Shown one piece after another: positions 1 through 64,000 of a DNA stretch of 64,000 nucleotides (positions are counted from its first letter, which is position 1; every line of letters begins with the position of its first letter). The stretch is from assembly GCA_950295325.1 (NCBI GenBank), contig OX485803.1:31372001-31436000 (forward strand), read 5' to 3'. Origin of the DNA: Polytrichum commune (Eukaryota > Streptophyta > Polytrichopsida > Polytrichales > Polytrichaceae). Both the position numbers and the translations under genes were made by a program. The notes beneath the pieces were generated by a model. The model was not told the DNA's origin and did no database searches. It was given only the letters and a program-made list of their open reading frames with translations.

Positions 1-5
1 ACAAG

Positions 6-53
6 TTTTTTTTTTTTTTTTTTTTTTTTTTGGGGGGGGGGGGGGGGAGGGGG
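6..53. repeat. Homopolymer T/G tract at window start
   Basis: A run of about 26 T is followed directly by 16 G, then A and 5 G. A similar T-to-G junction (T9 then G13) occurs at 25,725-25,746. These are low-complexity tracts with no coding content, and their exact lengths are likely to be unreliable in an assembly. Confidence 0.9.
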
Positions 54-74
54 TCCATAATTACTTATATGCTA

Positions 75-446
75 CACTGAAATATGATATTGAGTATCAT
101 ACGGTATTCCATGTCAATATGGTAACTTTTCAGATGACACTTTCATGAATAGTGAACAAATATTGTCATGGATGATGGATGAGTTCATCCATTAGCCAAA
201 AACCCTACATTCTCTTGTCAGCAACTTGTGATGAAATATTGTCATGGATGATTGAAATTTGGATGAAAAATCACTTGGTAAGTGACAGTAATTGTAACAT
301 TGTAAATTTATAATCCCCCAAAACTTTTACAAGGAACGACAATTAATGTTGGGTTAGCATTTAGTGTTGGTGACACCATACTGCAGTTTCCGATTGGTAT
401 TGTGCAAGACAATTAGAATTGGTGACACTAAATATCATATTTAGTG
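75..446 (+). mobile_element. MITE-B copy 1 (TA target site, CACTA-like ends)
   Basis: A 372-bp non-coding element starting CACTGAAATATGATATT and ending ATATCATATTTAGTG, flanked on both sides by TA (73-74 and 447-448). The interior contains the direct words TATTGTCATGGATGAT twice. It is collinear with 59,097-59,479 and, in reverse, with both ends of 45,685-46,487. It encodes nothing visible and is presumably moved by a transposase elsewhere. Each terminus is itself nearly palindromic. The TA duplication suggests the Tc1/mariner-like group rather than the CACTA superfamily, but I see no autonomous partner. Confidence 0.85.
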
Positions 447-448
447 TA

Positions 449-724
449 GTTTATTTGAACAAGACCCATCCATGTTGACCCATTTTGAGCCTTAAGGATT
501 AAACATCACAATGCCTTGTAACTTACCCAACTATGGAGCAACAAAGATGTCAACACTCCACAATTCTCAACCATTGTAACCCGGACTTATCCCCTACCTA
601 AACTATTTGGACTTTATCACCTCCACGTTGCCGAAGATTTGAACACGTAGTAAAAATCCTCCCCACTTGATTAACACATACCTACACTACCTAAGCACAT
701 TCTTCGTGGGAGTAGAGGTGAATA
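449..724. other. No gene seen
   Basis: AT-rich sequence between MITE-B and the LINE. I see no supported coding region or repeat here. Confidence 0.6.
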
Positions 725-735
725 TGGAGGTGGTC
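725..735. repeat. Target site duplication of the LINE, left copy
   Basis: TGGAGGTGGTC is repeated exactly at 8,150-8,160, directly after the T-rich 3' end of the LINE. This fixes both ends of the insertion. An 11-bp direct repeat is in the usual range for target-primed reverse transcription. Confidence 0.9.
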
Positions 736-736
736 A

Positions 737-1285
737 TATATAAATAAAAAGTGCACATGCACTAAGACATTCATTGCTTTCCTCTTCTATGCCCTTATCA
801 TCTCAATATTATGGGTCCACTCCACCACTCTAACCACACATAACACACCACCACACACACCATACCGAAACAACATAAACCACCCACTCCAAAAAAACTC
901 TATCACCATCCCATACCATCACCATTCCCACCCACACAACATACAAAATCCCACTCCACATTACCCTCAAACGACATACGCCACAACACCACCACCCATC
1001 CAACACATAACCCACATAGGCCACATTTACTACATATCCCACAAACAACTAAAATCCCCCAAATACATATCCATCCACTACTACACATGGAACAATTCCA
1101 CTATCATCCTATTGGGTGGTGATATCCACACAAATCCGGGTCCACTTTCCAACATCACCCAAAACCTCCCCTTAGAATATAAACAAAGACAAAAGCAATA
1201 TTTCATACTTGATACAACATCGCTCAAACCTCGCTACACACCTAGAAAGCCTATTCACACCCCACCTAACACATGGCACAACTAA
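737..1285 (+). pseudogene. LINE N-terminal region with 2A-like motif
   Basis: One frame is open from the first bases of the LINE to a TAA at 1,283-1,285 but contains no ATG, so the true start is lost or lay in another frame (an ATG at 789 is out of frame). A hydrophobic stretch (about 770-817) is followed by a Thr/Pro/His-rich segment. At 1,112-1,144 the frame reads LGGDIHTNPGP, which resembles the 2A ribosome-skipping consensus D-V/I-E-x-N-P-G-P except that the Glu is His. 2A peptides are known near the start of some APE-type LINEs of trypanosomes and marine invertebrates. Whether this one works is unknown. The frame then shifts into the next segment at about 1,270-1,285. Confidence 0.6.
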
Positions 1286-1646
1286 CATCCTTAACCATGA
1301 ACTATCACATCTCCAAAAGCACAAATCACTACTCTCAAAATATCCAATCCACCTCCAAATATATGTCCTCATAATAACATATAGCCCTATACCACAAATA
1401 TGCAACCAACGCATGATAACAGGCATGGACCCGATAGGTCATACCTTGCTACGGAAAATACATAAACTTCCAAATAACACACAATCACACATTCCCTTAA
1501 AAACCAACCCCACCTACAACCCAAAGCCCACCACCATAGCACAAGCCTACACACATATTAACACAAAAATAGCTAAAGGTGAAATCATAAATATTGCCAC
1601 CTTGACAAATGAACTTCCACACATACCCCCGCAAATCTTACAATAA
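1209..1646 (+). pseudogene. LINE segment before the APE domain, function unknown
   Basis: An open stretch of about 145 codons, of which the part after about 1,280 continues the LINE protein by frame shift from the preceding segment. It ends at a TAA (1,644-1,646), beyond which the same frame continues into the APE endonuclease, so the stop looks secondary. I recognise no domain. It is rich in Ile, Thr, Pro, His and Asn, following the A/C-rich composition of the whole element. Its position would suit an accessory or nucleic-acid-binding N-terminal domain, but no zinc finger is visible. Confidence 0.45.
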
Positions 1647-1759
1647 CTCACTAAATGCACCCTACCAATCATAGGATACCACCCAAACATAAACCAACCA
1701 CAAAGCACCCACACTCCACATACCACCACAACCGACGACACACACTCTACGTCACAACT

Positions 1760-2560
1760 AAAAATCATAACTTGAAATGCAGGATGCATCAATACCAGCC
1801 TCCCAGGCATACTAGAACTCACACAAACACTACACAAGGACCCACATATCATCCTTATCCAAGAAACCAAAATCCACAAATTCAAATCCACATCTTATAT
1901 AGATAGAAAACTCCAAGACTATAAAATCATATATAACAACTCAAATAACACTACCCAACAACCAAACAGATACTCCGAAACCAAAAAAGCCAGAGGAGGC
2001 ACACTTATTATGATACCAAAAACCATCCACACAAATGAAAACATAACCAAGATTCCCACCCAAGCACAATATCACCATATTTACAAGTTATCATGATAAA
2101 AAATAAACCAATCACCCCCATACTCCTCATAAACATGTATATGCCCACACACCCTCAAGACTTGCACTTAGTACAAGAAATCCAAATCCAAATCCAAACC
2201 CTAACCACAAACCACTCAACATCCCACATCATCCTTGCCGGAGACTTTAACCGAGACATACTACTAAAAGGACGATCATCCAACGGGATAACATCCCCCC
2301 CTAACCCAAATGACTACGAATGGGCTAGATTCACCCAAAGCATAGGTCTCAACATAATTCACAACCAAGCAAGCCATACAAGACAAGGAGGACATAACTA
2401 CACACTAACTAGCCTCATTGACAGTTTCTACTCTAACATCCCAAACCATAACACACTACAAAGCCACACAATCACCAACCTCAACCAAAACTCCGATCAC
2501 TACCCGGTACAACTAATCTTAGCCCCCAACAGCGTTATCATCAAAATAACACCAACCCCC
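1760..2560 (+). pseudogene. LINE APE-type endonuclease domain
   Basis: Apurinic-endonuclease-like nuclease that would nick target DNA. Signature residues are visible in order: the ITWNAG start motif (its Trp codon is now TGA, about 1,771), LIQETK with the catalytic Glu, RGGTLIMI, LINMYMP, AGDFNRD with the Asp and Asn (2,243-2,251), and NSDHYPVQ with the Asp-His pair (2,492-2,500). The frame shifts at about 2,090 between RGGT and NMYMP. All catalytic positions of the fold are kept, so the damage is in frame continuity. The domain precedes the reverse transcriptase as in other APE-type LINEs. Confidence 0.8.
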
Positions 2561-2584
2561 AGTCCCAACCCCGAATCACCTACC

Positions 2585-3423
2585 CTATATCAAAAACTAA
2601 CCTACAGACCCTGCACACCACCTTCCTCAACAAACAAAACCTAGCAATATCCAATCTCACAAACGTCCTAAAACAAGAACAACTCACACACCACCAATGG
2701 CAAGAAGCCAAAAACCGCTTCCATGAAATAATAAGCTTCCTTAGCACATGCATAGAACAAACATGCATGTCACACCCAGCACCCCCACTCCCATATAGAG
2801 CCAAACTACAAGGGGGATTCCTCCCTAGACAACAACAAAAAATATGGAAATCCCACCTTAAGACACACCACAACATCCGTAAAGCAATACACGTGGCATG
2901 TCAATACCCCCACACACAACTTCAAAACCACCCAGATATAATAACATTACTGTCACCTCTAAATATACACATTCCCCCACTCCCTACTAACCACACCGAA
3001 CAAGCGCAATAGATAGAAACATTAGCTAATATAGACAAAACAGCCAAAAACGAGGCTTACAAAATTACCGCCAAACAAGCCATGTTCAACATCAAAATTG
3101 TCATTAAAAAATATCGCACTCTACTTAATACTAAGCCTAAATCCATCCACAAAAAGATATTCCAGCCAGCAACCGAGAACTCCCTAGACTGCATACAAAA
3201 CCCATAGGGAACCATACTAACCAACCCCTTGGATATAGCCCACGAAATATATCGCACCCAACAATCGTCATTTCAACGTCAGGCCCCCAACTGCGAAGAC
3301 ACCATAGACCACCCAGACACTTGCATGTGCGCAATCCGCAAATACCCCTGGCACATGCAAGAAGGTATAATACTAGAAAAAAATAGTACCACAGGACACA
3401 CAAATTACCACACAATTTACTAG
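2585..3423 (+). pseudogene. LINE linker between endonuclease and reverse transcriptase
   Basis: Frame 1 continues the protein from about 2,590 with stops at 3,010 and 3,205, then shifts back at about 3,424. The content is polar and helical in character, with lysine- and glutamine-rich stretches. No separate domain is recognised. Comparable linkers precede the reverse transcriptase in other LINEs. Confidence 0.55.
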
Positions 3424-4710
3424 AACAACTTACGACAAATGCGTAAAAAGACTAACCAAAGGGAAAACCCCTAGACCAGACAATATTCCCAACAATATAA
3501 TCAAAACATTACCCCCATAATGCCACGACCTAATATATCTATTCTTTCACCACTGTTATAAACAAAGAGAAATCCCAACACAGTATAACCATCCTTCTAC
3601 ACAAAAAAAAGACCCCACCCAACTGGCCAACTACAGGCCAATCGCACTCGCAAATACAACCTATAAACTCTATACTAGCACCATTACAACTCTCCTCACC
3701 AGTTACGGCGAACAACACAGGTTGCTACACTTTAGCCAGGAAGGCTTTCGGCCACAAAGAAATACCTCCCGTCAAATCCAGATGATCCTAGCATCTCTTG
3801 AAGATGCAAGACTTACAAAAAAAGACATATACATCACATATATAGACTTTAGAAACGCATTCGGCTCTATCGACCATGCAAGGTTATTAGCACTCATGGA
3901 AGATCTCGGATATTCTACAGATGCAATCGAAATTATAGGCAATATATACAAGGATTCCACCACTCCATTTACGGGGAGCCATTTTGGCACAACACCCCCA
4001 ATTAATATTAGCCGAGGCACCATCCAGGGCGACACCCTTAGTCCATATCTTTTCATTATCTTTCTAGAACCGCTCCTGCGTTGGCTAGAAAAAGATAACA
4101 AGGGCTATCACTTCAGCACATTCCCATCATCGAGCACCACGTCAGTATATGCCAACGACCTAGCCATCCTATCCAACACAATACAGAACATTCAATCCCA
4201 AATTACTAAATTACAAAAATTTGCAGAATGGGCACACATGGACCTTAATCTAGCCAAGTGTGCCATTACAGGTTGTCCCAATAAGTCAAAACTAAAACCA
4301 AACACTTTCAAAGCCTTTATTCAATCACAACACATCACATACAAAAACAAAAACTTCCCAATTCTTACACAAAACGAACCCTACACGTACTTAGGTATCC
4401 AATTAGTCCCCTCCCTTAAATGGAATTTACAAAAAGAAATTACATTAAAGAAAGCCAAACAACAAGGACAAGTACTTGCCAACTCCCCGGCCAGCCTAAA
4501 ACAAAAAATACAAATTCTCAACACAGTTATCAAGCCCCGCATTGCATACGCATACTATGCGGTCCCTTTTTCAAAACCAGATATAAAAAAACTCGACCAA
4601 ATAATTAGCAAAATCACTAAAGAGGCGTGTAGAATACCTAGAAGCACAGCCAATATCCTTACTCACCTCTCCCACGAAAACTTTGGTATAAATGCCACCT
4701 CTTTACTACC
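3424..4710 (+). pseudogene. LINE reverse transcriptase domain, catalytic Asp lost
   Basis: RNA-dependent DNA polymerase. Visible motifs: GKTPRPDNIPN (motif 1), NYRPIALANTTYKL (motif 2), QEGFRPQRNTSRQI (motif 3), YIDFRNAFGSIDH (motif A, Asp at 3,845-3,847), RGTIQGDTLSPYLF (motif B), VYANDLAIL (motif C), then AKCAITG and YTYLGIQL. In motif C the first Asp of the Y-A-D-D box is Asn (AAC at 4,154-4,156), consistent with a single G-to-A change and predicted to abolish polymerisation. A stop (TAA, 3,518-3,520) lies between motifs 1 and 2. Frame 2 is then open without a break to about 6,000. Confidence 0.9.
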
Positions 4711-5850
4711 GGACTACATACACTGCATAGGCCAGCAATTGTTAGAAGCTCTTAACGACCAAGGTCAACTGGGCATCATATATCAAGGCCTAACTAAATA
4801 TATCACAGCCAAATACGGGGGCTCCCTACATCTACCTAGACTAAAACAACAAGCCTGCTCAAGATCACCCATAGCCCGCACGCTCTTCTTATTGAACAAA
4901 GAATACGAGATACATATAACCACCGCAATCAAAGCATTCCCCATAAAACAAACCCAACTCGAACTCAAATGGAAATCTACCCCTACATATGTCAGCTCAA
5001 CAGAAGAATCCAAAACACAATCCCAAAAATTCCTAGATAAATTATACACATATGGTATTACAACCCTATTACAAATCCAAAATACAACCACCAATGCTAT
5101 ACTCACACCGGAAGAATTCCGCACCATATACAAACATACCCCCAAAACTATCAAAGAGGCACTACATCAAGCAAAAACTCTATTCCCACACTCACAACCC
5201 CACACGCCCCAAAGAACCATACAACCACCGCCACCAACATATCTAGCAAACATACAACAACTAGACCCACCATTAGGTCGAGCCATACACAAAATAATAA
5301 AGAAAAAAACCACTACTAGAAAAGATAAGTGGGGTGCGCAAGCCATTAATAAATCATACTTATGCCTCTGGCAAAACACGAACAACACCATACAACAATG
5401 GCGCAATGAAGAAGACCTTTTACACCCGGATAATATCCTACTTGACCACAACCTACTAACCATAACACAATACAACAACGCCCTACTAGAACAAACAATG
5501 GCCAAAACATATGCCAACTACCTCACACATATCCAAACTAAAGATAAGAAATTCATCCAACCACCACTAAAAATCACCAACCTTACAACCTCCACCCAGG
5601 AATGTAACCCGGACAAAGACATACTAGTCAATAAACCAACTATCCAAATAAATACCTCAGTAGCCAACGTATATGACCAAAATGGAAACCACATTGCCAC
5701 CATTAATATAGATAGACTACAATGGCTTTGGAGCCAATTCACACATAATAAACAACAACATTTAACTAACTTCCTTCACCCACCACCCCAAGACTTTGAA
5801 ACCAAAGTACTATGGCTCGTCCAAAGGTATGTCACTATACTCCCCAAGAA
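4711..5850 (+). pseudogene. LINE region between reverse transcriptase and RNase H
   Basis: Continuous with the reverse transcriptase in the same frame. The first part is probably thumb (KPRIAYAYYAVPFSKPDI), as in LINE polymerases. The rest is long, basic and unrecognised. The protein shifts to frame 3 at about 5,820-5,870. Confidence 0.55.
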
Positions 5851-7010
5851 AAAAACCAAAGATAGTTCAACCACAAAACCTACATCAAACACTCCACCCC
5901 GAAATCATCAAAACACTAATCACAACATTCCAAATCACACACACCTACTATTCATCCCCCCTCACTTGCCCCATTCAAATAACACAATACCACTCCCCAC
6001 ATAACCGAGACATAATATTCGGCTCACTAGGTCACGCTAAATCCTCTAAATGGACAGGAATAGGCCTAGCTTTCCCCACGGACTACAACACAACGTTAGA
6101 AGCCATCCACTGGACTAGAATGGCCGCCAAGGAAGACCCCAAAATAGTTACCATCCTCATCGCCAACCATAAAGACTGGACAACACAAAACCTCCCACTC
6201 GCCACAAAACCCGACGTACACGTCATGGCAACCATACCACCACACACTATAAAATATAAACCTACACCTGAATGGCCAACATACTACCAATACGACGAAC
6301 CAGCACTCACATCAATCATTTGTGTACACAACCAAGTAACATTAAGTCCAAACGTCCGAACCCCACACACATTAAAACAAATCTTGCAACAACTAACTAA
6401 CACACATATAGACACCCACCCCATTAAGCCCATTCTCACACACTATAAAGTTAAACTCTCCAATATATGGAAAAATACCCCCAAAGTAAATATACCACAC
6501 ACTAATAATCACACCACCATACCAATGCCAAATACTTACACATACACCCACCCCCCCCCCCAAATTCCCCCCACAACAATGCGTATACACAGACGGCTCC
6601 TTCATCCCCCCAACAAAAAACTCCGAGGGACAAATTGTGGGCAATACTGCAGGATCGGGAGTATATAGCCCCAATAATAACACCCGTATAGCAAAACGAC
6701 TGCCAGGCTATCAAAATATACTTAGAGCCGAACTATATGCCATACTCCTCGCCATCAAAAACATAAAAATCACACAAACAGAAACACACATATTTACCGA
6801 CAGCCTCAACAGCATATACCTCATAAATAACCACATACAACACCCAACGTCACAACACCACCACCCTGACAAACTACTTATAGCCGCAATAGTAAGGAAG
6901 ATTTACTGGACCCCACACAAAATCTACATACATAAGGTCCGAGCGCACACGGGCATCACCGGAAATGAACTAGCCGATGACCTAGCCAATGAAGGGAACA
7001 ACTTAGAAAA
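5850..7010 (+). pseudogene. LINE RNase H domain
   Basis: RNase H type I fold that would degrade the RNA of an RNA-DNA hybrid. The part to about 6,550 is a linker in frame 3. At a run of 11 C (6,551-6,561) the protein shifts to frame 1, where the domain is complete: VYTDGSF (Asp 6,592-6,594), RAELYA (Glu 6,730-6,732), FTDSLNS (Asp 6,799-6,801) and HTGITGNELADDLAN (Asp 6,976-6,978). All four acidic catalytic positions are present. The C-run is a plausible slippage or sequencing-error site, so this particular frameshift is less certain than the stops elsewhere. Confidence 0.85.
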
Positions 7011-8010
7011 ACCAGAACAAACCCCACACATCCACATCGCCCGCCCCACCCCCTATTGGCTTGCCAGCTGCCCCACAGGCACACACGACGGAGCCATCCG
7101 TAACTTACGCACATTCATAACAAAAGCACACGACAACTTAGAAACAACCTTAGCCATAAATAAATTCCCATACGTCGATAAATGGCTCTCAAACACCCAA
7201 ATAAACCAAAAACTCTCTAATCATTTTTGGAATAATGATCAAATACCAGATACCCAAATCACCCAAACATTAAAGTTTCGATACGCTCAATATATGGGCA
7301 ACCATAGAAAAAGTATATTCTGGCCCCTCACACATCCAAACCCCAACTGCACACTTTGCCACAGAAATGAGAGAGACACGTGGCCGCACCTACTATCAAC
7401 ATGTGAACACCCATACTTAAAAGGTCTCCGAATCGCAAGACATAACAAAGCAGTACATCTGATCACACAAACATTACAAGCTAACAAACACACACGGTTC
7501 CTCACAAAAACCAATGCCGGACATCTCACCAACCGGCCACAAGAAAACACAGTCCCAGAATGGTTATTAACATGCACATGTACCCAAACGCCATGCCAAT
7601 GTCAAGCTAAACTTAGGCCTGACATCCTATGCATGATAGGTGCCCCAAATCACACCACCCCACCTATACTACCATCATCCAACCACACAGTACAATTTAT
7701 CGAATTCACTTACTGCCACGACAGATTCCCTGAACAAGCCATTGCACAGAAACACGCCAAATACGATCCACTAAATCACGCCATCCACAACAAGGGTTGG
7801 AAAACCAACCCTGTTATAACAATCACTGCAGGTGTATGAGGAGCCATACACGAACACTCCATCCAAAAACTAACGGACTTAAAAATCCCTAAAACCAATA
7901 TCAAAAAACTCATGAAAGATATACACCAAAACGCTATTAAATACCTCACGTACTTAGTACTTAATAAAAGAAAACTCGACAATAAACAACAACCCGTACC
8001 CCCACCTTAA
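7011..8010 (+). pseudogene. LINE C-terminus: CCHC finger and R2-like restriction endonuclease
   Basis: After RNase H comes a C-x2-C-x9-H-x4-C finger (Cys 7,348 and 7,357, His 7,387, Cys 7,402), then LRIARHNKAV, a pairing typical of R2-type elements. A PD-(D/E)xK-like core follows: RPD (7,615-7,623), a hydrophobic strand QFIEFTY with Glu at 7,702-7,704, and KHAKY (7,750-7,764). This is the arrangement of the restriction-like endonuclease of R2 LINEs. The final segment has one stop, TGA at 7,837-7,839, where the truncated copy at 41.8 kb has an Arg codon, so it is a point mutation. The protein ends at TAA 8,008-8,010. Confidence 0.75.
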
Positions 8011-8149
8011 CCAAAATTGGACTTTTAGAGAACCTCCCAGAGCCCACGGCATAAAACCACATACTACATCACGGAACCTGTGATTAGTATGAGGCCAACG
8101 GGCTCGAAGTCATGCTCGTGTGAAAATACGAGCGTTATTTTTTCTTTTC
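8011..8149 (+). other. LINE 3' UTR with hairpins
   Basis: Contains a 7-bp hairpin ATCACGG-AAC-CTGTGAT (8,068-8,084), the conserved block GGCCAACGGGCTCGAAGTCATG (8,093-8,114), an 8-bp hairpin with GAAA loop (8,114-8,133) and a T-rich tail. The block and first hairpin recur in the truncated LINE copy and in the SINE. 3' hairpins of this kind are the recognition signal for reverse transcriptase in stringent LINEs, and I infer that role here. Confidence 0.75.
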
Positions 8150-8160
8150 TGGAGGTGGTC
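8150..8160. repeat. Target site duplication of the LINE, right copy
   Basis: Exact copy of 725-735. Confidence 0.9.
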
Positions 8161-8269
8161 TATACGAGATCTTAAGACCTAATTAAAGCCTTTGTACATG
8201 GGTCACACATACTTTACAAGGATTCATATTGCATTGAGTCACACATGTATCTTCATATTGGGACACACA

Positions 8270-8760
8270 TGTGTCTTCATATATGAGGCACACTTTGTGT
8301 TGGAGTGTCTTCTATATAACTTTATTAGAGATAAGTTTTCATCACTATTTGCAAATGTAGTATTAGGGAGCTTGAAGTCTTTCTCTTAGTTGGACCGTTA
8401 AGTTGACATTAGTCTCTATCTCACGGAGACTACCGTCCTCCACCACTCTAGGGAAGTACACTAAGTATGATATTTAATGTCACTTACTATTTGGAGTTAG
8501 ACAATGCTATATCTTCTTACTATTGGTGTAATTTTCTAGCAAATAAAGTTGTCAATGTTCTATACTGCCAAAACAACCAATTTGACATTTGCTGGTAAAA
8601 TATGAGATAATCAGTATACAAATATAGCATTGCGTAACTCCAAATACTAAGTGACACTACATACAATATTTAGTGCAGCCAGTTTGAAACCATCGTGTTG
8701 TACTTCTAGTCTCAATTAACATTTTGGCATCCCGGACTTTAAAACCGATTTTTATTTCAT
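8270..8760 (+). repeat. Interspersed repeat Z, copy 1, split by MITE-C
   Basis: A decayed coding-like repeat also found at 29,960-30,200 (same strand) and 59,530-59,760 (opposite strand). Translation reads roughly HFVLECLLYNFIRDKFSSLF then VDISLYLTE with stops. The pattern H-F-x-L-E-C-P-L-Y-N-x-I-R recalls the zinc-binding tail found after reverse transcriptase in some LINEs, but this is weak. MITE-C (8,459-8,675) interrupts it. Confidence 0.6.
8459..8675 (+). mobile_element. MITE-C (long TIRs, TA target site)
   Basis: A 217-bp element with inverted repeats of about 50 bp: CACTAAGTATGATATTTAAT at the left and ACAATATTTAGTG at the right, each continuing inward through the words TATTTGGAGTTA and CAATGCTAT. 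Flanks are TA (8,457-8,458) and CA (8,676-8,677), the latter probably a mutated TA. Its host repeat is uninterrupted at 59,587-59,600, where the matching position still carries a single TA. Confidence 0.85.
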
Positions 8761-9135
8761 TTCATCGAGACCTAAAATCGTATAATATTCTCTTACACGG
8801 CTTTTGATGCTTGCATCAAAGTGGCATTGGTTCCCGGTTCCATGGAAGCTTAGTAATGTTATGACCACGTGTGAAAGTGCATGGCTTCAACACAAAACTT
8901 GTACCCGAGCTTGGAATCTCCTTGTGTAGGTGGTTGGATTGAAGTTTGGTGAGGGTCGTTTGTAGGCGACAACTGTGAAGAGTTTATAGCACCCCATGCA
9001 TTGTCCGGAAAGGGAGAGTACCATTTATGTAGATTTGAGGGTGAAGGAATGCCATGGGGACTATTTATGCTCTTTGGCTATTTGTTTACTCTTCGGTTTG
9101 TACACTCATTATTTCGAGCCTATGACTTTTGCGTC
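8761..9135. other. No gene seen
   Basis: Short open frames here have neither recognisable motifs nor coding-like composition. It may be the outer part of the element carrying the tandem array. Confidence 0.5.
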
Positions 9136-9961
9136 GGTGAAAGAACAATGCAAATCTACCACACCGTTAGATTTGGAGATTTTCTAGTGACGTTGGACAA
9201 GTTTTCCAGTTGTGTAGTGTAATTGTTTGAGGCTCGTATGCTCGTAGTGTGAAGAGAATCATAAATTCAAGGTATCACGACAAGCATGTGAGTTTTAGGC
9301 AATTCTCTTGCGTCACTTAAAGCTTGTCCTACTTCACTGCACAATATGGAAATCTACCACGGTGTTAGATATGCATATTTTCTAGTGACATAGGACACGT
9401 TTTCAGTGATGTAGTACAAGTGTCCGAGGCTTGTACGCTTGTCGTGTAAGGAGGACCAGAAAGTCAAGGTGTCACGACAAGCATATGAGTCTTAGACAAT
9501 TCTCTTGCGTCACCACAAACTTGTCTTACTTCACTACAAAATATGGAAATCTACCCCTGTGTTAGATATACATATCTTCTAGTGACATAGGACAAGTCTT
9601 TAGTGATGTAGTACGACTGTCCAAGGCTTGTACGCTTGCAGTGTAAGGAGGATCATAAACTCGAGGTGTCATTACGAGGCTAGGAGTCTTAGGCAATTCT
9701 CTTGCGTCACTACAAATTTTGTAAATCTACCACTGTGTTGGATATACATATTTTCTAGTGACATAGGACAAGTTTTCAGTGATGTAGTACGACTGTCCAA
9801 GGCTCGTACACTTGTATTGTAAGGAGGATCATAAAGTCAAGGTATCACTACAAGCATATGAGTCTTAGGCAATTCTCTTGTGTCACTACAAACTTGTCCT
9901 ACGTCACTACAAAATTTGTAGCTCTACTACCACTGTGGTAGATTTGCTTTGTTCTTTCACC
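9136..9961. repeat. Tandem array of ~197-bp units bounded by inverted repeats
   Basis: Four units can be anchored on the word CTYGTAYGCTYGT at 9,233, 9,430, 9,627 and 9,803 (spacing 197, 197 and 176; the last unit has a small deletion). Each unit carries CAAGCATATGAGTCTTAGGC, TTCTCTTGCGTCAC and TAGATATACATA. The array is bracketed by a 31-bp inverted repeat: GGTGAAAGAACAATGCAAAT (9,136 onward) and its complement ending at 9,961. It is non-coding. Confidence 0.85.
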
Positions 9962-11511
9962 AACATTAGATGACTGCCTTGGACTCATGTGTTGGTAAGC
10001 ATATTTAAGCATATGCATGCCTACATCACATGGACACTTTTAACTCCACATACACTTTTGGTCATTGGATGGGATCACAAATTGTTTCATCCAATTTGTA
10101 ATCATGAATCACATAGACTGCCATTTCAAGTTTCATAATTAGATTTTAATGTAAGCAAATGGTATGGTCAAGCAATGGTGATTGCTTGACCCAAAATTTG
10201 TTCCATTAAACTCCTTTTGATTTTAGCCACATGGATGGTTGAGAATTTGTGTAAACAATTCTAACTTTACAAATGGTATGCCATCCATATGGTCAAATCT
10301 ATCATAAGAGGTGCCAATCTTCCTCAATAAGTGGTTGAATTGGAGTGAACTACTATAAGAAATTCAAGATAGATTTTACTTCAGTCTTTAGGGGTTAACC
10401 CAACAAGCATGTGGTGCCACTTTGCAAGATTCTCCCTACTATGCATGTCTAATTGATTTTTCAATTAAGGCATGCAAACCTAGAACCAACACTAGGTAGG
10501 TAATCGTGTGGGTTGGCTATCAAGTTTCTATATTATTGAGTTCTCTAGATTATGTAATAAGTGGAGAAACCAATCATTTCATGTTATGAATTCTATTCGA
10601 CAAGAACTTGTTTCAAAAGTGTGGTTACGAACATATTATAAGACCAATATTTGGTGGCAGTTTCTCATCTTAGCTATCAGTCTCAAATCATCACATTCCT
10701 CATTTTCCTCATTTTCAATATTGCCTCATTGACAATTTGAATCATCAACCTAAAACAACATCTTAATAAAATGCAACCAATGATATAGTAGTCAACACTA
10801 TGATGGGACTATGATGAACTTGAAGTTAGAGGCATATATGATTGTCTTTGTGCCTCCACACATAAAACGCATATCGAGCAACATTCAAATTCAAAATTTC
10901 TATATGACATGTTTAACATTAATGATCAGTTTTTAAATTTTTTTGTGACCTACATATATACCCAATGTGATAATTGGCCACAACATGTATAAGTAACCGC
11001 CAATACTTGTAGACATTGTTTATCATACATTTGAAGCTTCCAAATACATGCATGATTGTGGTATATAGTGTTCATTTTGGCTTGGGATTCGTTGCGTCTA
11101 TGTAACCTCATCCATCTTGGATGAAAGGGCTCAAGTATTATTTTTATTTTATTTTTATTTTAAAAAAAACTCCCCTACAAGATTGAGAGCTGATCCATTC
11201 CAATTTAACAACACTAGACTAATTCAGGGCCTTTGAATTTATTTTCGGAATCAAACAATCTTAAAATATCATTTTATTAGTTATAACATAATTCCTTGCA
11301 TTTTGACCTTCATAATGGACGAGTTTACGTAGATACCACAAATCCCTAGCCATTGAATTTGGCTATAAGTACGTGCTTTTAGTTGAAGAGTAAAGTGAAA
11401 GATTCATGTGGATGTTTGTCGAGACTCAAACCTCCCTTGGTTAAATTCCTCTACTTTCTCTCGTGTAAGGGAGGGCCAAGGGACACTTGGGTAGGGTTAA
11501 CTTAGGGCCAC
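9962..11511. other. No gene seen
   Basis: AT-rich intergenic sequence. Open frames are short and isolated. An A/T-rich low-complexity stretch lies at about 11,140-11,170. Confidence 0.5.
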
Positions 11512-11514
11512 TTC

Positions 11515-11588
11515 ACACACGAGACTGAGAGCCCACACAATCTCACAATCTCACGGTCACGGCTCTTGGCTCGTGTGTGAAGTGACCC
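11515..11588. mobile_element. TIR-F micro-copy (two TIRs back to back), TTA target site
   Basis: A 74-bp element beginning GGGCCACTTCACACACGAG and ending CTCGTGTGTGAAGTGACCC, flanked by TTA on both sides (11,512-11,514 and 11,589-11,591). It consists of little more than the two terminal repeats of the longer elements at 46,646-47,149 and 52,605-53,114. A TTA duplication points to the PIF/Harbinger (Tourist) group. Confidence 0.8.
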
Positions 11589-11591
11589 TTA

Positions 11592-14500
11592 GGCGACACT
11601 TGGTTAGGCCATACCTCTAAGTCGTCTTTCTTGAACCCTTGTATTCGGGCCGCCAAAAAAGGGTCATAGTTCGTCACCGACTTTTTAAGAAACAAATTGA
11701 CTCGTCAATTGTTTAAGATATTGAAACAACAGCGCATGCGTTTAGTATCCCAAAACCGGGACCCCGATTTGAAGTTCCACAAATGTGACCCAAAAAACGA
11801 GATGGTGGGTGGGTCACAGTTTATTCTTGCTAATTTAGGCTTTCTTTTCTTACACTGAAGGTGGAGGTGAATAGTCTCAATCACCCAAATTCCCGATACC
11901 TAGAGAACCAAAAAAGTATTTGCTCATGTTAGCGGTGCTCTTTGAATGCAAGCATTTCAAGAGGTTCATTTTCTTTCAAAAAAGAGGTTATACCAAAAAT
12001 CCAAGGCCAAACATAGCGGGTATAATTTGGTGTCCCTTCACGACTACTCCAAATACAATATTTGGCGATGGCCGCATTGTTTGAAGAAATCCATGAATCG
12101 TATGGTGCATACGATTTGCAATGCACACTAGTTGTGAGATATGATGTTGATAGTTTCTAGACACATACACATTTGCTTCCACTTGTTATTCGGGTGGATA
12201 ACCTCACATGAACTCCTCGACTTAATTCCAAATGCTAAAAAAACAAAAGTAACAAACTTGGTGATGATGTGGTGGGTGCTTTATTTGCAATTGAGTTTGC
12301 ATAAGAGATCGCATGCACGTTATTTGTAAGTCCAAACAAATTGGTGTGAATGGAGAAGTGTTGACTAATTTGAAGGAAAAGGGCTTGCAGGGGAGGGCAC
12401 AGGGCACAGGGCACAAGGCCGACACTCCCCATCAATTAGAGACTATGTGCAGTCAAATTTGGGGTTTTTTTTAAACGATGGTTTCAGAGAAATTGAAGTG
12501 GTTTCAAAATAGGTCCCATACAAGATGTGATTTTGAGTTCAAAATAATGTAGGGTGTTACAAATTCCATGAAATTAGGTTAATGTTATTTGTAAGATACC
12601 ATGGTATTTTTATTTTTTTTGTTGCAAAAGGGTTATAGTGTATACATTCTCTCTTCTTGGTCCACAGTGGATGAAAATTTGAGGGTAAACCACATCGGCT
12701 TTGCCTTTTGAGATGGTTTTTGAAATGAGCTAAAGTTTTGCCTTGGTCGGGCAACCAACTAGAATTGGCCACATGTGGGGGATAGTCATAGGGCATAGCA
12801 CTCTTCCGACCGTCCACTTGTTGATTTATAATAAACATATGGTACATGAAAATGACTAACCCCGGCCTTTCAAAGTGATTGAATTGTGCTACAAAACATG
12901 CACAAGTAGAAAATTGCTTAATTGAATGGGCCGTTTAATTGCTTATGAGCAAGACAATACCCCCCAAACAATTATACCCTCACTGCACGAGGTTTATGTA
13001 AGTCACACCAAAAGTCAGCCCCATGGGGGAGGGCGGAGGGCCCCAGGGGTGTTTGTTTCATCATCAACCATACACATGGGAATGAACAAGATGGTGTTAC
13101 ACAAAGAAATCACTCTTATTAACCTTGCACATCAATTCTCAAAATATTATCAGTTGAATGTCTAATTAGATAGTTATAAAGGCCACCATCTTCCAAAGAA
13201 GAAAGCATGAATATAGAGTCTCTTTGTCCACATGCTCATGTCCATTTTCAAAGGCGGACTCTATCGAGTGCAACAAGACGCCAAATGTTATATACACAAT
13301 ATAACCTCATGATAATTTTTTCATGTCATGTATATATCATACTTCATCACAACTAGGAAGTTATGTAATTAGATTTACATATTTACAATATCTTACCATT
13401 TCAATATATTCCATTTTGACAATAGAACATTCTTCACCGGGTCTTGTATCTTTTGGTGACAAATCAAATAATTGAGTAATAAACACCGAAACCCCAATGA
13501 TGGTATGGTATTCTAGTGTCCGATTAAGTGCAACAAATTTGTGATGATTGTTGGTAGAGGATACAAGCTAGTAATCCCCAAACATTGAACTTGCAAACCA
13601 TCAATCATGCCTTTGATAGTACCTAACTTCGCACTTAGGGGGTTGAGTGGCTAATAACTAGGTACGTACACTAAGCAAGAGTAAGTAACAATTATTAGTA
13701 TTATTAGTTGGATTCGGATTGTGAGATCATTCCGACACAAGTGTCTCAAAATCACTTAAAGTTTTGGCATTTCGAAGGGACACATAGGGGCCGTTCTAAT
13801 CATTGGCTGCGTTTATATAATATAAATGTGGATGGACAATAAGTTAGTTGGTTTGAGAACCTTGACACCTCATAATTGCCGGTGTGTTCTTTTGTTCCAT
13901 CGAATGAGATCCAATCATGAGAGAAAAGGAGTAACCTCCACCTTCCCTCATACTTGAAGAGGGTTCTCTATTCCGACACAAAATAACTATTCCCTCCTTT
14001 TCAAATTGTGCCACATGTCATGTTTAGATTTGTTGAGACATGTTTGTATCTCACATGGGAAGTATATTCTGGCACAACTTGAGATAAAAGAAAGAGTCTT
14101 CTATGGTATATGCAGCACATTCACTTTCAAGTAAGAAACAATGATTTTTTTATTTCTTTGTTTCCTTCACTATCGTGCTCCATAGTCCAATCTCTCATGT
14201 GAAGTCTAGGTACTTCGTGGCAGGGAGAGAGGGAATTATCGCATATGAGCATACCTCACATTCATCCAACTTAAAAACTATGAAATAGTATGCAGTATGG
14301 AGATTATTTTTTTAGGTGATTTGACACCAACATTGATTTTCAAGATCCTAAGTTAGCATGGGTCCAAGTCATATAAGATGAATCACCCACAAACCTATAG
14401 GGGTTCAAGTTTTTATGTTGGATGGATGAGAGGTACACTCTTATGCGATGACTCCCTCTCTATGTCATGTAGATGGTCCACCTACACTTTTTCCTCACCG

Positions 14501-14632
14501 TTCATGTGCTCAATGTATTCATTAATTTGGAAGTTTATAAATAGTCAATGATAATTGAGATAAGACGGTTGCGAAGGATTCATATGATGGCAGTATTGCT
14601 ACCTACATGTAGAAGTGGCTTAAACCCCAGGT
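11592..14632. other. No gene seen
   Basis: About 3 kb with no supported gene. A minisatellite-like GGGCACA repeat lies at about 12,395-12,417. Open frames overlap on both strands and look random. Confidence 0.5.
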
Positions 14633-14640
14633 CATACTAT

Positions 14641-14734
14641 GGCCGGGGTGAACCAACCCATACATTGGTTCCTTGGAGGCCAAGGTTTAAGCATCCAACA
14701 AGGAACGAGTGTATGGGTTGATTCGCCCAAATCG
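14641..14734. mobile_element. Foldback element G, copy 1
   Basis: About 90 bp whose two halves are inverted repeats: GGGTGAACCAACCCATACAT at the left and ATGGGTTGATTCGCCC at the right. It matches 28,118-28,211 closely, and 51,991-52,093 in reverse. No clear target duplication is left around this copy. Confidence 0.75.
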
Positions 14735-14835
14735 TCCTATATAGGGGTACAGTTTTGTGACCCCTAGGGGGGGCATTGCATCCCCAAATTGTTTCTATTT
14801 CTAGCTAACTTGACCCCTAATTTGGGATCCAGTAA

Positions 14836-15195
14836 GGTAAGTGCGCCAATGACCGCACGATCAATCTTCAAATCCTTGTAAGTACAAATTTACAAGCTTA
14901 AATTGTCTCAAATTTTGAAGGATTGTTAATTATGAAGTGAGGATTCTCTTACAAAAAAATAAAAATGAAAGATATTTTGATTTGTGAAAGCTATCACAAA
15001 TTGAATCCAAACATACACAGGTGGATCTCAAGAGCTTAGTGAGCCCTTCACCGCACAGTGTGCGGTACCTGTACATTCACGTTCTCTCCGAAATTCCCTC
15101 AACATTCCCGAAGTTCCCGCGAGAGTTCTCAGGATTGAAAACTGTGCGGTGGTTGTGCGGTCCTTGGGCCGCGTTCGGTCAATGGCGCACTTACC
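14836..15195. mobile_element. TIR element H (360 bp)
   Basis: Begins GGTAAGTGCGCCAATGACCG and ends with the inverse (GGTCAATGGCGCACTTACC), giving TIRs of about 20 bp. The interior 15,020-15,180 is unusually GC-rich for this region and repeats the word CCGCACAGTGTGCGG. I see no clear target duplication and no transposase. Confidence 0.65.
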
Positions 15196-16159
15196 CTACC
15201 TTGATTTTGTCTCATGGAATCCAAATGCCAAAATGGTTTACACTACTAAGGTCTAGGTGAAGTTATAAAAAAAAAACGAAGTGATGTCAATGTGGCATCA
15301 CTTTCCCCTCAGATCCCAATGGTTCCACTTAAGCCGATACTCCTCCCTAATTTACTTTGAGAAACCAATCTTGAGTCTCAAAGTGTGCTCCATTAACCCC
15401 TATACGCTTTTAGGGCCCATTTTGGACCTCTCAAACATACAATCTTTTGAAATAATAGAACATGGTAAATACATTGTGGTCAATGTGACTTTTTGGTGGA
15501 TAGTAACAGTTTGTTTGTTTTTTGGAAGGTTAAGCTTCTTGACACTCACAATAAGTATCATGAAGTCATTTTGACAAAGATTTCATATCATCTAGTATAC
15601 ATAACAAAATACACAGTTACAATGAACATGCTACAAGTGTTTAGGGATGGTTTGGACCCCAAGTATCTTGGACCTGGACCCTTATGTGAACCCACCTTGC
15701 ATGCATGTCACGAATCCCAATCCCTCCTAGAGCTAGGATCAATGAATTTCTTTCGACAATCTACTCTTTTGAAATAAGAAGCATAAGGTAGACATGTGTT
15801 ATTTGGATATTTTTCTTGTTGCACCCACTTCTTGTAGAATATGATACACGTGGTTAGTGTGAGACTTTGGGGGAAGGGGGGGGGGGGGACTCTTTATACC
15901 ATGTACGAACTAACGTGAGTTGAAGGAGGGGTGTTATTTGAGGCATTATTGTACATAGTATACGTAAGGGAGAGGTATTGATTTTCTCTAGTATGTACAT
16001 CTAGAAAGGCTATTAATTTTTCTGAAGTAAAGGTGGATGTACCAAAGGGGGCCCTAAGGTTTAGAGAACATTTGACCAATAGATGTGTTATTTCATCCAA
16101 TTCTCATTTCATCATTGTTGTCATATGGTCATAGTCCTTAATTTAAGTTGTAGGTTTTT
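15196..16159. other. No gene seen
   Basis: Intergenic sequence with a G-rich run at about 15,872-15,889. No recognisable coding region. Confidence 0.5.
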
Positions 16160-16560
16160 ACAAAGTAGATGCTCTTGGGGCGCTCATGGGCTTCTTTGAG
16201 TTTTGCTCTCCAAATTGTAACTAACTTATTGTGTTTTTGTCTTTTTTTTGTTTGATACAATTGTTGAGTTACATGCTATGCATATTAAAAATAAATGTTC
16301 AATGGCTTTCTGAGTGGAACGTAATCATGGATTTTATACATGATAAAGACCTCTATAATTCATGATTTATTTTGTGTACGTAGTGGAGGTATTTATCACA
16401 TTAAATTGAAAATCTTATTAAAAATACACAAGTCCATTTTCTAGCGTCTCATTAGTACGTACATATTTGCTTCTCTCTATAAGCTTCTCATATATAGGGG
16501 GTTTAATTTCATAGTGACTCACGCACGTCATCATGGTTCCAAAGAAGAATCCACCCCCCG
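16160..16560. repeat. Interspersed repeat J, copy 1
   Basis: Collinear over about 350 bp with 51,020-51,360. Shared words include TTGAGTTACATGCTATG, TTTATCACATTAA and AGTCCATTTTCTA. Part recurs reversed at 27,110-27,300. Non-coding, ends not defined. Confidence 0.65.
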
Positions 16561-17060
16561 GGGTGCGAGATGATTAGCAAATCCAATTTGTTCATGTAAC
16601 CATTTTCCTTATAATTTTCCAACTCACATGAACCTCCTATTCATTATCAGAGTGAACATTGTCGTGTTCATCAAGTGATCATACGGATTCCCCCAATCTT
16701 GATAACCATTGAACCTAGAATGGTTACCATATTTTGACCACATAGTCCAATTTCTTTCAAACACGTGTCTTTCTTGCGTACAGTCTTAGATTCACACCTA
16801 AACAAATCCCACTCATTTATAGGTGTCCAAATTATTGTTATGTTAGGAATTAGGTAGGTCTTCCTTATATAGAAGGGGTGTAGAGGTTTTAGTAGGGATT
16901 TCATCCACCCTACTTGCCTCCATTTTTGGTCATTGTGGAGTTTGGACAAGTCCGTTAGAGAAATGCACACAAAGATGCATACTTTGCCCATGCAAAATTC
17001 GTTTCCAAGGGAACTTCTTGAAAGAACCAACCAATATAAAAAGACAAGTGCACGCAAGTA
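16560..17060 (-). repeat. Interspersed repeat K, copy 1
   Basis: Shares blocks such as ATTAGCAAATC and TAGTCCAATTTCTTTCAAAC with 47,870-48,210 and 60,760-61,070. A 128-codon open frame lies on the minus strand (16,671-17,057), and a related minus frame of 116 codons lies in the third copy. I recognise no protein family, and coding status is doubtful. Confidence 0.5.
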
Positions 17061-17243
17061 GTCTTGGATTGCACCTACTCATTGGACGAAAGGTGGCATC
17101 ACTTCAATCCAACTTTTTGCAAGATCATCCACTTATCACTTGTTCTTGGAATTTTTGGAAACGCGGGAATTGGGTGGTCACTTGGGACCTAGCAAAATCA
17201 CTAGACATTTTCAAAACTACATTTGTATGTGCAATTAAGGCAT

Positions 17244-17360
17244 GTCTTCACATGAGTCCCAAGTCCTATGTCCAAGTTTACTCAAGGTCAATTTGTGCAA
17301 TCTCAGCCATTGAGAGCATGGAAGTTGGGACTCACCACTTCACACGGGTCCCAAGTCCCA
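17244..17360. mobile_element. Short TIR element L, copy 1
   Basis: About 115 bp with inverted ends (CTTCACATGAGTCCCAAGTC at the left, GGGACTCACCACTTCACACG at the right) around the core CAATCTCAGCCATTGAGAGC. Related copies lie at 51,338-51,425 and 51,868-51,980. Confidence 0.6.
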
Positions 17361-18268
17361 TGTCCCAAGTATGACATGGATGCCTATATGGCATCAATTT
17401 TGGGAGGTGAGGTTCGAAACTTATATTGAGTCGGGTTGAGCGAAAAGCTAAACCAAACTCACAACATAAGTCCCGACATGAAAAAAACATAATAAAAATA
17501 ATAAAAATAAAGATTTTAATGGATATAAACCATACTTTCATAATATTTTGAGGTCATGTCATTGGCCCCATGTCAACTGGCACTTTGTTTGTATTCACAA
17601 ATGGGTTGTCTCTTTACCCATGCAAATCATATTGGGTCAACATCAAATCACTGAAATCTATAATTTGGTTTATTTATATGTATAGCAATCACAAGTATAA
17701 ACACAATTATTGTTTGTTATTCTTGGGTGATAAATTATCCAAATAGTTTGGAATATCAAACAATTAACACGGGGTAACATAATTGCCCAATTTAGTGTAG
17801 AATAAATCTCCAAATGCCTCTTTCCTAGATTTGATAATATGATAGGTACCAACAAAACTCTAGTTTGTCATGCAACACATCGCTTATCATATGCAAATGT
17901 TATGTGCTTGTTTATTTCTCCTTTGGAACAAGTTGGACAAACCAATCATTAAAGAATAAAGCAACTACCAAGGGACAACCCCGCCAAGGGATCCAAGGAG
18001 AATCAATCGATCTTATATATAACAAACAACATGGTGGTGGTGGTTGTCGTGCCCATTGTTCTTGCCATTTTGTACATACATTCCCAATAGAATTCCACAT
18101 GCGGCCAATGCTGCAGGAGGTGGGCAATCCCATGTGCCATCTCCCAAAAGGGAGTTATGGCCATGCTCGCCAACGGGACATGGTGGAGATCGCAATCATC
18201 TTTGGGTGGGAGGCAGGAGGGCAAATAGGTCCTGGGGGATGACATCATGGGTTAGATTTGTTAGATGG
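17361..18268. other. No gene seen
   Basis: Open frames at 17,865-18,313 overlap on both strands, lack any recognised motif and include a GTGGTGGTGG low-complexity stretch. I do not support a gene. Confidence 0.5.
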
Positions 18269-18272
18269 GTTA

Positions 18273-18393
18273 GGGTTAGTTTCCATGTAGGCCGCTTGCC
18301 CACCAAATTCTAGTGGAAACGTAGATTTTATCTGGTGGAATCTACATTTCCATTACAATTCGGTGGGCAAGTGGCCTACATGGAAACTAACCC
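18273..18393. mobile_element. Tourist-like foldback MITE, TTA target site
   Basis: A 121-bp near-perfect hairpin: GGGTTAGTTTCCATGTAGGC at the left and GCCTACATGGAAACTAACCC at the right, with arms of about 58 bp. TTA flanks both sides (18,270-18,272 and 18,394-18,396). Size, TTA duplication and GGG-like ends fit the Tourist (PIF/Harbinger) type. Confidence 0.9.
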
Positions 18394-18396
18394 TTA

Positions 18397-21043
18397 GCAC
18401 ATGGCATGGGGTTGAATTTTGAACTATGGGCTTGAAATAGGGGAAAGGGGGAAAGGGAAAGAATAAAGAAGAGTAAAGGATTTTTAGTTACAAACCCACG
18501 GGTGCAACAATTCGGAATGTGACTTGGGCACTAAATCATATGCACAAGTCCAAACTAATAGTATTCATGATAGGACCTCTCTCCTTTCAAGACAAACCCA
18601 AATTTCTCATGTAAGCAATCTCTCTCTAATGCACCGGTTGGTGTCAAAAGCCTCAAGGACACATACCTTCATATGTGAAGGTTATGGAAATGTATATGAA
18701 CTTCAAGGGCTTGTCGTGTTTGAATGACTATGCAAAATTTGATGGATGATTAATTGTTGGAGAGACACTAAGTTCACCTTGGTGAAGACTTTAGGATATG
18801 GCCACATATGTTTTACGAACACACACTCTATTCATTCCAGACTCCTCGAAGACTGAAATTCTTCTTCTTATGGTGGAGACCTTGAGATAAGTTTTTCATT
18901 ATGCATTTAGTTACAGTAAGTAAAACATTGTAGCTTCGTGTAGCTCCTCTAAATAGTAAGTGACATTAAATACCTCAAATATTGTACAACAAAAATCTTC
19001 CATTTACTCAATTTATGTCGTAGCGGAGGAAAATATTACAAGAATGTTAGTTGAAAAATTAACTATAAACTCAAACAACTGCACAAAATACCATTTAAGG
19101 TGCTTTAATATTGTGAGAAAATACCTCAAATCATGGTATTGGAAGATGGGGCTCTGAAGTGAACAATTGTGCATAGAGATGGATGTTGTCTACTCCGCAT
19201 TGCCAAATTGTCGACTCCGTGAGGTCAATATTCCCAACAAAATTAGCCTCTTTACCATGCACTTCCTTCACATAGGGCGAGGGGGCAAAATTGGGTTGCT
19301 CGTCATAAATGGACATCTATATTTGAGTGGTGTGTGGTTAGTTAAAAATTGAAGCCTCCATAACTTGTACGTTTGTACTTAAAAGGTGCACTAAAACTTG
19401 GAGTACTTCGCAATTTATGTGCCTTTTTTCATGCAAATAGTGCGGGAACCTCTCCATAATATAGAAGAAGTTTTTTTATTATTTAGTTCAATGATTGAAT
19501 GTTTTGAAAATTGTTCCTGTCCTTTTCAACATAGGTAGTATAGTTATGCTTAAAAGGACAGGATCAACCATCCGGTGTTTGGAGATGCCGCTTCTTTTTG
19601 GTGTTTTAGCCATAAAATCTTCAATTTCAACATGTACTATGGACATAGTCATGCCATACCCACCAACCTCATAGCATCCTCGCAGTTGCCAATAATGTCT
19701 TGACTTAATTTATGAGCACTCGAGGAAAACGACCAAAATTGGGATTAAACTTTATTGAGGAGAATGGGAGAAAACATTCTTTGAATCTACATTTATATAT
19801 AAGTTCTAGCATGGGAGAAAAAAAAACTATACGCGAATAGAAATGCCTATGAAACCTTTACAAAACTTATGCTTCGCCCTTTGTATGACATTTTAAAGTT
19901 GTCTTTAGTGTGTTTACACCTAGAAAAATCTCATTGTTGCTCGTCACATAAGTTGAAAAAACGCCGTACTTTGCATGCATAACAATGCCACGCAATTTGC
20001 GAGGTGTTCAAGAATCAAGTGGTTGAAGTTAAGGTAGCATAACATTGTCGTTCTTAACAAAATGTGGCTTTGTTGAGACTATGGAGAGTGCATAGTGCAT
20101 AGTGCAACTCTTAGCTCTTTGAGTATTGGAAACTTCAGCTACCCTAAATAGTCTTATTAATGTGGGTGGGGAATTAATATGGAAATAATTAATGTGGGCC
20201 ACATTAATTGGCACGGTGGAAATAACATGGGCCCAAGACCCTAGGTCTTCCCCGTAATATTTGCGAAGGCTTTCCACCAACGCTTTGAGTGTTAGATCAT
20301 GGATAAAAGTAGCATAAAACAAATCAATGTGGTTGGTACTAGTTTATAATTTATTTTTTAAATGTTGTGGGCTCACATGATCCACATTAATTCTCGTTAT
20401 GAATAGTTATGGGAGTTCTAGAGAATTAATGTGGCATACACTAATAGGAATATTTAGTGTATTTTTGACATCTAGCTTGGTTTTAAGAAGACTTGATGTT
20501 AATTCATATATCGAGTCTTTCTACATAATCCTTCAAATTTCTTTCAATCCAAAGAAAGACATAACGTCTAGGCACATGGTTATGAGAAGGCATGCTTCAA
20601 TTATAGGCAACCACCTAGGAGGTTGGACAACCACTTGGGCACATGTACATAACAGCCAAATAGTTGTTGGCACCAAAGTGGGGCCACTACGCAAAGATTG
20701 TAGTAAAAACGATGCCTACGATTTACCTTAATACAATTCTAATATAGATTTATATTGGAAAATTGTTACTATTGCGTTCAAAGATGGTGGTCTATCTATA
20801 TGCCGCACACATAGGTATAGCAAGGGCATCTTTTGCTGGTCTTAAACCATATCAGGGATTTTCACACATGTCCGGTTTTGTACTTGCCATTCTCTAGATC
20901 CTAAGTATTTATTTGAGTCGTGAATTACATCGGATTGTTCCACGATTGCTTGTGATGGGTACCAATTCAGATTTAAAGTCTTTGATGGAATTGATAGAGG
21001 GACATGTTGGAATAAGGGTTGTGCTTGCCGTTGCCTTGACTAA
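18397..21043. other. No gene seen
   Basis: AT-rich sequence. A segment at 18,945-18,985 resembles a decayed MITE end (AAATAGTAAGTGACATTAAATA). A palindromic patch rich in ATTAATGTGG lies at 20,160-20,230. No supported gene. Confidence 0.45.
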
Positions 21044-21354
21044 GGTAGAGGGGCCCTTTCCCGCTCGGGTCCTTAAACCGCTCACTAGACCTATCCAAAC
21101 AAGAGGTACGTTATAGCTTCCAACCTCAAATTTCTATGTAATCATGGTGTACATTTTTGGGGTGAGTGGTTTTGGGTACCCCTATGAGTTCTCCTTCCAA
21201 AATTCATAACTAATTCAATATTAATCCAAAATTAATTATTCCAATTGGTCCAATTTCCAATGTACTTTGCACATCTTCCAAGATTGATTCCCCCTTAATA
21301 ACTTCCCAATGAACATGCCAATCTGAAATTCGAGCGGGAAAGGGCCCCTCTACC
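21044..21354. mobile_element. TIR element M (GGTAGAGGGGCCC ends)
   Basis: A 311-bp segment bounded by GGTAGAGGGGCCCTTTCCCG and its complement CGGGAAAGGGCCCCTCTACC, a perfect inverted repeat of at least 24 bp. The first nine bases match those of TIR-E at 30,591 and 38,594. No clear target duplication and no coding content. Confidence 0.75.
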
Positions 21355-21683
21355 TTATTCTTCTTGTTGTTGTTTTTAGAGCGCCACTTCCAATTATTGC
21401 TTCAAGTGTTCAACCTAATAAGCAATTGGGGATGTTCATGTCAAAGGGAGGTGGAGTGATGGAGCCATTTGGGAATAACTTGGATTTGTATGAGGCGAAA
21501 TGGCAACATTGTAACCTAGGGTTATTGGTTGCGCGCCATTGGACTCATATCCAAGCCAAGCACGCAAGGCAAATGCCTTCGAGCTTTGGCAAGCAAAAAC
21601 ACACATAAAGGGCAAGATCGAGAAGTTGAAGGTTGAGTACCAGTGCCAAGAGACCCTACTAAAGGTGCAAATCAACGGCACTA

Positions 21684-22002
21684 CACAAAATATGATATTT
21701 AGTGTTTGATACACTACATATGAACGCATACACTAAATATCAATAACCCTATGAAAGTAAGTAACATTAAATGTAAACTCAAACACTAAATATCAACTAC
21801 GGTAATATGTGAAAGTTACATGTTTGAATTTAGTGTTAGTAAGGATATGAAAAAAAAGGATATAATAAGGGAGGTGGCAGTTGGGAAGGTAGCGGCACAT
21901 TTATGTCTAACACTAATTGTCAATGAATTGAAAATTAGTGTTGAGCATGGTAGGGTGGTAACAACACTAAATATAATCAAACACTAAATATCATATTTTG
22001 TG
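21684..22002. mobile_element. MITE-A copy 1, TA target site
   Basis: A 319-bp element with perfect inverted ends CACAAAATATGATATTTAG / CTAAATATCATATTTTGTG, extending inward to TTTGAT/ATCAAA. TA flanks both sides (21,682-21,683 and 22,003-22,004). Collinear with 41,083-41,399 and, in reverse, with 30,754-31,055. Non-coding. Confidence 0.9.
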
Positions 22003-22004
22003 TA

Positions 22005-24047
22005 GCTCCACATGGGTATGGTTCAAGCACATGAGGCAAATCATGTTCAACACCGCAAAGGGAGATGGCCCAATAGGAGGTTGCAACTAGGGTCATCCCT
22101 CATGGGGCAAGCCTATGGAGGGAGAGGGTTCTATCCCCAAAACACATCTCGAAAACACTAAAAAAATCTCCAACATGTCGTGCAAGTTTAAGCCTAGGTC
22201 ATGTGATAGATTTGGACCCCGAACTATTGGTCATGACCGACGCTAAAAATTCACAATATGTAAGATAGGTTACAATGCAAAACCCCGTCTCATTGAAGTC
22301 CACTTTGTGCAAGTGGCATGGCATTACAAGGTTATTGAAGGCCACAAAACGCACTTTCACCGACACCATTACCACGAGAACACTATGGCAACTTCGCAAA
22401 GGGCTATGTGAAAGTTGAGTAGCACGGGATGGAGTCTTTTGAACGCATGACACAATTGACGATTGACTAGAACAAAAGACTATAGTCTAACCAAGTCTCA
22501 TTGTGAGTCTAGGGCTAAGTAAATGGCTAATGCAAATTTGTTCTATGCAATGATCACCAACAAAGCCCCACAGATAGATAGATATGAACACCTGCCTCCT
22601 TTTTTGGCCGGCGTGAATAGAGTGTTTGTTCGTCTCGACAATGAGCCAGAGCCCACAGGACAAAGGGCCAAAGCCCCACATCTCTTAGAGTGAGCACACA
22701 TGCACTAACATTTATCGCGGATGTGTGTTGCTTATGTTTTGGAGGTTTTATCAATTGCAATGTTGTTGTTTTTTGGTATTTCGTGTGAAACTCTTCATTA
22801 TGCAATTTTGATTGTATTTTAGTACTTCTTGCTATTGTCTTCGGGTGCTTCAGATCTTACGCCATTGAGTGGTTCAGATGACATTTTCTATGTGATGTTA
22901 GGTTAGTCCTCAATATTGGGAACACCATAGTATTGTTCCTTATGTTGTCACAATTCCGGTTGGTGGATTTATTTTGTGGATCCACATATTTGCTCTTTTC
23001 AAGTCATTGTTTGTGACAATTTTTTGACAAAAATGGATGTGTGTTAGTGATAGTTTATTATACGTAAATTTCTCGGTGATTCCTTATTTGATGAGTTGTA
23101 TGAGGAAAGAAAAGAAAAAGAAAAAGAAAAGATGATTGCAATGTTGCTACCGGTGTGAATTATAGTGTTACTTCATTTTCAAGTTGATTCAAGTTGATAT
23201 GTAATGTTGAAATGAGCTTTACAAGAACTAAAGATCCACACGACTATTGCCTCCTTTTAGAGGCGAACACCTTGAACTGACACAGACAAGCCGGCCATCA
23301 CCTCTCTCCCCCAAAGACAAGCCCCTAGGTTCTCACATGGTTGGTGGAAAATATCGGATTACCCAGGTATCCCTATTATGATTGCGTGGACCGGTGAACC
23401 ATAATCAAATGCTAGGAAAATCACCCATCTGAATATTGTTTTGGCTTTAGGCAACTTAACTCAGAATTCTCATGGGGTCCGGGTTTAAAGTGTGGGTTTA
23501 AGCCACCCTTAATAAGTTGTATTGTGTATTCCCCCCTTTCTTTATAGAAATTTGAGGGGACAACAATGATCTACATCTAAATTTCCACCATGGATGGAAT
23601 GTGTTAGATATGAAAGTTCCCTCATATTTTTTAAAATATAGCCAACTTCGAGGAAGAAATTGCATCTCAATACCTGATGGATTGCATATAAGTCTTCAAT
23701 TGTTAGTTTTGTCCAAGTATCCCAATTCACGCGGTCCACATGAGATGGTTACCGAACCCAAATCTCGGTTGTTGTCGTTTTTATTCATGTTTTATCCATT
23801 GTCGACATGGAAATTCTTGTGCTCGTTGAATAGTCGCCTTCCCCAATCATGTTCACTCTAGTCCTACCTCTTAAACACAACAATCGATAATATGACAACC
23901 TCGATATAATGACACGATCTTTTTGTAAACCGGACTTTCTAGTTAGAATTTGCCTCTATAATATGATTGTGACATTGTTATTATGATACACTGGGACCCC
24001 AATTGTGAGTTGTATTGGCAAGAACTGTGCATAACATTATACAAATC
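22005..24047. other. No gene seen
   Basis: Intergenic. An (AGAAAA)-type purine tract lies at about 23,105-23,130. No recognisable coding region. Confidence 0.5.
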
Positions 24048-24159
24048 CATAACAGTGTTGTGTGGGACTGATAGTATTCCACAAAATATTCCCTATATTC
24101 AAACTGGTATATGGGGAATATTGTGTGGAATAATGTTAGTCCCACGGAACATTGTTATG
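24048..24159. mobile_element. Foldback element, ~110 bp
   Basis: Inverted halves CATAACAGTGTTGTGTGGGA and the complement-like TCCCACGGAACATTGTTATG enclose a second pairing of ATTCCACAAAATATTCCC with GGGGAATATTGTGTGGAAT. The outer TA on each side could be the target duplication, which would make it Stowaway/mariner-like. That reading is tentative. Confidence 0.65.
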
Positions 24160-27109
24160 TGACCGTTTGAAGGTTGGTTTAGTTATAAATTTTTTGACCT
24201 CCACCTTTTGTAAAATTGGAATATGTCAACATCATGCTCATAGATTTTTTCTATGGACAACACATCATATTTTACTTCTCTAAATGTAATAAAGTTGTAG
24301 GCCATATCAGAGAAGCTCAATAAGATTGTTGTTGCTAATTTGAAGTGGCAACATTTGTGGACTATTGATTCCTTCTTCAAGTCCACATAGATTTCATGAG
24401 AGAAATTTTCATATTTGTTAAGACATTTTAAATAATATTTAGACTATATATGTGGCCAAATATCTAATGTGTGTTTTCATGAAGTCATGGGGGGATGACT
24501 CCTTAGCGAGGGTTGTATATCATGTGCGACCGAGGGGTATCAATGTAGTGGGTACTTTGATGGTCCATACTAATTGAACAAACCATTCATTTACCTAACT
24601 ATCTAATTCATGATGTCTAAAGGGTCCATATAATTACTTACAAATTGTGAAAGGGGGTAAATCTTCAGCCCCTTAGTTTATTATAACGAATTAAAGTAAA
24701 GTAGAAAATTGAAATCCAACGATTAAAGGCAGATATTTCTAACAATTTGAGTGCCAAAACTAGGGCTAAGTTATCAAAAAAAATGGCACCAAGAAACATT
24801 CAATTCCAAATGGCAGTGCTTTTGTAGTGAAGACCATAAATTATAACTTGAATCATTTATGTTTCAAAACGTTGCCATTACACACTCAATGGCACAAACA
24901 ACACGCAAATAATCCACTATCAACATGAAGATAAATTGCACCACACCATATATTATATCTAGAAAACTAAGTTGGATATGCTATATAGGAGCTTGTATTA
25001 GTTATAATCCAATATGGCATATTTTATCCATCATATGTTACCTCTAAAAAAAATCAACTTTTTATGTACAAATAATGAACTACACCATATCTCTGGTTGC
25101 ATCATTCCAACTAATTTTTTCTAAGTCACCTCCCAGGGCATGAAGTACCTCGTTATTATGACAAAGAGCTCCACTTTGCTATATTATTCAATTTGTGACA
25201 CCTGGATAATGTGACAATTTTCTCATTTTCCAAACATGTCATATATAGAAAGTAGGACTATACGTAGCCAACAAATATATTTTGAGCATGTAGTCCATTT
25301 TTTAAAAATATTATAATAAAATTTATTTAAAACAAGTATTTGCATATCATTTATTTCAAAAAATATATAGTTTTATGCAAAAACTATTTAAAATCTTAGT
25401 CATGAATTTATGCTATATTGTCCTACATATTATGTACAATTATTGGCCTCAATTAGAAGCATTAAATTGACACACATTTCAAATTTACTCGGGGTCACTT
25501 TCACTTTCACTTTCTCTCCCTCACTCTCTCACACACTACTCTATAAACTAAAATTGGGAGTATATTCACCATGAACACCTTCGTACGATGCTTAACTCCA
25601 AGATTGGGCCTCATGGACCTTCAAGATATATCGGGCAAAGTCTATCTTGAATTTAGGGATCCAAGTTATCTCAATTTGAAGATGTATCAAAAGATGCTAC
25701 TTTAATGTTTCCTTTGAAATCACCTTTTTTTTTGGGGGGGGGGGGGTGGACTCTTTGTCGGAAACCTAAATGACGTACACGGGGCTTTGTGAAATTAACC
25801 CCTAAATGCTCAAGCGTTCATGTTCCATTTTCGGGTAGGTTCACCATCAATGCTTGAATTTTCAGTCCTGTAGTGAAATAGAATTTATTTTTCTGAATTC
25901 CAAGTATACAGATGTGAACTACAACATTGTATAAGGTTGAGGTATCTATAACCGATAAAATAAGAGAGTTTGCATCTTTTTAGGAGAACTAATAGCGAAG
26001 AATTTTTTTCTTGCAAAAGAGAAACAAATTGTAAGGAGAATGCAAAAATAATTGGATTTTTTTCATAAATATGGAAATTGTACAAATTTTGAAGCAGTAA
26101 AGTTAGGGTAACACATAGTCGATCTGTAGGTTAACCTATAACTACTTATCTAAATGCTAATGCATGGCAACGACAATTATCGAAACTCTTATGAGGGTTA
26201 TCAATCACAAGCCACCACCACATAAATCTTAACTCCATTCACCTAAAAAATATAGATATCATCCATGTCAACATTACATGACCCTAGTGAGCGGTTAAAC
26301 GGGCATGGTTGACTATTGATGCCTTGACCTTATTCTTGATGTGAAAATTTGGAGCCAATCAGACCATATTTGCAAGGTTATATTGGCATGTGAATAGGGC
26401 TTTCATAGGGGGGGCAACTCCAGAAAAAACATTATTTTTTTTGGTTTGATGGCCACTTGAGTTAAGGTATATTTTTTTGTAGGCTAGAATTTTGGCCATA
26501 ATACATTGTATGGTTGTCAAGTAAGTTCCTCCCAAATTTTGGGGGGTTTGTTTTTAGTGCATTTTATATCAAGTTTGTCACACTCAAAATTGAAGGGCCA
26601 AATCAAGACATTATTGGAGATTTACCCTTTGAATGAGGTCTTTAACATGTACACTCAGATGTTGCCAAATATGTCCAATGAAGTCACGCACAACCATTAT
26701 CTTGTCTAGTGGGAATAAACCTCACCCAATTCGAAAATGCTAGTTTAAATATGAGGGCCGCAAACCAAAAAGATCACATGTGGTTATATTTGCACTTGAC
26801 ATATATTGAGTAGCTCATGGGACACCTCCGAAAAGATGTAGTTTCAAAGCCTCAAAAAATCCTACATGCTTGGAGTATGACTTTGATATATGTTATTCTG
26901 GCCCACATGGTAGTGGACAACACCCTGAACTAGTACATACTTTCCATCTACGTAGATTGCCACCTAGTGAGTCATAAACCCCATGAGAATATAAGGTGGC
27001 GGGTCATTTTGGGTTGCATTAGCGCTTAAGGGTTAATCCCCCTATTTACAATAAGTTTATAAAAAACAAAAAAAACAAATGCATACGTACTCTTGGCTTG
27101 CTAGGAAAT
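24160..27109. other. No gene seen
   Basis: Very AT-rich sequence with a T9/G13 tract at 25,725-25,746. Only short random open frames. Confidence 0.5.
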
Positions 27110-27300
27110 AAACTCATGTGTTTATACTAAGCTTCTTAATTTAATGTGATAAATGCCTCCACTATATATTCAAAATACAAATCATGAATTAAATAGGCCT
27201 TTATTACATTTAAAATCCACTTTCACTTTCCATTATGTTATTAAACATGTTTTCATACATAGCATGTACAACTCAACAATTGCATCAAACATTCAAAGAC
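27110..27300 (-). repeat. Interspersed repeat J, copy 3 (reverse, partial)
   Basis: The reverse complement shares TTGAGTT-CATGCTATG, a TTCATGATTTGTATTTTG-like stretch and GGAGGCATTTATCACATTAA with the copies at 16.2 and 51.1 kb. Confidence 0.5.
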
Positions 27301-28109
27301 AATAGCACAATAATTCAACCACAATTTGGAGAGATAAAATTCAAGGGAGTCCTTGAGTGCTCCAAACAGCCTCCGATTTGTAGAATCTTAGAAACCAAAT
27401 TCAAACCCTAACAAGATTGGACATGGTAGTCATTAAGGACTTTGTAACCATACGACAACAATGGATGGAAACGTGAGTTGGATGAAACTAGCACATCTAT
27501 TGTCAATTTTCATCTAAACCTTGGGGCCCCCCTTTTGTATATCTACCTTTTCTTCAAAATTCTTCATAGCCTTTTTAGGTTTACATTCTAAAAAAGTAAT
27601 AACTCTCCCTTTTGTATACTATATATGCTAATGCCTCAAATAATACCTCTTCTTACACTCACCTTAGTTCGTAGGTGATAGGAAGAGTCCCACCCCCCCC
27701 CCCCCCCAAGTGAAATCATTGTTGAATTGATTACAACACTTCCTCCAAAGGTGAAAGACATTTCCCAAACAAATAGAACGACATGTAGGGTTTGCAACCT
27801 CTTCACTTTCAAACAAAGCTCCATTCTACACCCGCAAACAAAAAAACATACCATAAAAAAAACCACAATGTCGATGTCGATCTCATCTCATCGAACTCAA
27901 ATTGGCTCAAATCCTACAAATTAATCCTACCTCAAGCACTAATATTTGAAGATGTGTATGGAATTGAAGCCAAGCTCTATACTTCCTCCAGGCCTCCAAA
28001 CTCCTCTTGTCCTCAAAGCCCCGAGCATGCCAATTTCAAAAAACAAATCCCAAAATTACTAAGCCTAATGAGTCACTCAAGTAAGTTTGCATGTGGATTC
28101 CCATTGGTT
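27301..28109. other. No gene seen
   Basis: Contains a C-run at about 27,691-27,707. Open frames at 27.7-28.3 kb lack motifs and run across the foldback element that follows, so I do not call a gene. Confidence 0.45.
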
Positions 28110-28117
28110 TTTGGTGC

Positions 28118-28211
28118 GGCTGGGGCGAACCAACCCGTACATTGGTTCCTTGGAGGCAAGGGTTTAGGCATCCAACAAGGAACGAGTGTATGGGTTGGTT
28201 TGCCCAAATCC
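28118..28211. mobile_element. Foldback element G, copy 2, 8-bp target duplication
   Basis: A 94-bp hairpin-forming element from GGCTGGGGCGAACCAACCC to GGGTTGGTTTGCCCAAATCC. The direct repeat TTTGGTGC flanks it (28,110-28,117 and 28,212-28,219). The arms match at 26 of 30 positions in the outer part. An 8-bp duplication fits hAT-like elements. Confidence 0.8.
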
Positions 28212-28219
28212 TTTGGTGC

Positions 28220-29959
28220 CTTCTCCCAAAGGCAGAGAGGCGGCTTAGGTTGTGTTGCAGGAACTACGTGCCAGGCGGGGTAGGTTGTTAGCATGAGTGT
28301 AGTAGGATCCCTTGTCAACTTGGGGCCCACGCCATTAAAGCACTCCCAGGTTGTGGAAGCCCAAGCCATGTGTGTAGACCAAAAAGTTTTAAGCATGAAA
28401 ATGCAAGGCACTTACAAGCTCGTGGGTGCACTTCTTGGACCTCTCAAGAGGTCAAAAAATGTGGAGGAACACCCACGTTGCCAAACCAATTCTCTTACTC
28501 CTAGCATGTGGAGGAACAAAACCTATTGAATACCCCTTCATTCCTCCTAAAAATCATAAAATATTATGCTTGGACATTATTTCTTTTAATTAATTAAACT
28601 TTGAAAGTTTTGATGGCCACCTTAACGAAAGAAGCAGTAGTTTGAGTCACATGTTGGGAACTCTATTCCTAATTATTCAAAGCTTTGGTGCTTCCAATTA
28701 TCACGTATGGTGTGCAAATATCCTCAAGGGGGGGGGGGGGTAACATTAGAAGGTTTTTGAGAAAGGCATGGGGATACATATGATGTCTCATGTTAAATTG
28801 CAATCTTTGACAGCCTACCATATTATGTTGGCCAAAATTTGAGAACTACACTACTATGTGCTATTAGGTTTCCCAAGCTAATTTGTAGACATCCACACTA
28901 TTTTGAGTATCTGCTATCAAAATAGCATAATACACGAAATGCGGTCGCCATACAAAGTGATGAACTAAGCTATAAGTTTTTGTGATAAGACTTCTAATCA
29001 AGGTAATTTGCATGGGTAAGGAGGCAACCTATTCGCGAAGGTAGCCAACTTGCACAGACACGGGGAGGTCACTCCATTGTAAAGTTGAACAATCACGTGT
29101 GAACACTTTACATGTAAAAAATCCTATTTTTCACATAAAGCATCACCAAACTGGGTCAAACTTCTATCAAGTTTTTTCATGAGTAAATATACATGGTACC
29201 TATTACATAGTGAAAATTGGTAACTAAATTTGATGTATTTTTAAATATTAAACATCAAGTTTCTAATTAGAATGACATAGAACTGAACTAAGAAAAATTA
29301 CTACAAAAAATGAAGATGACTAATTTTTTTTAAATACAAAAGATACTATCAATGGTTACGTATATGTAGAAATTTAAAAAATGTCATAAATTTTAAAACT
29401 ATTTATGGCATGTAATACAGGGGTAGCAAACTTTGTTCGCACGTGGTGTTCAACTTGACAATGGAGTGACCTCCCTTTGTGCATGAATCATTAAAGCGAT
29501 AAGTGATCAACGATGACTTGCCCACCTACCCTCCTCTTGGATATTCGGTCAAGCAACCCCACTTTCTCCACACCATGCCCAACAAGGATTTGACACCTCA
29601 CACAAAACGACAACTGTTTGGAAGGCATCATTGGGGTCTACCTCAATGGGAAGCCAAATGACACTCCAACATCACAAAAAATTCACATTTGATTCTCTCA
29701 AGGAGACCTTTCTTACCAAGGTATGGAACTCTTTCCACCTTGCATGAAAGAAGGTATAAGAACTGTCTCAAGTATGAATGTGAATCATATTTGAAGTTAC
29801 CATCTCAAAAATTTAATGTGAATCATAATACAGACTTAAATCTTTGTTCCTTACTGCACCTCAAAGCTTAGACTCGCCATTTAGATTGAGCAAGGGTCGA
29901 CCATCCCAATCCCTAGAGATCACAAAACTATGCCACAGTCTCTCTTCCAACGTAGTTGA
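28220..29959. other. No gene seen
   Basis: Intergenic with a G-run at about 28,729-28,740. No recognisable coding region. Confidence 0.45.
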
Positions 29960-30200
29960 AAATGTGGCAGGCTTTGTGTTGAAGTGTCCCCTCTACAACT
30001 CCATTAGAGGTAGACTTCCTTCCCTGTTTCATAATGTAATATTAGGCAATCTCAAGTTGTCTCTCCCATTGGACCATCAAGTTGATATTAGCCTCTATAT
30101 CAGAGGGGCCTTTGCACTTTGTTACTCTATGCAGTCAACCGTTTTGACACCTTCTTGATGCATTTATAGTCCCATAAACCTTTTGGCTTCCTGGGATTTG
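29960..30200 (+). repeat. Interspersed repeat Z, copy 2
   Basis: The best-preserved copy of the repeat at 8,270 and 59,530. An open frame (29,844-30,158) reads GFVLKCPLYNSIRGRLPSLF followed by LDHQVDISLYI, so the ancestor was probably protein-coding. I cannot assign the family firmly; a LINE C-terminal fragment is one possibility. Confidence 0.6.
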
Positions 30201-30590
30201 ACATACATATGGCAGAGAGGTGCATGCGCAGACCAAAGTACTTAAATTAACACCCTTTGTTGTTCATGCTTGGAGTACAACTATGTGTGCTCATATTCCA
30301 ACCAAATGAGACAATTCCCAATTTGATCCAACGGCCAATATTGTAAGCCACGTGTTGGAAGTGCCCACAATACAAGAGCTATAAATCCTATGTCCAAGAT
30401 TAAGATTTGAATTGAAGGGCCCCGATTGATGGGGATGACAAGATTAGGCCATTGTAACATAACATATTTCAATCTCTTATTATATAACGAGACTCCAATT
30501 ACCAATGGGTGGTCCTCGGGAATGAGGAAAAGAATAAGAAAAATAAGAAAAAGCCTCGGCTCTCGGTCGTCCTCAAGTTCCTTACATTGA

Positions 30591-31566
30591 GGTAGAGGGT
30601 GCTTAAACCAACACTTTAAGCTATGCACATACATATGGCTATAAAAAATATTTATGTATTTTAGCCTTTGTTCTAAACATGGGTATAAAGAAAGAAAGAA
30701 AAAATTAGTCTCAATTAGATATTTGATGAATATATTCAAAGTCAAAACCACTACACTAAATATGATATATAGTGTTTGATTATATTTAGTGTTGCTACCA
30801 TCCTATCATGTTCAACACTAATTTTGAATTCTTTGATAATTAGTGTTAGACATAAATGCGCCGCCACCTTCCCTACCGCCACCTCCATTCTTCTTTAATC
30901 ATTGTTAAAAAAAATTCCATACCTTTACTAACACTAAATTCGTGCATGTAACTTCCACATATTACCAGAGTTGATATTTAGTGTTTGTGTTTACATTTAA
31001 TGTTACTTATTTTCATAGGGTTAGTGATATTTAGTGTATGCGTTCATATTTAGTGTAGCTTCCTTAAACCAATATATAGCCGCCCCCCCCCCCGTGTATG
31101 ACGACCTTGGATATGATGAGGACCCCCACCTTCATTGCCTAGAACCAACACAACATAGTTGGGTACCAGACCCGAGCTAGATCAAAGACCAACTAGCAAC
31201 ACTGCGCAAAGCCACATGGCCACCTCCATGATCCCACCTAGTTCGCTTGCAAGACCATCACCTTGCATCATTTTGTGGGCCTACGTTTGTGACTTTGTGA
31301 ATAGAATGGCTAGAATAGGCATTGACAAGCCATCCTAAACCCAACTTGAACCAACTTGAAATAGGGTGGAGCTTGTTACCTACCCTACATGAAGGTAGTG
31401 GAGATCGCTATGAGGTGGTGCCACTAATGGCACCTAAAAGCATCACTCTGTGGACCCATACACTACTACATCATTCGGAAAGCTTCCAGATAGTAAAGTG
31501 TTGGTGATTGGGAAACGTTTACAGGTGTTGGTTTTGGGTAGGGTGTTGGTTTTAGCACCCTCTACC
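30591..31566. mobile_element. TIR-E copy 1, interrupted by MITE-A
   Basis: Bounded by GGTAGAGGGTGCTTAAACC and its near complement GGTTTTAGCACCCTCTACC (TIR about 28 bp). It is collinear with 38,594-39,306 except that MITE-A sits inside at 30,754-31,055. Without the MITE it is about 670 bp. No transposase. A possible imperfect 9-bp duplication (TTACATTGA / TTATATTAC) is too weak to assign a superfamily. Confidence 0.8.
30754..31055. mobile_element. MITE-A copy 2, nested in TIR-E
   Basis: A 302-bp element, CACTAAATATGATATATAG at the left and ATATTTAGTG at the right, flanked by TA (30,752-30,753 and 31,056-31,057). The paralogous TIR-E at 38.7 kb has the uninterrupted site CCACTAGCTTCC with a single TA (38,763-38,764), so the insertion boundaries and the TA duplication are directly demonstrated. 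Confidence 0.95.
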
Positions 31567-34289
31567 TTATATTACCTTGGCAAATTAGCTTAGCTTCACT
31601 CTTTGTGGCCAAGGAGGAAGTTCCATTCCCACCCCGGAACCACCTACATTGCCGATATTTGGGTGGTAAATAAGCCTCCCTTTTGTAAGTAGGTGACACA
31701 AAAACTACCTATATTATTGTGGAGGCGTACTATGGCAGCGGCCTGGAAGAATATGTTACTTTAATACTTTTGAACTTGGATGGAAAATGCAAACGGACCA
31801 CGGGTTGGATGAAAACGGAGGGGACTCTGGACCTGATTGGATGGACGGAAGGGCGGACTGAAGTTACCATACAGTAAAGAGCTAATGCCCCCTTCCCACC
31901 TGACTTTACCAAAATAACCAACGTCCTTCCTAAAAGGCAAGTAAAGATCTCTTCGTTATAAAGGAGGCATCTGGCTATTCCAATGCACCTGCACGAACTT
32001 GCTCCGGAGATTGTCGAGTAGGTTTTAGTTCAGGAGTTTTCACGCATGTTCATTGTTTTGTCTACCAAGCAATGAAGGTTGGATAGTTCTTGTCTCATCC
32101 CCAAATGCGTTGCTACTCATCTATCTTCCCATCAGTTTTTGTTAATGGAGCTCCTTGTGCCCTCATAGGTGAGACTAAAAGCAACCAATCACAAGGGCAG
32201 GAGGTGATACTTCTAAAGGTCCTACATTCTTTCCTCATGTCTAGGTACTGATGGGTGGGAGGGTTGGTGCTTGAGGCTTAAAACCTTCGCTTTTAAACCA
32301 TGCCACATCATTTGTCGATGGTGTGAAGGCCGTGTTTTTAGAACCAACTTTTAGGCTTCGCTAAAGTCAAGTGGGAAAGGGGGCATAAGAAACCTAAGCT
32401 TTAGTTCATCTTTGTTGATGCCGCACTATGTTTTCCATGTGGAATTTGAGTGAACATCAACTAATGTAAGATTGCCATGTGGCGAAATTTCCAAAGTAGG
32501 ATGCACCTCTATACTATGTTGACCATAGTAAGTTATGCCCACTGGAAATAATATCAAGGGTGGGTCGAACGGGCATTTCAATCACGCTGATCCTATCAAG
32601 GGTCAACGTTTCTTCTCTCTTCTCTCTGACCATAGTAAGAAATTGTGGATTCAAATTATAGTGTGTGAATGCCTCACGTGAGGGAGGAGCTTTGGACATT
32701 CATGTATTTACCAGTTAAAATTCATTGGTCACATTGGTCTCAAATTAGGGGGCCCAAATTGGAGTTTAAAGACACAAACACCCCCAAAAAAAAACAACAA
32801 ATAAATAAAAATCAAGATCAAGCAATCATATTGATCGAGAGTAAAAAGTTTGCATCCCCATGACTTTGCAATCGCATTTTGGTTGAGACTATAACCTATG
32901 GAAGGTTACAGAGAAGTCCAAGAGGCAGAGAGGACTGTACCAAAATAAGTCATGAAATTGAGAAAATGATTTGATTTGCAGTTGCGAGGTTAATTTAATC
33001 CACTAGGCCATAGTCTAGAGATTTGATTAGTGAGAGGAAATCATAAATGTATAATAATTCAAGACCATTGTATGATAGTATAATTAAACTAAAATTTAAT
33101 CAAAGAATACTGAGAATCCTATAAGGATGACTGCACTATCATTTCAAGTTACACTAAAAGGATTTAATCAACACGAGTCTATTGATTACATCAAAGTGCT
33201 TTTGGCTTTGATAAAGAGACTCGAATGGGGTACTTTATGCAAGAACATTGTCGATGGTTATGCCTATGCTTGAGTACCACACTTGATCCAATTAAAATGA
33301 ACTCGTTGCCAGATTATTGTCCAAGAAAATAATTTGAGGTCGAGTGATTGTCACAAAATGCATGTATTGTGATTGAGCGATTTTAAAAATCTTTGTGTTA
33401 AATTGAATGAGTTGTGACTCCAATACCCAAAATAACATGACATAACCCTATGTTTGTCCTAATAAAAGTTATATAAGACATCTAGATGATACAAAGATCA
33501 CCTTTTAAGTCTTCCCTGAAAGTTTCCTTGGTTTTTGTCTTATGCAAATCCCTAACTACAAGCATCGCATACTAAATCATCCACACAAACTGTACTTCAT
33601 TGAATTTTATATATGGATGTATGGATTCATTTTTGCGTGTGTGCAAAGATTTGTATAATCAATGTACTTGAAATTCACTTCCATTGGCAACAATATTTGA
33701 GTTCTCAAAATATATGTGGACCTCAAGAAAGAATTTAATTTAATTTGCACTTCAGATGATGTTTGGCTCCTATGGGAAATATGTTACAAATTTACAACAA
33801 CATAGACCTCATTGACCTCGACATGGGGGTTCCTTTCAAAGTAGCTACAATTTACACTAGGCTCCCACCACTACTTCAAGAATGGTTTCAGTGTTTGCAA
33901 GCTTTAAGTGATACAAAATTGAAGGCAATGGTTGCACCTCCTCCCTAGGACACTACCCACGGGTAGATCACTTAGTGCATTTTAAAAACGACGTGCGGCA
34001 TAATATAGAGAGGATTAAAATCATTTGAAATAAAAACTATAAAGGAATTCCAAATAATGAAGGGGCCAATAAATGTAGACAATCCCATTATAAGTAAGTT
34101 AATGGACATAAAACGTGGGCCATTATTTTTTTGTAAAATTAATATAGGGGCTGAAGATAAGGATCCTAGAAGGTATGTTTAGTACTTGGGGTTATTTTGT
34201 ACGCGTTGTAACATTGTGATCTCCACCCTAAATTGTCAATTCTAAACCCGCTTTACTATGCTCTGTGTTTTTGGTCACTTGCATTGCAG
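31567..34289. other. No gene seen
   Basis: Intergenic sequence with no supported coding region or clear repeat boundary. Confidence 0.45.
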
Positions 34290-34420
34290 TGACCGCTATG
34301 GTATTTGTGTTGGCATCTTCTATGTGTTTTCATCATAACAGTGTTTGCAATGGTATTACTTTGCTATGGTCTCCTATGTGTTTTCTTCATAACTATGTTT
34401 GCAATGGTATTATTGTTTGC
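34290..34420. repeat. Short tandem repeat, ~53-bp unit
   Basis: The unit TCTATGTGTTTTCATCATAA...GTTTGCAATGGTATTA occurs at about 34,319 and again at about 34,373, with a partial earlier copy. Non-coding. Confidence 0.7.
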
Positions 34421-34689
34421 ATCCTTCTTTGTTTCCATGTTTTCCCTCAACACTCGTCAATTGCGTTAGGAAGTATATTAGCATTTATTACTTAAAAGGA
34501 ATGTAAAGTACAAAAAATTGCAGTGACTTGGACAATATAAGTAATGAAAGGGTGCAAACAAATGGGCCATTTTTGAAATTTAAGTAATTATAGGGAGTCT
34601 TTAATTCAACCCTTGAAGGTAAATAGCCCCAAAACAAAAAACCCCCAGCCGCACATGGTGCACAAAAATGCCTTAGAGTGATCTACCCG

Positions 34690-35345
34690 TGACACTACCG
34701 CATCCAAAAGTTATCTTCAAAAGCTTTAGGGTATGTTGCTACTTGGCCAAGGAGTGGATGGAGAACATGGAGTAGAAGAGCAAGGTGGTTGTTGAACTTC
34801 ACAAGCTCCATCCAAACTACAAAATATTCCAAGATGGGGAGATTATAAACAAAAATTGGATGTGATTTAAAAAGGTTTATTATTTCACCATCGCCTCTTT
34901 GCAAGCCTTGATATGGGAGAATGGGCCTGGATATTATAAGGACAAAGGTACAATACTTGGAATTAACAAACCCATAGCCAAGGGAGAGACTCGAATCCTT
35001 TGAAACCTTCATAAAAGGAAAGAAGATAATGAATTTTGAGGGGAGAGCTCATTTTATTTAGTTGACATGTTGGGCCTAAAAATTCTTAGTTGGTGGGATT
35101 TCTTAGGGGCGCGAACCATAGAAGGGCTTTCAAGTGTCCCCTTTGCCCTCATTGACTTAATGCTTGTTCTAGGTTCTAAGACCAAGGGTATCATGTCCAT
35201 GCCCTTCTTTGATCCCTTTATGAAGGCTTTCATCAAGTTCAGACACCCCAATATAGGTGAACCTAATGTGTGGTTGTGGATCGTGGATGTAGAAAGGCAA
35301 GACGAGGTCTATGACTTATATAGAGGTTATATTCTTGCCTTATAG
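34690..35345 (+). pseudogene. Decayed coding region, unrecognised
   Basis: The plus strand reads as a broken but coherent protein: NYKIFQDGEIINKNWM, LQALIWENGPGYYKDKGT, then an uninterrupted 92-codon stretch (35,067-35,345) containing ILSWWDFLGARTIEG, PFFDPFMKAFIKFRHPNIGE and NVWLWIVDVERQDEVYDLYR. Stops separate the pieces. Composition and residue use look protein-like, unlike the surroundings, but I recognise no family. It may be an old transposon gene or a gene fragment. Confidence 0.4.
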
Positions 35346-36439
35346 TACAAATGCCACAAATCTTAGTATATTCCTTGCATGTTAAAAGAGGTAGTAAACA
35401 ACATGGAGAGGAAAAATAAGCAGCTATGTTATATCACATTGTATTTACATGTGAAAACAAAGAGATCTCATGCACAACCAAGGTTAAAGCTGGAGAAAAA
35501 TACCAAGAGTATCTTTATGGTTGCGGGATAGGAGGGATAAAGATCAAACTCTTTATGATGAGAGTTAATATGGTATTCACAATCTGTATGAGTTTCGGTT
35601 GGATTTCTATATTAAGGTGTTAAAGATGTTCACTTGGAAAGGTGGCATTTTCTTCAACATTTTCGGGGGTTTAAAGTTGCTTCACTCATACATGGTGAGT
35701 GTCCATAATTTAGGCCACAAGACCTAGACATATACACATGTGTTGATGTCCTTGTGAATGATCTTCTTTTCATTGTGCATTGCTTAAGCACTCACATTTC
35801 ACAAGTTTAGGTTGTGCAACCTAATCTTATACGCCTTTTATGATGCCATCATTTCTCCCGCAAATGCTAGGACTCAAAGTATTCACTCTTTGGTGATTGA
35901 GCTAGTAATGAGGACAATCTTTACCACTTTAGAACTGCTTAAAAAATTTGGACTTTGGAGACTTTGTGCTAGGTGTCTTTGACACAGAGTTGGAAGGGGA
36001 AGTACCAATAGACACCTTCAAAATATTGTCCTCAGATGACTCAATTGATGTTACTTCCATTATGATTCTAGACAACAACACTATAAGAAATTTAGTGCCG
36101 GGGGTGTAGGAGCAAATGGAGGGAGAAAACGATGGTGAGGGAGAGGAGGAGGTGATAAGTCCCAATTTTGTTTTCACACATGGTTATGCTCTAGTACACT
36201 TGACCATGACACCTCTTGTTGGACGGAGCATCAAATAATAACACCTTGACATTGAGACCCCAATGAGTTGGCAACTACGGAGGTGATAGAAGAAGGACGC
36301 CATTTTTGAAGAGTTTAGGATGAAAAAGGGCAAGCAAGTAGAAGTTGTCCTACTCATCGTTTAAGGATTAGGGTTTCATTGCCTTATCCAACGAAAGAAA
36401 AGAAGAATATCTCTTTCTATTTAAGAGACAAAGGTTTGA

Positions 36440-37420
36440 AAGAGGGACATTGGGTTACAACACGCCAATAAACAACACTCTCGTGAAACCCGAGAAGCTA
36501 GATATGGTGAATGAATACAATGCCAAGAAGTATGAAGAAAAGACAATGCATACGCTCAAAGAGATGGAGAGAAAATGGGAGGAAGATATGGAGACCACGA
36601 GGGAACAAATGCAATGGAGAAGGAGGCCAACATATCCAGAATGAAGGAAGAGCTTAGAAAAAGTTGATGCAAAGTAGCAAACCTGAACCCACCACAAACA
36701 TCAATATGCATAATTTGGTCTCTCAATTCATTGCATACTAGCAATCCATCTAAGGTCTACCCCAACGCATTTTGTTCACAAACTGTCAGAGATGGTTTAT
36801 GGAAGCGTCACACCTATGTTAATTGGCAAGGAAACCGCCAATGTTTGTTCGGGGTTGCGTTTGGTTTTGAAGATAGTATTTCTTGTAGCTTACATTATTT
36901 TGTGGAGCTCAGTGATGCTCAACACAACCTGACAGGGTGTGGACTTCTTCTTCATGGAGTTGCCCCCCCCTTACTTGGTTCTTGGACATGAGAATTGTAA
37001 CAAGGTCTTCAATGGGAATGGGAACAAGACCATGAAACTAGGTGAGGGCATTGTCCTTCATTTTTGAAAGTTATGCAAATGGTTATATGGAGTGTGTGCC
37101 CATGGTCGAGTAGGTGTCCTGGCCACATGCATCATTTTCCGTCAATTATGTTCCTCATAAATGATAGTCCTCCCAAAGTGCATTCTTACACTTGTGGGAA
37201 ATGTCATTTTCCCCAGATTTTGGAATCCTAGGATGCACAACGACAATGTATTGTTCTTAACCATCTATCTTTATATCACAAGACTAGTACGCGGTGGTTT
37301 GATTGTCCTGGAGTTTGCCATGGCCAATCCAATTGGTCGGCCACTATTGGGTTCTGAAGACCCCCTCTTCAAATTATTCTATGGCTATGCAACACTCAAT
37401 AAACTTGTTCCAAGTTGAGC
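36440..37420 (+). pseudogene. Decayed coding region, unrecognised
   Basis: Short plus-strand pieces separated by stops: a charged, coiled-coil-like piece around 36,450-36,644 (MVNEYNAKKYEEKT, LKEMERKWEEDMET), then fragments at 36,731-36,991 and 37,161-37,418. I cannot identify it or show that the pieces belong together, nor link it to the remnant at 34.7-35.3 kb. Confidence 0.3.
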
Positions 37421-38593
37421 ATTTTTCTCATGTTTTTTTGACACCAATCATCTACCATGTTTTGACTTGCAAAAGAGAACGACCCCTTGAAATTTGATGT
37501 TTGAACCTTGTGATGAACAAGCTTTGAAGGCTTTTACCAATGGAACAATGCCTTTCCTTTAACATTTTTTTTCATTGACATTGCCTTTGTCATCGATCAC
37601 TCCAAGGAGAATCTAGAGGATGGAGTAGGCAATAACCCGCTTGCCAAAAAAAGGATTTTGTGCATGGTGCCTCCATGTTGCCTTTGAAAGGAACAATACG
37701 TTCTAATAGGTGTCCCTCCCCTTCAAGATCCAGTAAGAGGAGAGATTTCATGCTCTGTAGATGTCTCCAAATGGATATTCAAGCCAACAGTAACCCAACG
37801 CCATTTGTTGCTATTGGCCCACCCAACCAGCACACGTGTCCTTCATATTTTGTCGCACTTGACAAAATTTCTTCATTGGCAGTTGGCACATATATCAAGA
37901 AGCCTATGTCCTAGGTGTTTCCCTCCGCTTCTATTGCCATCATTTGGATCATTGATTGTTTTTGCTTGCATGTGCTAAGTGTGCATTTCCCTCTATTTTG
38001 TAGGACATTGAAGATGATTATTGTCCCAAACCACCGGTATCCAAGGCCCATGTGTCAAGGAGTAGTGGCATTCCATCGCCAACAAGATGCTCTTTAGATA
38101 GTCAAAGTCTACCCTTTGCTAAGTTTAGGGCTACTATATCTAGTTCCACTCATCCAACCAGTTATGATCATCATCCGCACTCAAGATTCGGCTATGATGA
38201 CATAATAAAAGGTGCACAGAAACTCGGTTGAAAATTGCGTTAAATATTTCCTCAACCAATGGAGGATGCAACATTGGCACTTGTGATGTAACAATTATAT
38301 TCATAGACACATTATGTCTATTTAAATCATATTATGCAATAAATAAAATACCCAATTTTGTATATTACAAAACTAACTGTTGATGTCTATTTTAGATTGT
38401 GATAATTTACGAATGTTCTATTTGTAGTCATTATGGGACTTGCTTGTTGAATATATTCGTTATGATTGCTTGTGCAGAGGCATTGTTGGCCGTGATTGTT
38501 TAAGGTATGCAAGGATTGGTGCCTGCATTGTTGCAAAAGCTTGTCATTGTTGTTCCGTTAACCAACAAATCGCTTATTCCACATGTTGCTAAA
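37421..38593. other. No gene seen
   Basis: Intergenic sequence before TIR-E copy 2. No supported feature. Confidence 0.45.
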
Positions 38594-39306
38594 GGTAGAG
38601 GGTGCTTAAACCAACACTTTGAGCTATTGCACATACACATGGCTACATGGTTGATATAAAAAAAAATTCATATTAGCCTTTGTTCTAAACATAGGTATAA
38701 AGAAAGAAAAAACATTCTTAGCCTCAATTAGATATTTGACGAATATTCAACGTCAAAACCACTAGCTTCCTTAAACCAATATATAGGCCATGTGTATGAC
38801 GACCTTGGATATGATGAGGACCGCCATCTTCATTGCCTAGAACCAACACAACATAGTTGGGTACTAGACCCAAGCCAGATCAAAGGCCAACTAGCAACAG
38901 TGCACCAAGCCACGTGGCCACCTCCATGATCCCACCTAGTTCGCTTGCAAGACCATCACCTTGCATCTTGGGTACCAACCCCCTTCGTGACTTTGTGCTT
39001 TGTGGGCCTACCTTCGTGACTTTGTGAATAGAATGGCTATACCCCCCCCCCTGCATTGTATAGAATGGCTAGAATGGCATTGACAAGCCACCCTAAACCC
39101 AGCTTGAACCAACTTGAGATAGGGTGGAGCCCGTGGAGCCCATTACCTACCCTACATGGAGGTAGTGAAGGTCGATATGAGGTGGCAGAACTAATGGCAC
39201 CTAAAAGCGTCACTATGTTGGCCCATACACTTCTACACCATGGAAAACGCTTCAAGGTAGTAAAGTGTTGGTTTTGGGTGGGGTGTTGGTTTTAGCACCC
39301 TCTACT
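38594..39306. mobile_element. TIR-E copy 2 (uninterrupted)
   Basis: A 713-bp non-autonomous element starting GGTAGAGGGTGCTTAAACCA and ending TGGTTTTAGCACCCTCTAC. It is collinear with 30,591-31,566 and carries the empty site of MITE-A at 38,763-38,764. The inner end repeats GTGTTGGTTTTGGGTGGG. No coding content. Confidence 0.8.
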
Positions 39307-39417
39307 TTAGATGTTTTAATCTCCATTATCACACCCTCTCAAGCCATAATTTGACATTATAGTCTCCAATTAGTGAATACAATGTTATATTAACCTTCAA
39401 ATCATATCATTGCCTAA

Positions 39418-40560
39418 GGGGCGGTTTACACTATGGACCATGAAGTCGTCCCACGGCCGTCTAAGCGATGTGATTGGACGTTGAAGTCGTCCCGGGACGA
39501 CTTGGGTTTACACCAAGGAAAAAATGGCAGAGTGACCATGGAGGTTGAGGTCCACAAATTTTTTTTTAAAGCCTACTCTATCCACTGCCATGGTCCAATG
39601 GGTTTTCCGTTGGGACAAGCAAAAGAGGTGGTCCGGGAAAAAGAGCAAGGGCCCATGTCAGAAAAATGTCGTTTTAATGATTTTATTTTTTATTTTTTAA
39701 TGATTTTTTCCGACTTAATTAATGATTTTCTTCGGCTACACTTAGAAGGTTGTAATACTGTAAATACATATTTCCGTTATGGTTGAAAGCACAGTAGAAA
39801 AGGCCCGTTTTTTTGCAAGAAATTGATCGTTTGTATTTGTTCGTTTCATCACTGTCCAACCGATGCAATGATATTGCTATCCTATCTTGCACCGGCACCG
39901 TAACCCTAAATTGAGTATTTTTTTTTTCTCAAATACGGACCTAACCTCTCACACAAAAATTTGAATGTATTGTGTGTCACTCGAGTTCGCTTTCTAAATT
40001 CATTCTCCGTCCACGAACCCAACAATAAGCGGTCTACGAATCCAATCATCCGTTCTTGACTCCATATACTCCTCTCTCTATACCCCATATTCTCATAAAC
40101 CAAGCTCAAAATTGCTAACTTCTCCCATTCTCCTTGCAAAATCACCGCTTGAATGTCTACCACATGCTTTACGAGTATGTACAAAAACATGTACAATCCT
40201 AAAAGCAAAACAAATGTCCTCGTCCTCTCCTCCATTGCTTGCTGAAATTTTAGGTTCAAGCAAGCGAAAACTACAAGACAAATGAAGAGAAGAGAAGTCA
40301 ATAGAAGTGAAGAGAATGGTCAAACTTGACTTTTTCCAAAAACTGTTTTTTTTTTAAATTAAAAAAATCAGCACCTCCACTTTTTGGTGCATGGTCATTC
40401 TTCATGGTCCACATTCGGTTTACACCTAGTGAAGGGCCCATGAACCATGAAAACTAATATTTTAGTAACTCGGACCATGGAAGTCGTCCCATGAAGTCGT
40501 CCCACGCAAAATAGGCCTCTTACGTGGGACGACTTCATGGTCCATAGTGTAAACCGCCCC
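39418..40560 (-). mobile_element. PIF/Harbinger element, non-autonomous, with transposase remnant
   Basis: A 1,143-bp element with perfect 38-bp TIRs beginning GGGGCGGTTTACACTATGG. The TAA duplication (39,415-39,417 and 40,561-40,563) is diagnostic of PIF/Harbinger. Further copies of the word AGTCGTCCC lie just inside both ends. The minus strand keeps part of a transposase (see next entry); the catalytic DDE region is absent, so the element depends on a transposase made elsewhere. Confidence 0.93.
39850..40301 (-). pseudogene. Harbinger transposase N-terminal remnant
   Basis: Reading from 40,301 downward, an open stretch of about 130 codons ends with FRKRTRVTHNTFKFLCERLG PYLRKK, matching the conserved start of Harbinger/ALP1-like transposases, where a Phe-rich T-F-x-F-L-C helix precedes Pro-Tyr-Leu. 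After a run of ten T/A (39,918-39,927) the protein continues only with a frame change, as FRVTVPVQDRIAISLHRLDS, equivalent to the family's 'PVEKRVAIALWRL' region. The catalytic DDE part that should follow is missing. Confidence 0.75.
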
Positions 40561-41082
40561 TAAGATTCAATTTGAAGTACGTAGCTGCCCACTTTGAAAC
40601 CATAAAATTAGGTTTTGGAATCAGGTCCTTTACAAAATTAGGTGCTTCCACCATATTCAACCAAATTGGACTGCACTTTTTCCACTCCCGATGCCACTTT
40701 GTGTATAAACTTTAAACAATTTCTTCTATGCAAACTTCCATTGGTCGATAAGCCTTGGTCACGAGACACAAAAAGCGAGCACATCTATGGGTTTGCGGGA
40801 AGCCCAAGATGGGCATTTTGCATGGCCACATGTTTATCATTAACACAACACACGAGCACAACACTTCCAAAATTCGCAACCATTTCATATCATGTCCAAG
40901 AAATGTAAAGCACATTGCAGTATATTTGATATGCTTTTATTGAAATACAGTATACAAATCTTGAAGAAATTGTATAGTTTTCAAAATGCTAAAATTGCTC
41001 AAGGTGTAACTCTCTATAATAGGGCAACATACCTTAGGTAGATCAACTTATGACGTCTCGAAGGACGCTTGAGATGACACTA

Positions 41083-41399
41083 CACTAAATAGGATATTCA
41101 ATGTTTGATTCACTAAATACGAACGCATACACTAAATATCAATAACCCTATGAAAGTAAGTAACATTAAATGTAAGCTCAAACACTAAATATCAGCTATG
41201 ATAATTATGTGGAAGTTACATGTTTGAATTTAGTATTACGGATATGAAAAGATAAAATAACAATGATAAAAGAAGAATTCGAATGTATCTTCTAGCATAT
41301 CTTCTAACACTAATTGTTAAAAAAATAGAAATTAGTCTTGAGCAGGGTAGGGTGATAACAACACTAAATATAATCAAACACTAAATATCCTATTTAGTG
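41083..41399. mobile_element. MITE-A copy 3, TA target site
   Basis: A 317-bp copy collinear with 21,684-22,002, with ends CACTAAATAGGATATTCAA and TCCTATTTAGTG and TA on both sides (41,081-41,082 and 41,400-41,401). Confidence 0.9.
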
Positions 41400-41679
41400 T
41401 AGCTTTACTTAGCCAAAAGTCACCAGCTTTTGCATGGTCAGTTACCAATAATTTTTGCCACAAATCAATGGGCCAGCCTAGTATTTGCACAAGTTTGATG
41501 GATTAACTTAACTGTAGGCGACACTCGGGAGTTGTTGTGCTTCAAAAACGAGCTTCCCAATGAGAAGTTTCCAGGCAGGCTTTGATTCGATTCCTCATAA
41601 CTTCAACAAACTTGTGGAGGGACGAGTTCAAACTTTCAAAGCCATCATGAACGACTTGTCCTTGTTGTTGTTGGCTCAC

Positions 41680-42125
41680 AACAGATTCCCTAAACAAGTC
41701 CTCACGCACAAGCACACCAAACACGACCCACTAATTAACACCATACAAAATAGGGGATGGAAAACCAACCCCCTCATTTATTATCGCAGCCGGAGTAAGA
41801 GGAGTTGTACACGAACACTCCATAAATGAACTCGCCAACCTAAAAATTCCAAAATCCAACATTAAAACCCTCGTGAAAAACATACATCAGAATGCCATTA
41901 AATACCTCACATATTTGGTTCTCAACAAAAGAAGACTCGATAATAAACGAGCCTATGTCTGTCCACCCTAATGAAATGGGATAACTAGTACACCACCAGA
42001 GCCCGCCTCCTGAAGGAGGCATAACACCTATGTTGCATCATGGAAAACCGTGATCAGCATTAAGCCAATGGGCTCACGTTCATGCTGGTACTTAGATACA
42101 AGTGTATTTTTTCCTTTTCTTTCGG
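41680..42125 (+). mobile_element. 5'-truncated copy of the Dualen-like LINE
   Basis: Homologous to LINE positions of about 7,720-8,149: it begins at CAACAGATTCCCT, encodes KHTKHDPLINTI, NRGWKTNP, AGVRGVVHEHSI and NAIKYLTYLVLNKRRLDNK with one frameshift at about 41,780, ends the protein at about 41,971, and continues into the same 3' UTR. Here the UTR keeps a hairpin lost from the long copy: GCCTCC-TGAA-GGAGGC (42,005-42,020), plus ATCATGG-AAAA-CCGTGAT (42,037-42,054). GGCTCAC flanks both sides (41,673-41,679 and 42,126-42,132), a possible target duplication. 5' truncation is typical of LINE insertion. Confidence 0.88.
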
Positions 42126-42949
42126 GGCTCACTCATCCACTACGGGAGAATTTTATTCATAAGCTACTTGGGTGGAATGTGTGCCATGTAGTGCATACAT
42201 GTTACCAACATGGCAAGTGCCAAGAAAAAGAAAATAATTCCACATCAGCACCACTTCATTTCCTCGTAATTTGGACTTGGGCTCCAATATAAAGTCATGG
42301 GATCTAAAAAAAACCTAATCTCAACCAATACGATTGGCTTGATCTTGGAGTTTTTCTTTCTTTCGTTTTTTTGTGTTTGTGTTTTTTAACTCCAATTTCA
42401 ACCCACCCTTGGACTTCTCATTGGCCGGGAGTGACATGGCATGGACTAAAGGAGTGAAAAATCCACTCGAAATTGTATTATATGAGCCAAAGTGGGTAAC
42501 ATTGGCCTTACAATTTAAGACCAATGAATTTCAACTAATAGATACATGATTTCTAAACCTCCTCCCTCAATTGAGGCATTCACACACTAGGATTTGAATC
42601 CACAATTTCTTAATGTGGTCAAAGTACTATGGAGTGCATCATGCTTTGGAAATTTTGCCACACACCTAAATTGTTGGATTTGGTCACAAATATTGTTGTT
42701 GTTCTTATGAACACCCTCAAAGTTTGATCATGTTTAGGCCGTATGGTCTAAACTTTTAAGGATGGTTTTCTTATGTGGATGATAATATCAATTGCCTTGC
42801 TTTCCATGCACATCATGTATGATTGCATAAAGTCATGTGGATGTCCAATACTTCCATTATGCCCTTGATTTTATCCCATGAATTCCAATCACATTGTTGA
42901 ATCAATTGTGAAGTTGCTTCGAGATTTGGAGAAGGTTCTTGTCACTTCA

Positions 42950-43860
42950 TGAAGAACATTGTTTGAGACTTATGGGACCACAACCCTTTACAAAACACTT
43001 CTAGTGGGAAGTGAAAATTGTAAAACATCAATGTTGGAAAAACATACTATTCTATTTAAAGGGAAATCATTGCCTCCAATTCTGAACATCTAGATGGACA
43101 ATTGTGTGAAGGACAACAAATGTAGATATGTGTTTTGTTTTTGGTCATAAATGGTGGCTAAGGGCATTTTCAAGGAGGTCTATGTGTCATTTATGATGGT
43201 TGGGCACACACACAACATCATTGATGCGTGTGTTGAACGTTGGAGCATGAAGTTGCATGAAGAAGATTTCTTAACAATTCCGTTACTCATGGAATCTTAC
43301 ATTGATTTGGACATTGTTCCAGTGTGTCCCCATTTGGTTGAAAAGATTCTTGACTTCAAGGATTTCATAAAACCTTATATTTGTTGATGGAAATGATCAT
43401 CTTGTGGGACGCACCAAACCTCAACAATTTCGGTTGTATATGCGCGACAACAATCTCCTCACAATGCGATATAAACCTATCTACACCACACCCAATTGGA
43501 GCCCACCTGAAGGTATCTTGATTTGGAAGACAAATGAAAACAACAAGGCGATGTTGCCAGATGGTGAGCCAAAACCTAACAAAGCGAATCCTATAAGAAC
43601 GAGGAAGATATTAGTAAGGGGATTTCTAGGTTTATCAAAGATTGGGAAGAGTTGTGTGAAGAAGACAATACCGCAGTTGTGCATGGACCATATAGACGGT
43701 TGATGCCATATTGGGAATGTGTGCTTTCTAATATGAGAAGCCTGACACATAAAACTTCAAGCGTGTTAAAACAAAGATTTTGGCCAAAGAGTCAGGCCAC
43801 AATTTTGCAAGTCCCAAGCCTTGTATTTTTGCAATGGAGATATTCGTGATGAATTCGATG
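42950..43860 (+). pseudogene. DUF7869-like transposon-type pseudogene
   Basis: Plus-strand pieces read MDNCVKDNKCRYVFCF, MVAKGIFKEVYVSFMMVGHT HNIIDACVERWS and PVCPHLVEKILDFKDFIKPY (43,091-43,387), then after a frame change GRTKPQQFRLYMRD and PNWSPPEGILIWKT (43,404-43,703). The pattern D-N-x(3)-N-K-x-Y-V-F, then G-H-T-H-x-x-I-D, then H-L-x(4)-D-F-K-x-F-I-K-P-Y is that of the DUF7869 family, usually found in repetitive, transposon-like plant genes. Several stops and frame changes show it is not functional. The family name is from memory of its motifs. Confidence 0.6.
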
Positions 43861-44929
43861 TGGAAGAGTCATAGATCAAATTGTAGTGAATTGTCATAAA
43901 GGCTATATGGTGTTACTACGCCTTGGGATGAAGAAATTTCCAAATCCATATGGTTGGCGAGAGTTTTCTCAAGGCCAAAATTTATGACAACTAATCCTGA
44001 TTTTCGTCAAATTCAAGTGGAATATTTTGGTCTTTGTAGGAAGAATGGCATCCTCCATCATCGCATTGGATGGGGCACCAACACGGCCTTTAATTAGGTT
44101 GTGTATTCAAGTGTTTCCCTAGTTTGGGTCGACACAAATGCAATGCTCATTGCTTGGAAGGCGCGATCGAAGGAAAACAACCCTAGTGGAATTCCAACAA
44201 AACATGTTAAATTCGCAAAGAACAACTCATCTCGTATAAATGTATCTCAAATTGCCGATGAATCCAACGAATGTAGTGAATGGTTTTTCTACATACTAGA
44301 TATGATATAGATTTCATATGCTCAAATTATAGATTTCGTATGTATTAAAGTTTTTTTAATTATAGATATGGCACGAGGCATTGCATAACATTACTCAAAC
44401 GATTAGCTGTGTTCAACTGCCCTAACTTCGAATTCAATCTGAAGCATTGGGATTTCGACATCCGGAAGCTTTACTCTCAAATCTACTATGGGACCCACAA
44501 ACACACCTCATCAGTTAAGTAATGTTATGTGCGCTTTAGACATTGTAATATCGTTAAAAAAGTCACGGTTGTGAGCTTTCGTTATGTTTGCATTTGGATG
44601 GTATAGCCATAATTTATTAAATATACTTGATTACATATCGATCCTTTGCATTTGTGATTTCATGGCATTTTTGGTGTATATTCTTAAATTTGAACATCGT
44701 TAATAATAATAATAATATATTTAGTAACATACATTTTTGAAAGTTATAGCAACACGTAACTTCGAATGGTAACCCACACTAATTAGACAAAAAGGTGAAG
44801 TTACAAATGCAACGGTTGAGTTTGAGGAATAATTCGTTTCAGTTCAAAACTTCTGAAATATCATGCATTGTTTTACATGAATTTATATATTATACCTCAT
44901 ATTAATAAAGAGGAACCAAAAGTTCACAA
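43861..44929. other. No intact gene; possible tail of the pseudogene
   Basis: 43,930-44,310 may still be the decayed tail of the DUF7869-like gene (FFYILD-type fragments in one frame). The rest is AT-rich with a (TAA) run at about 44,703-44,716. Confidence 0.35.
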
Positions 44930-45020
44930 TATGTGACCAGTTGGACTTGGAAACACTAGGATTTTGATTGATTATGCCGAAAAGCCTCCCTAGTCACTGA
45001 TGTCACTCTTGAGCAAACTA
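44930..45020 (+). repeat. Short repeat N, copy 1
   Basis: GTTGGACTTGGAAACACTAG followed by GATTATGCCGAAAAGC recurs at 58,545-58,620 and, reversed, at 52,400-52,470. Function unknown; probably the end of a small transposable element. Confidence 0.6.
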
Positions 45021-45330
45021 TATTTTGTTATGTTTCATAATACATCCTACACTAATATGAGGAGTAGTTGGTGAACAAACTTCACACATCAGTGTATGAG
45101 AACACTAATGTTCCTTAATTTATTTATGCATCCTACACTAAAACATTTGATTTATTGTAGGGTGCATTATTCATTAATTGCCCTTGCAATTATGTTGGAC
45201 TTTAAATATAACATATAAGCAACCCACAACTAGCTATGTCCCAATGCTCACTCCAAATTTGCCCATTTTGTTTTTTTTTCTTCTTTCAAATTTGTCCCCA
45301 TTATGCGCCTTAGAGAGAAAGTGGTTTCAG

Positions 45331-45389
45331 GTGTCATCAGTATTGAGCAAGAGAATTAGAATTGGTGACACTAAACATCATATTTAGTG
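45331..45389 (+). mobile_element. MITE-B fragment (one end only)
   Basis: About 60 bp matching the right end of MITE-B: GAATTGGTGACACTAAACAT then CATATTTAGTG, followed by CA. The left part is not recognisable. Confidence 0.65.
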
Positions 45390-45684
45390 CACTTATGTTA
45401 TTTGGGTAAAAATTGATACCCTTAGTAAATTGTTGTAGCAATGCACAACTCCAAATGGTAAGCCCCACTAATTAGATTAAAGAAGTGGTGCGGTTGGTTC
45501 TCCCCATTCATTGATTGACATTCTTTATACCTCATAAACCTTTGAAACTTGAAATAGCAACCCACGCTAAAGACATGCATGGCAAAGGCAATTATGAGAG
45601 ATAGTATATGAGGGAGGTAAATTCAATTATCAGTAGAGCTCACAGGCCGTTTTATATGCTTTCTTCCACTAAAGGCGAGAACTA

Positions 45685-46487
45685 CACTATATATGATATT
45701 TAGTGTCACCGATTCTAATTGTCTTGTTCAATACTAATTGTAAGCCGCGGTATAGTGTCACCAACACTAAATGCTAACCCAACATTCATTACTCATTCCT
45801 TGTAGATTTATTGAGGGATTATAGATCTAGGGTGTTGCAAATACTGTCACTTACCAAGTGATGTTCCATCCAAATTTCAATTGTCCATGACAATATTTCA
45901 TCATAAGCTGTTGGCAAGGTTAGGTAGGGTTTTGACCAATGGATGAACTCATCCATCATCTAATACAATATTTGTTGGCTTTGTCTGTAGGACAGAGACT
46001 ATGCATTGACTACTATGTTTCAAGAGCAAATTTCCTAACCACTTTGCGTTCACACTTGAACGTTACTCGATCCTACTATTTTTGGTCCAGTTTATTTAAT
46101 GTGGGTAGTGAAAGCTTGCATACCTCGGACAACTAGCCAAACTAATTCAACTATTAGTTAACTAGTTGCCTTTCATAATTATAGTTGTTCACGATTTGAC
46201 TTGCCAAAAACTGTAGTTAATTATAGTTGTTCTAAAATCTAGTTAACTACAGTTGTTCCCTAGAATGTATTGAAAGAAATCTAATTGACTATAGTTGGTT
46301 ATAAGTATAGTAAATAACCATGGACTAGCATGAGCAAAGTGCACAACTACAATTATAGTCTTTCATAAGAAAGGACGGAGCCTCACGATTCTACCGTTTT
46401 CTTGTTCACTTATTCATAAGAAATGTCATCCAAAAAGTTACCATAGTGACACGAAATACCATGTGACACTAAATGTAATATTTAGTG
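45685..46487 (-). mobile_element. MITE-B copy 2, enlarged by an internal insertion
   Basis: Reverse-oriented copy of MITE-B with TA at both sides (45,683-45,684 and 46,488-46,489). The match to 75-446 runs from 45,685 to about 45,978 and resumes at about 46,408, so roughly 430 bp of foreign sequence lies between. That insert is rich in the word TTATAGTTGTT and its complement, suggesting another nested element, but I cannot define its ends. Confidence 0.8.
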
Positions 46488-46645
46488 TAGCTTGACCTAG
46501 GGAAGGGAGGAAGGGCGGGCTCCAAATTAAGACGGAAGTTTCATATATGAAGCACAAATACAACACATAATATAATTAAGTAGGTCAAGCAATGATGGGT
46601 ATGTTGTGTGGGCCACCCTACCTAATAACCTTGACATAGGAATTC

Positions 46646-47149
46646 GGGCCACTTCACACACGAGACTAAGAACCCTTGACCATTATTACACTTCAAGCAC
46701 TCTCATTGGTGGAAAAGGTGGAGCCGGTCCAAAGTTCCCTTCACACTACGCTTGAGGGACCAACGGAGTATGTGATTGCAAGATGGGTGTAAAGTTTACA
46801 TGGATTCCTACATGGCATCGAATGGATCATGTTTTCATGGTCACTTGGACTATTTTCAAAAATCAGCTCTTGGAGGTAAGCCTAACACAAAACCGGGAGA
46901 CCATGGCACTCCGAACGCTCACAACCGTTGATTTATTCTATTTTATCATGCATGAGGACCCGCATGAATAAAAGTTCATTGAAATAGCATTCGGTTGAGG
47001 GCCCGGTCACATATGACTTCACACTAGACTTGAGGGTCAGTGACCACAATACATGATTTTGGAGGTGTGTTGGGACGGCCTTTGGACACTCTCTTTTGGG
47101 CTCTTACAATTTCATGGTCACGGCTCTTGGCTTGTGTGTGAAGTTGCCC
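46646..47149. mobile_element. TIR-F copy 2 (504 bp)
   Basis: Begins GGGCCACTTCACACACGAG and ends CTTGTGTGTGAAGTTGCCC, followed by TTA (left neighbour TTC). Collinear along its whole length with 52,605-53,114, while the 74-bp form at 11,515 keeps only the ends. An open frame inside (46,783-46,971) has no recognisable domain, and the second copy frame-shifts it. Confidence 0.82.
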
Positions 47150-47599
47150 TTAGTACACGTGCCACGTGAGCACATTATGAGTATGTTAGTTTCTCAACAA
47201 TTCACGAACCCTTGGTCTTTGGATAACATGCATGTAATTGTTCTCATTATGGTAGTACCTATACCACTTTGGCACTAATTAGACTATTTGAGGAAAACCA
47301 ATCTCTTTAGAAATGTTATTTTAAAATCTCAAAAAATAATATGTAAAAAATGATCATTCCTTTATATCCGAGATAATAGAATACAAACATGTAAATTTAA
47401 ACCACTATTTGTCTATAAATAGCCCAAGTGGTTAATGCACTACAATATTCGGCGATAAATACCATAATTGTAGTAATATACGCATCTTGAATTATTGTCA
47501 TATTAATATATGCATTACCTTGAATAGGAACCACCCTTCACTCACTTCAAGGAATGGATGGTTGAAAGGAGACCCCAATGGAATGGGCTCATTTGACTA

Positions 47600-47798
47600 T
47601 CCCAATTAGTGTGTGCTACTATTCGGTGTTACGCAATGCAATAATGTCTTACTCAATAGTTCAGTTTTCACCGATGAAAGTTCAATAAGTTGTTTGGACA
47701 TTGTAGAACACAAATGACTATGTTTGGTAAAATTTTACATCCTCGTTAAATAGTTATAGCATTGTGTAATTCTGATTAGAAACACACACTAATTAGGA
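47600..47798. mobile_element. MITE-D (199 bp), TA target site
   Basis: Inverted ends TCCCAATTAGTGTGTG and CACACACTAATTAGGA of about 40 bp continue inward through TTACGCAATGC / GCATTGTGTAA. TA flanks both sides (47,598-47,599 and 47,799-47,800). Single related ends appear at about 44,785, 45,470 and 61,312. Confidence 0.8.
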
Positions 47799-47869
47799 TA
47801 ATCGATCTAGTGAGATCGGCGTGCCTCAGATGGATGCTTTTGTGTCTAAGCTCACTTCTCGTAGGATAC

Positions 47870-48210
47870 GAAACATGCAATTAGTGCAAAATAATTAGCA
47901 AATCAAAACCCGTGTATGTAGCAACTTAGAGCTCTTATGAATATCTTAATCATTATCAAAGTGAAGATACTCTTTGCTTATTTGGTGGTCATATAGGTAT
48001 TCCTTGATCATGTTGACTATTGAAACCAAGAGTGGCTAGCTTATTTCGAGCACATATAGCAGTCCAATTCCATTCAAACACATGCCTTTCTGATGGCAGT
48101 CCTTAGATCCACACTTAATCACATACCATTCATATGTAAGTGTTTAAAATGTTGTTGTGTTCAATTTAGGCATGTATACCTTGTGGTTGCCTACTAGAAG
48201 CTTGAAATTT
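47870..48210. repeat. Interspersed repeat K, copy 2
   Basis: Aligns with 16,560-16,920 through ATTAGCAAATC, ATTATCAAAGTGAA and CAGTCCAATTCCATTCAAAC. Non-coding as it stands. Confidence 0.5.
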
Positions 48211-48378
48211 TACATATATAAAGAGAAAGGAAAAGAAAAAGAAAAGGGAAAGATAATACCACAAAATTGGTTGTGACCGCGACTCACGTGAAGAATAGCC
48301 TACTCACCCATCCATGGCCATGTTTTTGAAGCAGAAGGCATTTGCAATGGTTTAGTGCATATGATAGTATGGAGTTTT

Positions 48379-48544
48379 GGGTCCGAGATGACCCTAAACT
48401 ACTAGATGATAGTGGAAAGGTACCCAAACCGAACAGAGTGGTTGGCGGTTCAATTCCTGGCCATGGAATTGTCTCTCTACTTGACGGAAACTAGCCAAGT
48501 GGTCAGACACCTCATGTGTTCTAAAAAAAGAAGAAGAAAAATAA
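48379..48544 (+). mobile_element. tRNA-type SINE, copy 1 (short 3' part, A-rich tail)
   Basis: Starts GGGTCCGAGATGACCCT, with a Pol III A box TAGTGGAAAGG (48,410-48,420) and B box GGTTCAATTCC (48,447-48,457), 37 bp apart as in tRNA genes. Closely similar to 62,616 onward through these boxes, but it ends in an A-rich tail (AAAAAAAGAAGAAGAAAAA) without the LINE-like 3' part. Imperfect flanking repeats ATGGAGTTTT (48,369-48,378) and ATGAGGTTTT (48,545-48,554) are probably the target duplication. Confidence 0.82.
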
Positions 48545-48554
48545 TATGAGGTTT

Positions 48555-50879
48555 TATGAGTGTTAAAACAATTGAAACTTATTAAGTATCACAAAATAGG
48601 CGAAAATGCAAAGGCATGGTAAAGTTTGAAGCTCATATCAATATTTTAATTATGATTTTAATTAAATTTTCCTTTTTTCTTCACGAATAATTATTTAAGA
48701 TCCCTCTATTTATGTCAAACTCTGATCTGGAAATAGTTTATAGATTCTGACCTTGAGATCCAATGCCTTTTTTAAAGTCTTTTTAAAGTCCGGTTTAGAT
48801 TCACACCTACTCACATGTGTCTAATTGAGTTACAGGAATGAAATAGGCTTGTTTATCTTACACTCTATGCATGGAAAATGATAATGAGTTTGTTACTAAT
48901 GTAGCTCAACCCAATAGGGCTTTGCTTATAATCCAAATCGGGGATATCCAAGGATTTGTCATGCATGCATGAAAACTCTAACTACTAAGTGATCCTTTTA
49001 TATTCCATGTTTGTGTTATAAAATAGTTATATTCTAGTAATGTGCTGAAGATCCGCATGATGTGTGTGTTATTTCATACCCGTTCCTCTTAAAATCACCC
49101 CTTTATCTCATGTGATTCATATGTGTGCAAGAAAACGGACCCCCTCCCCAAGTGATTTGAAGACACAATCCAATATCATTTAAACATTTGTCTATATGAT
49201 ATTTATTCATGCATCCACACCATTCCAAATTGGTTGTCTGATTAAGAGAATTAACTAAATAACACACGCATACCTTTTCACTGGGAGAAACTTTTGACCC
49301 CTTTCAACCATCCATTGCAAACCCCAACAAAAGTTGCATAAGAAAATCACTTTGGTTGCCAACTCGAGGTTTTTGGTCATGATGTGTAGTCGAAGTGAGC
49401 ACCTTATGGATTCTCGAAGCGCTGTCGAAATATTAGACCTAAGATGGGTTCTTTCAAATAGATAAAACACACGTTTTGATCTACACTTAACCTTAGCACC
49501 TTCTCAATTATGATGAAATTCTAAATATTTTTACAAATAAAAATATGGAATTTGCAGTGTTGTTAGTTTTGTATGTTTTATTTTGATTTTATTGTTTGGT
49601 AACCTTGATCAAACTGGAAAGAATGTTAGTAACATGATATGTTAGACCATGTTCCGTTAGGGATTATCAGTGTGGGAAGCCCCGTAAATATGTACAGTAT
49701 GAAATAGCACCAACCAATGAGAGCAAAGGCAATGAGGGGTATGGAAAGTATGAATTATATGCCTAGGACAAACCTTGGAGAATGGGGGCAAAGACTGATT
49801 AGGTAACATGCATTGTTTTTTTGGACAATCATGACCATTGAATATAAAATGAAGGATGCAGTGGACCTCGGTTTGATATTATGTCTTCACTTGTAGGTTC
49901 TCACATTTTTTTTCTTGGTTGTTTTATTCATTCTTACATGCCCCTGGTTTTCTCTTGAAACACATAGGAGTCCCATTGGAAGTATACGTGAATAAGTGAA
50001 GGTGAAACAAGTCAATGACATAGAACGATGAGAATCATTGAAATATCCGAGTATAGTCCAAACTTTTAAATGAAACACAATGATATGCATTAGAAACTAT
50101 TGAAAGATGATTGCACCTATCTTTGTTTACGAACTATTATGGATGGTTATAATTAAAGGGTATAGTGGACTTAAATCATGTGTTACATGGTTCCGAGAAA
50201 AATATAAATGAAGTGGAAACATACTAGCATGACAAACCATTGTGTAGCACACTCTGGAATGAACAAGTAACCATAGGCTCCAAAGTAGGTAGGGCCATAG
50301 ATTTGTCAACATTTACACTTTGACAAACTTTGCAAACATTGTTAGAAACACATGTGGGATATCACTTGTGGCCCCACATCTTCACAATCGCGAGGTTTTA
50401 GGCAAAGTCGTGATAGGATACTCGAGAAACACTTTATCCCATACAAAAGGTGGGGCATGGTCAAGATGGGTAGCACAAAGGGAAGCCCCTACACAATGGG
50501 CACCCCTATCTCTTTTATGACAAATGAATTTTGGAATATTTCGATTTAATAAGACTGTAAGAAATCGAGATACAATGAAAATATTTTGGGTCACATGGCT
50601 TCCAAGACCACTTTGAGAGGCCATTCAACAACCTAACCAACACAAAATTTGGATCACTCCAAGCACCTAAACTCCCCAACATATGGGGGAATAGGTGCAA
50701 CTATCTTAAAGGCCTCCTTCCAATCACGTGTTGTAGTTGGCTTCGGTAAGAAGAACGACACTAATTGGCCTTGAATGTTTAAATCCCATTTCAAACTTAT
50801 AGCTTAGAAAATATTTTTATTAAAATGTCATTTTTCTCACACAAATGTGTCAAATGCGACTAGTAAGCTATTGCCCACT
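48555..50879. other. No gene seen
   Basis: AT-rich intergenic sequence. Open frames at 49.2-50.7 kb are short, overlapping and without motifs. Confidence 0.45.
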
Positions 50880-50975
50880 CACGGACACAACGGTTTCTTT
50901 GACAAAATAGCATCGAAGGTGAGTGAGTGCATCCAAAATTGGAGGGTGAGTTATAAGGTGGCCACACCTATTTGG
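50880..50975 (-). repeat. Short repeat P, reverse copy
   Basis: The reverse complement of this stretch resembles 51,427-51,540 and 52,100-52,225: GGTGYRACCWCCTTATA, CCAATTAYAGGTGCA and a run of CACT, then TTTGATGCATTT. Confidence 0.5.
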
Positions 50976-51019
50976 GAACTTTGAGAGCAACTTCTTCAAT
51001 TTAGGTGTCGATTAAAAAA

Positions 51020-51337
51020 CTTGGATTGTGGTTAAGTTATTTTGTTTGTTTGATGCAATCGTTGAGTTACATGCTATGGATGAAAGATGTTCAATGACTT
51101 TCTCATTAAAAAATGAACATGGACTTTATATGTAATAAAGGAATATTTAATTCATGATTCATATTTTGTAAATGTTATGGATGTTATGGAGGCATTTATC
51201 ACATTAAGTTAGAAAGCTTTGTATAAAAACACGAGTCCATTTTCTATCCTCATGTAAGTACATACACATTTCTTGTTTGTAGGGGGTTTCATAGTGACTC
51301 ATGAAATTCATTTAGGTTTCCAATGAAGGGTCCACCC
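51020..51337. repeat. Interspersed repeat J, copy 2
   Basis: Collinear with 16,160-16,560. Shared words: TTGAGTTACATGCTATG, GTTCAATG, TTTATCACATTAA, GAGTCCATTTTCTA and GGGGGTTTCATAGTGACTCA. Confidence 0.65.
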
Positions 51338-51425
51338 CTCGAGCATGCTCCCAACAATTGAGATTGCACAAATTGACCTCAAGTGAACTAGGACTTAGGA
51401 CTTGGGGCTCTGTGTGAACCGGCCC
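51338..51425. mobile_element. Short TIR element L, copy 2
   Basis: Shares TGCTCCCAAC, TTGAGATTGCAC, AAGTGAACTAGGACTTAGGA and GTGTGAACCGGCCC with 51,868-51,980. The left end is eroded. Confidence 0.55.
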
Positions 51426-51426
51426 T

Positions 51427-51540
51427 AATTATCCGAATAGGTGCAACCACCTTATATAGGTCGCCCTTCAATTATAGGTGCACACACTACACTCACTCAC
51501 TCACTCACTCACCTTCGATGCATTTTAATGCATTGATTTG
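51427..51540 (+). repeat. Short repeat P with (CACT)n microsatellite, copy 1
   Basis: Contains GGTGCAACCACCTTATA, CAATTATAGGTGCA and about six CACT units (51,489-51,512), then GATGCATTTTAATGCATTGA. A related copy lies at 52,100-52,225. Confidence 0.6.
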
Positions 51541-51867
51541 GAGACAAACATACCATTGCTTGGCTCATGACGTGTGTTCACTTGCCCAACCCCATAATTG
51601 ACTACATGGAGATTTTGGCATTCGCATTGGTGATTTTGGCATTCCACAAAACATGGTAGAGGTCTTGAGCAATGCTATGGAAGTCCGGCCCAGGAGTCAT
51701 GTTGTAACCAAGCAATCACTTAATACTAGCCTCATGGGCAACATCATTATAACTCACATGGATATCACAATTAGGGAAGAACTTATGAACACGAGCAACA
51801 AACATAGGCACATACATTGCAATCACATAAGGACTGACCCTGCTACTAAGTTAAACATGGAAGCTTC

Positions 51868-51980
51868 GACCCCGTGTGAAGTGGTCAGTCCCAACTCCCA
51901 TGCTCCCAACGGCTGAGATTGCACGGATCGACCTAAAGTGAATTGGGACTTAGGACTTGAGACCCATGTGAACCGGCCCC
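51868..51980. mobile_element. Short TIR element L, copy 3
   Basis: CCCGTGTGAAGTGGTCAGTC at the left and GGACTTGAGACCCATGTGAA at the right, around CGGCTGAGATTGCACG. It abuts foldback element G copy 3. Confidence 0.6.
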
Positions 51981-51990
51981 TACGTAAGTG

Positions 51991-52093
51991 AATTTGGGCA
52001 AACCAACCCATACACTCGTTCCTTGTTGGATGCCCTAAACCCTTGCCTCCAAGGAACCAGTGTACGGGACCACGGGTTAATTCACCCCCAGCC
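51991..52093. mobile_element. Foldback element G, copy 3, 10-bp target duplication
   Basis: A 103-bp copy in reverse orientation. TACGTAAGTG flanks it exactly (51,981-51,990 and 52,094-52,103). Its arms pair over GGGCAAACCAACCCATACAC and GTACGGGACCACGGGTTAATTC with a small insertion in one arm. Confidence 0.85.
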
Positions 52094-52103
52094 TACGTAA
52101 GTG

Positions 52104-52225
52104 CCCAAAGAGGTGTGACCTCCTTATAACTTAGGTCACCCTCCAATTACAGGTGCACTCACTCACTCACTCATTCACTCGCTTGCCTTTGATGCATTTC
52201 TGTCAGAGAAATGGCATTGATCTGG
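52104..52225 (+). repeat. Short repeat P with (CACT)n microsatellite, copy 2
   Basis: GGTGTGACCTCCTTATAAC, CCAATTACAGGTGCA, CACT repeats (52,155-52,178) and TTTGATGCATTTCTGTCAG correspond to 51,427-51,540. Confidence 0.6.
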
Positions 52226-52399
52226 AGGCGGAAGTGTGGAGTTTATGCCCACCATTAATATATAATACCAGCCTTGGGAGCAATATTATCCAATAACTTG
52301 CATGCAGGCTATGAGAACTAGGGCGCAACTTAAGAACAGAACTAGGTACATTACATTATAATACACTTACAGTTCCATAAAGATTGGATGCCACTGTCC

Positions 52400-52470
52400 A
52401 GGGCGATTTTTGGGCATAGTCGGTCACAATCCCACTGTTTCCAAGTCCAACCGGTTTACATGTTGTGATC
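52400..52470 (-). repeat. Short repeat N, reverse copy
   Basis: The reverse complement reads GGTTGGACTTGGAAACAGTG then GACCGACTATGCCCAAAAAT, as at 58,545 and 44,930. Confidence 0.6.
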
Positions 52471-52604
52471 TTTCGGTCTTGATCGTTAATAATTTGAGGC
52501 ACGTTCCATAGATTCCTCTAAAACGATCGGTTATTTTCACCGAAGAGTACGATGTAGATGAGTTGGTAAACATCCAAAAATGGCAGTAAAAAGTTAACTT
52601 TGAA

Positions 52605-53114
52605 GTGTCACTTCACACATGAGACTGACAGCCTGTGACCATTATTACACTTCAAGCACTCTTGTTGGTGGAAAAGGCGGAGCCGCTCCAAGTTCGCTTC
52701 ACACTACACGTGAGGGACCAACGGAAGTATGTGAATGCAAGATGGATGTAAAGTCCACATGGATTCCTACATGGCATCGAATGGATCATGTTTCATGGTC
52801 ACTGGGACTATTTTCAAAAACCACCTCTTGGAGGTAAGCCTAACACAAAACTGGGAGACTGTGGCACTCCGAACGCTCACAACCGTTGGTTTTATTCTAT
52901 TCTATCATGCGTGAGGACCTGCGTGAATAAAAAACCATTGAAATAGCATTTGGCTGAGGGCCCGGTCACAAGTGACTTCACACTACACTCGAAGGTCCGT
53001 GACCACACTAAGTTACATGATGTTGGAGGCGTGTTGGGACGGCCTTTGGACACTCTTCTTTTGGGCTCTCACAATTTCATGGTCACGGCTCTTGGCTCAT
53101 GTGCGAAGTGGCCC
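52605..53114. mobile_element. TIR-F copy 3 (510 bp)
   Basis: Collinear with 46,646-47,149. Left end GTCACTTCACACATGAGACT (slightly changed at the outermost bases) and right end CTCATGTGCGAAGTGGCCC followed by TTA. No transposase. Confidence 0.8.
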
Positions 53115-55440
53115 TTAGCGCTTCTCCCCCTTCATTGTTGGCTGCCACTTTACTACTAAACCTGGGAGCTTGAGCTTGGGGAGGGGGGGGCTGGTCCGGT
53201 CACTCTGACTTTGTCCGGAAGGATCTAATCAGGGGAATTCCTTTGCAGGGAAGGTGGAGATGGAGGGGGTAGAGGAGGAGTCCCTAAACCACTCGCTTCC
53301 CTTCACATTCATTAAAGGCAGGAGTCGGGGGAAGGGGGGGTATGGACGGCTAGGATCGTCCCAGATGGCGCGCACCCCTTCATTCCGCCAGGTGGATGGG
53401 TCTTGAGCCGTCGGATGCGGTGGCCAAGGCTCTCTCTCTCTCTCTCTCTCTGTGTCTCTCTCTCCTCAGCAGTCAGTGCCTGTCTTGGCATGACTCTGCA
53501 CTCGCTTGCGTCGAAGCTACAGATTTCGTCAATCTCAGTCAGCTCCAATTGAGTTTTTTAGGTAGGTGGGTGGGTAGCTTAGGTTGCGTTTCCCCTTCCG
53601 GTGTATACAAAACAAAATACTTGCTTTCAAGGCATTATTGTCACAGTATTGGTTGTGGATCGCAATATCGGTGGAGCACTGCTTGCTGCACAGGAGCTCG
53701 ATCCCAAGTTTCGAATTTTATGGGCCATGGCAGAGTGATCAATATTCTCCCTGATCTCCCAAATTGCTTTGTGGAAGAAGATTTGGGTGCAAGCCTCTTC
53801 TTTTGCGTGTCTGTGTGAACGTCGGCTGACTTAATTGTGAGTTGATGATGGAGCTGCTTCTGATGTGTGTTCCTGATCTTGGTTAGCTCAGAACTTCATT
53901 GTGCATGGTGGACATTTGTGGTGTTGATCCTCAGGTGGGTTGATTTAGCTGCTTGTGTTGTCGGATTTTAGAGATTTTCTCGTGGAGGCTGTGGGATGAA
54001 GGTGCAGGTGAGTGGAGGGATGTGCTCGAGAGGTTAGACATGGTATAGCGTCATTAGCAAGTTGGGTAGGGTGACTGCGCAGCAGCGTTATGGTCAATGC
54101 TTTCTCCGCTGTAAGATTGTCGGACACAATCGTCACCATAGAATTGTGATACGAAGGTTAGCTAGGATGGATAGATCTTAATTAGTTACCGCATCGGGTC
54201 GAAGTGCATGCTGAACGATTTTGTTTTTGTTTCTGTTTTCCCGCCGAGTACCGTACTGCTGATCCTGGTGGAGAGGTGGTTGGAGTGTTTTGGGAAGGTT
54301 GAGTACGATCATCAGCATTATTAGTAGTGGCCTGGGGACGGTGATTGATGGTGCGTTGTGCGCACCATTTGTCAAGGTGGTTCAATCCAATGAGGCCACC
54401 TGCACATGTTGATATGCTGCGAAGTTTTAAGGTTGTGTTGTGGGTGACAATAGGAGACGTTATGCTAGCTACACATAGGTCGTCCCATCCACCTTCTGGC
54501 TTTTTGAAAGGAAAAAAAAAAGCGCGACCATTCCACTCCCGTCCTTTAGCTTTTGAGATGATGCACCAGTGGATCGTCACATGAGGAAGGTGACCACCGT
54601 TGACCCCCTAGACGGAAGTTGTTATTCCGATCGAATATTTCTGCGTCGCCACTCGTTTTGAGAAGCACTCTCGGAGGAGATTTCTTGAGATAGTTAATAT
54701 ATTGCAGTGCATTTCAAGTCCTTGCACTGTATCCTCTTGACTGTATCTCCTCATCCTCAGTTCCAGGATAAAAAGAATTATCCGCGTCACCGCCGTCGAA
54801 ACCTTCAGTCGAGATACTTAAGTTAACCCTGGATCGATCCAATAATTTGCTCACCTAATAACGCGTGTTCTTGATTATTTTGCAGGTACCTGCCGTCAGT
54901 AACATCATCATTTATGAGTGCCAAGCCTAAGCAGATTCTGTGACCGAGGTTTCGGCAACCGACGCTCTGCGTGGTAGATATTTCGTAGTTCCGACGAACT
55001 GTACATACATGCACCGGAGATAGGGTTTAAAGATGCGAAACACGAGGGCTTTAGCGAATACTCCATATGCATATCGAGCTGCGAGACATGATAAGTTGAC
55101 TTAGGGTGGTGTAAGGTCGCAAGGTAGGGCCACTAATCCTGTAGTCTGCGACCTGGAGATTGCGTAGGACAGGATTAATTTGGAGGACTCACTTGAAGGA
55201 AGTGAGCATTCAGTGTGTCGTGATGGTGGGCAGATGCGAGGACGGCTATGGTGAACACGAACTTGCAGGACTCTCTCGGTTGTGTGGTTTGGTGTTGGTT
55301 GTAAATGGCTTTCAACGAGAATTTTAAGTTGGGTCAAATTGTCACGAAGCCTTCTTCCGTTATGCGTCAGACGAAAGAATTTTTCTGAACCTGTTGCGGC
55401 TGGAGTAATTAGGTAGTGTTTGTGCCGCAAGAAAGTGGCG
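53115..55440 (+). promoter_or_regulatory. Upstream region / probable 5' leader of the glycosyltransferase gene
   Basis: About 2.3 kb without any of the repeat families seen elsewhere, and less AT-rich than the flanks. A CT microsatellite lies at 53,430-53,467. The open frame at 53,396-53,818 is created mainly by this CT run (Leu-Ser repeats) and is not supported as a gene. Splice-like sites such as TTTTGCAGGT (about 54,880) allow a leader intron, but I cannot place the transcription start from sequence alone. Confidence 0.4.
53430..53467. repeat. CT microsatellite
   Basis: About 13 CT units followed by GTGTCTCTCTCTC. CT-rich tracts are common just upstream of, or in, plant 5' leaders. Confidence 0.85.
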
Positions 55441-57730
55441 ATGGCGCAGGGGTGGAATTCCGCAAAGAAATCGCACGGGTGGTCATTTCAAACGGACCAC
55501 TCCTGGATCCTTGTCCTGGTGGCAGTAGCTAGCATATGTTCCTGTGTTTATGTGCTGCAGCTGCTCTTTATTAACAGCAGCAATTGTATACCATTAGAAA
55601 GCATCTCGTATGGGTTTAGGCATCTTCCTCCGCAACAGATGATGAACATCTCTAGTCCCAGCATACTCCCTTCCACCGATGTTCACCATACTGCGTCTCT
55701 CGACGCATTGCCTGTACCTGTACCTGTACCTGTGGCGGTCCGCCTGCAGACAGCGAAGACAAGGAAGACGACGGACTTAACTCGAATTGTCTTTGGTATT
55801 GCCGGAGCTGCGAAAATGTGGGCAACAAGGAAGGAATACGTAACGTTGTGGTGGAATTCAGTGCAGGGACTCAGAGGGTATGTGTGGCTCGATGAAAAGG
55901 TGAATGAAACTTGGAGTACCGATGTGCCTCCGTTCAAAATCTCGGGGGATACTTCACGCTTCGAGTATAAGTTCAGAGGTGGGAAGAGATCAGCAATTCG
56001 GATATCGCGAATTGTTTCCGAAATGTTCAGGCTCGGGCTCCCAGATGTTGATTGGTTTGTTATGGGAGATGACGACACGTTCTTCTTCCCGGATAATTTG
56101 GTGAAAGTCCTCAACAAGTATGACCATAACCAGATGTACTATATCGGCAGTACATCGGAGACACACATGCAGAATGTTTTGTTTTCCTATAACATGGCGT
56201 TTGGTGGCGGGGGCTTCGCCATCAGTTATCCGTTGGCCAAGGAACTCGCCAAAATGCAAGATGCTTGCCTCGCAAGGTAAACATTTCCCTCCCCACCATG
56301 TTGTTGTTTCAGCCACACATTCAATCTAAATTTAGGTGTTTCGATTGTCTTCCAATTGTGTTGCGCTTGGCATCGAGAGATGTCCACCATTGATTTCTCA
56401 TGCGTGGATCTGTAACAGATATGCTCATCTGTTCGGTAGCGATGATCGAATGCACGCTTGTATGTCGGAGCTCGGTGTGTCACTTACTAGAGAACTTGGA
56501 TTCCATCAGGTCAGAATTGTCTCCTACTCGGCTACCGTGATATAGACATTCTTGCACAAGTCACCATCCTAATATGTGTTGAGGTTGCGCCATTTGCCAT
56601 AAACAATTTGTCGTGGCCACGTCCGCCATTATCTCCAGATTTGTGTATGGCTAGGAGGCATATTAGGGATACTCTTCGAGGGATGAATCACGAGTTCTGT
56701 GGTTCGAATTGCAGATGGACATCCAGGGGGATGCGTTCGGCTTGCTAGCAGCTCACCCCCAGACTCCTCTTGTCAGTCTACACCACTTGGACGCCATCTT
56801 GCCCATCTTCCCTAACTACACACGGGGGGGAGCCTTAACCCATCTGTTGAAGGCATCGAAGATTGAACCGTCAAGTCTGCTGCAGCAATCGATCTGCTAT
56901 GCACAAGGAAAAACCTGGTCAATCTCCCTTTCCTGGGGGTTCGTGGTCCAGATTTACAAGGAGTTTTTGACACCACGTGTGCTGGAAACCACCATCAGAA
57001 CCTTCGCCTCTTGCAGACGAAGAACGGACAAAGTTGATTTCCCTTTCAACACGAGGGATAACTCGAAGGAGGTCTGTCTGCGTCCCAGTCTGTTTTACAT
57101 GGAGTCTGCGCAAGGTCCGAGTGCGGATACGGATGGATTTCTGGAGACTGTTTATGTGAAGGAGGATGATTGGAAGAAACGACGAGCTTGCGACTCAAAA
57201 TTGAAACCTCTTAGCTCTGTGCAACGAATCCGTGTCTTAAAGGAACCGATCAAGGAAACCTGGTTTTTGGTGAGCAGAATTCTCGTTTCTATTTCTCCGG
57301 TGTAGATGTTGGTGGTAAGAGATTCGTATGTGTGTTGGTGAGGGATTGTCACCTCCTACTGTAGTTGAGTAGGATGGTTGGTGAATGCCCTGGTGTTTGG
57401 TTTGTCAGACGTGAAGGGTCCAGGTCCGAAGCCTGAGAGGCCCGTGGAGAGGTTTTAATTGTGGTAGAGATTCGCTATCGCTTGATTGAGATTATCGATG
57501 AACCTACCTGCAACTACTTTCACAACTCCTTTCGGGTTTTTGTTATGGGAGTATTAGGTTGTGTCTGTGATTTTGCAATAGCTCTTCGAAGGTAACATGA
57601 TTGCTTCTCATCATGATTGCAGGCACCTCGAAGATCTTGCTGCCGGGTCACATCCTGGCAGGAAGACATAATTGAGATGCACGTCGGTGCTTGTGAAGAT
57701 GGTGAAGTTCTCATGAGCAGCTCACAGTGA
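55441..57730 (+). CDS. DUF604 / GT31 Fringe-like glycosyltransferase, 4 exons, 529 aa
   Basis: Predicted type II Golgi membrane glycosyltransferase of the plant DUF604 (Fringe-related, GT31) family; donor and acceptor unknown. Exons 55,441-56,276, 56,419-56,509, 56,715-57,269 and 57,623-57,730 join in frame with GT-AG introns of 142, 205 and 353 bp. The start is the first in-frame ATG, followed by a short polar tail and one membrane anchor (residues about 22-44). Domain marks: RIVFGIAGAAKMW and YVTLWW, GYVWLDE, WFVMGDDDTFFF (metal-binding DDD at residues 210-212), YYIGSTSE, FGGGGFAISYPLA, GSDDRMHACMSELGV, GFHQMDIQGDAFGLLAAHP and VSLHHLD. The fourth exon supplies the family's C-terminal APRRSCC and a late GAC-EDGEV. 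Length fits the family. No defect is seen, and it is the only intact gene in the window. Confidence 0.93.
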
Positions 57731-57889
57731 CGGATTAAACTTTGCCGAAATTACGAATCGGGTATCATCCGTGCTATACATACTGCAACCTAATTCGTTG
57801 ATCAACGCAATTTCCACAACAATCAATTCAGACACACCATCGCCAGCATTGATCGGCCTGTATATCTATACCGAGAGGAGCTAGAGTCG

Positions 57890-57895
57890 AATAAA
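57890..57895 (+). terminator. Possible polyadenylation signal
   Basis: AATAAA lies 160 bp after the stop codon of the glycosyltransferase gene. Plant signals are loose, so this is only a candidate. Confidence 0.35.
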
Positions 57896-58544
57896 CTTGA
57901 TGCAGCAATAACAGATGAGAATGTGCGCATGTGCCATACAGATAGATTGTTCGTTGCCGAGATGCATACTTGTATATAAGAGCTATGCACTTTAGACAAT
58001 TTGAGTTTAATTGTACACATCGTAGGCTCACCGAGGTTGCATTTGCCTCGCACATTAGTGGGACTAATCAACCGAGAGTAGTTATAGGAATTGCTCCTTA
58101 GATCTGGGCTGCTCGCACCTTCATCAACGATTGTAGCATCACAACAGAGAGTTTGGAGATAGATAGAATTAGCCATACCGCAGGGGAGGCAAATTATTTC
58201 GGAGATTGAGGAACAATACTGCACCCAGATATCAAAATTTGTCAGCACCGGTGATCACTCGAACTTCAAATTGCTTGATCTTTCAGTTAATTTAGTACGA
58301 GTTTGGCAGCCTGCAGGAATGTTGATGATCGCATGCTCCACAGTGTCTGAGCAATAGTTTATTCTGCTCTCTCTTGAAATTGCTCAAAACCAATGGATAG
58401 GGAGAACCGACTGCTAGTCGCAGATCAACCGGTTGAGTATGAGAAATTACCAGTTGAAGTCCAAAGCTTCAGGAAAACTACCGATCACTTTAGAGGAATC
58501 CAAAGATCATACCTGAAATCCATAAAGAAAAACCCAAAGATGTC
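57896..58544. other. 3' flank of the glycosyltransferase gene
   Basis: No further gene. The repeat-poor island continues to about 58,500. Confidence 0.5.
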
Positions 58545-58620
58545 AACATGTTAACTGGTTGGACTTGGAAACACTAGGATTTCGACCGATTATGCCCGAA
58601 AATCTACCCGGTCACTGCTC
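58545..58620 (+). repeat. Short repeat N, copy 3
   Basis: ACTGGTTGGACTTGGAAACA then GATTATGCCCGAAAATC; see 44,930 and 52,400. Confidence 0.6.
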
Positions 58621-59096
58621 AAAAACTTTGAGTTTGACTTGCATCGCTTCAATGATCAACTGGCCGAGCTCAACTGTGGCTTTGTTGCATGAAGATTTTT
58701 AATTGTTTTGTCAATATCTCACTTAAACTCGAATGTCTCGAGCTGTTTGTGATTCTGTATGACTTCCATCGATCCTTCAAGGTCAATTGTGGGTGGACTA
58801 AAGACCCAGGTGGCATGCCAACGTGGACTTTGTATAAGTCAAATAGGTAGGGAATGGGTATAATATTGTGCCATTCTACTAACGGACCTTGTCAACCCCT
58901 CATTTAGGGTTCTTCCCCCTTGTCCATTATTGTGGTTCAAGCGCTGAGTCATACTTCAGCTTGTAGATAATGGTTTCTTCTTTGACCTTTGCCACGTGGC
59001 AGTACTGCATTGCTTGAACCCCATGCAAAGCCCACGTGGAATTGAGAACATGGTATTGAAAAAGATTAGGTAATCGTGATACATCTTATGTTACTG
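58621..59096. other. No gene seen
   Basis: Intergenic sequence between repeat N and MITE-B copy 3. No supported feature. Confidence 0.45.
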
Positions 59097-59479
59097 CACT
59101 AAATGGTATTGTATTTCGGGTCATATGGTATTTTATGTCACTGTGGTAACTTTTCTAATGACACTGTTTATGAATAAGTTTTTGTTGTCATGGATGATTG
59201 AGATTTGCATGGCATCCATGCCAATTATTGAACAAAGTTATTCTGCATCTTAACAATTATGTAATGAGGTATTTGTCATGGATGATTCAAATTTGGATGG
59301 GAAATTGGTTTGTGAGTGTCAGTAATTGCAACATTGTAAATCCATGATGTCCAAAATTTCTTACTAGGGATGACAAATAACGTTAGGTTTACATTTAGTG
59401 TTGGAGACACTACACGGGCATGTCACAATGTATTGAGCAAGACAAATAGAATTGGTGACACTAAATATAATATTCAGTG
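59097..59479 (+). mobile_element. MITE-B copy 3
   Basis: A 383-bp copy in the same orientation as 75-446. Ends CACTAAATGGTATTGTATT and AATATTCAGTG; flanks TG and CA, probably a decayed TA pair. Interior words TTGTCATGGATGATTGA, GTAAGTGACAGTAATTG-like and GAATTGGTGACACTAAATAT are shared. Confidence 0.85.
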
Positions 59480-59529
59480 CAGTGTTTTGCACTCTCTTTT
59501 CACCATTAATGAAATGAAATGAAGTTGAT

Positions 59530-59760
59530 TTTGAAGTCCGGGAAGCCAAAGCTAATGGGACTAGAAGTATGTCATGATGGTTTCAAGCTAGCTAATTCAT
59601 TAGTGTGGTAGCCTCTGTGAGATAGAGGCTAATGTCAACATTGATGGTCCAATTGAAAGAAATACTTAAGTCTCCCTTTGACTATTACTTCACATTGTGA
59701 TGTAAGCTTATATCTAATGAGGTTGACATTCCAACACAAAAATGTGTCTCATTTCAACTA
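59530..59760 (-). repeat. Interspersed repeat Z, copy 3
   Basis: Reverse-oriented copy of 8,270-8,760 without MITE-C: AAGTCCGGGAAGCCAAAGCT, CTAGAAGTATGTCATGATGG, GAGATAGAGGCTAATGTCAA and ATTGATGGTCCAATTGA. It provides the empty site for MITE-C at 59,587-59,600. Confidence 0.65.
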
Positions 59761-60759
59761 CAATATAAGAATAAAATGTGTTGGCATAGTCTAGTATCTC
59801 TAGAGCTAGGAATAGTCATATATCATGTTTCAAAGTAAGTAGGTATATGTTGCACTCATGGATTTCTATAGCAAGCCAAGGACATGATTAACTCGCCCAA
59901 CAAAATTCATATTGGGCTATAAAGGAGAGCAATTGTAAGCTAAATCATAAAAATGCGAGGAGCATAGAGTACTCATGAATTTCTTCCATTTTATCACATC
60001 GGTTCATACACACTATAGTGATGCATGAATAGCCATCATAAACAATGGAAAATCAGTAGGAGAAAACAAAATCCAAACCATGAAGCTGAAATCCAAGTTT
60101 ACCTAGAGAGCTTGCCAGTGTAATAAAAAAACACAATGTTTTGGGATTTTGAAAACCTGAAATTGGTGTAGGAAGTAGATTTCAAGAACTTCACTCATGT
60201 GCTTTATAAGTTTCTAAGCAAATGAATTCATCCTCCATGTTTAGACTGAGTTGACCAACAATAAGCCGTAGCGTTGACCATCTTAAATCTTGTTGACATG
60301 TCATGTATTCATTGGACATGAGCATGATGAATACAAATCACTAACAAACATGCCTCACAACATGGTCAACATTATGTCCGATATTGTACATGTGTTGCTT
60401 TGCTACAAGTTGTAGCACGGTTCCTCGCGTGTAATTCTAGTACGTAGTTGGGAATCCGTAAATAAATGGGATTATTCATAATTTAACACACAATATGTAC
60501 ATATTCAACTTTGAGGAGCACATAACTGGAAGGAAACCATTTTAAGTATAAGCACTGACCAACACTTCAACAATGCAAAATAACTAGCCTTGAATTAGTT
60601 ATGGCAAACTAAATTTTCATGGTTTTTGTTTGGGCCCTTCAACATGTAAAGGCTCCTCCAACTCTACAAACAATCTCAACAACTGAATCAAATCAAAATT
60701 GTATCATTAGGTTAGTAATTGCCATTCACAAAGATTGTCGTTACAAGTTTCAAAACCAA
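59761..60759. other. No gene seen
   Basis: AT-rich intergenic sequence without supported features. Confidence 0.45.
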
Positions 60760-61070
60760 AGTTGAGATGCAAAATGTATAATAGGTCAATGTGAAGATTA
60801 TCTTTTTCTTTAAGGGTCGCATAGACCCTTCTAGTTTATGTGACCTATAGAACCTAGAACGGTGTCTATATCGTGAATACATAGTCCAATTCATTGCAAC
60901 ATGTGTATTTCTAGTTCCCAATTTCATCACCACAAGCCTTTCCACATGTGCACTCGAATACAAATGTCCAACTAGAAAGATCAAAACATGAGACCCAAAT
61001 GCTTTATTACCATCTCGAAGAGCATATTTGGTGGAAGTATACAAACCAACTATTATGTCCATTCAAGCCT
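60760..61070 (-). repeat. Interspersed repeat K, copy 3
   Basis: Shares TCAATGTGAAGATTATCTTT, ATAGTCCAATTCATTGCAAC and GTGTATTTCTAG with 47,870 and 16,560. A 116-codon minus-strand frame is open here; no family recognised. Confidence 0.5.
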
Positions 61071-62289
61071 AATGTACCTTACGTACCTTCCAAGAACCCT
61101 CACAACAACTAGAGATATCATGCATTCTCCATTTCCTGATGATGTTCATAAACTATACGTGTGTTAGCCACAAATCAACGTTTCTCATCAAGTGCCATGT
61201 GAACACATACAAACATATGGTCCCGGCCAATTGTTTTGCGTCACCGAAAAGTCTCCAAATCCATCACCATTGTCAAAACAATTGCTTAGGACTCATATGT
61301 TGGCAAACTAACTATCCCATTTAGTGCGTGTGGTCTTAATTTACGAAACACGCACTATTTTGCCAAAACTCAAAATTAGTGAGGGTTGAATACTTACTTA
61401 GTGATACTAAATTTAGAATGCATGTTCATTTACCACACTCTTCAAAGAAAATTTGTGCATGTTGTAAGGTATATATGTTGGTGAGCTCGAAGAGGCTTCT
61501 CATTCTTTTCATTCAGCCATTCCCAAGGCATCTCCTAACACTAAGAAATCAAACAAAGCTTGTATTGAAAGTTTCTAGCACTTTGACACTTTTGGAGGAT
61601 TTTAGGCTCCCAAAACCCTAGAACTTTCAATAGCATTGATGTGACAAGGTAAACAAACTTAATATCACATTCGTTAATTTCCCACACACACTATTACCCA
61701 CAGAGGGCTTCCTATTTCATCTTTACATGTGCCAAAATGTAGTTTCCACGTGGGATACAAGTGATCGTGGCGAATGTGGACATGACACGTGGCATAATTC
61801 GAGGGAGAATAACTCTTTTGTGTCGTGTCGGAATAGAGAGCCCTCCACGGTAGCCGGACTTCAATAAATGGAATAATTAGTGTTGTGACGATGATTGGTC
61901 TTGAGAGTTGTGCATGCAGAGTGGGCTAGGTTGGAAATTGAGCCACGAAACATGTATAAGAAAGCTAGGCACCTCATTGTGAATCGTGAAGAAGTTGCCC
62001 GGGTCCTCACCAAGTGTTTGAGCTTCACGACGAAAGTTTTGCCATTACGTCTTTATCAAGTGACTTGCGGGAAAAAGAGTTTCCGAGGGGCTTCAAAGTC
62101 TAAAGGACTACCTAGCTACCGACTACCTAGGCACCAAATTCACGCCTCTCTTTGCAAATTGCCGTGTAACTTATGGTATTGATGTCAAACATGAGCCAAG
62201 TTGCGTTCCCATGCCGTCACACTTGTTAGATCGTCATGTGCACCGACACCAATGAAATCGTTCATTAATTTATGGCCACCCACATCCAT
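61071..62289. other. No gene seen
   Basis: Contains one MITE-D-like end at about 61,312. The open frame at 61,895-62,182 (KKARHLIVNREEVARVL...) has no recognised motif and ends short of the tandem repeat. I leave it unsupported. Confidence 0.4.
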
Positions 62290-63430
62290 TCAATCCTCTC
62301 TCCCAACGTCATGCAAAAGGCACGCTTTCCGACACCCACCCGCTCCTTTGATTTGTTGGTGCGAATCCCGTACCCGGTCTACAATAGCACCACAAGTCTT
62401 TGCACGAAAGTGGACTTCTCTTGCCATTTCATGGTGTGTATTGAAATTCCACTCCCATCAAGCTCAAACTTATGAAGAAAATCGTAAGGTGAGATGGAAA
62501 GCTCATTCAACAACATTCATTCTTGAACCATACCCACTATGCTCTCAAAATTTTATAATCTTTCTTTCATTTTAAAACACGCATCGACCACAACTTCTTG
62601 ATGTCTTTGCAAAAGGGTCCGAGATGACCCTCGATTGTTGGGTGATAGTGGAGAGGTACCCATTTCCGAATGGAGTGGTTGGCGGTTCGATTCCTGCTGT
62701 GAAATCTTCCCTCTACTTTTCGGGAAAAAATTAGCTAGGTAGGTAGGAAGCCAAGAGCCCACCTACCGCAAGGTAGGCAGTAAACCCCACCCTGCATCAA
62801 GAGGATTCTTGCAGCAAGGTTGGGCCAACAAGCTCAAATTCATGTCGGATTGCCCAACGTTGGTTAATTATTTATTTGTTCCTTGCAAAAGACACAGTTT
62901 TCAATCTCATTAAATGTTTCGATTTGTAGGTGTGAATTTTGTACCCAATGTACAATGACATAAGTGTTTACTCAAAAGTAAACTTCTTGACCATTTCATG
63001 GCATATTTGACTCTACTCCCATGAAGCTCAAATCTATAAAACTATATTATATGGTGAGATGGCAAACTTATGGTGACAAGCTCATTTAACAACATAGTTA
63101 TGCATGATTCTTGAACAATACACTATGTTCTCTCTTAATTTTTTCATTTCCAAATCACCCATCAAACAATCTTCCCAACGTCTTTGTGAAAAGACACGGT
63201 TTTTGACATCACCCATTGCTTTGCATTTATAAGTGTGAGTTCCGTAGCCAATTCACAAAAATAAAAGTCTTTGCACAAAAGTGGTCCCCATGGCCATTTC
63301 ATGGTACATATTCAGCTCAACTCCCATAAAACTCAAATCTTCTTTTTAAAAGATTCATAAAGTGATGGCAATGTGTGGTGGCAAGCTCCTTCAACAACAT
63401 AAGAATGCATGAATCATTATTATGTCCTTC
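62290..63430. repeat. ~300-bp tandem repeat, three units, middle one split by a SINE
   Basis: Anchor words CAACGTCATGCAAAAGGCAC (about 62,305), GATGTCTTTGCAAAAG...ACACAGTTTT (about 62,600 plus 62,892) and CAACGTCTTTGTGAAAAGAC (about 63,178) recur, as do TTGCCATTTCATGGTGTGTA-like, ACTCCCATCAAGCTCAAA and GGTGAGATGG. The period is about 300 bp once the SINE is removed. The third unit is partial. Non-coding in its present form. Confidence 0.75.
62616..62882 (+). mobile_element. tRNA-type SINE, copy 2, with LINE-derived 3' tail
   Basis: A 267-bp element with a 9-bp target duplication TTGCAAAAG (62,607-62,615 and 62,883-62,891). A box TAGTGGAGAGG (62,646-62,656) and B box GGTTCGATTCC (62,684-62,694) are Pol III promoter elements. 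From about 62,754 it matches the LINE 3' UTR: AGAGCCC, hairpin CCTACC-GCAA-GGTAGG (62,762-62,777), a GCATCA block, hairpin CAAGA-GGAT-TCTTG (62,798-62,811), GGCCAACAAGCTCAAATTCA (62,823-62,842) and a T-rich end. It encodes no protein and would need the LINE enzymes to move. Confidence 0.9.
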
Positions 63431-64000
63431 TATGTAGTGTAGTGTAGTCTAGGAAGCAATTTCGAATAGTTCTATTGCACTTATTCAAAAGTTCAAGAAT
63501 CGTGGGAGGAAACATCAAAATTTTATTGAAGAGCAGTTGACCATTGATTGCTCACCACGTCCAAATGTTATTGTTTTATTTCCTTGCATGTATTTCAGAT
63601 GATTTTCGATTTGCTTGAAGGTCACATGTGTATCACAAGTCACGTTGAATGATTGAAGGAGACTAGTATCTAGGTAATCCTGTACCTTTGATGAGTTCGA
63701 AAATAAGCAAGGAATTTTTGAAAATGTGAACACTAGTGCTTCCAGTGTTGTTATTTGTACTTGCCATGTGGCCATTATGTAGATGATGGTATGCTAAAAG
63801 ACCATGGACATGATTTGCGCATACATTTGACATCATAAAGAAGATATTAAAGCACCTACACGACAACATTGTAGTCCAAAAGTGACCAAAAAGTCCATAA
63901 TTATCTAAATACTACTAAAACATAGTTATAAATATTCAAGTAGTAAATTATATTTATGTTGAGAATTGTTTTCATTCCATTTAAAACGTGCTTGTGCTTT
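63431..64000. other. No gene seen
   Basis: AT-rich sequence to the window end; two short overlapping minus-strand open frames without motifs. Confidence 0.45.

What the first reader, a model, noticed from the sequence alone, without database searches (positions are those of the whole stretch)
62616..62882. SINE sharing its 3' tail with the dual-endonuclease LINE
The tRNA-like head (A and B boxes) is joined to about 120 bp that matches the LINE 3' UTR at 8,034-8,149 and 41,998-42,125 in the same order: AGAGCCC, hairpin, CATCA block, hairpin, GGCCAAC..GCTC.AA.TCATG, T-rich tail. SINE-LINE tail sharing is the known signature of SINE mobilisation by a partner LINE. A pair with a dual-endonuclease LINE is, to my knowledge, undescribed.
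Basis: partly seen in the sequence, partly recalled or inferred. Interest (0 to 1): 0.9.

Follow-up and report, generated by a model that had tools for sequence, protein, structure and literature searches.

The report
Moss SINE sharing a LINE's tail
A short parasitic DNA repeat in what looks like a moss genome ends in the same folded RNA tail as a large jumping gene that appears to carry two different DNA-cutting enzymes, which is how such short parasites usually hitch a ride; pairs of this kind were already listed from a green alga, so this extends a known arrangement to a land plant.

Summary
The window element is a SINE at 62,616-62,879 between 12-bp target duplications and belongs to a large family. 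Its last ~115 nt are homologous to the 3' UTR of the window's LINE family: a covariance model built only from 25 LINE tails finds all 26 SINE tails given to it (E 1.5e-14 to 4.2e-5). LINE and SINE share a four-helix RNA; five base pairs differ on both sides between the usual LINE and SINE states yet stay paired. Of 20 loci fetched by the head alone, 17 carry the tail and 3 break off inside it. Of 20 loci fetched by the SINE 3' end alone, 20 are this SINE. The LINE encodes APE, an R2-like RT, RNase H and restriction-like-endonuclease motifs. The genome is most likely a moss. Mobilisation by this LINE lineage is the best explanation, but inferred. 'Undescribed' is wrong: Ohshima 2013 (PMC3747384) lists Chlamydomonas SINEX families with RandI/Dualen tails. 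What appears new is the land-plant occurrence and the covariation. The SINE ends in (TTTA)n, the LINE in (CTTTT)n; no LINE with the SINE's 3' end was found.

The parts
62616..62879 (+). SINE copy, complete (head ~110 bases, linker, tail, TTTA-type 3' repeat)
   Evidence: sharp 5' end in aligned copies, flanking duplication
62604..62615 (+). 5' target-site duplication TCTTTGCAAAAG
   Evidence: 1 mismatch to the 3' copy
62880..62891 (+). 3' target-site duplication TCCTTGCAAAAG
62639..62651 (+). A-box-like motif TGGGTGATAGTGG
   Evidence: motif definition recalled, activity not tested
62684..62694 (+). B box GGTTCGATTCC
   Evidence: exact in 23 of 45 other SINE loci, core GTTCRA in 40 of 45
62752..62867 (+). 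LINE-type structured tail of the SINE (helices P1-P4)
   Evidence: LINE-only model R1, 40.5 bits, E 6.8e-8
1115..8150 (+). Dual-endonuclease LINE copy A, damaged, recognised from the NPGP motif onward (its 5' part with ORF1 presumably lies before the window): APE 2,120-2,509, RT ~3,605-4,405, RNase H ~6,577-6,996, zinc knuckle 7,348, PD motif 7,612, E motif 7,699, stop in frame at 7,837
8037..8142 (+). 3' tail of LINE copy A (hairpin P2 largely deleted); T-rich end runs to ~8,150
   Evidence: 98.1 bits, E 5.1e-22; not a training row of the model
41677..42123 (+). 3' fragment of a second LINE copy (B): end of the RLE region and 3' UTR
41996..42112 (+). 3' tail of LINE copy B
   Evidence: 106.4 bits (a training row of the model)

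Best explanation
A non-autonomous SINE is copied in trans by a Dualen/RandI-like LINE lineage of this moss. Steps: (1) RNA polymerase III transcribes the SINE from its internal boxes (inferred from motifs). (2) The last ~115 nt of the RNA fold like the LINE's own 3' UTR: closing stem P1 (AGAGCCC/GGGCTC), hairpins P2 and P3, then 3' hairpin P4 and a short T-rich repeat (homology and covariation shown; folding in cells inferred). (3) The LINE's reverse transcriptase recognises this structure and starts target-primed reverse transcription at the 3' repeat, leaving target duplications of about 9-15 bp (duplications shown; recognition inferred). The SINE's (TTTA)n end in place of the LINE's T-run and (CTTTT)n may let Pol III read to the end, since runs of four or more T end its transcripts (established knowledge, recalled; its role here is inference). 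The SINE copies examined are diverged while some LINE copies are nearly identical, so the partner was probably an earlier member of the LINE family.
For: LINE-only model finds 26 of 26 SINE tails and 17 of 20 head-selected loci, the other 3 breaking off inside the tail. Five pairs differ on both sides between the commonest LINE and SINE states and stay paired (41-69 UA/CG, 42-68 AU/CG, 51-60 CG/AU, 53-58 GC/AU, 97-115 CG/UA; columns of A5). On A5 93.1% of cells pair against 32-40% with partners slid; 64 cells changed on both sides against 18.7 in shuffles (0 of 500). All 26 SINEs: 597 of 753 cells paired (79%) against 26-44% slid. The likeness begins at P1: the 45 bases upstream are no closer than shuffled letters would often be (mean 0.50 over 53 LINEs against 0.46; 15% of shuffles reach 0.50). 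Target duplications in 18 of 26 SINEs at a score reached by 0 of 650 mismatched flank pairings. LINE: APE, RT, RNase H by Pfam; the five best PDB sequences for the RT are three named R2 and two named reverse transcriptase-like protein, which I recall to be Bombyx R2 (1.2e-39 to 2.3e-24). Recent LINE activity: three other copies 99% identical to L083 over ~1.65 kb. T runs of 4 or more within 16 nt after P4: 5 of 39 SINEs, 46 of 53 LINEs.
Against: The sequence match is moderate (63% on average) and no LINE with the SINE's own 3' end was found: GGCGTTATTTATTTA occurs once in the assembly, no more than its reversed control, and 20 of 20 sampled ACGTTGGTTATTTATTTA sites are this SINE. Folded without the LINEs, the 26 SINE tails give the same P3 but other partners for the P1 and P4 strands, with no covariation support. 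Some LINE pairs are lost in the SINE (47-64: 0 of 26; 101-111: 0 of 26; 48-63: 8 of 26; 10-80: 9 of 26). The number of further pair types on A5 is not exceptional (28 against 25.9; 63 of 500 shuffles). No tRNA homology by covariance model. SINE transcription and trans-mobilisation were not tested.
Confidence: 0.85

Rival explanations
1. Within the reading above, a narrower rival: the SINE's partner was a separate LINE lineage of the same clade, ending in (TTTA)n and now lost or not sampled; the (CTTTT)n LINEs are its cousins, not the machine that copied the SINE.
For: No LINE with the SINE-type 3' end found; the closest LINE tails reach a mean identity of only 0.66-0.67 to the SINEs; SINE copies show 4-10% non-CpG divergence from their consensus (mean 0.068, 45 copies), so an old partner could be gone.
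Against: The 55 LINE tails read share the blocks and a T-rich end, though they were located by those blocks and come from best-scored copies only. A change of tail repeat can arise in the SINE alone.
Confidence: 0.3
2. The tail is a fossil of the SINE's birth (a head fused to a LINE 3' end) and is not recognised; another LINE with relaxed template choice copies the SINE.
For: P1 and P4 pairing is partly lost in SINE copies, and the SINE-only fold does not recover it.
Against: Five pairs differ on both sides from the LINEs while staying paired, which is not expected of an unused fossil; the SINE has no poly(A) end; 20 of 20 head-selected loci keep the tail at least in part.
Confidence: 0.08
3. 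Chance or convergent similarity of two unrelated 3' ends, or a chance fusion in this one copy.
For: Sequence identity alone is moderate.
Against: 26 of 26 SINE tails at E 4.2e-5 or better with a model that contains no SINE; shuffled pairs reach at most 0.553 identity; the same tail in 17 of 20 further loci.
Confidence: 0.01

Closest known systems
Chlamydomonas reinhardtii SINEX-1/2/4/5/6_CR with RandI/Dualen LINEs (Ohshima 2013 Tables 1-2, PMC3747384; Cognat et al. 2008 as cited there, not held)
   Same: SINE sharing its 3' end with a LINE of the dual-endonuclease group; short 3' repeats other than poly(A) ((ATT)n, (CTTT)n there; (TTTA)n and (CTTTT)n here)
   Different: Green alga there, moss here; of the RandI-tailed SINEs only SINEX-5/6 are listed with a tRNA promoter; homology of the tails across the two organisms could not be tested here
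Monocot ZmSINE2/SINE2_SBi with L1-clade LINE1-1_ZM (same paper: tables, figure legends and passages seen)
   Same: Land-plant SINE/LINE pair with a 3' hairpin conserved through compensatory mutations, T-type 3' repeat
   Different: L1-clade partner and a single hairpin model there; here four helices and an APE+RLE-type LINE with R2-like RT
Entamoeba EhLSINE1/2 with EhLINE1/EhRLE1 and EhLINE2/EhRLE3 (same Table 1)
   Same: SINE-like element with the tail of a LINE named for its RLE
   Different: Promoter listed as unknown; APE absent in that LINE (recalled)
R2 retrotransposons
   Same: RT nearest among solved structures; the zinc knuckle and following helix of the RLE region match two chains that I recall to be Bombyx R2 (E 0.57); 3' UTR recognised by RT (PMC3747384 section 1.4)
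   Different: R2 has no APE or RNase H and is site-specific (recalled); the copies of this LINE that I fetched lie in unlike flanks

Membership tests
Dualen/RandI LINE | APE-type endonuclease domain | tested here: met
   Exo_endo_phos_2 at 361-490 (9.7e-8) in copy L083, also in L084 and the window copy
Dualen/RandI LINE | Restriction-like endonuclease (RLE) in the same protein, C-terminal | tested here: inconclusive
   CCHC knuckle and PD...E...K invariant in 7 of 7 aligned copies (motif meaning recalled); a profile of that region hits only two PDB sequences up to E 10, at E 0.57-0.58, which I recall to be Bombyx R2; AlphaFold model without alignment unusable, mean pLDDT 33.4
Dualen/RandI LINE | RNase H domain | tested here: met
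   RNase_H 1853-1990, E 1.3e-14; RNase H in Dualen/RandI stated in PMC4640811 (passage)
Dualen/RandI LINE | RT placed in the Dualen clade by phylogeny | not testable with these tools
   No reference Dualen sequences on hand; RT nearest to R2 among solved structures
SINE2/tRNA | Internal Pol III promoter boxes | tested here: met
   By motif only: exact B box and A-box-like motif 32 nt apart in the window copy; core B box in 40 of 45 other loci; activity not tested
SINE2/tRNA | Head homologous to a tRNA | tested here: not met
   No Rfam tRNA match at E up to 5 in 10 of 45 SINE loci held. It may work like a tRNA-type SINE; I do not file it as tRNA-derived
SINE with stringent-type LINE tail | 3' end homologous to the 3' UTR of a LINE in the same genome | tested here: met
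SINE with stringent-type LINE tail | Target-site duplications | tested here: met
   18 of 26 copies at score 9 or more, null 0 of 650
SINE with stringent-type LINE tail | LINE protein copies the SINE RNA | not testable with these tools
   needs an assay

The most novel reading that the evidence does not exclude
The recognition signal of a dual-endonuclease LINE is a four-helix RNA of ~115 nt that is read by shape more than by sequence: the SINE has replaced several base pairs but kept the fold, and has swapped the T-run ending for (TTTA)n so that Pol III can transcribe through it. With the Chlamydomonas pairs, this would make the partnership of SINEs with Dualen-type LINEs a recurrent or very old feature of green plants, still visible in mosses.
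Probability: 0.35. Interest if true: 0.65.

Novelty: new member of a known kind. Interest (0 to 1): 0.5.

Why it matters
It gives a land-plant example, with an apparently intact LINE ORF2 (2,328 aa) and a SINE family with complete copies, of a pair type that I found only for Chlamydomonas in the papers I could search. The many LINE subfamilies and the SINE provide natural compensatory changes that outline the RNA element the enzyme should recognise, so recognition by an APE+RLE-type LINE can be tested directly.

Tried and rejected
Rejected: chance fusion in one copy; SINE as an internally deleted LINE (blastn of the SINE against two long LINE copies: below E 0.5 only in the tail); the weak model hit at window 32,532 (E 0.2) looks like chance on reading.

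Search for a LINE ending like the SINE (one match, reversed control three). Rfam scan of 10 SINE loci. LINE target duplications: of 9 copies examined, four look clear by eye (9-20 bp: L041, C6:8303558, C2:56476803, C5:12300191), the other five are unclear; none was found for L084; no null was run. PCIF1 with LINE or retrotransposon: 8 of 5,119 papers listed, none on point. Polytrichum or other moss genome notes: 10 of 117 listed, none identified as this assembly.

Dropped or selected rows: the model's rows are 24 of 25 non-redundant LINE tails (L068 left out for an internal duplication, L022 re-trimmed) plus window copy B; the 25 came from 55 tails, themselves from best-scored matches. The identities still include L068 and the badly trimmed L022, and its shuffle keeps single letters only. 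Alignment A5 holds 18 of those 25 model rows and 8 of 26 SINE tails, the latter chosen partly because their P4 strand is less decayed; one search gives the count for all 26. In one search the 5' end was misplaced in at least L014, which counts as a miss. In one search the anchor was found in 39 of 45 SINE and 53 of 55 LINE loci. SINE copies were found by likeness to the window copy, so divergences are lower bounds. Head-selected loci: 20 of the 25 head matches that were not. SINE 3'-end sample: 20 of 140 sites, chosen from the 100 listed. The SINE consensus used has CpG-decayed sites set to CpG.

It corrected one statement (the exact B box is in 23 of 45 loci, not in most) and replaced a by-eye remark on the upstream bases by a count; the limits of LINE copy B, the APE coordinates, the naming of the R2 chains and the number of extra units in L068 were also mended.

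Full report
What the genome is. The window lies in a 408-Mb assembly of 64 contigs; the seven large contigs that I met are 42-78 Mb. PsaA and PsaB of the 146,561-base contig C8 match solved photosystem I chains 8HTU, 6L35 and 7KSQ/7XQP best, ahead of the other sequences listed (60 of 83 shown in each search). 8HTU, 7KSQ and 7XQP are from the moss Physcomitrium patens (passages and legends of PMC10005731 and PMC13066549; 6L35 recalled). I conclude it is most likely a moss; the species is not known to me.

The SINE. The query 62,616-62,882 has 40 scored matches of 2,696 rough candidates, 39 starting by position 6 and 40 reaching position 251 of 267. Alignment of the window copy with 20 others shows a sharp start at GGTCCGAG, a head with a B box in the consensus, a linker, the tail, and a (TTTA)n end of variable length. 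Target duplications flank the copies: 18 of 26 copies reach a score reached by none of 650 mismatched flank pairs; those 18 are 9-15 bp long. Mean non-CpG divergence from the consensus is 0.068 (0.039-0.103) over 45 copies, selected by likeness to the window copy or its head. An exact 18-mer of the 3' end occurs 140 times, its reversed control never. The exact B box is in 23 of 45 fetched loci and its core in 40.

The LINE. Window copy A has APE, RT and RNase H by Pfam and, further on, a zinc knuckle and PD/E/K motifs. An apparently intact copy, L083, has ORF1 (303 aa; its start lies near the edge of the fetched stretch) and ORF2 (2,328 aa) with a GDIHPNPGP motif near the start (2A-like by recall), APE, RT, RNase H and the RLE-type motifs in one frame. 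The five best PDB sequences for it are R2 proteins by name (three) or by my recall (two named reverse transcriptase-like protein), 1.2e-39 to 2.3e-24, over the RT. A profile of the RLE region hits only those two of 177,635 sequences up to E 10, at E 0.57-0.58, at the knuckle and the following helix. I take the LINE as dual-endonuclease, with the RLE half resting on motifs and order. The family is large: 150 of about 5,000 rough candidates were scored in each of two searches, with E below 1e-90 throughout, and three copies are 99% identical to L083 over about 1.65 kb.

The shared tail. Fifty-five LINE 3' ends were read besides the two in the window. They share AGAGCCC, hairpin P2, hairpin P3, GGGCTC closing P1, hairpin P4 and a T-rich end. 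RNAalifold on 25 rows gives 31 pairs, 11 of them with changes on both sides in some row. A model from these LINE rows alone finds every SINE tail given to it, 26 of 26, E 1.5e-14 to 4.2e-5. On an alignment of 18 LINE and 8 SINE tails the structure is kept in 93.1% of cells against 32-40% with slid partners; 64 cells have changes on both sides against 18.7 in shuffles and the covariation score is 0.295 against 0.151 (0 of 500 each); pairs with a change on both sides are 11 against 7.4 (4 of 500); the number of further pair types, 28 against 25.9, is not exceptional (63 of 500). Five pairs differ on both sides between the usual LINE and the usual SINE state. Over all 26 SINEs 597 of 753 cells pair, against 26-44% slid. 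The 45 bases upstream of P1 are not clearly alike (mean identity 0.50 over 53 LINEs, shuffled 0.46; 15% of shuffles reach 0.50), so the likeness starts at P1.

Against. The SINE-only fold keeps P3 but re-pairs the P1 and P4 strands. Pairs 47-64 and 101-111 are lost in 26 of 26 SINEs. LINE and SINE end in different short repeats, and no LINE with the SINE end was found. The SINE partner may thus be a lost cousin of the LINEs seen.

Does the SINE always carry the tail? Of 40 head-only matches (one further inverted match lies beside one of them) 25 were not, and I fetched 20 of these. The model finds the tail in 17 of 20; the other three keep the head, linker and the start of the tail and break off at consensus positions 159, 191 and 198 of 263. 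Conversely, of 20 sites chosen by the SINE 3' end, 20 are this SINE, 18 of them starting at position 7 or earlier, one at 19 and one truncated at 116.

Mechanism. Shown: family, duplications, shared and covarying tail, LINE coding capacity, near-identical LINE copies. Inferred: Pol III transcription, recognition of the fold by the LINE RT, TPRT in trans. The T-run difference (T of 4 or more within 16 nt after P4 in 5 of 39 SINEs and 46 of 53 LINEs) fits a need to avoid Pol III termination; the absence of T runs in the 247-base body of the consensus is not by itself unusual.

Prior knowledge. Ohshima 2013 (PMC3747384: passages, section 1.4, and part 1 of 2 of the tables section read) lists SINEX-1, -2, -4 and -5/-6_CR of Chlamydomonas with RandI-2/DualenCr3, RandI-2 (RandI-3) or RandI-5 tails and 3' repeats (ATT)n or (CTTT)n. 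The paper it cites for these SINEs (Cognat 2008) and the Dualen paper (Kojima and Fujiwara 2005) are not held. Dualen LINEs are reported in Chlamydomonas relatives (PMC8226300, passages) and cryptophytes (PMC12747079, passage). Searches for Dualen with SINE, with RandI/SINEX/Chlamydomonas and with plant were listed in full (3, 21 and 21 papers), as was dual endonuclease (17); those for Dualen/moss/bryophyte, SINE/moss/bryophyte and short interspersed/moss/partner LINE only in part (15 of 2,118, 15 of 24, 20 of 260). These listings of open-licence papers showed no land-plant Dualen/SINE pair. Subscription papers and Repbase were not searchable.

Verdict. A real, well-supported SINE/LINE pair; a new member of a known kind, of moderate interest because it brings the dual-endonuclease pair to a land plant with a structure that can be tested.

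Noticed in passing
L083 ORF2 residues 1588-1676; L084 ORF2 residues 1414-1500: A region between RT and RNase H matches Pfam PCIF1_WW (E 2.9e-6 and 4e-6, below Pfam's cut-off) in both long LINE copies; meaning unknown.
   Followed up: partly
window 1115-1144; L083 near the ORF2 start: GGDIHTNPGP / CGDIHPNPGP resembles a 2A-type ribosome-skipping motif (recalled) at the start of the LINE ORF2.
   Followed up: no
G000:C6:35630739-35631000: Two SINE heads in opposite orientation about 60 bases apart, the second matching the query at 80%.
   Followed up: no
LINE hairpin P4, alignment A1 columns 98 and 112: A G-G mismatch inside the 3' hairpin stands in 14 of 25 LINE tails; at the same place 6 of the 8 SINEs of A5 have G-C.
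   Followed up: no
L068: One LINE tail carries three extra tandem GGGCTAAC units at the 3' strand of P1.
   Followed up: no
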